Made by a program: the position numbers and the translations under genes. Positions 1 through 45,426 of a stretch of DNA of 45,426 nt are shown piece after piece; within the stretch, counting starts at the first letter, position 1; each line of letters starts with the position of its first letter. The notes under the pieces were generated by a model. That model saw only the letters and a list, made by a program, of their open reading frames with translations. It searched no databases and was not told the origin of the DNA. Source of the DNA: Pseudomonadota bacterium (GTDB taxonomy: Bacteria; Pseudomonadota; Gammaproteobacteria; Burkholderiales; Burkholderiaceae_C); assembly GCA_030538085.1 (NCBI GenBank), contig JAUNUR010000020.1, positions 1-45,426 on the forward strand, given 5' to 3'.

Positions 1-2831
1 AGGTTGTGCTCGATCACCACGATGGTGTTGCCCGCGTCGCGCAACTGGTGCAGCACCTTCAGCAGCAGTTCGATGTCGGCGAAGTGCAGGCCGGTGGTGG
101 GCTCGTCCAGGATGTAGAGCGTGCGCCCGGTGTCGCGCTTGGACAGCTCCAGCGCCAGCTTCACGCGCTGCGCCTCGCCGCCCGAGAGCGTGGTGGCGCT
201 CTGCCCAAGCTGGATGTAGCTCAGGCCCACGTCCAGCAGCGTTTGCAGCTTGCGCGCCAGGCCGGGCTGGTCCTTGAAGAAGGCGTGCGCTTCTTCCACC
301 GTCATGTCCAGGATCTGCGCGATGTGCCGGCCCTTCCAGTGCACTTCCAGCGTCTCGCGGTTGTAGCGCTGGCCGTGGCAGACATCGCAGGGCACGTACA
401 CGTCGGGCAGGAAGTGCATCTCCACCTTCACCACGCCGTCGCCCTGGCAGGCCTCGCAGCGGCCGCCGCCGCTGGATTGCGGCACGTTGAACGAAAAGCG
501 CCCCGGCCCGTAGCCGCGCTCGCGCGCCGTGGCGGTTTCGGCCATCAGCTCGCGGATCGGTGTGAACAGGCCGGTGTAGGTGGCCGGGTTGCTGCGCGGC
601 GTGCGGCCGATGGGCGACTGGTCGACGGCGATCACCTTGTCGAACTGCGACAGGCCCAGGATGGCCTGGTGTGGCGCCGGCTCAGTGTGGGCGCGGTGGA
701 TGTCGCGCGCGGCGGCGGCGTACAGCGTGTCGTTGACCAGCGTGGACTTGCCCGAGCCCGACACGCCGGTCACGCAGGTGAACAGGCCCACGGGAAAGTC
801 TACCGTCACGTTCTTCAGGCTGTGGCCGGTGGCGCCGACAATGCGGATGCGGCCGTCGACCTCAGGCGATTTCGACACTGATCTCTTGTCTGGCGGACGC
901 GAATCGCCATCCGGCTTGTAGCGTGGCCGGCGCCGCTTCGGCAGCTCGATGCGCCGCTCGCCGCGCAGGAACTGCCCCGTCACCGAATCGCGCGCCGCCG
1001 CCACGTCGTCGAAGCGGCCCTGCGCCATCACTTGTCCGCCGTGCACGCCGGCGCCCGGCCCCAGGTCGATGATGTGGTCGGCCGCGCGCATCATGTCCTC
1101 GTCGTGTTCGACCACCAGCACGCTGTTGCCCAGGTCGCGCAGGTGCTGCAGCGTGCCGATCAGGCGGTCGTTGTCGCGCTGGTGCAGGCCGATGCTGGGC
1201 TCATCCAGCACGTACATCACGCCCGTCAGGCCGCTGCCGATTTGCGAGGCGAGGCGGATGCGCTGGGCCTCGCCGCCGGAGAGCGTCTCGGCGCTGCGCT
1301 CCAGGCTGAGGTAATTCAGCCCCACGTCGTTCAGGAACTTCAGCCGGTTGCCGATCTCGCGCACCACCTTGTCGGCGATCTCGGCCTTGGCGCCTTGCAG
1401 TTGCAGCGCATCGAAATACGCCTTGGCTTCGCCCAGCGTGACGTGGCTGATCTGGTAGATGGCGCGGCGCTGCTCAGCTTCGCCCACGAACACGTGGCGC
1501 GCCTCCTTGCGCAGGCGCGTGCCGCCGCAATCGGGGCAGGGTTGCGCGCCGCGGTAACGCGCCAGTTCCTCGCGCACGATGGGCGAATCGGTCTCGCGGT
1601 AGCGGCGCGCCATGTTGGGCAGGATGCCCTCGAAGGGGTGCCTCTTGTTCACGGTGCGGCCCGCTGATGCGCCGCTGTCGAAGGTGTACGAGAACTTGAT
1701 GTCCTCGTCGCCCGAGCCGTGCAGGATGGCGTGGCGCACTTGGCTCGGCAGGCTCTCGAACGGGGCATCGACACTGAACTTGTAGTGCCTGGCGAGCGAC
1801 TCGATCAGCGCGAAGTAGTAGCCATTGCGCCGGTCCCAGCCCTTGATGGCGCCGCTGGCCAGACTTAAAGACGGGAAGGCCACCACGCGCTCGGCGTCGA
1901 ACACTTCCGTCACGCCCAGGCCGTCGCAACTGGGGCAGGCGCCCGCTGGCGCGTTGAACGAGAACAGGCGCGGCTCCAGCTCGGCGATCGAGTGGTTGCA
2001 TACCGGGCAGGCGAACTTGCTGTTGAACAGGTGTTCGCGCCCGCTGTCCATCTCCAGCGCAATGGCGCGGCCGCCCGCCAGGCGCAGCGCGGCCTCGAAG
2101 CTGTCGGCCAGGCGCGAGGCGACATCCGGGCGCACCTTCAGGCGGTCGATGACCACGTCGATGTCGTGCTTCTCGGCCTTTTTGAACTGCGGCAGATCTT
2201 CGACGGCCAGCACCTCGCCGCCGACACGAAAGCGCACGTAGCCCTGCGCCTGCATCTGCTCGAACAGTTCGGTGAACTCACCCTTCTTCTCGCGCGCCAC
2301 GGGCGCGAGGATCATGATCTTGGTGTCTTCGGGCAGCGCCAGCACGGCGTCAACCATCTGGCTGACGGTCTGCACCGTCAGCGGCAGGTCATGCTCGGGG
2401 CAATGCGGCGTGCCGGCGCGCGCGAACAGCAGGCGCAGGTAGTCGTGGATCTCGGTCACCGTGCCGACGGTGGAGCGCGGGTTGTGGCTGGTGGCCTTCT
2501 GCTCGATGGCGATGGCGGGCGACAGGCCTTCGATCAGGTCCACGTCGGGCTTGTCCATCAGTTGCAGGAACTGGCGTGCATAGGCGCTCAGGCTTTCGAC
2601 GTAGCGGCGCTGCCCTTCGGCGTACAGCGTGTCGAACGCAAGCGACGACTTGCCCGAACCCGACAGGCCGGTGACCACCACCAACTGGTGCTTGGGGATA
2701 TCGAGGTCGATGTTCTTGAGGTTGTGCGTGCGGGCGCCGCGCACGCTGATGCGCTGCGCGCGCAGCGCCTGCGCCAGCGGCGTGCCGGCGTTGTGGTCGG
2801 CGGGAATCGGGGGCTTGGACAGATCGGTCAT
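1..2831 (-). CDS. uvrA: UvrABC system protein A, 3' end outside the window
   Basis: UvrA is the ATP-dependent damage-recognition subunit of nucleotide excision repair; as a dimer it loads UvrB on lesions. The frame is open from the ATG at 2831 to the left edge (943 codons), so only the last few dozen residues are missing. The first Walker A (GLSGSGKSS) lies near residue 50 and the second (GVSGSGKST) near residue 690. The ABC signature LSGGEAQR appears in both halves. Two zinc-binding Cys sets are visible: CPVC with a following CPSC near residues 275-300, and CEAC with CDVC near 790-820. Between the halves is a basic, poorly conserved linker (around forward positions 860-940) that looks longer than in E. 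coli UvrA. The start MTDLSKPP was chosen because it is the first ATG of the frame. Identification is certain; promoter signals were not recognised. Confidence 0.97.
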
Positions 2832-2896
2832 GACGGCGATGCCCTGATGCAGGGCAACCGATCATTATCGGTTTTCGGGCCGAAGATTGCAGGCGC

Positions 2897-3586
2897 CTAC
2901 AGCCGCGCCCACTGGCCCATCAGCCGCCCCGGATGCGGCACGGTGATCGTGCGGCCTCTGACCTGCAGCAGCCCGGACTGCTGCAGCTCCTGCAGGATGC
3001 GCGAGAAGTGCTCGGGCGTCAGGTTCAGGTGCGAGGCGATGGCGCGTTTGGTGGACGGCAGGGTGACGGTGAAGGGCGCCTCGGGGTCGTCGCAGCGACG
3101 CAGCAGCCAGGCGACGAAGCGCTCGGTGCCGTTGCCCAGCGCCTGCAGGGCCAGTTCCTGCACCAGGCTTTCGACCCGCTTTGATAGGCCGACGATGATG
3201 CCGCGCGCAAGCAGAGGGTTGCGCTCCAGTTCTTCGAACAAGGCCTGCTTGGGGATGTGCAGCAACAGCGCGTCGCTGGCGACCTCGGCCGTCACCACCG
3301 CGTCGTGGTCCAGAAAGGCCAGCGGCTCGGCGATGCTGTGGCCGGGGCCGGCGGTGCCGGTCAGGCGCGGCGTCCCTTTCGGCCCCAGGCCCAGCAGGCG
3401 AACCTGGCCGTACACGACCACGTACATGCCACCCAGCGGTTCGCCCCGGCGAAACACCTGCTCTCCGCGCTTGAACGCATGCCGCGTGGTGACGGCCGCC
3501 AGCCGTGCCAGCGTGGCCTTGTCGAGCGCGCGGAACAGGGGCAGGCGCGCCAGCAGGGTTTCGGGAGGGACTTCGCGCCGGGTCAT
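2897..3586 (-). CDS. Crp/Fnr family transcriptional regulator without Fe-S cysteines (Dnr/Nnr-like)
   Basis: A 229-residue regulator with an N-terminal cyclic-nucleotide-binding fold (about residues 15-135, with the RRGEPLGGMYVVVYGQVRLL strand-turn pattern) and a C-terminal winged helix (about 155-222). The recognition helix contains PEHFSR, which fits the E-x-x-S-R signature of FNR-class proteins that read TTGAT half-sites. The N-terminal half has no cysteines, so it cannot hold the [4Fe-4S] cluster of FNR; the Dnr/Nnr group, which senses nitric oxide, is the closest functional class by that criterion, but this is inference. It is the last gene of the minus-strand run that starts with the DnrO-like gene at 5920. 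It is separated from the FmdE-like gene by 141 bases holding a REP-type inverted pair, so it may have its own transcript. Confidence 0.85.
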   Translation of the reverse strand: MTRREVPPETLLARLPLFRALDKATLARLAAVTTRHAFKRGEQVFRRGEPLGGMYVVVYGQVRLLGLGPKGTPRLTGTAGPGHSIAEPLAFLDHDAVVTAEVASDALLLHIPKQALFEELERNPLLARGIIVGLSKRVESLVQELALQALGNGTERFVAWLLRRCDDPEAPFTVTLPSTKRAIASHLNLTPEHFSRILQELQQSGLLQVRGRTITVPHPGRLMGQWARL

Positions 3587-3635
3587 GCCCGACAGCGTAA
3601 CGCGAACGGTGTTGCAGGCTGCGCCATCCCATTGA

Positions 3636-3715
3636 CTGTGGGAGCGGCCTTGGCCGTGATGGGCGTGTCGACTTGGCGCTGGGCGTTGCCATCGCGGGCA
3701 AGCCCGCTCCCACAG
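3636..3715. repeat. REP-type inverted pair, degenerate copy
   Basis: Left arm 3636-3663 and right arm 3688-3715 are imperfect inverted copies of a motif beginning TGTGGGAGCGG and ending with GCGATGG. The right arm is almost identical to the arms of the perfect pair at 11296-11378; the left arm has several substitutions. It lies between the FmdE-like gene and the regulator gene and could form a stable hairpin in their transcript. Such GTGGGAGCGGGCTTGCCCGC palindromes resemble REP sequences known best from Pseudomonas. Confidence 0.8.
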
Positions 3716-3727
3716 GGGAGCCGGCGC

Positions 3728-4330
3728 TCAGGCGGCGACCTCGACCCACTCCGGCGCAGCGGCAGGATCGGATATCTGCTCGACCCAGTCGCTCCAGGCT
3801 TGTGCGAAGGCTCGCCTGGCATCCTCGGTTGCATCGGGCGCCACGGCGGCGCGCAGGAGTTGCGTCAACTCGGCCGAGCGCGGCACTGGAAAGCCACCGC
3901 GCGTGTATTCGACCGACTGGCCGTTGTCCAGCCGCGTCAGGCGGATGTCGCCGCGCATTGGCACGCCGAAGGCCAGCAAGTCCTTGCGCCCGAAGCGCCC
4001 CGCCAGGCCCTTGAAGCCGCCAGCATTGGCGGCGCCCGTCACCAGCGACACGACGCTGGCGATCACGCCGGCCACGCCGTCGTCCAGTTGCTCGCGCAAT
4101 TCGACCCTGATCTCGCCCCGGCGCGGCGTGCCTTGCGGGTACAGGCGCGCCAGGGCATCGCGCGTCATCCGCCAGGCACCAGCCACGGTGGGGCAGGAGT
4201 GGCCGGTCAGTTTGACGGCGTCGAGGTAGCGGTATTGCAGCGTGCCGCCCTCGGCCGAACCCAGGGTTTCGGCCAGCGGGTCGGTCATCGTGATCGACGG
4301 CATCTGGTCGTAGTAGGCGGGCGTGTTCAT
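3728..4330 (-). CDS. FmdE-like metal-binding domain protein
   Basis: A 200-residue protein without a signal peptide. Near residue 45 it carries GHSCPTVAGAW, which fits the GHxCPxxxxG motif of the FmdE family (named after subunit E of formylmethanofuran dehydrogenase), where His and Cys bind a metal. The rest gives no clear domain beyond a conserved-looking central stretch with Gly-rich turns near residues 90-115. Nothing else of methanofuran metabolism is present, so the family name should not be read as a function. The ATG at 4330 is preceded by AGGAG at good spacing and overlaps the TGA of the S26 peptidase gene (ATGA), so the two are translationally coupled. A longer start at 4372 has no such support. 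A role as a metal or cofactor handling partner of the neighbouring exported protein is inference. Confidence 0.75.
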   Translation of the reverse strand: MNTPAYYDQMPSITMTDPLAETLGSAEGGTLQYRYLDAVKLTGHSCPTVAGAWRMTRDALARLYPQGTPRRGEIRVELREQLDDGVAGVIASVVSLVTGAANAGGFKGLAGRFGRKDLLAFGVPMRGDIRLTRLDNGQSVEYTRGGFPVPRSAELTQLLRAAVAPDATEDARRAFAQAWSDWVEQISDPAAAPEWVEVAA

Positions 4331-4770
4331 GATGGCTCCTGTGTTGCGAACGACAAACCACTCCGCGGCCACGACCAGCCCCGACCGATGACGTGTCCGA
4401 CGAGCGCCTCACGCGCGATGTAGGGCTGGCGCCAGCTTCGGCTGTCGCTGGAGGCGTCGCGGTGGTCGCCCAGCAGCAGGTAGTGGCCCGCCGGCACGTG
4501 GAAGGTGTGGGTGAAGACGGAGCGGCTGGCGTAGGGCTCGGCCAGCGGCTGGCCGTTGATGTGCACCTGGCCGCTCTTGATGGTCACGGTTTCCCCCGGC
4601 AGGCCGATAACGCGCTTGACCACGTGCTGACCCAGCTCGTGCGAATCGGCCACCACCACGTCACCCCGGCGCACCGGGGTGCGGCGCCACAGCCTGCGCG
4701 TCAGCGCCAGGGCACCACCCTGCAGCGCGGGGGCCATGGAGTGCGATTGCACGCGGGTGAGCCAGAACAT
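4327..4770 (-). CDS. Minimal S26 signal peptidase, SodX-like
   Basis: A 147-residue serine protease of the signal peptidase I family (S26). The catalytic Ser lies in SHSMAP near residue 9, the general-base Lys in VKRVIGLPGE near residue 53, and the conserved GDHRDASSDSR box near residue 101. It lacks the transmembrane anchors of LepB and is less than half the size of a typical proteobacterial LepB, matching the compact S26 enzymes annotated as nickel-type superoxide dismutase maturation proteases. The ATG at 4770 has a good GGGAG ribosome site. It follows the DUF6448 gene by 20 bases and overlaps the FmdE-like gene by four. Placement directly after an exported protein with a His-Cys-Asp mature end suggests a dedicated substrate, but this is inference. 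Confidence 0.87.
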   Translation of the reverse strand: MFWLTRVQSHSMAPALQGGALALTRRLWRRTPVRRGDVVVADSHELGQHVVKRVIGLPGETVTIKSGQVHINGQPLAEPYASRSVFTHTFHVPAGHYLLLGDHRDASSDSRSWRQPYIAREALVGHVIGRGWSWPRSGLSFATQEPS

Positions 4771-4790
4771 GGCGATGCTCCCTTGCCCGA

Positions 4791-5396
4791 TCAGTGGTGG
4801 CCGCAGCCACCGCCGTGGGCGGCGTGGCCGTGACCGTGGTGGTGGTCGTGGTCATGTCCCTCGGCGTATTTGAAGAAGGACACGTAGGCCTCCATGTAGG
4901 TGCGCGCGGCGGGCAGGTCGTTGTCGTCGAACTTCTTCAGCGCAATCGCCTTGTCGAAGCGCTTTTCCAGTTCCGGCCAGCGCTCGGCGTCGATCAGGCC
5001 GAGCAGCGGCTCGATGCTGCCACGCTCCAGCGCTTCGTCGGCGGCGCGCACCTGCGGTGGAACGGCGCTGCCGGCGGGCTTGATGCCGTCGTAACCCGCG
5101 CCTTCGCCCGCGCGGTGGATGCGCACCATGTTCTCCAGGAACCACTGCTCGGCCAGCAGGGCCGCTTCGCCGCCGACGGCGCGCACGCGCTGGGCGCGGT
5201 CGAAGGTGGCGCGCAGCTCGTCCTCGCCCTCGGACATCACCCATTTCAGCGCGATGTTGACGTTGCCCTGGCTCAGCGCGCGGCGGCCATCAATGACGGC
5301 GGGGCCGTCCGCCGTGTCGCAGTGCGCCGAGGCGGGGCGGATGACCAGGCGGGTGATCGACGCGGCCAGCGTGCGCAAGAAAGTGGTGAATGTCAT
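4791..5396 (-). CDS. DUF6448-type exported protein with His-Cys-Asp mature N-terminus and His-rich tail
   Basis: A 201-residue protein. Residues 1-24 form a weak signal peptide ending in ASA; cleavage there would leave His-Cys-Asp-Thr as the new N-terminus (His25, Cys26). The body is mainly helical by composition, with a conserved-looking IHRAGEG segment near residue 100. The last 25 residues are extremely His-rich (HDHDHHHGHGHAAHGGGCGHH pattern, here given in two parts: HDHDHHHGHGH, then GGGCGHH), typical of a metal-binding tail. I associate the N-terminal HCDTxDGP pattern with the DUF6448 family, whose function is not established to my knowledge. The ATG at 5396 has a strong AAGGAGAT ribosome site. 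It sits between the DnrO-like gene (35 bases upstream) and the S26 peptidase gene (20 bases downstream), so joint expression is likely. Confidence 0.82.
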   Translation of the reverse strand: MTFTTFLRTLAASITRLVIRPASAHCDTADGPAVIDGRRALSQGNVNIALKWVMSEGEDELRATFDRAQRVRAVGGEAALLAEQWFLENMVRIHRAGEGAGYDGIKPAGSAVPPQVRAADEALERGSIEPLLGLIDAERWPELEKRFDKAIALKKFDDNDLPAARTYMEAYVSFFKYAEGHDHDHHHGHGHAAHGGGCGHH

Positions 5397-5431
5397 GGCG
5401 ATCTCCTTCAGTGTTTGGTGGCGGGCGGGAT

Positions 5432-5920
5432 TCAATGTGCGATCAGGATGGCCCGGAAGCCGGGGTGGTCGAAGTAGACGGGGTACTGGTTGACGGCGTG
5501 CGTCACTTTCAGCAGGCCGTCCACGGGCTGGGTACCGGCTGTCTTGCCGTTCATGGCATCCACGCCCGCGCCGATCTCGGCGATCAGCCCATGCAATTGC
5601 TCGTCGGCGGCGGGCTCCAGCTTGCAGTTCTTCACGATGTCGGCCACTTGAAGCTCGATCTGGCCGGCCAGTTGCCTGTACTGATCGGCACTCAGCTTGC
5701 CGGCGTGGGCGGCGTCCAGCTTGGGGGCGACCAGGGCGCGGATGCCGTCCATGCCCTTGCGCAGCGGCGCGTCGGTGCCCCACTTCTGGCCCTGGTTCAG
5801 CGTTAGCTCCTGCGGCGCGCTGCCGTGGTCGTGGGCGGCCTTTTGCGCCAGGGCGGGCGTGCCCAGCGCCATCAGGGAGGCCATCGCGGTGGCGGCCAGG
5901 GTCCATTTGAATGCGTTCAT
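5432..5920 (-). CDS. Small exported helical protein, DnrO-like
   Basis: A 162-residue protein with a clear Sec signal peptide (residues 1-25, ending ALA before Gln-Lys-Ala-Ala-His). The mature part begins with a short His-containing segment (HDHG) and continues as a mostly helical domain with a single Cys (KNCKLEP) and a conserved-looking PVYFDHPGF near the end. From memory it resembles proteins annotated as DnrO in denitrifying betaproteobacteria; I know no proven function for them, and the name is tentative. The ATG at 5920 is preceded by GGAG at suitable spacing. It is the first gene of the run 5920-2897, so the promoter is expected in the 140 bases between it and the ecotin gene. Confidence 0.7.
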   Translation of the reverse strand: MNAFKWTLAATAMASLMALGTPALAQKAAHDHGSAPQELTLNQGQKWGTDAPLRKGMDGIRALVAPKLDAAHAGKLSADQYRQLAGQIELQVADIVKNCKLEPAADEQLHGLIAEIGAGVDAMNGKTAGTQPVDGLLKVTHAVNQYPVYFDHPGFRAILIAH

Positions 5921-6060
5921 TTCTTCATCTCCGTTGGGTTGCCACAGGCGTCCGTCGCCTGCATGAAAGAACGGAGTGGCGGGGTTTGAAGACCGTTCCG
6001 CCGAAGTTCTGGACCCTTAGCAAATATCAAGACGGCGGGCCGTCAGCGCACAGCCCGCGC

Positions 6061-6615
6061 CTATTTCACCAGGTTCCTGAGCTGGGCGGTGCGGCTGTCC
6101 AGCGTGCGCCAGCGGAACTCGAACCCCTCGGGCACGAACACCACCACCGGCACTCGGCTGTTGTAGGGCACCAGCAGGGGCTCGGCGCCGACGAACTGCC
6201 GGCGGCGGCTGTCGTCGGGGCAGCCCATGCGCGTGCTCATCACCTCGCCCCGGCTGGCGAACACCCAGTAGGCGTAGGGGTGGCCCGGCACCTCGCGCTG
6301 CGAGAACATGCCGTCCATGCCATGGCGGTTGCAGTCCACCGGCATCGTCTTGCCGCCCTGCAACTCCACGCGGTGCAGTTGCTCGTCCTCCAGCGGCGGC
6401 AGCTTGACCACGTGGCGCTGGTGGCCGGGCAGACTGGCCGGGAAGGCGGCCAGCGCGTCGCCCGTGGCGATGGGGCGCGGCGCGCTGGTGCCCGGCGCGG
6501 GCGTCGTGGATGGGGTGGTTTGGGCGCAGGCGGCCAGGCACAGGGCGGCAAGCAGCGGCGCCGCCAGTCGCGGGGCCAGACGGTGGGCGGGGCGGGGAAT
6601 TGAAAGCGCGTGCAT
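6061..6615 (-). CDS. eco: Ecotin family serine protease inhibitor, predicted lipoprotein, Arg at P1
   Basis: A 184-residue protein with a lipoprotein signal peptide: the lipobox LAAC places the acylated Cys at residue 30, followed by a Thr/Pro-rich spacer to about residue 55. Residues 58-180 match ecotin throughout, including VDCN (Cys95) and GCPD (Cys132), the two cysteines that form the ecotin disulfide. The reactive loop reads MSTRMGC where E. coli ecotin has STMMAC, so the P1 residue is Arg129 rather than Met. Ecotins inhibit trypsin-fold serine proteases, classically host enzymes. E. coli ecotin is a soluble periplasmic protein; a membrane-anchored form is unusual. It is read from the 206-base intergenic region shared with the divergent MFS gene. 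Confidence 0.9.
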   Translation of the reverse strand: MHALSIPRPAHRLAPRLAAPLLAALCLAACAQTTPSTTPAPGTSAPRPIATGDALAAFPASLPGHQRHVVKLPPLEDEQLHRVELQGGKTMPVDCNRHGMDGMFSQREVPGHPYAYWVFASRGEVMSTRMGCPDDSRRRQFVGAEPLLVPYNSRVPVVVFVPEGFEFRWRTLDSRTAQLRNLVK

Positions 6616-6821
6616 AAAAGCCTTTCATGGTTGCGAACGCGGACCTGCAAGTTATACGCCGTGGCGCCGGGCCGGCGGGCGCCACCGGGCGATGCCACGT
6701 GTCGGCCAATGCCGATGCCCGCACGGCGCCTGTGCCCTGCCCGCGCGGGCCGGATGGCTGACAATACCGTGCCACGGGCCCTGGCCCCCTTGGCACCCTT
6801 GTCCGCCGCGTCGCCGTACCG

Positions 6822-8075
6822 ATGTCCGTTACCGATTCAACTTCCCCCCCGCCCCCCGCCGTCCACCGCATGACGCCCGACGAACGCCGCGCCAGCCTGT
6901 CGCTGGCGGGTATCTTCGCGCTGCGCATGCTGGGGCTGTTCCTGGTGCTGCCGGTGTTCACGCTGGAGGCGGCGCGCCTGCCGGGCGGCAACGATCCGGC
7001 GCTGGTGGGGCTGGCGATGGGCATCTATGGCCTCACGCAGGCCGTGATGCAGGTGCCGCTGGGGCTGGCGTCCGACCGCGTGGGGCGCAAGAAGGTGATC
7101 GTGCTGGGCTTGATCGTGTTCGCGCTCGGCAGCATGGTCGCCGCGCTGGCGGGCAGCGTGCCCATGCTGATCGTGGGCCGCGCCATCCAGGGCGCGGGCG
7201 CGGTGTCGGCGGCGGTGACGGCGCTGCTGGCCGACCAGACGCGCGACGAGGTGCGCACCAAGGGCATGGCGCTGATCGGCATCAGCATCGCGGCGATGTT
7301 CGCGCTGTCGTTAGTGGCAGCGCCGCCGCTGGCCGCCGCCATCGGGCTGTCGGGGCTGTTCTGGATCACCACCGCGCTCACGCTGGCCGGCATTGCCGTG
7401 GTGCTGTGGCTGACGCCGCCCGAACCGGCCAAGCAGGCCGACGTGCCGCGCGGCCGCCTGGCCGACGTGTGGCTGCACCCGCACCTGTGGCGGCTGGACC
7501 TGGGCGTGTTCGTGCTGCACACGGTGCAGATGGCGATGTGGGTGGTGGTGCCCGCGCTGCTGGTGCAGGCCGGGCTGCCTAAGGCGCAGCACTGGCACGT
7601 CTATTTGCCGGCGGTGCTGGCCTCGTTCCTCATGCTGGGCGGGTTGTTCGCCGCCGAGCGGCGTGGCGCGCTGCGTGGCGTGCTGCGCACCGGCATCGCG
7701 CTGCTGTTCATCGTGCAACTGGCCTTGCTGCTGCTGGCGCCGCGCGCGCCGGGGCTGTGGACGCTGGGGGCGCTGCTGCTGTTCTTCTTCATTGCCTTCA
7801 ACCTGCTGGAGGCCACGCAGCCCAGTTTGATCTCGCGCCTGGCGCCCGCCGATGCGCGCGGCGCGGCGCTGGGGGTCTACAACACGCTGCAGTCGCTGGG
7901 GTTGTTCGCTGGCGGCGCTTTAGGCGGCTGGCTGGTCAAGGCCGGGGGGCCGCAGGCGGTGCTGGTGGCAACGTCGGTGCTGGCGCTGCTGTGGCTGCTG
8001 CTGGGCTGGGGGCAGATGATGCCGGCGCCGAAGGCATCGGCGACGGCTGCGCCATCTGCTGCTCGGGCGTCCTAG
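6822..8075 (+). CDS. MFS transporter, YajR/drug-efflux type
   Basis: A 417-residue integral membrane protein with about 12 hydrophobic segments. After transmembrane segment 2 it carries [11 protein letters not shown], the MFS motif A (GxxxDRxGRR/K), and a second MFS-like pattern [16 protein letters not shown] around segments 4-5 typical of the drug:H+ antiporter group. It resembles YajR-like members but lacks their C-terminal cytoplasmic domain. Substrate cannot be predicted. The ATG at 6822 has no good ribosome site; the in-frame ATG 48 bases downstream (MTPDERR) is the main alternative. The 3' end overlaps the convergent ClC gene by 140 bases, and here the overlap encodes its last membrane segment. 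Confidence 0.9.
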
Positions 8076-9405
8076 CCGTGGCATCGGGCGCCAGGCGCGC
8101 CACCAGGTTGTCGGCAATCGTCGCGTACAGCGGCCGGCTGACCATGCGCGACACCAGGCTGGCCAGCAGCGCGCAGGCCATCAGGCCCAGCACCATGGCG
8201 TAGCCGTCCACCATCTCCATCACGATGATCATGGCGGTGATGGGCGTCTGCGTCATCGCCGCCAGAAAGCCCGCCATGCCCAGCGCGATCAGCACCGTGG
8301 CGTATTCGGGCGCCAGCAGCTGCGCCACATCGTGCCCCAGGCTGGCGCCAATCGACAGGCTGGGCGTGAACAGCCCGCCCGGCACGCCGGACCACGCCGA
8401 CAGCCAGGTGGTGACGAACTTCAGCAGCGTCCACAGCAGCGGCCAGTTGGCCGCTTCGCCCGCCAGCAGGCTGCGCGTGTGCGCGTGCCCGCCGCCCACG
8501 GCGCTGGCCTGCGTCAGGATGCCGATCACCGCCACCGCCAGTCCGCAGGCGGCGGCGAAGCGGATGGGGTGCAGGCGCCGGAAGGCGCTGATGCGGTCCC
8601 GGCCACCGAACAGCGACACGATGAGCAGGCGCGCGAACAGCCCGCCAACCAGTCCGCAGACCAGCGCCAGCGTCATCCCCGGCAGCAGCACGCCCCATTC
8701 CACCCGCTCGATGCGGATGCGGCCGAAGTACGACAGGTTGCCGAATGCCGCCACCGCCACCAGGCCGGCCATCACGATGGCGCCCAGCATCAGGCCGGAC
8801 GAGCGCGTCTCCAGCCGGCGCGACAGCTCCTCGATGGCGAACACGATGCCGCCCAGCGGCGTGTTGAAGGCCGCCGCGATGCCGGCCGCGGCGCCCGCCA
8901 CCAGCAATTCACGCGCGCTGATGCCCGAGCGCGGCGACAGAAAGCGCCGCGCCGCATACATCACGCCCGCCGCGATCTGTACGGACGGCCCCTGGCGCCC
9001 GATCGACAGCCCCGCCAGCAAACCGCCGGCCACCGCCAGCGCCTTGGCCAGCGAAATCCGGATCGACACCAGCGCCGAGCGCGAAGGCGCATCCAGCCGC
9101 GGGTCCAGCGCCGCCAGCGCCTGCGGTGGCCCCGAGCCGCCCGCGCCGGGGGCGAAGCGCGTGGTGGCCCACACGATCAGCGCCGTCAGCGCCGGCGTCC
9201 ACAGCAGTGGCCACCAGCGCCAGCCGGCCTGCATCGACCTGAAAGTCTGCTCGGCCGCGTCGGCCAGCAGCGTGAACAGCACCACCGACAGGCCCGCCAG
9301 CAGCGCGAACAGGCCGACGACGAAGCGGTCGATCCAGATGCGCGGGTCGCTCACCTCGCTGCGTACCTGGTCCAGGAAATCCGGATCGCTCTTCATGCGG
9401 GGCAT
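7936..9405 (-). CDS. ClC family chloride channel/transporter, gating Glu replaced by Gln
   Basis: A 489-residue ClC protein with the expected run of hydrophobic helices. The anion-site motifs are GSGPPQ (residues 90-95) for GSGIP and GRQGPSVQ (136-143) for GREGP. The glutamate that gates and couples protons in ClC antiporters is therefore Gln138. The inner acidic pair is present in FAIEEL, and the central tyrosine in RPLYATI. The last 45 or so residues are a Pro/Ala/Ser-rich tail with no family counterpart; they lie antisense to the last membrane segment of the MFS gene. The start is uncertain: TTG or ATG codons at 9429, 9405 and 9396 are possible and none has a strong ribosome site. Confidence 0.9.
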
Positions 9406-9486
9406 TCTGGCACGGGCGTTGCGGCACAATTGCTGGCTCCGTTCAGTTCAACTGCTTTTCCCCTTTCACTTTCACAGGAACAAGCC

Positions 9487-10005
9487 ATGGCCTCCGTCAA
9501 CAAAGTCATCCTCGTCGGCAACCTGGGGCGCGACCCCGAGATGCGCACTTTCCCCAGCGGCGACCAGGTGGCCAACGTGACGCTGGCCACCACCGACAAG
9601 TGGCGCGACAAGCAAAGCGGCGAGCCGCGCGAGCACACCGAATGGCACCGCCTGGTGTTCAACGGCCGTCTGGCCGAGATCGCCGGGCAGTACCTGCGCA
9701 AGGGCAGCCAGGTTTACATCGAAGGCAGCATTCGCACCCGCAAGTGGCAAGACCAGGCCACCGGCCAAGATCGCTACAGCACAGAAATCCGTGTCGACCA
9801 GATGCAGATGCTGGGCAGCCGCCAGGGCATGGGCGGCCCGTCGGACGATGGCGGCGGCTACGGCGGTGGTGGCGATGGCGGCTACGAAGCCCCGCGCCGT
9901 GCCGCGCCCGCGCCACGTGCAGCGCCCGCCCCGCGCGCACCCGCACCCGCCGCGGCGCGGCCGTCGTCGGGTTTCGACGACATGGATGACGACATCCCGT
10001 TTTAA
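9487..10005 (+). CDS. ssb: Single-stranded DNA-binding protein
   Basis: A 172-residue SSB, essential for replication and repair. Residues 1-110 form the OB fold ([20 protein letters not shown] at the start, TEWHRLVF and [12 protein letters not shown] further on). A Gly-rich then Ala/Pro/Arg-rich linker follows (about 115-160), and the protein ends in the acidic tip DDDIPF that docks partner proteins. The ATG at 9487 follows CAGGAACAAGCC, a reasonable ribosome site. Read divergently from the ClC gene, with the promoter in the short region 9406-9486. Confidence 0.98.
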
Positions 10006-10100
10006 AAAGGCTCCCCCTGTGGCGCTGTCGCGCTTTCCCCCTGAGGGGGACAACGCCAGCGGCGCTCCGCGGCGTTCCCGTGTGGCCTGCTCCGCGGCCT
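10006..10100. repeat. GC-rich palindromic intergenic repeat after ssb
   Basis: Directly after the ssb stop is a stretch of the type CTCCCCCTGTGGCGCTG with a perfect hairpin TCCCCC-TGA-GGGGGA at 10036-10050 and a second GC-rich palindrome around 10055-10076. I associate this arrangement with a repeat common between genes in Comamonadaceae. There is no T-run, so a role as an intrinsic terminator is uncertain. Confidence 0.6.
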
Positions 10101-10153
10101 TCTGGCGGCTTGCTGCGCAGCCCATGGCTCCAAATCACGCGCCTGTCTTGAAC

Positions 10154-11050
10154 ATGAACGCCACCCTTTCACGCCGCCACCTGCTGACCGCCGCCGTGCT
10201 GGCGCCGCTGGCCGCATGGGCGCAGGACAAGCCCTACGAACCCACGCTCGGCCAGGGCGGCAAGGACGTGATCTGGGCGCCGACGCCCGATGCCATGGTC
10301 GACCGCATGCTGGTGCTGGCGGGCCTCAAGCCCAGCGACTTCGTGATCGACCTGGGCGCGGGCGACGGCAAGATCGTCATCGCCGCGGCGCGGGCCGGCG
10401 CGCGCGGGCTGGGCATTGAGTACAACGCCGATCTGGTGGCGCTGGCGCAGCGCCGCGCGCAGGCCGCGGGCGTGGCGGAGCGGGCGCGCTTCGAGCAGGC
10501 CGACATCTTCGAGTACGACTTCGCGCGCGCCAGCGTCGTCACGCTGTACCTGCTGCCGCGCCTGAACCTGCGCCTGCGGCACCGCCTGCTGGCGCTGACG
10601 CCTGGCACGCGCATCGTCTCGCACTCATTCGACATGGGCGACTGGCGCCCGGACGAGGTGACCAACGCCGGCGGCGCCACGGCCTTTCTATGGCTGGTGC
10701 CGGCCAACTTTGGCGGCGAATGGGCGCTGCGCTTTCCGCTGGCCGGCGGCGCCGAGGCGCGCGGGCTGCTGGAAGTCGACCAGCGCTTTCAGCAGATCGG
10801 CGGCGCGGCAGTGTTCCGCGATTTCACCGCCAGCCTGCGCCAGCCGCTGCTGTCGGGCGACCGCGTGCGCTTTGCGCTGACCGATGCTGAAGGCCAGCTG
10901 CGCGAGTTCGACGGCCGCATCGCCGGGCGCGAGCTGATCGGTACCGTGACACAGGGCGAAGCGCGCGTGCCCTTCACGGCCACGCGCACTGACACCGCGA
11001 TTCCGCCCATCGGCGGCAGTGAGCCGGTGCAGCAGCAGGGCGGTGCTTGA
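10154..11050 (+). CDS. Exported class I SAM-dependent methyltransferase-like protein
   Basis: A 298-residue protein with an N-terminal export signal (residues 1-23: two Arg, hydrophobic core, cleavage after AWA). Soon after comes the SAM-binding motif I, VIDLGAGDGKIVIAAA (about residues 60-75), followed by an acidic residue at the end of strand 2 (GIEYN) and the motif QADIFEYD. The fold is therefore a Rossmann-type methyltransferase. The last 100 residues, after WALRFPL, are a beta-rich region without a family I recognise. A SAM enzyme with an export signal is a puzzle because SAM is cytoplasmic. The ATG at 10154 was chosen because it begins the signal peptide; the upstream open frame runs through the repeat and into ssb. 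Confidence 0.85.
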   Translation: MNATLSRRHLLTAAVLAPLAAWAQDKPYEPTLGQGGKDVIWAPTPDAMVDRMLVLAGLKPSDFVIDLGAGDGKIVIAAARAGARGLGIEYNADLVALAQRRAQAAGVAERARFEQADIFEYDFARASVVTLYLLPRLNLRLRHRLLALTPGTRIVSHSFDMGDWRPDEVTNAGGATAFLWLVPANFGGEWALRFPLAGGAEARGLLEVDQRFQQIGGAAVFRDFTASLRQPLLSGDRVRFALTDAEGQLREFDGRIAGRELIGTVTQGEARVPFTATRTDTAIPPIGGSEPVQQQGGA

Positions 11051-11073
11051 CGATACTATTGGGGAGTATGGTT

Positions 11074-11108
11074 GTCTAGCGCTTTCCTATCAAGCGCTGG
11101 CGGCTAGA
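11074..11108. repeat. AGCGCTT-family palindromic repeat
   Basis: TCTAGCGCTT and TCAAGCGCTGGCGGCTAGA form an imperfect inverted pair just after the methyltransferase gene. It belongs to the AGCGCTTG-type family also seen at 12500, 16062, 30032 and probably 35501. The rest of the 346-base gap 11051-11396 holds the two palindromes listed next and nothing else I recognise. Confidence 0.65.
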
Positions 11109-11243
11109 TATGGCGGGAGTATGTGGGCACTTTCCGCTGACAGCGACCCTTGTCAGATCATCCCCGCCAGGCCGCCCCCACGGCCTGCAGTTTTCGTTGG
11201 CGGGGCTGACGAATGAAACCCAGCGGCGGGAAATCCGTCCCTT

Positions 11244-11270
11244 GCTGGGTTTCGCGATGCTCAACCCAGC
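11244..11270. repeat. GCTGGGTT/AACCCAGC palindrome
   Basis: Perfect 8-base inverted repeat GCTGGGTT (11244-11251) and AACCCAGC (11263-11270) around an 11-base loop, followed by CTAC. This pattern (GCTGGGTTTCG...CTCAACCCAGCCTAC) is a widespread proteobacterial intergenic repeat type. Confidence 0.65.
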
Positions 11271-11295
11271 CTACCGCTCCGTGCGTGCGCCAGCC

Positions 11296-11378
11296 TTTGT
11301 GGGAGCGGGCTTGCCCGCGATGGACGCGCCCCCCCGGTTCAACCACAGTCCCATCGCGGGCAAGCCCGCTCCCACAAA
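11296..11378. repeat. REP-type perfect inverted pair
   Basis: Arms 11296-11323 and 11351-11378 are perfect 28-base inverted copies of each other, separated by 27 bases. Each arm contains GTGGGAGCGGGCTTGCCCGC. The pair lies 18 bases beyond the cysA stop and ends in AAAAA on the plus strand, so the minus-strand transcript of cysA enters it after TTTTT. It may stabilise or limit the 3' end of the sulfate operon mRNA. A degenerate copy is at 3636-3715. Confidence 0.9.
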
Positions 11379-11396
11379 AAATCTGGCTTCAGCGGC

Positions 11397-12488
11397 TCAG
11401 ATCATCACCGCCGGGTCGTCGGCCACTTCCTGCAGAAACACGCGCGCCTTGCGCGGCGCGACGCTGACGGTGTCGCCTTCCTTCACCCCCAGCGCACGAA
11501 ACTCGTCCGACGGAAGGTGCGCTTCCAGAATTTGCCCCGGCTGATCGCGCGGCGTCAGCTCCAGCCGCGCCAGCGGGCCGACGACCAGCGCGCGGTCCAG
11601 CCGCGCGGCCAGGCCGGTGCCGCCGGGCGCGTAGGGCGTGACCACCAGGTCGCTGGGTCGCACGAAGGCCATGGCCTCGGCGTCCAGTGCGTCGGCGTGC
11701 TCGGGCGCGGCGATCTGCCAGTCGCCCACCTGCAGTTGCCCGCCGCTGGCGCGGCCACGGAACAGGTTGACGTCGCCCAGAAAACCGTAGACGAAGGGGC
11801 TGGCCGGCTGCTCCCACACCTGCTGCGGCGTGCCGACCTGCTCGATGCGGCCCTGGTGCATCACCACCACGCGGTCGGCCACTTCCAGTGCCTCTTCCTG
11901 ATCATGGGTGACGAAGATGCTGGTCACGTGCAGCTCGTCATGCAGGCGGCGCAGCCACCTTCTCAATTCTTTCCGTACCTTGGCGTCGAGCGCGCCGAAG
12001 GGTTCGTCGAGCAGCAGCACCTTGGGCTCCACGGCCAGCGCGCGCGCCAGGGCGATGCGCTGGCGCTGCCCGCCCGAGAGCTGCGAGGGGTAGCGGTCGG
12101 CCAGCCAGTCGAGCTGCACCAGCTTCAGCAGCTCGGTCACCTTGGCCTTGATCTGCGCGTCGCTCGGGCGCTCGCGGCGCGGCTTCACGCGCAGGCCGAA
12201 GGCCACGTTCTCGGCCACCGTCATGTGGCGGAACAGCGCATAGTGCTGGAACACGAAGCCCACCTGCCGCTCGCGCACGTGCACGTCGGTGGTGTCGGCG
12301 CCGGAAAACAGGATGCTGCCGGTGTCGGCCGATTCCAGCCCCGCGATGATGCGCAGCAGCGTGGTCTTGCCGCAGCCCGAGGGGCCGAGCAGCGCGACCA
12401 ATTCGCCCGAGTCGATGTCGAGGCTGACGTCATGAAGGGCGCGGAAGTTGCCGAACTGCTTGGTGACGTGGCGGATTTCGATGCTCAT
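11397..12488 (-). CDS. cysA: Sulfate/thiosulfate ABC transporter ATPase
   Basis: A 363-residue ATPase that powers the CysTWA sulfate importer. Walker A is GPSGCGKTT (about residues 35-43), the Q-loop is in FVFQHYALF, the signature LSGGQRQR near 138, Walker [12 protein letters not shown] near 160, and the switch His in [10 protein letters not shown]-terminal regulatory domain of the TOBE type follows from about residue 240. The ATG at 12488 overlaps the cysW stop (ATGA), so the permease and ATPase are translationally coupled. Last gene of the operon, with the REP pair downstream. Confidence 0.97.
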
Positions 12489-13432
12489 GCGATTGCTCTT
12501 GATTCGATAGCTTCTGGCGCTTGCTTGGCAGGGGCTGAAGCCGTATTCGATGTAGATTCACGAGGCCGCTCCGGCGGCAGCTCGGCCGCCGCCTTGCGCT
12601 CGCGCTCGTGCTGCCACTCCACGACCGTCTTGATGACCAGCGTGACGATGGCCAGCAGCGCCAGCAGCGAGGCGACGGCAAACGCGGCCTGGCCCTGGTA
12701 TTCGTTGTAGAGAATCTCCACGTGCAGCGGCATGGTGTTGGTCTGCCCGCGGATGTGGCCACTGACCACCGACACGGCGCCGAACTCGCCCATGGCGCGC
12801 GCGTTGCACAGGATCACGCCGTAGATCAACCCCCACTTGATGTTGGGCAGCGTGACGTGCCAGAAGGTCTGCCAGCCGCTGGCGCCCAGCACCTGCGCGG
12901 CCTGCTCCTCGTCGCTGCCCTGCGCCTGCATCAGCGGAATCAGCTCGCGCGCGATAAACGGAAAGGTGACGAACACCGTGGCCAGCACGATGCCCGGCAC
13001 GGCGAACACGATCTTGATGTCGTGCTCGGCCAGCCACGGCCCCAGCCAGCCCTGCGCGCCAAACACCAGCACGTAGATCAGGCCCGCCACCACCGGCGAG
13101 ACGGAGAACGGCAGGTCGATCAGCGTCGTCAAAAAGGCCTTGCCCTTGAACTCGAACTTGGCGATGCACCACGCGGCGGCCACGCCGAACACCAGGTTGA
13201 GCGGCACGGCGATGGCGGCGGTGAGCAGCGTCAGGCGGATCGCGGCCAGCGCGTCGGGCTCCTTCAGCGCGGCCCAGTAGGCCGTCCAGCCGCCTTTGAG
13301 CGCCTCGACGAACACGGCGGCCAGCGGCAGCACCAGGAACAGGCCCATGAAGCCCAGCGCCAGCGCGGTCAGCAGCCAGCGGATGGCGGGCGATTCGGTG
13401 GTGCGCACGCGCTTGGCAATGCCGGCGCTCAT
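12485..13432 (-). CDS. cysW: Sulfate ABC transporter permease CysW with a repeat-derived C-terminal tail
   Basis: A 315-residue membrane permease with about six helices and the ABC coupling signature near [22 protein letters not shown]. The normal CysW domain ends near residue 285 (WQHERERK). The last part, from about ESTSNTAS to ESRAIA, is encoded by a copy of the AGCGCTT-type intergenic repeat (about 12500-12550), so the tail appears to be an acquired extension. The start at 13432 overlaps the cysT stop by four bases (ATGA) and the stop overlaps the cysA start in the same way, giving tight coupling across cysT-cysW-cysA. Confidence 0.96.
12500..12550. repeat. AGCGCTT-family repeat inside the cysW 3' end
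   Basis: The stretch containing GATTCGATAGCTTCTGGCGC and TTGCTTGGCAGGGGCTGAAG matches the same family as the copy in the nucleotidyltransferase gene (GATAGCTGCTT...GGGCGCTGGAGG on the minus strand at 30032-30100). Here it encodes the final residues of CysW. Confidence 0.65.
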
Positions 13433-14307
13433 GCTGCACCCCCGTAGCGGCGGCGGCCCCAGGCCTGGATGCCGTTGATGATCAGCAGCAGGATGAAGGA
13501 GATCAGCAGCATCATCGACGCCACGGCGGTGGCGCCGGCGTAGTCGTACTGCTCCAGCTTGCCGATGATGATGAGCGGCGTGATCTCCGACACCATGGGC
13601 ATGTTGCCGGCGATGAAGATGACCGAGCCGTACTCGCCCACCGCGCGCGCGAAGGCCATGGCAAAGCCGGTGAGCAGGGCCGGCGCGATGGCCGGGAAGA
13701 TCACGCGCCAGAAGGTCTGCCAGCGCGTGGCGCCCAGGCAGGCCGCCGCTTCTTCCAGCTCCTTCTCGGTGTCTTCCAGCACTGGCTGCACGGTGCGCAC
13801 CACGAAGGGCAGGCCGATGAAGATCAATGCGATGACGATGCCCGCCGGCTGGAAGGCGAGCTGGATGCCCATGGGCTCCAAGTACTGTCCGAGCCAGCCG
13901 TTGCCCGCCAGGATGGCCGTGAGCGCGATGCCCGCCACGGCGGTGGGCAGGGCGAAGGGCAGATCGACCAGCGCGTCGGCGATTTTCTTGCCCGGAAACT
14001 CATAGCGCACCAGCACCCAGGCCACCAGCAGGCCCGCCACCACGTTGACGCAGGCGGCGATCAGCGACGCGCCAAAGGTGAGCCGGAACGAGGCCAGCAC
14101 GCGCGGCGCGCTGATGGCGGCCCAGAAGTCGGCCCAACTCATCGAGAAGGTGTGGATGACCAGCGCCGACAGCGGGATCAGCACGACGAGGCTGAGGTAC
14201 AGCAGCGTGTAGCCCAGCGTGAGGTTGAAGCCGGGCAGCACGCGGCGCGCGCTGCGGCGGCGTGGCGTGGCCGGCAGCGCGGGGGCGGTGAGGGTGACGG
14301 CGTTCAT
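13429..14307 (-). CDS. cysT: Sulfate ABC transporter permease CysT
   Basis: A 292-residue permease (also called CysU) with six predicted membrane helices and the coupling signature [21 protein letters not shown] near residue 190, listed here in parts as [10 protein letters not shown] and FWRVIFP. It pairs with CysW to form the sulfate channel. The N-terminal 30 residues are basic and cytoplasmic. It is separated from the upstream binding-protein gene by 208 bases full of hairpins, and is coupled to cysW by a four-base overlap. Confidence 0.96.
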
Positions 14308-14357
14308 ATCAAATGGATAGCGGCTGGCGCAGGTTCAACGGGCGGTGGCGGCTGTTG

Positions 14358-14508
14358 ACTCCCTCGCCCCTCTGGGGAGAGGGCTGGGGTGAGGGGCCGC
14401 GGCGTGCGTGGGGTGGCGCTGCTGGCCCCCACCCCAAACCCTCCCCCAGCGGGGGAGGGAGTGAAGTCACCCTCACCCCAGCCCTCTCCCGCCAGCGGGA
14501 GAGGGAGC
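14358..14508. repeat. Cluster of three GGGAGAGGG-type palindromes between sbp and cysT
   Basis: Three GC-rich palindromic units lie in tandem: about 14358-14396 (CTCTGGGGAGAGGG then TGGGGTGAGGGG), 14427-14462 (CCCCACCCCAAACCC then CCCAGCGGGGGAGGG, inverted), and 14469-14508 (CCCTCACCCCAGCCC then CGGGAGAGGG, inverted). The same family recurs at about 16019, 19948 and 27068. In the minus-strand mRNA they sit between the binding-protein gene and the permease genes and could form large hairpins there. Confidence 0.85.
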
Positions 14509-14515
14509 AACAAGC

Positions 14516-15526
14516 TCACTTGCCCGGGGTATACAGCTTGTCGAACTGCCCGCCGTCGTTGAAGTGCACTTTCTGCGCTTCGGCCAGCGAGCCGAAGTAC
14601 TGATCCACCGTGAACAGCTTGATCGGCTTGAACACGTTGGCGTGCGCCTTCAGGATGGCCTCGTTGCGTGGGCGGATGTTGTGCTTGGCGGCGATCTCCT
14701 GGCCCTCGTTGGAATACAGGAAGTCGAGGTAGGCCTTGGCCTCGGCGGCCGTGCCCTTCTTCTGCACCGTGCGCTCGACGATGGCGACCGGGTTCTCGGT
14801 GACCAGGCTCGCACTCGGGTGGATGGCATCCACCTTGCCCTTGCCGAACTCGTTCTCCACCGACACCACTTCCGACTCGAAAGTCACCAGCACATCACCC
14901 AGGTTGCGTTGCAGGAACATGCCCGTGGCATCGCGCCCGCCGCGCGCCAGCGCCGGCACGTTCTTGTACAGCTTGCCGATGAACTCGGCCGCCTGCGCGT
15001 CGGTGCCGCCCTTGGCGCGCACCTGGCCCCAGGCCGCCAGATAGGCCATGCGGCCGTTGCCGCCGGTCTTGGGGTTGACCACCACCACCCTCACGTCGGG
15101 GCGGATCAGGTCGTCCCAGTCCTTGATGTTCTTCGGGTTGCCCTGACGCACCAGAAACAGCATGGTGGAGGTGGTGGGCGAGGCGCCGTTGGGGAATTTG
15201 GCGCGCCAGTCCTTGGCCACCACGCCCTTGTCGGCCAGGAAGTCGATGTCGGTGGTGGTGTTCATGGTCACCACGTCGGCGGCCAGGCCGTCGGCCACAG
15301 CCCGGGCCTGCGCGCTGGAGCCGGCGTGCGACTGGTCGACCTTGATGTCCTTGCCGGTCGTCTTCTTGTAGTGCGCGATGAAGGCGGTGTTGAAGTCCTT
15401 GTAGAACTCGCGCGCGACGTCGTACGAGACGTTGAGCAGCGCGGTCTGGGCGCTGGCCGAAGCGCTGAAACTGGTGGCAGCGGCCAGGGCGAGGGTGGAG
15501 ACGAGGAGGCGGAACGAGGTTTTCAT
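14516..15526 (-). CDS. sbp: Sulfate-binding periplasmic protein, copy 1
   Basis: A 336-residue solute-binding protein of the CysP/Sbp family delivering sulfate to CysTWA. The signal peptide ends with SASA before [10 protein letters not shown], the typical mature start of the family. Further family features are the SHAGSSAQARAV segment (here SHAGSS) and NPKTGGNGRMAYLAAW near residue 150. Its first 40 residues are nearly identical in pattern to those of the second copy at 16413-17420, showing tandem duplication. It is the gene directly before cysT, and the hairpin-rich gap after it may favour higher levels of the binding protein than of the permeases. Confidence 0.96.
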   Translation of the reverse strand: MKTSFRLLVSTLALAAATSFSASASAQTALLNVSYDVAREFYKDFNTAFIAHYKKTTGKDIKVDQSHAGSSAQARAVADGLAADVVTMNTTTDIDFLADKGVVAKDWRAKFPNGASPTTSTMLFLVRQGNPKNIKDWDDLIRPDVRVVVVNPKTGGNGRMAYLAAWGQVRAKGGTDAQAAEFIGKLYKNVPALARGGRDATGMFLQRNLGDVLVTFESEVVSVENEFGKGKVDAIHPSASLVTENPVAIVERTVQKKGTAAEAKAYLDFLYSNEGQEIAAKHNIRPRNEAILKAHANVFKPIKLFTVDQYFGSLAEAQKVHFNDGGQFDKLYTPGK

Positions 15527-15589
15527 GGCACGACTTCAGGAACAACAAGGCCGGCGGGGTGCCGGCTGGGATGGGAAGTTTGGGTGTTG

Positions 15590-15640
15590 CGCTTTAAAAC
15601 TCAAACTACTTTTTTATTGTTTCTTTATGCTGGATTGGGA
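15590..15640 (-). promoter_or_regulatory. AT-rich upstream region of sbp copy 1, probable CysB-controlled promoter
   Basis: On the minus strand this region reads CATAAAGAAACAATAAAA, then GTAGTTTGAGTTTTAAAGCG. It matches the region 17484-17530 upstream of the second binding-protein gene almost base for base, despite the divergence around it. Shared AT-rich blocks upstream of both sulfate-binding genes suggest a common activator such as CysB; the activator is inference. Confidence 0.6.
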
Positions 15641-15689
15641 TAAGGGGTGGTTCGGGAGGAGGCGCTGTGGGCCGGGAGTTCGCCCCGGC

Positions 15690-15960
15690 GGGCGACCTAC
15701 TTTTCTTTGTCTCGCCAAAGAAAAGTAGGCAAAAGAAAGGCGACCCCACTGGCCGTGTCCCTTCGCTTCGCTGCGGGCAACCTGCGATGCTCGGTCGCGG
15801 GGCGGCGCTGCGGAACTCGCTTCGTTCACTGCGTTCTCTTCGCTCAGACAACCGCAGCGAGTCAGCTACGTCAGCGCGGCATGCTGCGCTGCCGCGCCCG
15901 CCCCACGCCCTGCGCTTCTCGGCACGGCCAGAGGGGAGTTAGGACTCCACACGGGCCATC
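15690..15960. repeat. CTTTTCTTTG palindrome and flanking repeat block
   Basis: A palindrome at 15697-15728, CTACTTTTCTTTG and CAAAGAAAAGTAG around TCTCGC, is followed by GGCAAAAGAAAGGCGACCCC. I recognise this as a repeat common in Comamonadaceae intergenic DNA. The next 200 bases (to about 15960) contain imperfect palindromes such as CGCAGCG/CGCTGCG and no supported gene on either strand. Confidence 0.65.
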
Positions 15961-16018
15961 GCTGCGCTCGGCCTTGGTTGGGTCAGCGCCGCTGCTTCGC
16001 GCGGCGCGCCTCTCGCTC

Positions 16019-16052
16019 CCTCTCCCCCTGGGAGAGGGTAGGGGTGAGGGCA
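16019..16052. repeat. GGGAGAGGG-type palindrome
   Basis: CCCTCTCCC-CTG-GGAGAGGG followed by TAGGGGTGAGGGCA, the same unit as in the clusters at 14358, 19948 and 27068. Confidence 0.8.
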
Positions 16053-16061
16053 ACCCAGTTC

Positions 16062-16112
16062 AAAAATGGTAGCTGCTCGCGCTTGTCCATCAAGCGCTGT
16101 AGGCACATTTGA
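16062..16112. repeat. AGCGCTT-family palindromic repeat
   Basis: CAAAAATGGTAGCTGCTCGC, then GCTTGTCCATCAAGCGCTGT and AGGCACATTTGACC. This is the most typical copy of the family in the window, with AAATG...CATTT ends and an AGCGCTTG core. Confidence 0.7.
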
Positions 16113-16159
16113 CCAGAAACAACTGCGACGGCGGCGGCACAGGGTTCAGCGCGACCTGC

Positions 16160-16381
16160 TCACCGCCACCCAATCGCCGCGCCGGGATAGTGCGGCCAAT
16201 ACGGCCATTGGCGCAGCTCGGCCGGGGTGGCTTGTGCGGCATGGGCGCGTGGCGCGGTCGGGCGCGGCACAGCGATGCTGGCCGGCGGAGGCATCTCCAT
16301 GCACAGGCCCCAGGCGTTGGCGGTCACGGTCAGCAGGCGCTGGGTGTGGGGCGGCAATGGGCGGGGGCGGGGCGAGGGCAT
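16160..16381 (-). CDS. Small hypothetical protein between the two sulfate-binding genes
   Basis: A 73-residue frame that starts at an ATG with a good ribosome site (AAAGGAAG, 5 bases before the ATG), 31 bases after the stop of the second sulfate-binding gene. Codon use is strongly GC3-biased like the neighbours. The protein has no signal peptide or membrane segment; it contains ANAWGLCMEMPPP and ends in a Trp/Tyr/Pro-rich stretch (RQWPYWPHYPG). I do not recognise a family. Position and ribosome site argue that it is real and co-transcribed with the binding protein; no function is proposed. Confidence 0.55.
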   Translation of the reverse strand: MPSPRPRPLPPHTQRLLTVTANAWGLCMEMPPPASIAVPRPTAPRAHAAQATPAELRQWPYWPHYPGAAIGWR

Positions 16382-16412
16382 GGTGTCTTCCTTTCAGGCC
16401 AGGGGCAAGGGC

Positions 16413-17420
16413 TTACTTGTGGGTGTAGATCTGGTCAAAGTGCCCGCCATCGGCAAAGTGCGCCTTGCTGGCCTGCGCCCAGCCGCCGAAGGCCTGGTCG
16501 ATGGTGAACAGGTTTAACTGGGGGAACTGCCTGGCGTACTTGGCGGCGGCCTTGGCGCTGGTGGGGCGGTAGAAGTGCTTGCCGGCCAGGTCTTGCCCTT
16601 CGTCGGTGTACAGGTACTCCAGATAGGCCTGCGCCACGGCGCGCGTGCCGTGCTTGTTGACGTTCTTGTCCACCACCGTCACCGCCGGCTCGGCCAGGAT
16701 GGATAGGCTGGGGTAGACGATGTCGTACTTGGTGCCGAATTCCTTCTCCAGCAGGTGCGCCTCGTTCTCCCACGCAATCAGCACATCGCCCTGATTGCGC
16801 TGGCCGAAGGTGATGGACGAGCCGCGCGCGCCGGTGTCGAGCACGGGCACGTTCTGGTACAGCCGCGCGACGAAGTCCTTGGCCTTGGCGTCGTCGCCCA
16901 GCTTGCGCCGGGCGTATTCCCACGCGGCCAGGTAGTTCCAGCGTGCGCCGCCGCTGGTCTTGGGGTTGGGGGTGATGACTTTCACGCCGGGCTTGACCAG
17001 GTCGTCCCAGTCCTTGATGCCCTTGGGGTTGCCGGCGCGCACCACCAGCACGATGGTGGAGGTGTAGGGCGAGCTGTTGTGCGGCAGGCGCTTTTGCCAG
17101 TCCTTGGGGATCCAGCCCCCGTGGGCGTGCAGCGCGTCGGTGTCGCCGGCCAGGGCCAGCGTGGCCACGTCGGCCTCCAGCCCGTCGATGATCGAGCGCG
17201 CCTGCTTGCCCGAGCCGCCGTGCGACTGCTTGACGGTGACAGCCTGACCCGTCTTCGCCTTCCAGTGCGCGGCAAAGGCCTTGTTGAATTCGACGTAGAA
17301 CTCGCGCGTGGGGTCGTAGCTGACGTTGAGCAGCGCGGTCTGGGCGCTGGCCGAGGTGCTGAAACTGGTCGCGGCGGCCAGCGTGAGGGAGGAAAGTAGA
17401 AGACGGATGGAGGGTTTCAT
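16413..17420 (-). CDS. Sulfate-binding periplasmic protein, copy 2
   Basis: A 335-residue paralogue of the 14516-15526 protein. The signal peptide ([20 protein letters not shown], then STSASAQ) and the mature start TALLNVSYD are the same in pattern, while the body differs moderately ([11 protein letters not shown] for [27 protein letters not shown] for the ligand-site segment). Both retain the ligand-loop residues expected of sulfate-binding proteins. It lies upstream of a small gene and a repeat-rich 800-base gap and has its own AT-rich upstream region. Different affinity or a different oxyanion (thiosulfate, for example) is possible but not readable from sequence. Confidence 0.95.
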
Positions 17421-17483
17421 GGCACGGACTCAAAGGATGGAAAAGCCGGCGCTTGGCCGACCTGAGCCTGAAGTGTGGAAAGC

Positions 17484-17530
17484 TTCACTTAAAACTCAAA
17501 CGACTTTCTATTTGTTTCTTTATGTCGATA
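17484..17530 (-). promoter_or_regulatory. AT-rich upstream region of sbp copy 2, probable CysB-controlled promoter
   Basis: On the minus strand: CATAAAGAAACAAATAGAAA, then GTCGTTTGAGTTTTAAGTG. The matching block at 15590-15640 precedes copy 1. Sequence between each block and its start codon is not similarly conserved, so the block is probably a selected control region. Confidence 0.6.
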
Positions 17531-17574
17531 AGGGAATGAGGGCGGGTTCGTACAGGCATTTCTTTCAACCCATT

Positions 17575-17769
17575 GAGATTTTCAAAAATCACGACAGCGC
17601 GGGACATCAGAACCCCCTCACATTCCCTCGTCATTGCGGCGAAGGCCGTAATCCATGGGGCGTCACCTTGACGCGGCGTTGACCCGCGGACACCGCGTGG
17701 ATTGCGGCCTTTGCCGCAATGACGGGATGAGGTGATGGCATGACATAGGCTTGTCCTGAATTACAAAAC
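17575..17769. repeat. Composite repeat, copy C (variant centre)
   Basis: The left arm 17575-17611 (ATTTTCAAAAATCACGACAG, then CGCGGGACATCAGAA) is the same as in copies A (27021-27138) and B (19914-20024). The right end 17753-17769 (GTCCTGAATTACAAAAC) is a diverged form of their right arm. The centre is different: instead of the GGGAGAGGG palindrome it has a long inverted pair, CGTCATTGCGGC at 17629-17640 and GCCGCAATGACG at 17713-17724. The remaining 120 bases up to the M23 gene show nothing I recognise. Confidence 0.75.
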
Positions 17770-17890
17770 GGCAGTTGGATGCGCGAAATGCCTCGCGCGC
17801 GGTGAGAGTCATGCCGTCATCGAAGCGCAGCGAGGTCATTTCGTCATCGCATCGCCCGCGAACAGCCAGCTTTTTGAACGCGAAACAGTA

Positions 17891-18697
17891 TCAGTCCCCG
17901 CGCAGTACCGGGTAGGGGTTGAGTGCCTCGCCCTCCCACCACTTTTTTTCCGGCCCCAGCTTGAAGATGGCGAAATGCAGGTGTGGCGCCTGTGCGCTGG
18001 CGTTGCCGCTGCTGCCCACGTAGCCAATCACCTGGCCCCGCCGCAGCCGCTGGCCTTCCTGCAGGCCGTCGGCGTAGCGGTCGAGGTGAGCGTAGTAGTA
18101 GGCGTACTGCTCGCTGGGGTCGAACTGGTAGATCGTGATGCCGCCACCGCCCTGGCTGAAGAACAGCTTGGCGATGCGGCCATCTTCGGCCGCCAGCACG
18201 GGCGTGCCGGTGGGCGCCATGATGTCGATGGCGTCGTGCCGGCGCGCGCCGCCGGCGCGGGCATCGGTGTAGGTGTCGGTGAGCTGCCGGGCGGCCACGC
18301 CCTGCACCGGCAGCGTCAGGCGGCGGGCGGCCAGCCGCGCGGTGTCGGTGGGCAGCGCATCGGTGGGCTGGAGCACCGCGGACGGCGCGGGCCGTGCCGC
18401 CAGCGCGGCGGCGTTGGCCTGGGCCTGGGCGCTGTTCGCATGGACGGCTGGCGAAGGCGGCGGCTCAGTGGCGCGGTGAAGTGACGTGGAGGGCGAAGGT
18501 TCTGGCGCGGGCGGCATGGTGGCCCGCCTGGTTGGCTGCACGGTGGTGGGCGAAGGGGCCGCATCGGGCCGGATCAGCGGTTGCTCGGCATGCCGCCAGG
18601 CGTAGCTGGCGCCCAGCAGCAGACCGGCCAGCACGACGAACCAGCCCAGGGCCTGGGGCCAGCCGGGGCGGTGGCGGGGTGGGCGTCGTCGTGCCAA
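17891..18697 (-). CDS. M23 family metallopeptidase (LytM domain), membrane-anchored
   Basis: A 268-residue protein: a basic N-terminus, one membrane segment (about residues 17-32), a Pro/Thr/Ala-rich linker to about 125, and a C-terminal LytM peptidase domain. Zinc ligands are visible as RRHDAIDI (His and Asp) and HLHFA. It is expected to cut peptide cross-links of peptidoglycan or to act as an amidase activator. The start is a TTG at 18697 with AGGAG ten bases before it; no in-frame ATG lies upstream. It follows the L,D-transpeptidase gene by 34 bases, so the two cell-wall genes are probably one operon. Confidence 0.9.
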
Positions 18698-18731
18698 TGG
18701 GCGGAGGCTCCTGCCGTTTGGGGCACTTGCC

Positions 18732-19745
18732 TCAGGGCCGAACGTTGACCCTGGCGCCGACCTTGATGATGCGGGCCAGACGCTCGGCGTCCCAGTTGGT
18801 CAGGTGGATGCAGCCATTGGTTTCGGAGTGGCCCACCTTGGCCGGTTCAGGCGTGCCGTGAATGCCCCAGTGCGGCTTGGTCAGGCCCAGCCAGATGGTG
18901 CCCACGGGGTTGTTGGGGCCGGGGGCGATCTCGACCTTTTCAGCGTCCTTGGGCGCATTCTTCAGGATCGCCGGGTTGTAGGTGTAGCTGGGCAGCTCCA
19001 CCGCGTTCTTGATCGCCATCTCGCCAATCGGCAGCGGGTCGTTCCGCTCGTTGCCGATGCTGATCGGGAAGCCCGCGGCGGGCTGGCCGTCGCTGTCCAG
19101 CACGAACAGCACGCGCTCGCCCTTGTCGATCTCGATGGCCTGCGCCGCGCGCGTGGGCGCCTTGCCGTCCAGCACGTTGGGCACCACGATCTCGGCGCCG
19201 GCGGCCAGCGCCTTGCCGCCGTTCAGGCGCTTGAGGTAGGCGGGGTTGATGTGAAAGCGCTCGGCGATGGCCTCGTCCAGCGACTCGTACGGCAGCGCCT
19301 TGAGCTTGGCGCGAGCGGCCATGTCGGCGGGTGTTTTCTCGAACGGGCCGGCGGCGTCTTTCTCGGTGATGGCGTAGCGCGTCAGCAGCGGCTCGGGGCT
19401 GGCCTTGCGCAGCGATTGCCAGGTGTCGGTGTCGATGCCGCCGGTCTCCTTCAGGCTGTTGGCGCGCTGGTAGGCCCTGACCATGCGCTGCATGTTCCTG
19501 CCGAAGGCGCCGTCAATCTCGCCGGGCGAGAACCAGGCGCGGTCCAGCAGGATCTGCGCGCGCGCCACGGCGGCACCCTGGCTGCCCATCTTGAGCGCGG
19601 GCGTATCGGCGGCGGCGTTGAAGGCGTTGATATCGAGCCTGTCGGCGGCTTTCGGCGCGCTCTTCCTGGCCCAGGCGGTGGGCAGGATGGTCAAGGCGCC
19701 GGCGCCCAGGCTGGCAACGAGGAAGCGGCGGCGCAAGAGGTGCAT
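18732..19745 (-). CDS. L,D-transpeptidase with peptidoglycan-binding domain
   Basis: A 337-residue exported protein. The N-terminus has an RRRFL pattern followed by a hydrophobic stretch and AWA, consistent with a Tat signal. Residues about 50-115 form a PG_binding_1 domain ([26 protein letters not shown]). A short LysM-like segment ([16 protein letters not shown]) follows near 165-195, and the YkuD catalytic domain covers about 205-335. The active site reads [12 protein letters not shown], with the nucleophilic Cys, in place of the usual SHGC(I/V)R(L/M). It makes or breaks 3-3 cross-links or attaches proteins to peptidoglycan. The ATG at 19745 was chosen because it begins the signal; upstream starts at 19772 and 19886 lack ribosome sites. 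Confidence 0.92.
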
Positions 19746-19913
19746 GGTCAGGAGCGGCGGGCGGTTCTGCATGCCCCGCAGTGTCGGCCAGCGGGTGGAC
19801 GCGGCCTGTAGGAATGCGCCCGCTTCACATGGCGGCGGCCATGCCGGCGCGGGGCGTGAATGCGCGCCGTGGCGCTGGTGTGTCATGCGCCACGGGCACC
19901 CACACGATCATCC

Positions 19914-20024
19914 TATTGAATATTTCGTAATTCATGACACGCTGCTTGCCCTCACCCCAACCCTCTCCCGGAGGGAGAGGAAGATTTCTTTCTGATGGCC
20001 CGCGCTGTCGTGATTTTTGAAAAC
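19914..20024. repeat. Composite repeat, copy B (reverse orientation)
   Basis: Reads as the reverse complement of copy A: CTATTGAATATTTCGTAATT and CATGACAC at one end, the GGGAGAGGG palindrome with CCCTCACCCCAACCC in the middle, and CTGATGGCCCGCGCTGTCGT with GATTTTTGAAAA at the other end. It lies between the L,D-transpeptidase gene and the S8 protease gene. Of the rest of the 360-base gap 19746-20105 I recognise nothing else. Confidence 0.85.
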
Positions 20025-20105
20025 CTCTCAAGAAAACGTTTTGTAAGTCATTGATTTTCTTCAGGTACACCGGCCCTGCTGGCGGGGTTGGGTTGCTCAA
20101 TAGGA

Positions 20106-21974
20106 TCATTTCCTGCGCCGCGCGGCCCAGGCGCCCAGCGCCAGCGCCCACAAACCCAGGCCCCAGAGCGGGCCGGTGCTGCCGCCACCACTGCCACCGC
20201 CACTGCCGTTCTGATTCGAGTTGCCAGCGCTTGGGTTGGGGCCGGTGCTGACGGTGACGTAGTTGTCGGCGGAGCGGCCAGCCGAGTCGGTGACCAGCAG
20301 GCGGAACACCCAATCGCCATAAGTGCTGACCGGCAGGGTGACGGTGAGCGTGGGCCCCGACGTGGTTCCCAGTTCGGCGGGCGATGGCCCCGAAACCTGG
20401 CTCCACTGGTAGGACACGATGCTGGTGCCTTGCAGCGGTGTGCTGCCACGCCCGTCCAGCGTGACCGTGGCGCCCGGTGCCACCGTGCCGTTGACCGGCG
20501 CGATGGTCACCGCCGGGCTATAGGCCAGTTGCAGCGCGCGGTCGGCGTCCAGCAGGCCGGGGCCGCAGGACTCGCGCGTGCAGTTGCAGGCGCTGCTGGC
20601 GGGCGCGCCCACGCGGCAGGTCGGGTAGCCCGGCACATTCGGAAAGGGGCGCGCGCTGGACTGGATGCGCGAGATGATTTCCGGCGGTGTCAGGTTCGGG
20701 TTGACCGACAGCATCAGCGCGGCCACGCCCGCCGCCAGCGGGCTGGCGAAGCTGGTGCCGTCCTTGGTGTCGTAGATGTGCGCGCCGGGGCCGCGCGTGC
20801 CGGCGTTGGAGGTGGAATACAGCCTGGGGCCGACGTCCCTGCCGCCAGGGCCGCCCGGGGCCATGATGCCGGTGTTGGCGCCGTAGTTGGAGTAGTACGT
20901 TTTCAGCCCGTCTTGCCGCACGGCGCCCACGCCCAGCGCGCCAGCGCAGTCGGCGGGCCGGGTCAGCGGACCGTTCTCGTTGCCCGAGGCCACCACCACC
21001 AGACTGCCTGCGGCGGCGGCCTCGTTGATGGCGTCTTGATAAGCGGGCGTGCAGGTTGAATTGCCACCGAAGCTGACGTTGATCACCTTGGCCGGCGTTG
21101 GGTTGGCGGGCACGCCGCCGACCGGCAGGCCGGCGGCCCAGCGGATGCCGGCCACCACGTCGGACAGCCAGGCGCCGCACTTGCCCGACACGCGCACCGG
21201 CTGAACCTTGCCGCCCCAGTTGACCCCGGCGATGCCTTGGCCGTTGTTGGTCATGGCGGCGATCTGGCCGGCGATGAAGGTGCCGTGCCAGGAACTGTCC
21301 TCGGCCGGGCAACCGATGTAGGAGGCGGTCGCGGCCTCGGCGCTGGTGACCCAGTCGCCCGGGTCGGATGGGTCGGGGTCGCGGCCATCGCCATCGTTGC
21401 TGGTGGCCAGGTCGCTGACCAGGTCGTAGCCGGGCACCAGGCTGGCTTGCAGGTCGGGGTGGCCGTAGGCGATGCCGCCATCCAACACCGCCACGATCTG
21501 CGGGGGCGCGCCGGTCGTGCGGCTCCAGGCCGGTGGCAGGTTCAGCGCCGCCGGGCCGCCATCGGCCGGGGTGCGCAGATACCACTGGCTGCCGTTGGCG
21601 TAGTACGGGTCGTTGGGCACGGCCTGGCGTTGCAGGCGCACGTCGGGCTCGACACTGGCCACCAGCGGGTTCAGGCGCATGCGGCGCTCGGCGGCTTCGA
21701 GCGCGGCGCCGGTCAGCGGCTGGTCGAAGTGCAGCAGGTGCGCGTTCTGGCCCACCGGCATGGCGGCTTGCGCGGTGGACAGGCCGGCGTCGGCGGCCAG
21801 CGTGCGCAGCCGCTCGCGCTGGCTCCGGGGTGCTTCACGTTCGCCGTCGGCCGGGGCCTTCAGCGTGACGATCAGCCCGCGCGCCACGGGCGCCTGGGGC
21901 GGTGCGGCATGGGCACTGGCGGCCAGCACCGTGACGGCCAGGGCAAGGGTGGGGGAAAAATGAAAACGGCTCAT
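20106..21974 (-). CDS. Subtilisin-like S8 serine protease with GlyGly-CTERM sorting tail
   Basis: A 622-residue secreted protease. Signal peptide 1-23 (ending AHA); an I9-like pro-region about 30-120 (ARGLIVTLKAP); S8 catalytic domain about 150-460 with Asp165 (VAVLDGG), His230 (WHGTFIAG), Asn332 (GNENG) and Ser408 (GTSFASP); then a PKD-like beta domain about 495-590 (VTLDGRGST, YQWSQVSGP, FRLLVTDSAGRSAD). The tail is GSGGGSGGGSTGP, a hydrophobic segment, and ARRRK: the GlyGly-CTERM arrangement recognised by rhombosortase. A rhombosortase gene is present at 34877-35461. The protein is expected to be processed in the inner membrane and passed to the surface, probably by type II secretion. Confidence 0.94.
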   Translation of the reverse strand: MSRFHFSPTLALAVTVLAASAHAAPPQAPVARGLIVTLKAPADGEREAPRSQRERLRTLAADAGLSTAQAAMPVGQNAHLLHFDQPLTGAALEAAERRMRLNPLVASVEPDVRLQRQAVPNDPYYANGSQWYLRTPADGGPAALNLPPAWSRTTGAPPQIVAVLDGGIAYGHPDLQASLVPGYDLVSDLATSNDGDGRDPDPSDPGDWVTSAEAATASYIGCPAEDSSWHGTFIAGQIAAMTNNGQGIAGVNWGGKVQPVRVSGKCGAWLSDVVAGIRWAAGLPVGGVPANPTPAKVINVSFGGNSTCTPAYQDAINEAAAAGSLVVVASGNENGPLTRPADCAGALGVGAVRQDGLKTYYSNYGANTGIMAPGGPGGRDVGPRLYSTSNAGTRGPGAHIYDTKDGTSFASPLAAGVAALMLSVNPNLTPPEIISRIQSSARPFPNVPGYPTCRVGAPASSACNCTRESCGPGLLDADRALQLAYSPAVTIAPVNGTVAPGATVTLDGRGSTPLQGTSIVSYQWSQVSGPSPAELGTTSGPTLTVTLPVSTYGDWVFRLLVTDSAGRSADNYVTVSTGPNPSAGNSNQNGSGGGSGGGSTGPLWGLGLWALALGAWAARRRK

Positions 21975-22033
21975 GCCAGCTTTCTAGCATGAGCCGCGTG
22001 CCCGAACAATCGGGCCGTGACATCTTTGTGCCC

Positions 22034-23478
<1,445 letters not shown>

Positions 23479-23503
23479 CAGCCGCCACTTTTTGAAAAGC
23501 TGG

Positions 23504-25570
23504 TCAATTCAGTACTGCCCGCACCGTGTCGGCCACGTTCTCCGGCGTGAAGCCGAAGAACTCGAACAGCTTGCCCGCGGGCGCCGATTCGCCGTAGCGG
23601 TCGATGCCGACCACGGCGGCACAGCCGTATTTCCACCAGCCGTCGGTCACGCCCATCTCGACCGCGATGCGCGGCAGGCTGGCGGGCAGCACCGATTGCT
23701 TGTATTGGACGCTCTGGCGGTCGAACGCGCTGGTGCTGGGCATGGAGACCACGCGCACGGCAATCTTTTGCGCCGCCAGCAGCTCCTGCGCCTTCAGCGC
23801 CAGCGCCACCTCGGAGCCGGTGGCGATGATGACGGCGCGCGCCCTGGCCTTCAAGCCCAGGTCGGCTGGCTCGGCTAAAACGTAGGCCCCCCTGCTGATG
23901 TCGCCCAGGTCACGCTTGGGCAGGTAGGGCAGGTTCTGGCGGCTCAGCAGCAGGGCGGTGGGCCGGTCCTTGTTCTCCAGCGCCACGGCCCAGGCGATGG
24001 CGGTTTCGGCCGTGTCGGCGGGGCGCCAGACGTCCAGGCCCGGAATCAGGCGCAGGCTGGCGGCGTGCTCGATGCTCTGGTGCGTTGGGCCGTCCTCGCC
24101 CAGGCCGATGGAGTCGTGCGTGAACACGTGCACCACGCGCTGCTTCATCAGCGCCGCCATGCGGATGGCGTTGCGGCTGTAGTCGCTGAAAGTGAGGAAG
24201 GTGCCGCCGTAGGGGATGTAGCCGCCGTGCAGCGCCAGCCCGTTCATGATGGCGGCCATGCCGAACTCGCGCACGCCGTAGTTGATGTGAAAGCGCGCCG
24301 AAATCGCCGGCGTGGCGGCGTTGTCGGCGGCGGTGTCTTCCTTGGCCTCGGGTAGAACCACCGAGCCGTTATTCTTGAAGCGCAGCGGCGTGGTGCACGC
24401 GGTGTTGGTCAGGTTGGAGCCGGTGAGGTCGGCGCTGCCGCCGATCAGCTCGGGCAGGGCGGCGGTGAAAGCCTCCAGCGCGATCTGGCTGGCCTTGCGG
24501 CTGGCCACGGTTTCAGCGTTTTTGTGCGCTTCGACGGCGGCGTCGACCGCCACCTGAGCAAAGTTCTTCGGCAGCTCGCCGGCCATGCGGCGCTGGAAGT
24601 CAGCGGCCAGGCGCGGGTGGGCGGCGGCGTAGGCGGCGAAACGCGCGTCCCACTGCTGCTCGGCCTGGGCGCCGGCGGCCTTGGCGTCCCAGGCGGCGTA
24701 AACCTCGTCGGGAATCGTGAACGGCCCATGCGGCCAGCCCAGCGCCTCGCGTGTCAGCGCGATCTCGCTGGCGCCCAGCGGCTCGCCGTGGGCCTTGGCG
24801 GTGTTCTGGCGGTTGGGCGAGCCCTTGCCGATGTGGGTGCGGCAGATGATCAGCGTGGGCCGGTCGGTGCTCTGCCGGGCCTCGCCGATGGCACGGTCCA
24901 CGGCGTCGGCGTCGTGGCCGTCGATGGGGCCGATCACGTTCCACTGATACGCCTCGAAGCGCTGGGCCGTGTTGTCCACGAACCAGGGCTGCACCTGGCC
25001 GTCGATGCTGATGCCGTTGTCGTCGTACAGGGCGATCAGCTTATTTAATTTCCAGGCACCGGCCAGCGCGCAGGCCTCGTGGCTGATGCCCTCCATCAGG
25101 CAGCCGTCGCCCAGGAACACGTAGGTGTGGTGGTCGACGATGGTGTGTCTGGGGCGGTTGAACTCGGCCGCCAGCAGCTTTTCGGCCAGCGCCATGCCCA
25201 CGGCGTTGGTGAGGCCCTGGCCCAGCGGGCCGGTGGTGGTTTCCACGCCGGGGGTCAGGCCCCATTCGGGGTGGCCGGCGGTCTTGCTGTGCAGCTGGCG
25301 GAAGTTTTTCAGCTCCTGCAGCGGCAGGTCGTAGCCCGACAGGTGCAGCAGCGCGTAGATCAGCATCGACGCGTGGCCGTTGGAGAGGACAAAGCGGTCG
25401 CGGTCGGCCCAGTGCGGGTTGGCGGGGTTGTGCTTGAGGTGCCGGTGCCACAGCGCGACAGCCATGTCGGCCATGCCCATCGGGGCGCCGGGATGCCCCG
25501 AGTTGGCTTGCTGGACGGCGTCCATTGCGAGGGCACGGATGGCGTTGGCCATGAGGGAAGGCTGGTTCAT
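23504..25570 (-). CDS. tkt: Transketolase
   Basis: A 688-residue thiamine-diphosphate enzyme of the pentose phosphate and Calvin-type sugar rearrangements. Features: [13 protein letters not shown] near residue 25, the ThDP/Mg motif [13 protein letters not shown] near 155 with the following DDNGISIDG, and the pyrimidine-domain [19 protein letters not shown] near 425 (given here as two pieces: [10 protein letters not shown] and NAIRMAALM). It is full length. It precedes the Imm1-like gene and gap on the same strand, the usual tkt-gap association of this bacterial group. Confidence 0.98.
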
Positions 25571-25678
25571 GTGTAGGCGCTCGCGGCTGGCGCGACCGTG
25601 GGCCGCGTGGCGTGGACGTGAAAACCCCTGATTTTATCGTTGCCCCGATACGGGCAGGAGGTCGAGGCGCGGGCGGAC

Positions 25679-25709
25679 AAAAAAAGCCGGGGTGCGGATG
25701 CACCCCGGC
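25679..25709 (-). terminator. Intrinsic terminator of the lipoprotein gene
   Basis: On the minus strand, a perfect 10-base stem GCCGGGGTGC/GCACCCCGGC with loop ATCC (25686-25709) is followed by seven T. It lies 28 bases beyond the stop of the minus-strand lipoprotein gene at 25737 and upstream of tkt. Confidence 0.92.
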
Positions 25710-25736
25710 CCTCGCGTGGCCGTTGCTGGGCGGCGG

Positions 25737-26840
25737 TCAGCGCCAGTTGGCGCTGTAGGCTACGACCTCATCCACACGGGACGAGCCGTCGGCGTTGTAG
25801 TACTGCAGTCGCGCCTCCAGTCCACGGTACGGCCCCGAGGCGACGAACCAGTTCAAGGACGCTCCGGCGCTGGCCGAGTCGCTGCGGAAGCGGCAGGTTT
25901 CAAACGTCCCCGCAGGCACGGTGATTGTCTCCCGGCCTTCATAGGTGACGGTCGTGTGGAAGTCATACGATTGAGCCCCGCCGGCCGTATAAATCACTCT
26001 GAAGTGCTGGTTGTAGGCCTGTCCGCGCGGCAGGGCTACGGGGGAGCGGCTGACGGGATCGAAGTAACCAGCGACGTCTGGAGCCTCGGGTTTGGGGTAG
26101 GTGCCTTCAAATCCGTAGACCTCGGCGAAACCAGCCACCAGATTGCCGTAGTTGGTGAAGACCGAGCCGTCGGCGCCGCGCATCTGCGTCGCCATGGCCG
26201 TGTGGCCCCGGTAGTTGACCGGCCCGCTGACGCTGTACTCGACCGGCGGCAACGTGCCTTCGGGGCTGCGCCAGGTGATGCTCCAGTTGCTGCCGGCGCG
26301 GTACATCGCCTCGTTGATGCAGGCGGCCGAGGTGTCGGCGCCCGCCGCCGCCAAGGATAACGTGATGGTCGCTGGCAGCGAGACCAAGCCCGTGGCGTCG
26401 GCCACGGTGTAGCGCACGGACGAAGGCGCGCCGCTGAACCCGGACGCGGGTGTGAAGAGGACCGTGCCCTGGGTGCTGACCGTCCAGGTGCCCTGACCGG
26501 GCACCTGCATAGTGCGCCCGTTGGATGACAGCGCGCCGCCGCTTGGCGGGTCGACGAAACGGACGCTGCCAGGTTCCATGTTGTTGTCGGCGTCCGTGTC
26601 GTTGTCGAGCACGGCAATGGTCACGGACTGGCCGGCGGCCATCGTGGCCTGGTCGTCCCTCGCGACCGGCGCGCTCTGACCAGGCGCCGGTGCCGGCCCG
26701 GGGCTGGGAGCAGGGCCAGGTGACGGCGCGGGGGCCGGCCCGTCCACGGGATCATCGTCCCCTCCGCCGCAGGCGGCGAGGGCGGTGGTGGTGGCAGCGA
26801 TGGCGAACAGGCGAAGCAGGCGCGAGGGCAGGGTGGTCAT
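25737..26840 (-). CDS. Lipoprotein with a cadherin/VCBS-like repeat domain
   Basis: A 367-residue lipoprotein: the lipobox ALAAC puts the acylated Cys at about residue 24, followed by GGGDDD and a Pro/Ala/Gly-rich linker to about 57. Residues about 58-165 form an Ig-like domain of the tandem-95/VCBS type (ARDDQATMAAG, AVLDNDTDADNN, FTPASGFSG). The C-terminal 200 residues are beta-rich (TVTYEGRETITVPAGTFETC) in the manner of DUF3108-like domains; I do not know its function. Predicted to sit in a membrane facing the periplasm or surface. A strong terminator follows, and a palindrome lies 91 bases upstream of the start. Confidence 0.75.
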   Translation of the reverse strand: MTTLPSRLLRLFAIAATTTALAACGGGDDDPVDGPAPAPSPGPAPSPGPAPAPGQSAPVARDDQATMAAGQSVTIAVLDNDTDADNNMEPGSVRFVDPPSGGALSSNGRTMQVPGQGTWTVSTQGTVLFTPASGFSGAPSSVRYTVADATGLVSLPATITLSLAAAGADTSAACINEAMYRAGSNWSITWRSPEGTLPPVEYSVSGPVNYRGHTAMATQMRGADGSVFTNYGNLVAGFAEVYGFEGTYPKPEAPDVAGYFDPVSRSPVALPRGQAYNQHFRVIYTAGGAQSYDFHTTVTYEGRETITVPAGTFETCRFRSDSASAGASLNWFVASGPYRGLEARLQYYNADGSSRVDEVVAYSANWR

Positions 26841-26930
26841 GAGAAAACTCCGGATTGGGTGAGCGATGCCTGAACTCCGGACGGATATTCAGGGGGCAAA
26901 CGAGCATAGGTTCAGCGGTTGCAGTTGGGT

Positions 26931-26948
26931 ACCCTACGAAGGTAGGGT
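26931..26948. promoter_or_regulatory. Perfect palindrome upstream of the lipoprotein gene
   Basis: ACCCTAC-GAAG-GTAGGGT, a perfect 7-base inverted repeat with a 4-base spacer. It lies between the lipoprotein start (26840) and the divergent response regulator gene (27220) and is a good candidate operator, possibly for the LuxR-type regulator itself. Confidence 0.5.
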
Positions 26949-27020
26949 GTTCCGCCTGATCCTTGCGCAGTACGCTGTTTCGTCCTCCGCGCGAGGTATG
27001 GGCCGCGCAGTAGGTCTGTC

Positions 27021-27138
27021 TATTGATATTTTCAAAAATCACGACAGCGCGGGCCATCAGAAAGAAATCTCCCTCTCCCTCTGGGAGAGGGTTGGGGTGA
27101 GGGCAAGTGGCGTGTCATGAATTACGAAACTGTCAATA
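27021..27138. repeat. Composite repeat, copy A, with imperfect terminal inverted repeats
   Basis: Left arm TATTGATATTTTCAAAAATC and ACGACAGCGCGGGCCATCAG, centre palindrome CCCTCTCCC-TCT-GGGAGAGGG with TTGGGGTGAGGGCA, right arm GTGTCATGAATTACGAAAC and TGTCAATA. The ends TATTGATATTTTC and (reverse complement) TATTGACAGTTTC are imperfect terminal inverted repeats. Same element as copies B and C. Confidence 0.85.
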
Positions 27139-27219
27139 AGTTATGCGCTCGGCCACAGGCCTGACGGGGGCGCACCAGTGGCCCGCGAGCTGACTGCTGA
27201 CCACGCCCATGCATAGACC

Positions 27220-27888
27220 ATGTCCGATTCCAACTTGCCCTATGGCCTGGTCGTCGACGACCACCCTCTTGTTGCCCATGGCATTACCGAGTTTCTGTGC
27301 ACGCACCCGATGCTGTCCGAGGCGCTGCTGGCTATCGACGCCGATTCGGCACTGGGCCTGATGGCCCAGCGGGGCGCGCCGGCCATCGTGCTGCTGGATT
27401 TCTGGCTCGGCGGCGACACGGCCCGGGCGCTGGTGCAGTGCGTGCAGTTGCGTTACCCCGCTACGCGCATCTTGGCCATCAGCGGCGATGCGCGGCCGGG
27501 GGTGGTGGAGGCGATGCAGGCTGCGGGGGCGCACGGCTTTGTGGGCAAGCATCAGCCGCCCGATTGCTTTGAACGCGCGGTGACGGCGTTGCTGCAAGGG
27601 CACGCGTGGTTTCCATCCGATGCCGAGGCGGCGGCCGTGAGTGCGCCGGCCTTTGTCGACTTGCCGGTAACGCCTGCCGAGTTGGGGCTGACAGAGCGAC
27701 AGGGCGAGATCCTGGCGCTGCTGCTGGTTGGCCACCCCAACAAGCGCATCGCACAGCAGACAGGCTTGTCGGAGGCCACGGTGAAGGAGCATGTGTCCGC
27801 CGTATTGCATAAGCTGGGTGTGCGCAGCCGTTTCGAAGTGGTGACCAAGCTGCGGGGCAGGCGACTTGAGTGGCGCGCCGATGCGTGA
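27220..27888 (+). CDS. Two-component response regulator, REC-LuxR type
   Basis: A 222-residue regulator. Receiver domain about 8-125 with the acidic pair DDHP, the phosphoacceptor Asp in VLLDFWLGG, and the conserved Lys in VGKHQPP. The LuxR-type helix-turn-helix covers about 155-215 (LTERQGEILALLLVGHPNKR, then IAQQTGLSEATVKEHVSAVL). It overlaps the histidine kinase gene by eight bases and they surely work as a pair. The ATG at 27220 has no strong ribosome site. Its target is unknown; the palindrome at 26931 is a candidate. Confidence 0.93.
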   Translation: MSDSNLPYGLVVDDHPLVAHGITEFLCTHPMLSEALLAIDADSALGLMAQRGAPAIVLLDFWLGGDTARALVQCVQLRYPATRILAISGDARPGVVEAMQAAGAHGFVGKHQPPDCFERAVTALLQGHAWFPSDAEAAAVSAPAFVDLPVTPAELGLTERQGEILALLLVGHPNKRIAQQTGLSEATVKEHVSAVLHKLGVRSRFEVVTKLRGRRLEWRADA

Positions 27889-29686
27889 GCCGACTCTGCA
27901 GGAGCCCCCGCGTGCGTGGTGGCATTCGCTCGTTCCGGTCAGTACCGGAGATATCAGCCCCGCCGGCCACGTGCGGTTGCTGGAGATGACGTACGAGCGC
28001 CTGCGCTACAGCGTGCTGGTCACGCCCTTTGGGGCGCTGCCCGTGGTGTGGTATTTCCGGCGCTTCGACGATGGGCTCTGGCTGTTTGCGTGGTGCCTCT
28101 TTTACGTCGGGTTTGCCTTGTTCGTGTTTTGGCTGGACCGGTGGTACCGCCGCGACCGCAGCGAACTCAGCGCAGATGCCATGCTGCGGCGCTGGAAGCC
28201 GCTGTTGGGCCGGATCGCGACGGTGCATGGCCTTGGCTTGACCGCGGCGACCGCGGTGACAGCGGCGCATGCGCCGATCGAGTTCATGCTGCTGATTCAT
28301 CTGATACTAGCGGGCACCGTCGCCGCCAACGCCACCCACCAGACCCCCCTGATCGGCGTGTTCCTGCGCTTCCTCGGTGCCACCGCGACGGTCCTCCTTC
28401 TGGCACCCTATGCGTTCAAGGACCGCTGGCCGTTGGCCTTGCCACTGGCCACGATGTTCACGCTGGCAATCTACAAGCATGCCCTGACTGCGCATCGCTT
28501 CTTCGTCGAGCAGGTGAGGCTGGAAGAGCGCAGCCAAACGCTGGCTCAGCAATCCCGCGATGCGCAAGAGGCGGCGGAATTGGCACTGCAGGAGAAGAAC
28601 CGGTTCCTGGCCACCGCCAGCCACGACCTGCGCCAGCCGATGCACGCCATGAGCATGCTGGTGGCGGCGCTCCAGACGCACAGCCAGGACGCGACACTGA
28701 GACCGCTGCTGAGCAACCTGAAGACGAGCACGGATTCGCTGAGCCTGATGTTCGATTCGCTGCTCAACCTGTCGAGCCTGGAAGCGGGACGCATCGTTGC
28801 CGATCCGCGGTATGTCGATCTGACGCCGCTGCTGAACGAGGCGGCGGCGCTGTACCGCGAGCAGGCGCGCAGCCTGGGGCTGCAGCTACGCGTGCATGTG
28901 CCGCGCAACGGCGACACGCTGGCCTTCGTGGACGCATCCCTGCTGCGCCAAGCTCTGGTCAATCTCGTGCACAACGCGCTGCGCTTCACGCGCGCGGGCG
29001 GTGTCTTGCTGGCTGCGCGCCGACGGGGCATGGGATGGTCGATCGAAGTCTGGGACACCGGCATGGGCGTGGCCACTGAAGAGCAATCACGCATCTTTTC
29101 CCCCTATTACCGGGGCGACCAGGCTTGGCCCGTCAACGCCCCCGGTCATGGTCTCGGCCTTTCGGTAGTGGCGCGTGGTGCCGATCTGCTGGGCATCGAA
29201 TACGGCATGCGCTCGCAGTTGGGCCGTGGGTCCTGCTTCTGGCTCAGGCTACGCGGAGCGGACGCGCTGGGCGTAGCGGCTATGACGAGCGAGCCGGTCT
29301 CGGTGCGCCCCACGGCACTGCATGGCAGGTGCCTGGTGCTCGATGACGACCCCCATGTCATCGCCGCCTGGCAGGTCATGCTGGCCGCATGGGGCGTGCA
29401 AGCACGCTGCGTGGCAGATGGCATGCAGGCGTTCGCGGCGCTGGATCAAGGCTTTGTGCCGCAAGCCATCTTCTGCGACCAGCGCCTGCGCTCGGGCGAA
29501 AGCGGTTTCGAGCTGCTGCAGGCGCTGCTGGCACGGTGTCCCGAGGCCAGCGGCGCCATGGTCAGCGGCGAGTTCGACTCGTCCGCGCTGCACGCCGCCG
29601 AGGCCGACGGCTACTTGGTGCTGCGCAAACCGGTCGACCCTGAGCAGGTGCATGCCTTGCTCGCGCGCTGGCTGCAGGGTCGCTGA
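27881..29686 (+). CDS. Hybrid sensor histidine kinase with C-terminal receiver
   Basis: A 601-residue membrane kinase. The N-terminal third has several hydrophobic segments (about residues 45-200), so sensing is probably within the membrane. HisKA has the phosphoacceptor His in ATASHDLRQPMHAM (near 255), and the ATP-binding domain has NLVHNALRFT, DTGMGV and GHGLGLSV (about 360-440). A C-terminal receiver (about 475-595) has LVLDDDPH, the phosphoacceptor Asp in AIFCDQRLRSGESG, and Lys in LRKPVDP. The ATG at 27881 overlaps the regulator gene by eight bases; an in-frame TTG at 27866 is less likely. Phosphorelay to the LuxR-type regulator is expected. Confidence 0.93.
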   Translation: MREPTLQEPPRAWWHSLVPVSTGDISPAGHVRLLEMTYERLRYSVLVTPFGALPVVWYFRRFDDGLWLFAWCLFYVGFALFVFWLDRWYRRDRSELSADAMLRRWKPLLGRIATVHGLGLTAATAVTAAHAPIEFMLLIHLILAGTVAANATHQTPLIGVFLRFLGATATVLLLAPYAFKDRWPLALPLATMFTLAIYKHALTAHRFFVEQVRLEERSQTLAQQSRDAQEAAELALQEKNRFLATASHDLRQPMHAMSMLVAALQTHSQDATLRPLLSNLKTSTDSLSLMFDSLLNLSSLEAGRIVADPRYVDLTPLLNEAAALYREQARSLGLQLRVHVPRNGDTLAFVDASLLRQALVNLVHNALRFTRAGGVLLAARRRGMGWSIEVWDTGMGVATEEQSRIFSPYYRGDQAWPVNAPGHGLGLSVVARGADLLGIEYGMRSQLGRGSCFWLRLRGADALGVAAMTSEPVSVRPTALHGRCLVLDDDPHVIAAWQVMLAAWGVQARCVADGMQAFAALDQGFVPQAIFCDQRLRSGESGFELLQALLARCPEASGAMVSGEFDSSALHAAEADGYLVLRKPVDPEQVHALLARWLQGR

Positions 29687-29819
29687 GGACCCGCGCCGAT
29701 TCGGCATACTCGGGCGCCATGCACGGCCTGTACCCCCTTCGTCACCGATCCGTTGCTGTGCCGGTCTTTCAGGCCGCCGCAGTGCACATCGCCCGGGCAG
29801 CGCGCCGGGGGGCACGGCC

Positions 29820-30623
29820 ATGAGGTTGCACGCCGCCGCCCCGCTGCGCAAGGTGCGTGCGCTCATCCTGGCCGCCGGCCGGGGCGAGCGCATGCGTCCG
29901 CTGACCGACCACACGCCTAAGCCACTGCTGGCCGTGCAGGGCAAGCCGCTGGTGCAGCGCTGGGTGGAAACGCTGCGCGCGGGCGGCGTGGACGAGATCG
30001 TCATCAACACCGCCTGGTTGGGCGAGAAGATTGAGAGTTATTTTAGCCTCCAGCGCCCATCTGAAGGGCGTAAGCAGCTATCGAATCAGGAATCATCAAG
30101 CGATGGCGACTGCATCCGCTTCTCCTCCGAAGGCCGTGATTTCGGCCACGCGCTGGAGACGGCGGGCGGCATCGTGCGCGCGCTGCCGCTGCTGGCCTCG
30201 CGCGACGACGACATCTTCTGGGTGGTGGCGGGCGACATTTTCGCGCCGGACTTTGTTTGCGCCCCCGCGGCGGTCGAGCGCTTGGCCGCCAGTGACCGCC
30301 TGGCTCATCTGTGGCTGGTGCCCAATCCGGCGCACAAGACGGAGGGCGACTTCGCCATCGACGCCAACGGCGGCGCGCTGAACGACGCGCCCGCGGGTGG
30401 CGTGCAGTACACCTTCAGCACCATCGCGCTGTACCGGCGCGCGCTGTTCGAGCAGCCCTGGTGCGACATTCCATCCGGCAACCCGCAGGGTTTGGCGGCG
30501 CCGCTGGCGCCGCTGCTGCGCAAGGCCATCGCGGCGGGGCGGGTCAGCGCCGAGCTTTATGAAGGCGCGTGGACCGATGTCGGCACGCCGGAGCGGCTGG
30601 CGCAACTCAACGCCGCCGCTTGA
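29820..30623 (+). CDS. MurU-like nucleotidyltransferase with repeat-encoded insertion
   Basis: A 267-residue sugar-phosphate nucleotidyltransferase resembling MurU (N-acetylmuramate-1-phosphate uridylyltransferase of the cell-wall recycling pathway). Motifs: LILAAGRGERMRPLTDHTPK (catalytic GxGxRMxPxT, Lys34), VINTAWLGE, ALETAGGI, and FWVVAGDIF (metal Asp). About residues 72-97 (between GEKIES and the later CIRFSSEG) have no place in the family fold; they are encoded by an AGCGCTT-type repeat at 30032-30100 that stays in frame. The ATG at 29820 starts the domain; longer frame is open upstream but unsupported. Whether the enzyme is active with this insertion is not known. Confidence 0.85.
   Translation: MRLHAAAPLRKVRALILAAGRGERMRPLTDHTPKPLLAVQGKPLVQRWVETLRAGGVDEIVINTAWLGEKIESYFSLQRPSEGRKQLSNQESSSDGDCIRFSSEGRDFGHALETAGGIVRALPLLASRDDDIFWVVAGDIFAPDFVCAPAAVERLAASDRLAHLWLVPNPAHKTEGDFAIDANGGALNDAPAGGVQYTFSTIALYRRALFEQPWCDIPSGNPQGLAAPLAPLLRKAIAAGRVSAELYEGAWTDVGTPERLAQLNAAA
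30032..30100. repeat. AGCGCTT-family repeat inside the nucleotidyltransferase gene
   Basis: On the minus strand: GATTCGATAGCTGCTTACGC, then CCTTCAGATGGGCGCTGGAG and GCTAAAATAAC. It matches the family GATAGCTGCTTGCGC...GGGCGCTGGAGGC in pattern. It inserts about 26 codons without a stop or frame change. Confidence 0.75.
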
Positions 30624-30630
30624 ATCGCGG

Positions 30631-31485
30631 TCAGTTTTTCTTGTCGCCCAGCCAGTCCAGCAGGTCAAGCAGGCGTTGCTGCGAGTCGGTATCGAAACCC
30701 TTCAGGCCGATGGCGGCCAGCGCCTTGGCGCCTTGCTCCGTCTTCGACAGTGCCACCAATTCCGTGCCCAGCTGCTGCACCTTGGCGGGCGGAATCTTGG
30801 CGCCCGCGATCAGGGGCAGATAGGGTTGCGGGCGGCTCTCGTGGATTACGCGCAGGCCTTCTTTTTCAAGCCGGGTGGCAACGCCCGAATACGAGGCAAT
30901 GCCGCCCACCTGCGTGAGGCCGTTTTTCAGCGCGAATGGAATGGCGCCCTGCTCGCGCACGAAAGTCACCTCGTTGGGGTCCAGCGGAATGCCCTGATCA
31001 CGCAGTTCGGCCAGGCAGAACTTGGTCATGTAGGCCGCCTGTTCAGGCAGGATGAAGCGCTTGCCCTTCATCTCGGCCAGTGTCTTGAGCGGGCTGTCGG
31101 CCTTGACCACCACCAGGCACTGGCCGTCGGGCTGGGTGGTGGTGACGGCGGTGTAGCCGTAATCGCGCAGGCCCCGTGCCGGGTAGTCGCTGGGCCGCGC
31201 CATCACCAGGTCGAAACGGGCGCTCTTCATGCCCTCCTCAAGCTGGCGGAATTCGCGCACGTAGCGCACGGCGACCTTCTGCTCCAGCACGCGCTCCATC
31301 ACTTCGACCACGGGCTTGTATTTGGCGGCCATCTGTGCGTCGCCAACGGACGAGCCGCTGCCCGAGGTGCCTTCGCTGACCGCGAACGTGAGCGTGGATT
31401 GCGCCTGTGCCAGCGGCGCCATCAGCAGGGCCACTAGAAGAGTCGAGGGGGCCACCATGCGGGCCAGGAGAGACGAGGTTTTCAT
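30631..31485 (-). CDS. PhnD/phosphonate-type periplasmic binding protein
   Basis: A 284-residue solute-binding protein with a Sec signal (residues 1-29, AQA before QSTLTFAV). It has the PhnD-like pattern of a periplasmic binding protein: KYKPVVEVMERVLEQKVAVR (about 55-75), ARFDLVMARPSDY, and LPEQAAYMTKFC in the second lobe. The family binds phosphate-like or phosphonate compounds, but no permease or ATPase is adjacent, so the ligand and partner are unknown. The ATG at 31485 is preceded by GAAGGAA; an earlier in-frame start at 31515 is less likely. A 7-base inverted repeat lies 53 bases upstream. Confidence 0.85.
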   Translation of the reverse strand: MKTSSLLARMVAPSTLLVALLMAPLAQAQSTLTFAVSEGTSGSGSSVGDAQMAAKYKPVVEVMERVLEQKVAVRYVREFRQLEEGMKSARFDLVMARPSDYPARGLRDYGYTAVTTTQPDGQCLVVVKADSPLKTLAEMKGKRFILPEQAAYMTKFCLAELRDQGIPLDPNEVTFVREQGAIPFALKNGLTQVGGIASYSGVATRLEKEGLRVIHESRPQPYLPLIAGAKIPPAKVQQLGTELVALSKTEQGAKALAAIGLKGFDTDSQQRLLDLLDWLGDKKN

Positions 31486-31537
31486 GAAAAATTCCTTCAA
31501 AGCAGCCGAAGCCATGCCGCGATTGCGCGGTCAATTC

Positions 31538-31559
31538 TCACCCCCTGTTCATGGGGTGA
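31538..31559. promoter_or_regulatory. Palindrome upstream of the PhnD-like gene
   Basis: TCACCCC (31538-31544) and GGGGTGA (31553-31559) form a perfect 7-base inverted repeat with 8-base spacer. It could be an operator or a leader hairpin of the minus-strand gene starting at 31485. AT-rich ATATAAAC near 31592-31599 is a possible -10-like element on either strand. Of the rest of the gap to 31740, only the 44-bp repeat is recognised. Confidence 0.4.
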
Positions 31560-31668
31560 TTTTGGCGCGTGCTTGAATATTCGTCCACCGTTATATAAAC
31601 AGTCGCGCGGCTTTATTGCAACGTTTTTCTTAATGCGTTTGTCGCGCTGGCGTGACTGGTGGCGAAAG

Positions 31669-31712
31669 CATTCGTCATTTGTCATGCGGCGCCAGCCGCG
31701 GTCATTCGTCAT
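31669..31712. repeat. 44-bp repeat, copy 1
   Basis: Begins CATTCGTCATTTGTCATGCG and ends CCGCGGTCATTCGTCAT, with a GCGGC/GCCGC hairpin core. It differs from the copy at 34837-34880 at only two of 44 positions, so it is a recent duplicate or actively maintained element. Confidence 0.9.
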
Positions 31713-31740
31713 GGCATTCAGGCGCATGCCATCATTGGGA

Positions 31741-33132
31741 ATGCACACCGCCAACCCGCCCTATGCCGCCCGCCGGGCGCGCGTGGCCGCCCTGCTGGGC
31801 GCCAATGCCGTGGCCATTGTCCCCACCGCGCCGCAGCAGCCGCGCAACCGCGACAGCGATCATCCGTACCGGCACGACAGCTACTTCTATTACCTGACCG
31901 GTTTTTCCGAGCCCAATGCCTGGCTGGTGCTGACAGCCGACGGCCGCAGCACCCTTTTCTGCCAACCCAAGGATCTGGAGCGCGAGATCTGGGACGGCAT
32001 TCGCCTGGGGCCGGACGCGGCGCCCGCCGCGCTGGGCGTGGACGAGGCGTATTCGGTGGCCGAGCTTGACTCGCGCCTGCCCCGGCTGCTGGAAAACACA
32101 CGCACCGTCTGGTATCCATTCGCCACCCACGCGGGGCTGGAAAGCCGTATCGACGGCTGGCTGCAGAAGGTGCGCGCCCGCGTGCGCCATGGCGCGCTGG
32201 CGCCCGATGCGCAGCGCGACCTGTGCGCCATCCTGGACGAGATGCGCCTGATCAAGGACGCGCACGAACTGGACATCATGCGCCGCGCGGCCCGCATCAG
32301 TGCCGGTGCCCACGTGCGCGCCATGCAGCGCAGCGCCGCCATGCTGCGCGCGGGGCAGGACGTGCGCGAATTCCACCTTGAGGCCGAGCTGCTGCACGAA
32401 TTTCGCCAGCATGGCTCGCAGGCGCCGGCCTACGGCAGCATCGTCGCCGCCGGGGCCAACGCTTGCGTGCTGCACTACCGCGCCGACGCGGCGCCCATCC
32501 GAGATGGCGAGCTGGTGCTGATCGACGCCGGCTGCGAGCTGGACGGCTATGCGTCGGACATCACCCGCACTTTTCCCGCCAACGGCCGGTTCACCGGCCC
32601 GCAGCGCGCGTTGTACGAGCTGGTGCTGGCCAGCCAGCAGGCCGCCATCGACGCCACACGGCCCGGCGCGCGCTTCACCGATCCGCACGACGCCACGGTG
32701 AAGGTGCTGACGCAGGGCATGCTCGACCTGGGCCTGATCGACAAGAACCAGCACGGCACGCTTCAGGATGCCATCGCCAGCCGTGCCTACTTTGCCTATT
32801 ACATGCACCGCACCGGCCACTGGCTGGGCATGGACGTGCACGACTGCGGCAGCTACGTGGAGCCGGGCGAGATCGGCCAGGTGAGCGAGCGGCGCGATCC
32901 GCTGTCGGGCGAGATCATCAAGGACCGTCCCAGCCGCATCCTGCGCCCCGGCATGGCGCTGACCATCGAGCCGGGCCTGTACGTGCGCCCGAGCGACAAG
33001 GCGCCAAAAGAGTTCTGGAACATCGGCATCCGCATCGAGGACGACGCCATCGTCACCGACACCGGCTGCGAGCTGATCACGCGCGACGCGCCGGTCGATC
33101 CGGACGCCATCGAGGCGCTGATGAGGGGATGA
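31741..33132 (+). CDS. pepP: Xaa-Pro aminopeptidase (M24B)
   Basis: A 463-residue metallo-aminopeptidase that removes the N-terminal residue before proline. Metal ligands of the M24 fold are all visible: the two Asp in LIDAGCELDGYASDITRTF, the His in HRTGHWLGMDVHDCG, the Glu in MALTIEPGLY, and the Glu in GIRIEDDAIVT. An N-terminal Xaa-Pro domain covers about 1-150. The ATG at 31741 matches the family start (MHTANPPYAARRARV); the earlier ATG at 31726 adds five residues and the open frame further upstream runs through the 44-bp repeat. Confidence 0.97.
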   Translation: MHTANPPYAARRARVAALLGANAVAIVPTAPQQPRNRDSDHPYRHDSYFYYLTGFSEPNAWLVLTADGRSTLFCQPKDLEREIWDGIRLGPDAAPAALGVDEAYSVAELDSRLPRLLENTRTVWYPFATHAGLESRIDGWLQKVRARVRHGALAPDAQRDLCAILDEMRLIKDAHELDIMRRAARISAGAHVRAMQRSAAMLRAGQDVREFHLEAELLHEFRQHGSQAPAYGSIVAAGANACVLHYRADAAPIRDGELVLIDAGCELDGYASDITRTFPANGRFTGPQRALYELVLASQQAAIDATRPGARFTDPHDATVKVLTQGMLDLGLIDKNQHGTLQDAIASRAYFAYYMHRTGHWLGMDVHDCGSYVEPGEIGQVSERRDPLSGEIIKDRPSRILRPGMALTIEPGLYVRPSDKAPKEFWNIGIRIEDDAIVTDTGCELITRDAPVDPDAIEALMRG

Positions 33133-33144
33133 CGAGCACCGTGC

Positions 33145-34038
33145 TCAGCGCTGGAGCAACTGCTCGATCTCGGCGTCCTTCTCGGCCCACAACTCGCTCA
33201 ACCAGCCCTGCAGTTCGGCGCGAAAGGCGGGGTCGGCGGCGTAGTCGCCCTGGCAGAACGCCGGCGGGATGGCCCGGCGGTGCGCGCGCAGCACGATGCT
33301 GGGCACCTGGCCGCAGATGAAGCGCCAGAAGGTGGGCCGCCCGTGCGGGTACACGATGGTGACGTCGATCAGCGAATCGAACTTCTCGCCCATGGCGTGC
33401 AGCGACAGCGCCAGCGCTCCGGCCTTGGGCTTGAGCAGGTGGCGGTAGGGCGAGGCCTGCGCCGCGTGCTTGGACAGCGTGAAGCGCGTGCCTTCGGGGA
33501 AGTTCATCACGCTGGTGGGCACCAGCGAGAACTTGGCGCAGGCGCGCCGCGTGGTTTCACGGTCCTGCTCGCGCAGTGCCGGGTTGGCGCGCAGCGCCGC
33601 CTCGGAGTGGCGCTTCATGAATGGGAACTCCAGCGCCCACCAGGCCAGTCCCATCACCGGCACGTAGATCAGTTCCTGCTTGAGAAAGAACTTGAGCATC
33701 GGAATGCGTCGGTTCAGCGTGTGCTGCAGCGCGAAGATGTCCACCCACGACTGGTGGTTGGCCTGCACCAGGTACCAGCCGGCGTAGGGCAGTTCGGCCA
33801 CGCCCTCTACGTCCCAGCGCGTGGTCTGGGTCAGCCGCATCCAGGCGCTGTTGCCGGCGATCCATTGCGTGGCGATGGCGTTGATGATCGGGTCGATGCG
33901 CAGGCGCGCCGCGCGCCATGGCAGCACCAGCTTCAGCAGCGCCAGCGCGAACAGGGGCACGCAGCACACCAGGGTGTTGAGCACCAGCAACAGGAAGGCG
34001 ATCACGCCGCGCAGCAAGGGGGGAAGAAAACTCAGCAT
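33145..34038 (-). CDS. PlsC-type lysophospholipid acyltransferase (YihG-like)
   Basis: A 297-residue membrane acyltransferase. After one or two N-terminal hydrophobic segments it has the catalytic HX4D motif in NHQSWVDIF (about residue 105) and the glycerophosphate-site FPEGTR (about 195). Length and C-terminal region fit the YihG group rather than the shorter PlsC proper. It is predicted to re-acylate lysophospholipids at the cytoplasmic side. It converges with pepP, 12 bases between stops. The ATG at 34038 begins at the hydrophobic segment. Confidence 0.9.
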   Translation of the reverse strand: MLSFLPPLLRGVIAFLLLVLNTLVCCVPLFALALLKLVLPWRAARLRIDPIINAIATQWIAGNSAWMRLTQTTRWDVEGVAELPYAGWYLVQANHQSWVDIFALQHTLNRRIPMLKFFLKQELIYVPVMGLAWWALEFPFMKRHSEAALRANPALREQDRETTRRACAKFSLVPTSVMNFPEGTRFTLSKHAAQASPYRHLLKPKAGALALSLHAMGEKFDSLIDVTIVYPHGRPTFWRFICGQVPSIVLRAHRRAIPPAFCQGDYAADPAFRAELQGWLSELWAEKDAEIEQLLQR

Positions 34039-34120
34039 GGCAGCCGAATCTTGCCAGAAGGCGGGTGGCACGCCGGCGTGACGGCGCGCCGTCCATGGAG
34101 CGCGCGCACAATGGTGGCCC

Positions 34121-34753
34121 GTGAGCACTGGTTCGACATCATCCCAGCCACTGACGCCCGCTGGCACGGCGCGCGTTCTGGCCGTGTGCCGTGGCGCCGC
34201 CGCGCCGCTGCGCGTGGGCCAGCGCACTGTGTTGAGCGGCATTCGCAAATCACCCGTCGAGGGGCCGGTGGCCGTCGGGGCGCTGGGGCTGGCGGGTGAC
34301 GAGCAGGCCGACCTGAACGTGCACGGCGGCCTGCAGAAAGCGGTGTACGCCTACCCGAGCGAGCACTTGCCTTATTGGCAGGCGGCGCGGCAGGCGGGTG
34401 GCGCCAGCCTGCTGGACGAGGTGTTGCCGCCCGGCTTCATGGGCGAGAACCTCAGCATCAGCGGCCTGCTGGAGCCGAAGGTGTGGGTGGGCGACACCCT
34501 GCATGTGGAAGGCTCCAACTGCGTGCTGCGCGTGACGGCGCCGCGCGAGCCCTGCGCCAAGTTCACCGCCGTGATGGGCCTGCCCAACGCGGCGCAGCGC
34601 ATGGTGCGCGAGGCGCGCAGCGGCTTCTATCTGGCGGTGGAGGTGCCGGGCGAAGTGTGGGCCGGGAGCCTGCTGCGCCTGATGCCGGGGCCGCGCCGGC
34701 TGTCGGTGGCCGAGGCCATTCGCGGCAAGTGGGCCAAGCACCGGAATGGGTAG
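34121..34753 (+). CDS. MOSC domain protein, YiiM-like
   Basis: A 210-residue MOSC-domain protein. MOSC domains bind molybdenum cofactor or handle sulfur, and YiiM reduces N-hydroxylated compounds. Visible: GLAGDEQADLNVHGG near residue 55, GENLSISGL near 108, and the conserved Cys in PREPCAKFTA near 145. No FeS or other domain is fused. Start is a GTG at 34121; no ATG is in frame before it. It faces away from the acyltransferase gene, with about 80 bases between starts. Confidence 0.88.
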   Translation: MSTGSTSSQPLTPAGTARVLAVCRGAAAPLRVGQRTVLSGIRKSPVEGPVAVGALGLAGDEQADLNVHGGLQKAVYAYPSEHLPYWQAARQAGGASLLDEVLPPGFMGENLSISGLLEPKVWVGDTLHVEGSNCVLRVTAPREPCAKFTAVMGLPNAAQRMVREARSGFYLAVEVPGEVWAGSLLRLMPGPRRLSVAEAIRGKWAKHRNG

Positions 34754-34782
34754 CCGTGAGACTGGCCTTCATTCGTTTTCAA

Positions 34783-34880
34783 AATGACGAATGACGAATG
34801 ACGAATGACTTCGCTGCGCTTCAATGACAAAAAAGACATTCGTCATTTGTCATGCGGCGTCAGCCGCGGTCATTTGTCAT
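34783..34880. repeat. 44-bp repeat, copy 2, with ATGACGA tandem repeats
   Basis: 34783-34809 is a tandem run of the 7-base unit ATGACGA (about four units), an inverted match to CGTCATT of the 44-bp repeat that follows at 34837-34880. Copy 1 is at 31669-31712 (42 of 44 identical). The right edge contains the TGA stop of the rhombosortase gene. Confidence 0.9.
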
Positions 34881-35461
34881 CGCGTCGGCGGCGCCAGCGC
34901 TTGCAGCAGCAACGCCAGTACCGCGCCAACCGCCGCGCTGCCCAGGTGCGCGGCGAACACCACGTTGAAGCCCCAGTCGCTGTCAAAGCCCACCGGCACC
35001 GCCCAGCCGCGCTCCAGCGCCAGTTTGACCAGCAGCCCGCCCGCCAGCAATAGCCCCAGCCAGCGCGTGGCGGTGCCTTGCAGGGCGCGCAGCGCCAGAA
35101 TGGTCGCCGCCGCGTGCACCGGGCCAGACAGGCCGTAATACGCACCCACCGGCGGCCAGACCAGCAGCGTCAGCGTGCCCAGCGGCCAGGCCAGCGCCAG
35201 GGCCAGCGCGTCGGAGCGGGGGGCCTGCAGCGCCGTGCCCAGCACCGCCAGCGCGGCCAGCGCCAGTGCGTTGCCGGCCAGGTGCGCACCCAGAAAGTGC
35301 AACAGCGGCCCCGTCCACAGCGTCCACGGCTGGCTGGGCCAGTACTCGGCGTGCCACAGCCAGTGCTGCGGCACCATGTAGCCGTTGGCGCTGGCCAGCC
35401 ACAGCGCCACGCTGGCCGCTATCAACAGAGCGCAGGTCAGGGGCCAGGATCGGTGATGCAT
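34877..35461 (-). CDS. rrtA: Rhombosortase (rhomboid family GlyGly-CTERM protease)
   Basis: A 194-residue membrane protein with about six hydrophobic segments, shorter than GlpG. It has the rhomboid-like HFLGAHLAGNALALAALAVL pattern (His and Asn), the catalytic Ser in GLSGPVHA (near residue 118), and the catalytic His in FAAHLGSAAVG (near 175). This compact architecture is that of rhombosortase, which cleaves GlyGly-CTERM tails. The S8 protease at 20106-21974 in the same window carries such a tail and is the obvious substrate. The stop codon lies inside the 44-bp repeat, so the last residues may be repeat-derived. Confidence 0.88.
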   Translation of the reverse strand: MHHRSWPLTCALLIAASVALWLASANGYMVPQHWLWHAEYWPSQPWTLWTGPLLHFLGAHLAGNALALAALAVLGTALQAPRSDALALALAWPLGTLTLLVWPPVGAYYGLSGPVHAAATILALRALQGTATRWLGLLLAGGLLVKLALERGWAVPVGFDSDWGFNVVFAAHLGSAAVGAVLALLLQALAPPTR

Positions 35462-35500
35462 GCAGCTTGCGGGCGCCGCGCGGCGGGATGAGGTTGGTCG

Positions 35501-35562
35501 AATCAGTATGAAATCAATAGCGCCTGCCGCTGGTGAAGCGGGCGCGAGGCGCCATTTTCATT
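35501..35562. repeat. AGCGCTT-family repeat, probable diverged copy
   Basis: GAATCAGTATGAAATCAATA, GCGCCTGCCGCTGGTGAAGC and GGGCGCGAGGCGCCATTTTC. Inverted GGCGCC/GCGCC elements and the terminal GAAAT...ATTTTC are like other family copies. It ends at the glnE stop codon (35558-35560). Confidence 0.55.
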
Positions 35563-38350
35563 CAAAAACCGCCTGCCACAGCCGCTGGATGGCCAGGCGC
35601 TCGGCGGCGAGTGTTTCCAACGCGACCTGAGTGGGCTGCTCGTCCAGGCGTGCGCGGTGCTGCACGCGCCGCAGTTCGCGGTAGGCGTCGGCCGCGGTCT
35701 GGCCCACGCCGGCGGGCAGCAGGCCGGCGTCCTCGGCGCGGCGCAGCAGGGCGATGTTGCCCAGGTTGGCGGCCAGCTCGGGGTGCTGGGCGGTGTGCGC
35801 CAGCACCAGGTACTGGGTGACGAACTCGGCATCCACCATGCCGCCGGGGCTGTGCTTGACGTCGAACAACCCGTCGGCGACGGGGTGCGCGCCGCGCATC
35901 TTCTCGCGCATGGCGATGATCTCGCCGCGCAGGGCGGCGTGGTCGCGCGGCGCGGTGATGACGGCGTGGCGCACGGCGTCGAAGCGGGCGGTGAGGGCGT
36001 CGCCCTCGGCCACCACCGTGCCAGGGGCAGCGGGCGGCACCATCCTCGCCCGCGTCATGGCCTGGTGCTCCCAGGTCCAGGCGGTGTTGCTGCCGCGGTT
36101 TTCCTGGTAGTCGGCGTAGGCGTCGATGTCGGTCACCAGCAGGCCGGAGTTGCCGTTGGGCCGCAGCGCGGTGTCGATCTCGAACAGGTCGCCCTCGCCG
36201 GTTTTCACCGTCAGCCAGGTGATGAGCTTACGCACGAAGGCGCCGTAGATCTCCTGCGCGTCCTCGTGCTCGTCGTCGAACACGAACACGATGTCCAGGT
36301 CGCTGCCGTAGCCCAGCTCCTTGCCGCCCAGCTTACCGTAGCCAATGATGCCCAGGCGCGGCTCGTCGCGGTGCTTCTGGCGCAGGTGCGGCCAGCACCA
36401 GCGCATGGTCAGGCGCAGGATGGCGTCGGCCAGCGCCGACAGGTCGTCGGCCACCTGCTCCACCGTGATGCGGCCTTCCACGTCGCGCGCCAGCGTGCGG
36501 AAGGTCTCGGCATGGTGCGCGCGGCGCAGCAGGTTGAGCAGGTTCTCCTCGTCGTCCTCCTGGCCGCGTGCCAGTGCGGCACGGCGCAGTTCCAGTTCGT
36601 GCTCGAAGGCGGCGGCGTCGAAGCGCTCGTTCAGCAGGCTGGGGCTGGCCAGCTCGTCGATGACGCCGGGGTGCTGCATGGCGTAGCGCGCCGGCCAGCG
36701 CGCCGCGCCCAGCACGCGCAGCAGGCGCTCGTGCACGGCGGGGCGCTCCAGTAGCAGGGCGATGTAGCTTTCGCGGCGCAGCAGCGGCTCGACCCAGTCG
36801 GCCAGGCGCAGCACGCCGTCTTCATTGACGCGGCCTTCTTCCAGCCACTGCGCGGTGCGCTGCAGCAGGCGCATCAGGCGGCCACGAGCCTCGTCGCGCA
36901 GCGCCAGCACGCGCGGGTGCTCGGGCCATTCGGCCAGGTGCGCGCGCACGCGCTCAGGGAAGGCGGGCAGCACGGCGTCGATGTCGTCCGGCACGGCGCG
37001 CGCCTCGCCGTTGGGGCCTTTCTGGCAGGTCTTGCAGGGCGCGTCGCCACCCAGCAGGCGGTCGAACTCTTGCGCGACGAATTCGCGGTGCGTGTCCAGC
37101 TCTGCCAGGAAGGGGCAGGCGCCGTCGTGGCCCAGCGTGCGGGCGATCCAGTCCAGATCGGCATCGCTGGTCGGCAGGATGTGGGTCTGCTGGTCGTCCA
37201 GGTACTGGATGCGGTGCTCGACCCGGCGCAGGAACACGTAGGCACGGGCCAGCGCGTCGGCGGTTTCGGCGGGCATCAGCTCGGCGTAGGCCACGCGGCG
37301 CAGCGCCTCCAGCGTGGGGCGGGTGCGCAACTCGGGAAACTGGCCGCCGCGCACCACCTGCAGCAGTTGCACGGTGAATTCGATCTCGCGGATGCCGCCG
37401 CGCGAGAGCTTCACGTCGTTGGCGCGCTCGGGCCGGCCGGCGCTGCGGCGGCTGGCGTGGCTGCGGATCTGGTCGTGCAGCGTGCGCAGCGATTCGAACA
37501 CGCTGTAGTCGAGGTACTTGCGGAACACAAAGGGCAGCACCACGCCGCGCAAGGCCTGGGCCGAGCCGCTGGCGATGGCCGCGCGCGGCGCCACCACGCG
37601 GCTCTTGAGCCAGGCAAAGCGCTCCCATTCGCGGCCCTGCACCAGCATGTATTCCTCCAGCGCATCCAGCGAGCAGGCCGGCGGGCCGGAGTTGCCGTTG
37701 GGCCGCAGCGCCAGGTCGACGCGGAACACGAAGCCGTGCTCGGTGGTGTCGCCGATCAGGCCCTGGATCAGCTTGACCGCGCGGGTGAAGTATTCGTGCA
37801 CCGTGATCTGCCCGCGCCCGTCGTCGCGGCCAGCGGTTTCACCGTCTTCGTCGTAGACGTAGATCAGGTCGATGTCGCTGGACACGTTCAACTCGCGCGC
37901 GCCGAACTTGCCCATGCCGACCACCCACAGCTGGGCGCGCTGGCCGGCCTCGGTCATGGGCGCGCCGTGGCGTTCGTCAAGCTGGGCGAAAGCCTCGGCG
38001 CAGGCGGCGTCCAGCGCCAGTTCGGCCAGGTCGGTGACGGCGCGGGTCACCACGTCCAGCGGCGCGGCCTGCTCGCAATCGAGCACCACCAGGCGCTCCA
38101 TCACCAACTGGCGCAGGATGCGCAGGCGGGCGCCCAGTTCGTCGTGGCCGCGTTCGGCCAGCGCCGCCAGGCAGGCCGCCATGCCGTCGCCGGTGGGTAC
38201 GCCGGGCGGCAGCAGGGGCAGTTCGTCTTCGTAGCGGCGGCGCAGGCGCTGCACCAGGCGCGAATGCCCGGCGCTGTCGGGCATTCCAAAGAAGTCGGTT
38301 AACAAAGATTCACGGTTGGCACAAGAACCTTGCGCATCGCCACGGGTCAT
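35558..38350 (-). CDS. glnE: Glutamine synthetase adenylyltransferase/adenylyl-removase
   Basis: A 930-residue bifunctional enzyme that adenylylates and deadenylylates glutamine synthetase in response to PII. Two nucleotidyltransferase domains are visible: the adenylyl-removase half with the metal-site SSDIDLIYVYD near residue 150, and the adenylyltransferase half with GYGSDLDIVFVFDDE near 680. Each is followed by the conserved LRPNGNSG signature (ALRPNGNSGPP and ALRPNGNSGLL). Length is as in E. coli GlnE. The ATG at 38350 follows a modest GAAGAA ribosome site. The divergent YhdP-like gene starts only 35 bases away if its TTG start is used. Confidence 0.97.
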   Translation of the reverse strand: MTRGDAQGSCANRESLLTDFFGMPDSAGHSRLVQRLRRRYEDELPLLPPGVPTGDGMAACLAALAERGHDELGARLRILRQLVMERLVVLDCEQAAPLDVVTRAVTDLAELALDAACAEAFAQLDERHGAPMTEAGQRAQLWVVGMGKFGARELNVSSDIDLIYVYDEDGETAGRDDGRGQITVHEYFTRAVKLIQGLIGDTTEHGFVFRVDLALRPNGNSGPPACSLDALEEYMLVQGREWERFAWLKSRVVAPRAAIASGSAQALRGVVLPFVFRKYLDYSVFESLRTLHDQIRSHASRRSAGRPERANDVKLSRGGIREIEFTVQLLQVVRGGQFPELRTRPTLEALRRVAYAELMPAETADALARAYVFLRRVEHRIQYLDDQQTHILPTSDADLDWIARTLGHDGACPFLAELDTHREFVAQEFDRLLGGDAPCKTCQKGPNGEARAVPDDIDAVLPAFPERVRAHLAEWPEHPRVLALRDEARGRLMRLLQRTAQWLEEGRVNEDGVLRLADWVEPLLRRESYIALLLERPAVHERLLRVLGAARWPARYAMQHPGVIDELASPSLLNERFDAAAFEHELELRRAALARGQEDDEENLLNLLRRAHHAETFRTLARDVEGRITVEQVADDLSALADAILRLTMRWCWPHLRQKHRDEPRLGIIGYGKLGGKELGYGSDLDIVFVFDDEHEDAQEIYGAFVRKLITWLTVKTGEGDLFEIDTALRPNGNSGLLVTDIDAYADYQENRGSNTAWTWEHQAMTRARMVPPAAPGTVVAEGDALTARFDAVRHAVITAPRDHAALRGEIIAMREKMRGAHPVADGLFDVKHSPGGMVDAEFVTQYLVLAHTAQHPELAANLGNIALLRRAEDAGLLPAGVGQTAADAYRELRRVQHRARLDEQPTQVALETLAAERLAIQRLWQAVFE

Positions 38351-38385
38351 AATTTCTTCAGTCCTCCGAGGCAGGCGCTTGGTCG

Positions 38386-41300
38386 TTGAAAGACCTCGCC
38401 CACCCGCTCGCTTTTCGCCCAATCACGCCGTTGCTCCAGTCGTCTCTCAAAATCGCCGCCTTCGTCATGCGCTGGACGGTGCGCGGCGTCGTTGCCTTGT
38501 TGCTGCTGCTGCTGGTGGCCTGGGGCATCCTCCACTGGTTCATTGTGCCGCGAATCGACGAATTTCGCCCCCGGTTGGAGCAGCTCGCCTCGCGTGCGAT
38601 TTCAACGCCCGTCACCATCGGCGCGATCACGGCCAAGTCCAATGGTCTCGTGCCGGCGGTGTCGCTGCGCGACGTGCGCGTGCATGACCCCACGGGGCGC
38701 GCCGGTTTGCACGTGCCGCAGGTGCTGGCGGCGTTTTCCGTGCTGTCGCTCGGTCGTGGCGCGCTGGAGCAACTGGTCATCGACCAGCCCAGCCTGGAAT
38801 TGCGCCGCACCGCCGATGGCCGGCTGCTGGTGGGCGGTATCGACTTGTCGGGCGACGCGTCGGGCGACACGGGGGCGGCAGACTGGTTCTTCTCGCAGCC
38901 CGAATTCATCGTGCGCGGAGGCCGCGTGCGCTGGGTGGACGAGCGCCGCGGCGCGCCGCCAGTGGCGCTGAACGATGTGCAACTGGTCGTGCGCAACGGC
39001 TATGGCCGCCATCAGCTGCGGCTGGACGCCACGCCCGACGCCGCCTGGGGCAACCGCTTCACGCTGCTCGGGCAGTTCCGCCAGCCGGTGTTCTCGCGCC
39101 ATCCGGGTTTCTGGCGCGACTGGGAAGGCAGCGCCTTCGCTGATTTCGAGCGCGTGGACGTGTCCCAACTGCGCCAGTACGCCGACCTGAAGACCGACTG
39201 GGGCGTGGACCTGCGCGGTGGCCGGGGCGCCCTGCGTCTGTGGCTGGACCTGAAAAAGGGCCAGGTGACGGCGGCCACCACCGACATGGCGCTGGGCGGC
39301 GTGGCCGCCACCTTCGGCCCCCGGCTGGAGCCGCTGGCGTTCACCTCGCTGACGGGCCGCCTGGGCTGGCGCGACACGGGCAACGGGATGGAGGTGGATA
39401 CCCGCGATCTGCATTTCGTCGACGCCGACGGCCTGGCCTGGCCGGGCGGCAACCTGATGCTGAACTACCGCGATGCGGCCGGCGGCGAGCTGCGCGGCGA
39501 CCGGCTGGATCTGGGCGCGCTGGCCAAGATCGCGCTGCGCCTGCCGCTGCCCGCCGCCGTGCATGAACGGCTGCGATCGCACCCCGTGCAAGGGCTGGTG
39601 GAGCGCATCCATGCCCGGTGGGACGGTCCGCTGGAGGCGCCGCGCGGCTGGCGCGTGCAGGCCAGGGCCAGCGCGGTGACGGTGGGCGCCCGCCCGGCGC
39701 CGCCCGCGCCCAACGGCAAGCCGGTCGAGGGCATTCCCGGTGTCGAGGGCGCCACGCTGGAGCTGGACGCGACGTCCGCTGGCGGCCAGGCGTCGCTGGC
39801 GATCCAGGATGGCGCGCTCACCTTGCCCGGCGTGTTCGACGAGCCACGCATTCCGCTGGCCGAGTTCAACACCCGCGCGCGCTGGCGCGTGCAGGACGGT
39901 CAGATCACGCTGGACGTGGACGAGCTGAAGCTGCGCAACGCCGATGCCGTGGGCGGCTTCAAGGGGCGCTGGCACACTTTTGCCCGGCAGCAGGGCGCCG
40001 CCCGCTTTCCGGGCGTGCTGGACTTGTCGGGCGCCTTCAGCCGCGCCAACGGCGCGCGCATTCACCGCTACCTGCCGCTGGGCGTGCCCGAGTCGGCGCG
40101 CCGCTACGTGCGCGAGGCCGTGCTGGCGGGCGAGGCGCGCGACGTGGCGGTGCGCGTCAAGGGTGATCTGCGTGAAATCGGCAGCGCCAAGCCGCCGCCG
40201 GGCAGTGAATTCCGCTTCGCCGGGCAGGTGCGTGACGCCACGCTGGCCTACGTGCCGCCCAGCTTGCAGCCGGGCGGGCAGGTGCCGTGGCCGGCGCTGG
40301 AAAAGCTGTCGGGTGAACTGATCTTCGACCACAACAGCATGCAGGTGAAGAACGCCCGGGCGCAGGTGCGCGGGCATCCAGGCTGGCAGTTCACGCGGGT
40401 GCAGGCGGGCATTGCCGACCTGGGGTACACGCGCGTGCTGGTAGATGCCGAAGGCGCCGGGCCGCTGTCGGCGGCGCTGGGCATCGTGCAGCGCTCGCCG
40501 CTGTCGGCGCTGACCCAGCAGGCCCTGGACCGCGCCACGGCCACGGGCAACGCCAGCCTGCGCCTGAAGCTGGATTTGCCGATCAACCAGATTCGCGATG
40601 CCCAGGTGCAAGGGCATGTGCAACTGGCGGGCAACGAGTTGCGCATCACGCCCGACACGCCCTTGCTGACGCAGGCGCGCGGCGCGGTGGCGTTCACCGA
40701 CACCGGCTTCACGCTGCAGGACACGCGGGCGCAACTGCTGGGCGGCGAGGCGCGGCTGACGGGCGGCAGCCAGTCTTCCGCGGGTGGCGCGCCCGCCGTG
40801 CGGCTGCATGTCAAGGGCACCGCCACGGCGGAAGGGCTGCGTGGCGCCAGCGACTGGGCGCCGCTGCCCGGCATCGCGCGCCAGGCCACGGGCAGCGCGG
40901 CCTATGAGGCGGTGATCGGCTTTCGCGCCGGCGAGCCCGATGTGCTGGTCACCAGCGATTTGCGTGGCATGGCGTTCGATTTGCCCGCGCCCCTGACCAA
41001 GCCGGCTGACGCGGCCTGGCCGCTGCGCTATGAAAGCGGCCAGGCCGCCGCCGGGCGCACCCGCTTGCGCGTGGCCGTGGCCGAGCAACTGGCGGTGGAA
41101 TATGAGCGCGATGCCGCATCGGGCCGGGTGCTGCGCGGCGTCATCGGTGTCGGGCGGCAGGCCCAGCCGCAACTGGCCATGCCAGACAGCGGCGTGCTGG
41201 CCCGCGTGCACATGCCGCGCCTGGATGCGCCGGCCTGGGATGCCGCGCTGACCCGCGTGTTTGGCGACGACGCGCCCGAGCCATCGGCGCCCACGCAGGC

Positions 41301-42540
41301 ACGGGCGGAAAGCGGCTTCGTGCCCGGCGTGTGGTCGCTGCGCGCGGACGAACTGCTGGCGGACGGCCACGTGCTGCACGACGTGGCGGCCAGCGGCACG
41401 CGCGAAGGCGCCAGGTGGCGCGCCGACGTGCAGGCGCGCGAGCTGAGCGGCCAGGTCGAATACAACGAGGGCACGGCCGGTGGCCGCGCCGGCAAGGTGC
41501 ATGCGCGGCTGACGCGGCTCAGCATTCCCGCCAGTGCCAGCGACGACCAGACCTTGCTGGCGCGCCCGCCGTCCCACATTCCAGCGCTGGACGTGGTGGT
41601 CGATGATTTCGAGTTGCGCGGCAAGAAGCTGGGCCGGCTGGAAGTGGAAGCCATCAACCACGATGTGGCTCCGGCGGGCCAGGGCGCAGGCGCGCAGGAG
41701 TGGGAACTCACGCGCCTGGCCGTGCGCACCCCCGAGGCCACCTTCACCGCCAGCGGGCGCTGGGCCACGGCGGCACGCGGCCCGGCGCTGCCGGTCAACC
41801 CGCGCGGACCGCGCGCGCCCGACGACCCGCGCCGCACGGCGCTGGATTTCAAGCTCGACATCCGCGACGCCGGCCATTTGCTGGCGCGCTTCGACATGCC
41901 CGGCGTGCTGGCGCGCGGGCGCGGACAGATCGAGGGCAGCCTGGGCTGGCGTGGCGCGCCGTTTTCGCCGCATTACCCCAGCATGGCGGGCAAGCTGCGC
42001 GTGGACGTGGGCGCCGGGCAGTTCCTGAAGGCCGACCCCGGCGCGGCCAAATTGCTGAGCGTGCTCAGCCTTCAGGCACTGCCCCGCCGGCTGACGCTGG
42101 ATTTCCGCGACCTGTTCTCCGCCGGCTTCGCGTTTGACTTCGTGCGCGGCGACGTCGACGTGCAGCGCGGCATCGCCGCCACCCGCAACCTGCAAATGAA
42201 AGGCATCAACGCCGCCGTGTTGATGGAAGGCAGCGCGGACATCGGCCAGGAGACGCAGGACTTGCGCGTGCTGGTGGTGCCCGAAATCGACGCCGGCACC
42301 GCCGCGCTGGCCGCCACCATGATCAACCCCGCCATCGGCATCGGCGCCTTCATCGCACAATTGGTGCTCAAGCAGCCGCTGATCAAGGCCGCCACGCGCG
42401 AGTTCCACGTCGGCGGCGGTTGGGACGACCCGCAGGTCAAGCGCGTCGACACGCGGGCCAGCGGCGCGGCCGCGGCAGCCAGTGCGCCGGCATCGGCCGC
42501 CTTGCCAGCCGAACCCGTCAACGAGGAGGAAAAGCCATGA
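38386..42540 (+). CDS. YhdP-like AsmA family membrane protein
   Basis: A 1384-residue protein with a single N-terminal membrane anchor (about residues 34-54) and a very long periplasmic region made of repeated beta-rich AsmA/DUF3971 segments. The C-terminus MINPAIGIGAFIAQLVLKQP with FHVGGGWDDPQV is characteristic of the TIGR02099/YhdP group. YhdP and its paralogues form bridges that move phospholipids to the outer membrane in E. coli; the same role is inferred here. The start is uncertain: TTG at 38386 (with GAGGCAGG upstream) or ATG at 38467 (MRWTVRGV), which begins just before the anchor. The stop overlaps the Nit-type gene start (ATGA). Confidence 0.93.
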   Translation: MKDLAHPLAFRPITPLLQSSLKIAAFVMRWTVRGVVALLLLLLVAWGILHWFIVPRIDEFRPRLEQLASRAISTPVTIGAITAKSNGLVPAVSLRDVRVHDPTGRAGLHVPQVLAAFSVLSLGRGALEQLVIDQPSLELRRTADGRLLVGGIDLSGDASGDTGAADWFFSQPEFIVRGGRVRWVDERRGAPPVALNDVQLVVRNGYGRHQLRLDATPDAAWGNRFTLLGQFRQPVFSRHPGFWRDWEGSAFADFERVDVSQLRQYADLKTDWGVDLRGGRGALRLWLDLKKGQVTAATTDMALGGVAATFGPRLEPLAFTSLTGRLGWRDTGNGMEVDTRDLHFVDADGLAWPGGNLMLNYRDAAGGELRGDRLDLGALAKIALRLPLPAAVHERLRSHPVQGLVERIHARWDGPLEAPRGWRVQARASAVTVGARPAPPAPNGKPVEGIPGVEGATLELDATSAGGQASLAIQDGALTLPGVFDEPRIPLAEFNTRARWRVQDGQITLDVDELKLRNADAVGGFKGRWHTFARQQGAARFPGVLDLSGAFSRANGARIHRYLPLGVPESARRYVREAVLAGEARDVAVRVKGDLREIGSAKPPPGSEFRFAGQVRDATLAYVPPSLQPGGQVPWPALEKLSGELIFDHNSMQVKNARAQVRGHPGWQFTRVQAGIADLGYTRVLVDAEGAGPLSAALGIVQRSPLSALTQQALDRATATGNASLRLKLDLPINQIRDAQVQGHVQLAGNELRITPDTPLLTQARGAVAFTDTGFTLQDTRAQLLGGEARLTGGSQSSAGGAPAVRLHVKGTATAEGLRGASDWAPLPGIARQATGSAAYEAVIGFRAGEPDVLVTSDLRGMAFDLPAPLTKPADAAWPLRYESGQAAAGRTRLRVAVAEQLAVEYERDAASGRVLRGVIGVGRQAQPQLAMPDSGVLARVHMPRLDAPAWDAALTRVFGDDAPEPSAPTQARAESGFVPGVWSLRADELLADGHVLHDVAASGTREGARWRADVQARELSGQVEYNEGTAGGRAGKVHARLTRLSIPASASDDQTLLARPPSHIPALDVVVDDFELRGKKLGRLEVEAINHDVAPAGQGAGAQEWELTRLAVRTPEATFTASGRWATAARGPALPVNPRGPRAPDDPRRTALDFKLDIRDAGHLLARFDMPGVLARGRGQIEGSLGWRGAPFSPHYPSMAGKLRVDVGAGQFLKADPGAAKLLSVLSLQALPRRLTLDFRDLFSAGFAFDFVRGDVDVQRGIAATRNLQMKGINAAVLMEGSADIGQETQDLRVLVVPEIDAGTAALAATMINPAIGIGAFIAQLVLKQPLIKAATREFHVGGGWDDPQVKRVDTRASGAAAAASAPASAALPAEPVNEEEKP

Positions 42541-43358
42541 AAGTCGCCGCCATCCAGATGGTGTCGGGCACCCGCGTCGACGACAACCTGCGCGATGCGC
42601 ACGCGCTGCTGGCGCAGGCCGCGCGGGCCGGGGCCGAGCTGGCCGTGCTGCCCGAATACTTCTGCGTCATGGGTCAGCGCGACACCGACAAGCTGGCGCT
42701 GCAGGAAGTGCTGGGCGAGGGGGCAATCCAGGACTGGCTGGCCGCCACGGCGCGCGAGCTGGGCCTGTGGATCGTCGGTGGCACGCTGCCGCTGTCGTGC
42801 GAACCGCGCGACGAAGCGCGGGTGCGCAATGCGTCGCTGGCGTTCAACCCGCAAGGCGAGCGCGTGGCGTGTTACGACAAGATTCACCTGTTCAAGTTCG
42901 ACGACGGCACGCGCGCCTACGACGAGGCGGCGGTGCTGGCGCGCGGTAGCGTGCCCACGCTGTTCGAGCTGCCGTCGCGCGACGGCCACGCGTGGCGCAT
43001 TGGCATGAGCGTGTGCTACGACCTGCGTTTTCCCGAGCTGTACCGCGCCTATGCGGCGCAGGGGGCCGACCTGCTGCTGGTGCCCAGCGCCTTCACCCAC
43101 GTTACCGGCCAGGCGCACTGGGAAGTGCTGCTGCGCGCCCGCGCCATCGAAAACCTGGCGGGCGTCATCGCCGCCGCGCAGGGCGGCCTGCACGAGAACG
43201 GGCGCCGCACCTGGGGGCACAGCATGGTGGTCGATGCCTGGGGCCAGGTGCTGGGCGTGCAGCCCGAGGGCGCTGCCGTGGTGCTGGCCGACCTGGATGC
43301 GGGGCAACTGGCGGCGCGGCGGGCGCAACTGCCGGCGTTGCTGCACCGCAGGCTGTGA
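42537..43358 (+). CDS. Carbon-nitrogen hydrolase, Nit/deaminated glutathione amidase type
   Basis: A 273-residue nitrilase-superfamily amidase. The catalytic triad is clear: Glu in AVLPEYF (near residue 41), Lys in CYDKIHLF (near 114), Cys in MSVCYDLRFPE (near 157). The RFPELYR and KIHLF context fits the Nit1/NitB branch (deaminated glutathione amidase), a metabolite-repair enzyme. A four-base ATGA overlap and GAGGAGG ribosome site couple it to the YhdP-like gene; the pair is common in this bacterial group. Confidence 0.92.
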   Translation: MKVAAIQMVSGTRVDDNLRDAHALLAQAARAGAELAVLPEYFCVMGQRDTDKLALQEVLGEGAIQDWLAATARELGLWIVGGTLPLSCEPRDEARVRNASLAFNPQGERVACYDKIHLFKFDDGTRAYDEAAVLARGSVPTLFELPSRDGHAWRIGMSVCYDLRFPELYRAYAAQGADLLLVPSAFTHVTGQAHWEVLLRARAIENLAGVIAAAQGGLHENGRRTWGHSMVVDAWGQVLGVQPEGAAVVLADLDAGQLAARRAQLPALLHRRL

Positions 43359-43373
43359 GGTGGGGCGGTCAGC

Positions 43374-45248
43374 TTAGGCGAGCCCGGTGCTCAGGCTCAC
43401 CCGCACCACCTCTTCCCCATAGCGCTCCAGCTTGGTCGCGCCCATGCCGCTGATGCCTTGCAGGTCGTCCAGCGACCGTGGCGCGCGGGCGGCGATGGCG
43501 GTCAGGGTGGCGTCGTGGAAGATCACGTAGGCGGGCAGGTTGTGCTCGCGCGCCACCTCGCCGCGCCAGGCTTTCAGCGCCGCGAAGCGCGCCTGCGCGG
43601 CAGTGTCCAGCTCGGCCACGGCGGGGGCTGGCGTGGCGGTGCGTGGCTTGCGCGTGCGCTCACGCGCAGGGGCGGCCGTGGCGGCGCGCAGGCGCACGGG
43701 TTGCTCGCCTTTCAGGATCGGGCGCGCGGGCTCCAGCAGCTTCAGGGTGTTGTAGGCCTGTGCGTCGACGTGCAGCGCGCCGACGGCGATCAGCTGGCGC
43801 AGCACGCCACGCAACTGCGCCTCGCTGAATTCGGCGCCGATGCCGAAGGTGGACAACTGCTCGTGGCCGAACTGGGCCACCTTGTCGGTGCGCTTGCCGC
43901 GCACGATGTCCATGATGTGGCCGGCGCCAAAGCCGATACCGCTCATTTGTTGCACGCGGTAGATGGTGGACAGCAGCTTGCGCGCGCAGTCGGTGGCGTC
44001 CCAGACGTCGGGCGGCCGCAGGCAGTTGTCGCAGTTGCCGCAGGGCTGGCTGGCCTCGCCGAAATAGCGCAGCAACCGCACGCGCCGGCAGTCGGTGGCT
44101 TCGGCCAGGGCCAGCAGGGCGTCGAGCTTGGACACCATGACCTGCTTGAAGTCCGCCTCGGCCGGGCTTTCGTCGATCATGCGGCGCTGGTTCACCACGT
44201 CCTGCAGGCCGTAGGCCATCCAGGCGTTGGCCGGCTCGCCGTCGCGGCCAGCGCGGCCGGTTTCCTGGTAGTAGCCCTCGATGTTCTTGGGCATGTCCAC
44301 GTGGGCGACGAAGCGCACGTCGGGCTTGTCAATGCCCATGCCGAAGGCGATGGTGGCGCACATCACCACGCCCGCGTCGGGCTCGGCGCGCAGAAAACGA
44401 TCCTGGTTCTGCTGGCGCGTGGCCGCGTCCAGGCCGGCGTGGTAGGGCAGCGCGTCGATGCCGTGCTCGCACAGCGTGGCGGCCAGCTCTTCCACCCGCT
44501 TGCGCGACTGGCAGTAGACGATGCCGGCCTCGCCCGCGTGCTCGCGCTCGATGAAGGCCAGCAGCTGGCGCGTTGGGTCCTTCTTCTCGACGATTGCGTA
44601 ACGGATGTTTGGCCTGTCGAAGCTGCTGACGAACTGCTTGGCGTGCTCCAGTTGCAGGCGCTCGATGATGTCGGCGCGGGTCACGTCGTCGGCGGTGGCG
44701 GTGAGCGCGATGCGCGGCACCTGGGCGAAGCGCTCGTGCAGCACCGTCAACTGGCGGTATTCAGGGCGGAAGTCGTGCCCCCACTGGCTCACGCAATGCG
44801 CCTCGTCGATGGCGAACAGGCTCAAGGCGCCGTGCGCGTGCAGCGTGTCCAGCAGGCCCAGAAAGCGCGGCGTGCCCACGCGCTCGGGCGCGGCGTACAG
44901 CAGCGTCAGCTGGCCGGCCAGCAGGCGCCGCTCGATGTCCTCGGTCTGCTCCCAGTCCTGCGTGGAGTTGAGAAAGGCCGCCGCCACGCCGGCCTCGTGT
45001 AGCGCGCCCACCTGGTCGTGCATGAGCGCGATCAGGGGCGATACCACCAGCGTCACGCCGTGGCCAGCCCGCTGGCGCGCGATGGCGGGAATCTGGTAGC
45101 ACAGGCTTTTGCCGCCGCCGGTGGGCATCAGCACCAGCGCATCGCCGCCGGCGGTGACGTGGTGGACGATGGCCTGCTGCTGGCCGCGAAAGGCGGGGTA
45201 GCCGAAGACCTCGTTCAGGATGTTGGTGGGGACGGAAGATGCGGACAC
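43374..45248 (-). CDS. recQ: ATP-dependent DNA helicase RecQ
   Basis: A 624-residue 3'-5' helicase for recombination and replication-fork repair. Motif I is [15 protein letters not shown], motif [19 protein letters not shown], motif [11 protein letters not shown], motif [14 protein letters not shown]. Zinc-binding cysteines are in [20 protein letters not shown] with a further Cys, followed by the winged-helix and an HRDC domain at the C-terminus (about 535-610). The start is unclear: GTG at 45248 (VSASSVP) is chosen because it fits the family; a GTG at 45302 and TTG at 45329 are also in frame, the last overlapping the divergent metH start. Confidence 0.96.
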
Positions 45249-45322
45249 GGCAAGCGGCGAAGAAAACCCTGGATTGTCCGCAATGGAGACGGGTGCGCCC
45301 ACGCTCTCTAGAATCCGGCGCC

Positions 45323-45426
45323 ATGACAACGCCCGCCTATACCCGCGCCGCCGCGCTGCCCGCCATCCTGCGCCAACGCCTCGTCATCCTCGATGGCGCC
45401 ATGGGCACCATGATTCAGCGCTTCAA
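45323..45426 (+). CDS. metH: Methionine synthase, N-terminal fragment
   Basis: Begins [20 protein letters not shown] and continues [14 protein letters not shown] to the window edge. The [14 protein letters not shown] motif is the start of the homocysteine-binding domain of cobalamin-dependent methionine synthase. Only 34 codons are in the window. It is divergent from recQ, with 74 bases between the chosen starts. Confidence 0.9.

Follow-up and report, generated by a model that had tools for sequence, protein, structure and literature searches.

The window, meaning the whole 45,426-nucleotide stretch of contig JAUNUR010000020.1 analysed here, contains a compact cluster encoding a DUF6448 protein, an S26 peptidase and an FmdE-like protein, all three on the minus strand, together with an upstream protein that we call p162 and a downstream Crp/Fnr regulator (Table 1). 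The DUF6448 and S26 genes are 20 nt apart, as read from the window sequence, and the S26 stop and FmdE-like start share the bases ATGA, a 4-nt overlap. A preliminary description of this locus had given the coordinates of the DUF6448 gene, an S26 peptidase gene directly downstream of it, a His-rich tail on the DUF6448 protein and translational coupling of the FmdE-like gene to the peptidase gene. Sequence and profile matches bore out the gene calls, the tail can be read directly, and the overlap is present.

Table 1. Features of the DUF6448 cluster and its surroundings, with positions in the window.
Feature	Position	Strand	Evidence
DUF6448 protein, 201 aa	4791..5396	minus	PF20046 E 2e-53; alignment of relatives
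Parts of DUF6448 protein: leader (residues 1-24), predicted mature N-terminus H25-C26-D27, His-rich tail	H25-C26-D27: codons 5324-5316		
Leader peptide MTFTTFLRTLAASITRLVIRPASA, without hydrophobic core	5325..5396	minus	site before His fits (-3,-1) rule
Soluble LepB-type S26 peptidase, catalytic Ser11	4327..4770	minus	PF10502 E 1.2e-29; TIGR02227; tree; co-occurrence
FmdE-like protein, accessory	3728..4330	minus	PF02663 E 0.008, under cut-off
p162, first gene of cluster, upstream of DUF6448	5432..5920	minus	no known family
DNR-like Crp/Fnr regulator, downstream	2897..3586	minus	3dkw E 5.4e-25
TTGATATTTGCTAA, Crp/Fnr-like half palindrome upstream of p162	6017..6030	minus	weak: 2 mismatches to TTGAYNNNNRTCAA

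The window protein matches PF20046 (DUF6448) over its full length (180.8 bits; gathering cut-off 27), and its predicted cut region reads RPASA before the site and HCDTADGP after it. The preliminary description had placed His-Cys-Asp (HCD) at the mature N-terminus, and this motif proved near-invariant among relatives: in an alignment of 95 rows the positions directly after the predicted cut hold His in 93, Cys in 94 and Asp in 95. The (-3,-1) rule fits all 90 leader-bearing rows, 86 of which have Ala at -1. HCD counts from one pattern search are biased, as one of its patterns contained AHCD; a profile beginning past the motif is free of this bias, and all 28 of its matches carry HCD. Further along, an HRxxE stretch contains His70 (mature numbering), kept in 95/95 rows, and Glu74, kept in 94/95; the L066 row, which has lost His1 and Cys2, has lost Glu74 as well. 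Judged from this alignment, His1, Cys2, His70 and Glu74 are candidate metal ligands. Rows were dropped as near-duplicates (L053, L054, L060, L074), as belonging to the same stretch or genome as another row (L162 with L157, L165 with L006) or as broken or cut (L009, L046, L067), and the leader of L016 is missing from its contig. In the L009 assembly the DUF6448 frame is broken; one L157 copy has a leader with a final Gly preceded by a long N-terminal stretch, which leaves the position of its cut ambiguous. A search of the PDB with the family profile yielded nothing beyond a weak TPR match and a designed repeat protein, a literature search for DUF6448 or PF20046 found no mention, and a scan of viral contigs, sensitive to close relatives only, found none.

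The preliminary description of the neighbouring gene product as a compact S26 protease, directly downstream, with a full catalytic set and no anchor agrees with our reading: Ser11 lies in SHSMAP, Lys in VVKRVIGLPGE, the GDHRDASSDSR box is present, and the N-terminus has no hydrophobic stretch. The Ser codon is 50 nt past the DUF6448 stop. When checked against profiles for the nickel superoxide dismutase (NiSOD) maturase SodX and for LepB, the protein was LepB-type, scoring 104.6 bits with TIGR02227 (cut-off 47) and 32.8 bits with TIGR02754 (SodX), below the cut-off of 63.25. In a tree, the soluble S26 proteins form a clade apart from the SodX clade (SodX support 99), and the L011 and L075 S26 proteins branch apart from the others linked to DUF6448. 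The likeness to signal peptidase I (LepB, TIGR02227) extends to the catalytic boxes and the family cut-off; the difference is that the membrane anchor is lacking in 18/25 pairs and that the enzyme is tied to a single neighbouring substrate.

Both HCD and an adjacent S26 gene turn up well beyond the window genome, the pair being found in three bacterial phyla, and their association is therefore not a matter of chance. The S26 gene lies directly downstream in 17 of the 28 DUF6448 profile matches; its co-occurrence is not family-wide, however, since only 12 of loci L001-L079, L116 and L117 have one near DUF6448 within the stretch examined. The two partners vary together. Among 25 S26-bearing loci, which are not independent (L163 and L178 are one genome, L159-L161 one genus), 18 combine an anchor-less S26 with a short leader without hydrophobic core and 7 an anchored S26 with a hydrophobic leader, with no mismatch. 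The distance from DUF6448 stop to Ser codon is 29-58 nt for the soluble type (240 in L009) and 95-284 nt for the anchored type, and the longest uncharged runs of the leaders are 4-12 and 19-25 residues, respectively. Few evolutionary events underlie this co-variation: three changes on the best tree and only one pair on well-supported branches, too few for a sign test to be informative. In seven leaderless relatives (MPP-HCD), where HCD is preceded by three residues, no S26 gene was found within 1.5 kb (0/7). Because leader and anchor types match and leaderless relatives have no S26 nearby, the S26 protein probably serves DUF6448 as its dedicated leader peptidase; a literature search for soluble dedicated S26 peptidases found none. 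Unless aminopeptidases trim the MPP-HCD proteins, the position of HCD behind three residues also means that His1 may not require a free alpha-amine.

One part of the preliminary description was not borne out, namely that the window protein has a signal peptide and is exported. It sits in the branch that has S26 and non-hydrophobic leaders. Two of the last nine residues of its own leader are Arg, and the longest stretch without a charged residue is 7; in the seven relatives that combine S26 with a hydrophobic leader it is 19-25. Because this leader lacks a hydrophobic core and the S26 protein lacks an anchor, the window protein is probably cytosolic. The longest uncharged run tells the leader classes apart among the 25 loci that carry S26; in the full set, runs of 9-14 also occur in a few hydrophobic Sec leaders (L020, L026, L027, L029, L032, L067). 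Maximum hydropathy was rejected as sole divider, some Sec leaders scoring equally low.

The best signal for a physiological context, absent from the preliminary description, is nitric-oxide or N-oxide stress. Among solved structures, the nitric-oxide regulator DNR (3dkw) is closest to the Crp/Fnr regulator, ranking first of 41 PDB sequences. A perfect TTGAY-N4-RTCAA box lies upstream in 14/25 S26-bearing loci, against about 0.44 expected, and is absent from the other 11, the window included; sites similar to the imperfect one in the window occur in L004 and L009. Passages of PMC1274295 give HcpR and DNR boxes as TTGAC-N4-GTCAA and CTTGAT-N4-ATCAAG. By sequence context, the family resembles the HcpR/DNR-controlled nitric-oxide response described there in its boxes, its DNR-like regulator and its hcp, ric and norB neighbours, and differs in that DUF6448 is not mentioned in those passages. 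Hcp is found near DUF6448 in 5/47 loci versus 0.08 expected; Ric, flavodiiron proteins and NorB are also among the neighbours, chance background having been computed for Hcp alone. In Pelobacter, nrfA, hcp, ric, flavorubredoxin and DUF6448 form a single run. Nearly all such neighbours lie in the S26-less branch: among anchored-S26 loci only L011 has one, a short Ric-like gene, seven soluble-S26 loci with long flanks (L004-L009, L038) have no Hcp, Ric, FDP or NorB (0/7), and a search of the window genome for Ric did not find it. The commonest neighbour clusters are unspecific (PAS/sensor proteins in 18 loci, ABC ATPases in 14). The neighbours elsewhere in the family, the regulator and the boxes hint at nitric oxide or N-oxides.

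Taken together, we infer that the S26 protein is a soluble, dedicated peptidase that would cut the DUF6448 precursor in the cytosol after Ala-Ser-Ala, freeing an N-terminal His-Cys-Asp. This end, His70 (invariant) and Glu74 (nearly so) most likely make up a metal site, and the product would take part in a response to nitric oxide or other N-oxides under Crp/Fnr control. Other branches would arrive at the same mature N-terminus in other ways: by means of a Sec signal peptide that LepB presumably removes, by pairing a hydrophobic leader with a cognate S26 anchored in the membrane, or by having no leader (MPP-HCD). We regard this explanation as a whole as reasonably probable. More tentative, if quite conceivable, is the wider proposal of a second, independently evolved N-terminal metal-site system, with a cleavage-born His-Cys-Asp and HRxxE in unrelated small proteins acting on nitric oxide or a related N-oxide, and with a cognate S26 maturase whose anchor was lost or gained in step with the leader when the protein relocated from one compartment, cytosol or envelope, to the other.

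To our knowledge, no dedicated S26 protease other than SodX, acting on SodN, exposes an N-terminal metal hook. NiSOD is a hexameric nickel enzyme of four-helix fold with superoxide dismutase activity, and its hook motif is HCDxPCG, as seen in 29 NiSODs. The parallel drawn in the preliminary description holds as one of layout: adjacent genes, a short non-hydrophobic leader ending in xxA before HCD, a soluble S26-type protease and a predicted mature HCD, so that the DUF6448 pair would work like SodN/SodX by analogy without being a member. That the protein is not SodN itself, as had been stated, also holds. The second hook cysteine is replaced by Asp in the window, and the five commonest residues at position 6 over 95 rows (D 77, E 6, G 4, N 4, V 1) do not include Cys; the Sod_Ni profile did not match the window protein, which matched PF20046 only. 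Common descent, with DUF6448 as a divergent nickel SOD or fold relative matured by a SodX-like protease, would account for HCD, the S26 neighbour and a leader styled like those of the 29 NiSODs (7-23 aa, uncharged runs 3-11). We consider it very improbable given the missing Cys6, an hhalign comparison that gave a probability of 0.5% (E 0.12) over only 37 N-terminal columns, with no detectable homology beyond HCD, and an S26 protein that is LepB-type, longer than SodX, under its cut-off and in a clade of its own. NiSOD was also present in 3/23 DUF6448 genomes searched (Nocardioides, Nostocoides).

The metal could instead be copper, held in a histidine brace by His1 (amine and ring) and His70 with Cys2 as an extra ligand, in which case the protein would handle copper rather than nickel or iron. 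Such braces are known from LPMO and CopC, and the idea draws on the AxA sites directly before His in secreted relatives, the invariance of His70, heavy-metal P-type ATPases near DUF6448 on Aerococcus and Tetragenococcus plasmids, a neighbour cluster that by eye resembles such ATPases in seven loci (raw count; L007, L011, L015, L052, L074, L075, L077) and a copper chaperone with a metal ATPase near a p162 relative. Conserved Cys2 and Glu74 are foreign to such braces, however, and the MPP-HCD group would be without the free amine, which makes this reading unlikely. Chemistry without a metal, in which an acid-base-flanked Cys2 undergoes nitrosation or serves as a redox thiol under nitric-oxide stress and the cut merely frees or exposes it, suits the nitric-oxide gene neighbourhoods and the retention of Cys2 in 94/95; we doubt it rather more, as it leaves unexplained the conservation of His70 and Glu74, the joint loss of Glu74, His1 and Cys2 in L066 and the position of the motif at the very N-terminus. 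Finally, the S26 protein might be a general or unrelated peptidase hitch-hiking in the operon, with HCD kept for folding only. Most family loci examined do lack S26, but as the next gene downstream it co-varies with the leader in 25/25 loci and is not found nearby where the leader is missing; moreover, the window genome encodes LepB besides, and in 9/9 genomes searched that carry the S26 gene, one or more additional S26 matches are available for house-keeping. Hitch-hiking is therefore distinctly improbable, and the dedicated peptidase remains our preferred reading.

If this reading is true, a second pair acting on an unrelated protein would mean that this route to a metal site arose more than once. 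The natural series of Sec-secreted proteins, anchored cognate protease, soluble cognate protease and leaderless proteins would probe the need for a freed N-terminus, and DUF6448, a Pfam family without a function, would be assigned one.

The FmdE-like protein had been counted as part of the same theme. It scores 16.6 bits with PF02663 over residues 43-86 (gathering cut-off 22.9), and some of its relatives carry the annotation FmdE family; a relative adjoins nirK in Azospirillum. Among the loci examined, the window and L009 are the only ones in which it is a neighbour of DUF6448, and it is therefore not a core part of the system; a family-wide link was rejected on the same two loci. For p162, a search of Pfam and NCBIfam gave no match, and the candidate name dnrO was dropped after a literature search returned unrelated papers only. 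By eye p162 has an ordinary-looking Sec signal peptide, and it adjoins DUF6448 also in L004, L009, L053 and L159-L161.

In the window, the gene for the DUF6448 protein is second in a minus-strand cluster ordered p162, DUF6448, S26 peptidase, FmdE-like protein and Crp/Fnr regulator. The DUF6448 protein reads MTFTTFLRTLAASITRLVIRPASA up to a predicted cut and HCDTADGPAV after it, and has a His-rich tail; in the S26 protein just ten residues precede the catalytic Ser, and the N-terminus is without a hydrophobic segment.

Features of the DUF6448 gene cluster and its surroundings in the window
Feature	Position	Strand	Evidence
Ecotin-like protein, directly upstream of the cluster	6061-6615	-	PF03974, E 3e-35; signal lipoprotein-like by eye
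p162	5920-5432	-	profile searches without any match
DUF6448 protein	5396-4791	-	PF20046, E 2e-53
S26 peptidase	4770-4327	-	Peptidase_S26, E 1.2e-29
FmdE-like protein	4330-3728	-	FmdE profile, weak (E 0.008, below cut-off)
Inverted REP-like repeat, between FmdE-like and regulator genes	3636-3715		gtgggagcggccttggcc ... gcgggcaagcccgctcccac, by eye
Crp/Fnr regulator	3586-2897	-	DNR closest among PDB sequences

The preliminary description proposed that cleavage exposes His-Cys-Asp (HCD) at the mature N-terminus, and across the family HCD directly follows the predicted cut site. In an alignment of 95 rows (mature numbering), H1 is present in 93, C2 in 94 and D3 in 95; H70 (95/95) and E74 (94/95) are further ligand candidates, and R71, G75, G7 and P8 are each found in 95/95. 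Because the PF20046 profile begins after HCD, matches found with it are unbiased as to this motif, which is present in all 28 distinct profile matches from the phylum, family, class and order samples. The (-3,-1) rule before the His, as set here, holds in 90/90 leader-bearing rows, with Ala at -1 in 86. H1 is replaced in locus L071 (N) and in L066 (SGD), a divergent copy from a Verrucomicrobia MAG (8046-8555) that has lost H1, C2 and E74 together, retains other invariant residues and has a NorB gene ~3 kb off.

When every ORF of >=70 aa in loci L001-L079, L116 and L117 was searched by profile, S26 genes turned up in 12 loci (L001, L004-L009, L011, L012, L038, L074, L075), in each case immediately downstream of DUF6448, and in none of the rest. 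The co-occurrence postulated earlier is borne out in the window's sub-clade, and 17 of the 28 loci of the unbiased set, most with flanks of 1.5 kb, have the S26 neighbour. Leaders and peptidases were compared in 25 S26-bearing loci with repeats removed. The S26 is anchor-less in 18, where its catalytic Ser codon lies 29-58 nt past the DUF6448 stop (240 in L009, in which the DUF6448 frame is broken); within such a gap a membrane segment therefore cannot fit outside an overlapping gene. The leaders in all 18 loci are 16-24 residues long, and their longest stretch free of charged residues measures 4-12. The other seven have the Ser codon 95-284 nt downstream, a hydrophobic segment ahead of it and a leader with an uncharged run of 19-25, giving 0 mismatches between leader type and S26 type. 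On the best tree each type changes three times, in the same rows; only one pair of changes lies on well-supported branches, so the changes may not be independent, and the logic of the match is a stronger argument than the count. A leader without a hydrophobic core should not reach LepB (signal peptidase I), and core-less leaders conserve their cut site in just those loci that encode a soluble S26. The window's protein, earlier taken to be exported, is probably cytosolic, given its core-less leader and anchor-less S26; with the location so corrected, the central proposal holds up against its own tests within this sub-clade.

The parallel drawn with nickel superoxide dismutase (SodN, NiSOD) and its S26 protease SodX is a likeness of layout, and the sequence comparisons give no support for common descent. 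The window's S26 is LepB-type, scoring 104.6 bits with the signal peptidase I profile (cut-off 47) and 32.8 bits with that of SodX (TIGR02754; cut-off 63.25). A tree of 40 S26 domains, built without the loci of the window-family and Nocardioides-order samples, places SodX in one clade (support 99) and the eight soluble DUF6448-linked S26 in a separate clade (97), which the anchored S26 of Halomonas L012 joins (94); the Bacillota S26 of L011 and L075, paired together (99), fall in another part of the LepB-type proteins, where the deep branches are poorly supported. The alignment of the DUF6448 and NiSOD profiles is confined to the first 37 columns (probability 0.5%). By these comparisons the DUF6448/S26 pair is outside SodN/SodX. 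NiSOD leaders (n=29; 7-23 residues, uncharged runs 3-11) are of the same style as non-hydrophobic DUF6448 leaders, and the SodN preprotein is processed by a cognate peptidase, according to sections of PMC8346466 and PMC3919588.

Most likely, the DUF6448 precursor would remain in the cytosol and be cleaved after ASA by the S26 peptidase, and His1-Cys2, His70 and Glu74 would form a joint metal site, possibly loaded with the help of the His-rich tail. Cut and location are deduced from sequence, the metal site from conservation. Nickel is a candidate metal by analogy, and iron and copper are just as possible; several loci also have heavy-metal ATPases as neighbours of DUF6448. The main warning against a requirement for a free His1 amine comes from seven leaderless relatives (L087, L088, L169-L172, L175) that start exactly MPP-HCDSLDGPVV, with no S26 found in their flanks (two over 16 kb, five over ~1.5 kb each side). 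Their conserved Pro-Pro suggests trimming or a tolerated cap.

The neighbours of DUF6448 hint at a physiological link with nitric oxide (NO), and this NO/N-oxide context is a new functional lead, absent from the preliminary description. On Pelobacter plasmid pPRO1, nrfA, hcp, ric and flavorubredoxin precede DUF6448 in one run, interspersed with 4Fe-4S, HPP and PAS proteins. Using tblastn with annotated seeds, we found Hcp (L015, L035, L039, L042, L062, L079), flavodiiron protein (L015, L029, L043, L067, L079), qNorB-type NorB (L029, L033, L043, L066) or Ric (L021, L041, L043, L068, L079, Tetragenococcus L011, L074, L077, and four Halomonas loci at 25-29% identity) near DUF6448; 21 of the 79 loci L001-L079, repeats included, have such a neighbour. 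The background rate was taken for Hcp alone: 47 of the DUF6448 genomes have 21 Hcp genes above the cut-off between them, from which 0.08 would be expected in the stretches around DUF6448, against 5 found. A perfect TTGAY-N4-RTCAA palindrome precedes the HCD codon by <=450 nt in 14/25 S26-bearing loci (~0.44 expected from 42 in the 1.08 Mb of all loci scanned) and in 3/72 S26-less loci; in the window itself there is just a poor match, ahead of p162. A section of PMC1274295 gives the HcpR box as wyTTGACnnnnGTCAArw and the DNR box as CTTGATnnnnATCAAG. Against the NO link count the lack of Hcp, Ric, flavodiiron protein and NorB matches by tblastn in all seven long-flank soluble-S26 loci (L004-L009, L038) and of Ric in the window's genome. 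Further groups of neighbours are unspecific: PAS/sensor proteins (18 loci), ABC ATPases (14) and an AraC regulator (13).

On an Azospirillum plasmid, an annotated relative of the FmdE-like protein lies between nirK and a hemerythrin and adjoins genes readable as a nor operon. Two further relatives were placed by eye: the one in Paracoccus denitrificans (L124) has a cupin-like gene, an ABC transporter and an NnrS-looking protein nearby, and the one in a Neisseria gonorrhoeae record (L125) lies inside an apparent operon for iron-siderophore uptake, with TonB receptor, binding protein, permease and ATPase.

DUF6448 is rare and scattered. Including the query genomes, it occurs in 3/349 genomes sampled from the window's phylum and 6/399 from its family, and in 3/394 and 17/391 from the class and order of Nocardioides genome G353. 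A species-genome scan, biased for HCD by the AHCD in one search pattern, gave 68 loci in many phyla. Of 47 matching plasmid records, 35 are typed conjugative and 21 are from Sinorhizobium; others include Klebsiella, Salmonella and further enterobacteria. DUF6448 adjoins an AraC regulator on a mobilizable Salmonella plasmid (L072) and a conjugative Serratia plasmid (L078); in L072, ferric-reductase-like and PepSY genes precede it and phosphonate/phosphite genes follow. Two of 64 DUF6448 members match LysM, by their long tails those of Bacillota L010 and L011, which may be attached to the cell wall. In the window's family, one genome (L157) has a tandem pair of DUF6448 genes; the N-terminal stretch of one copy is long, and its -1 residue is Gly.
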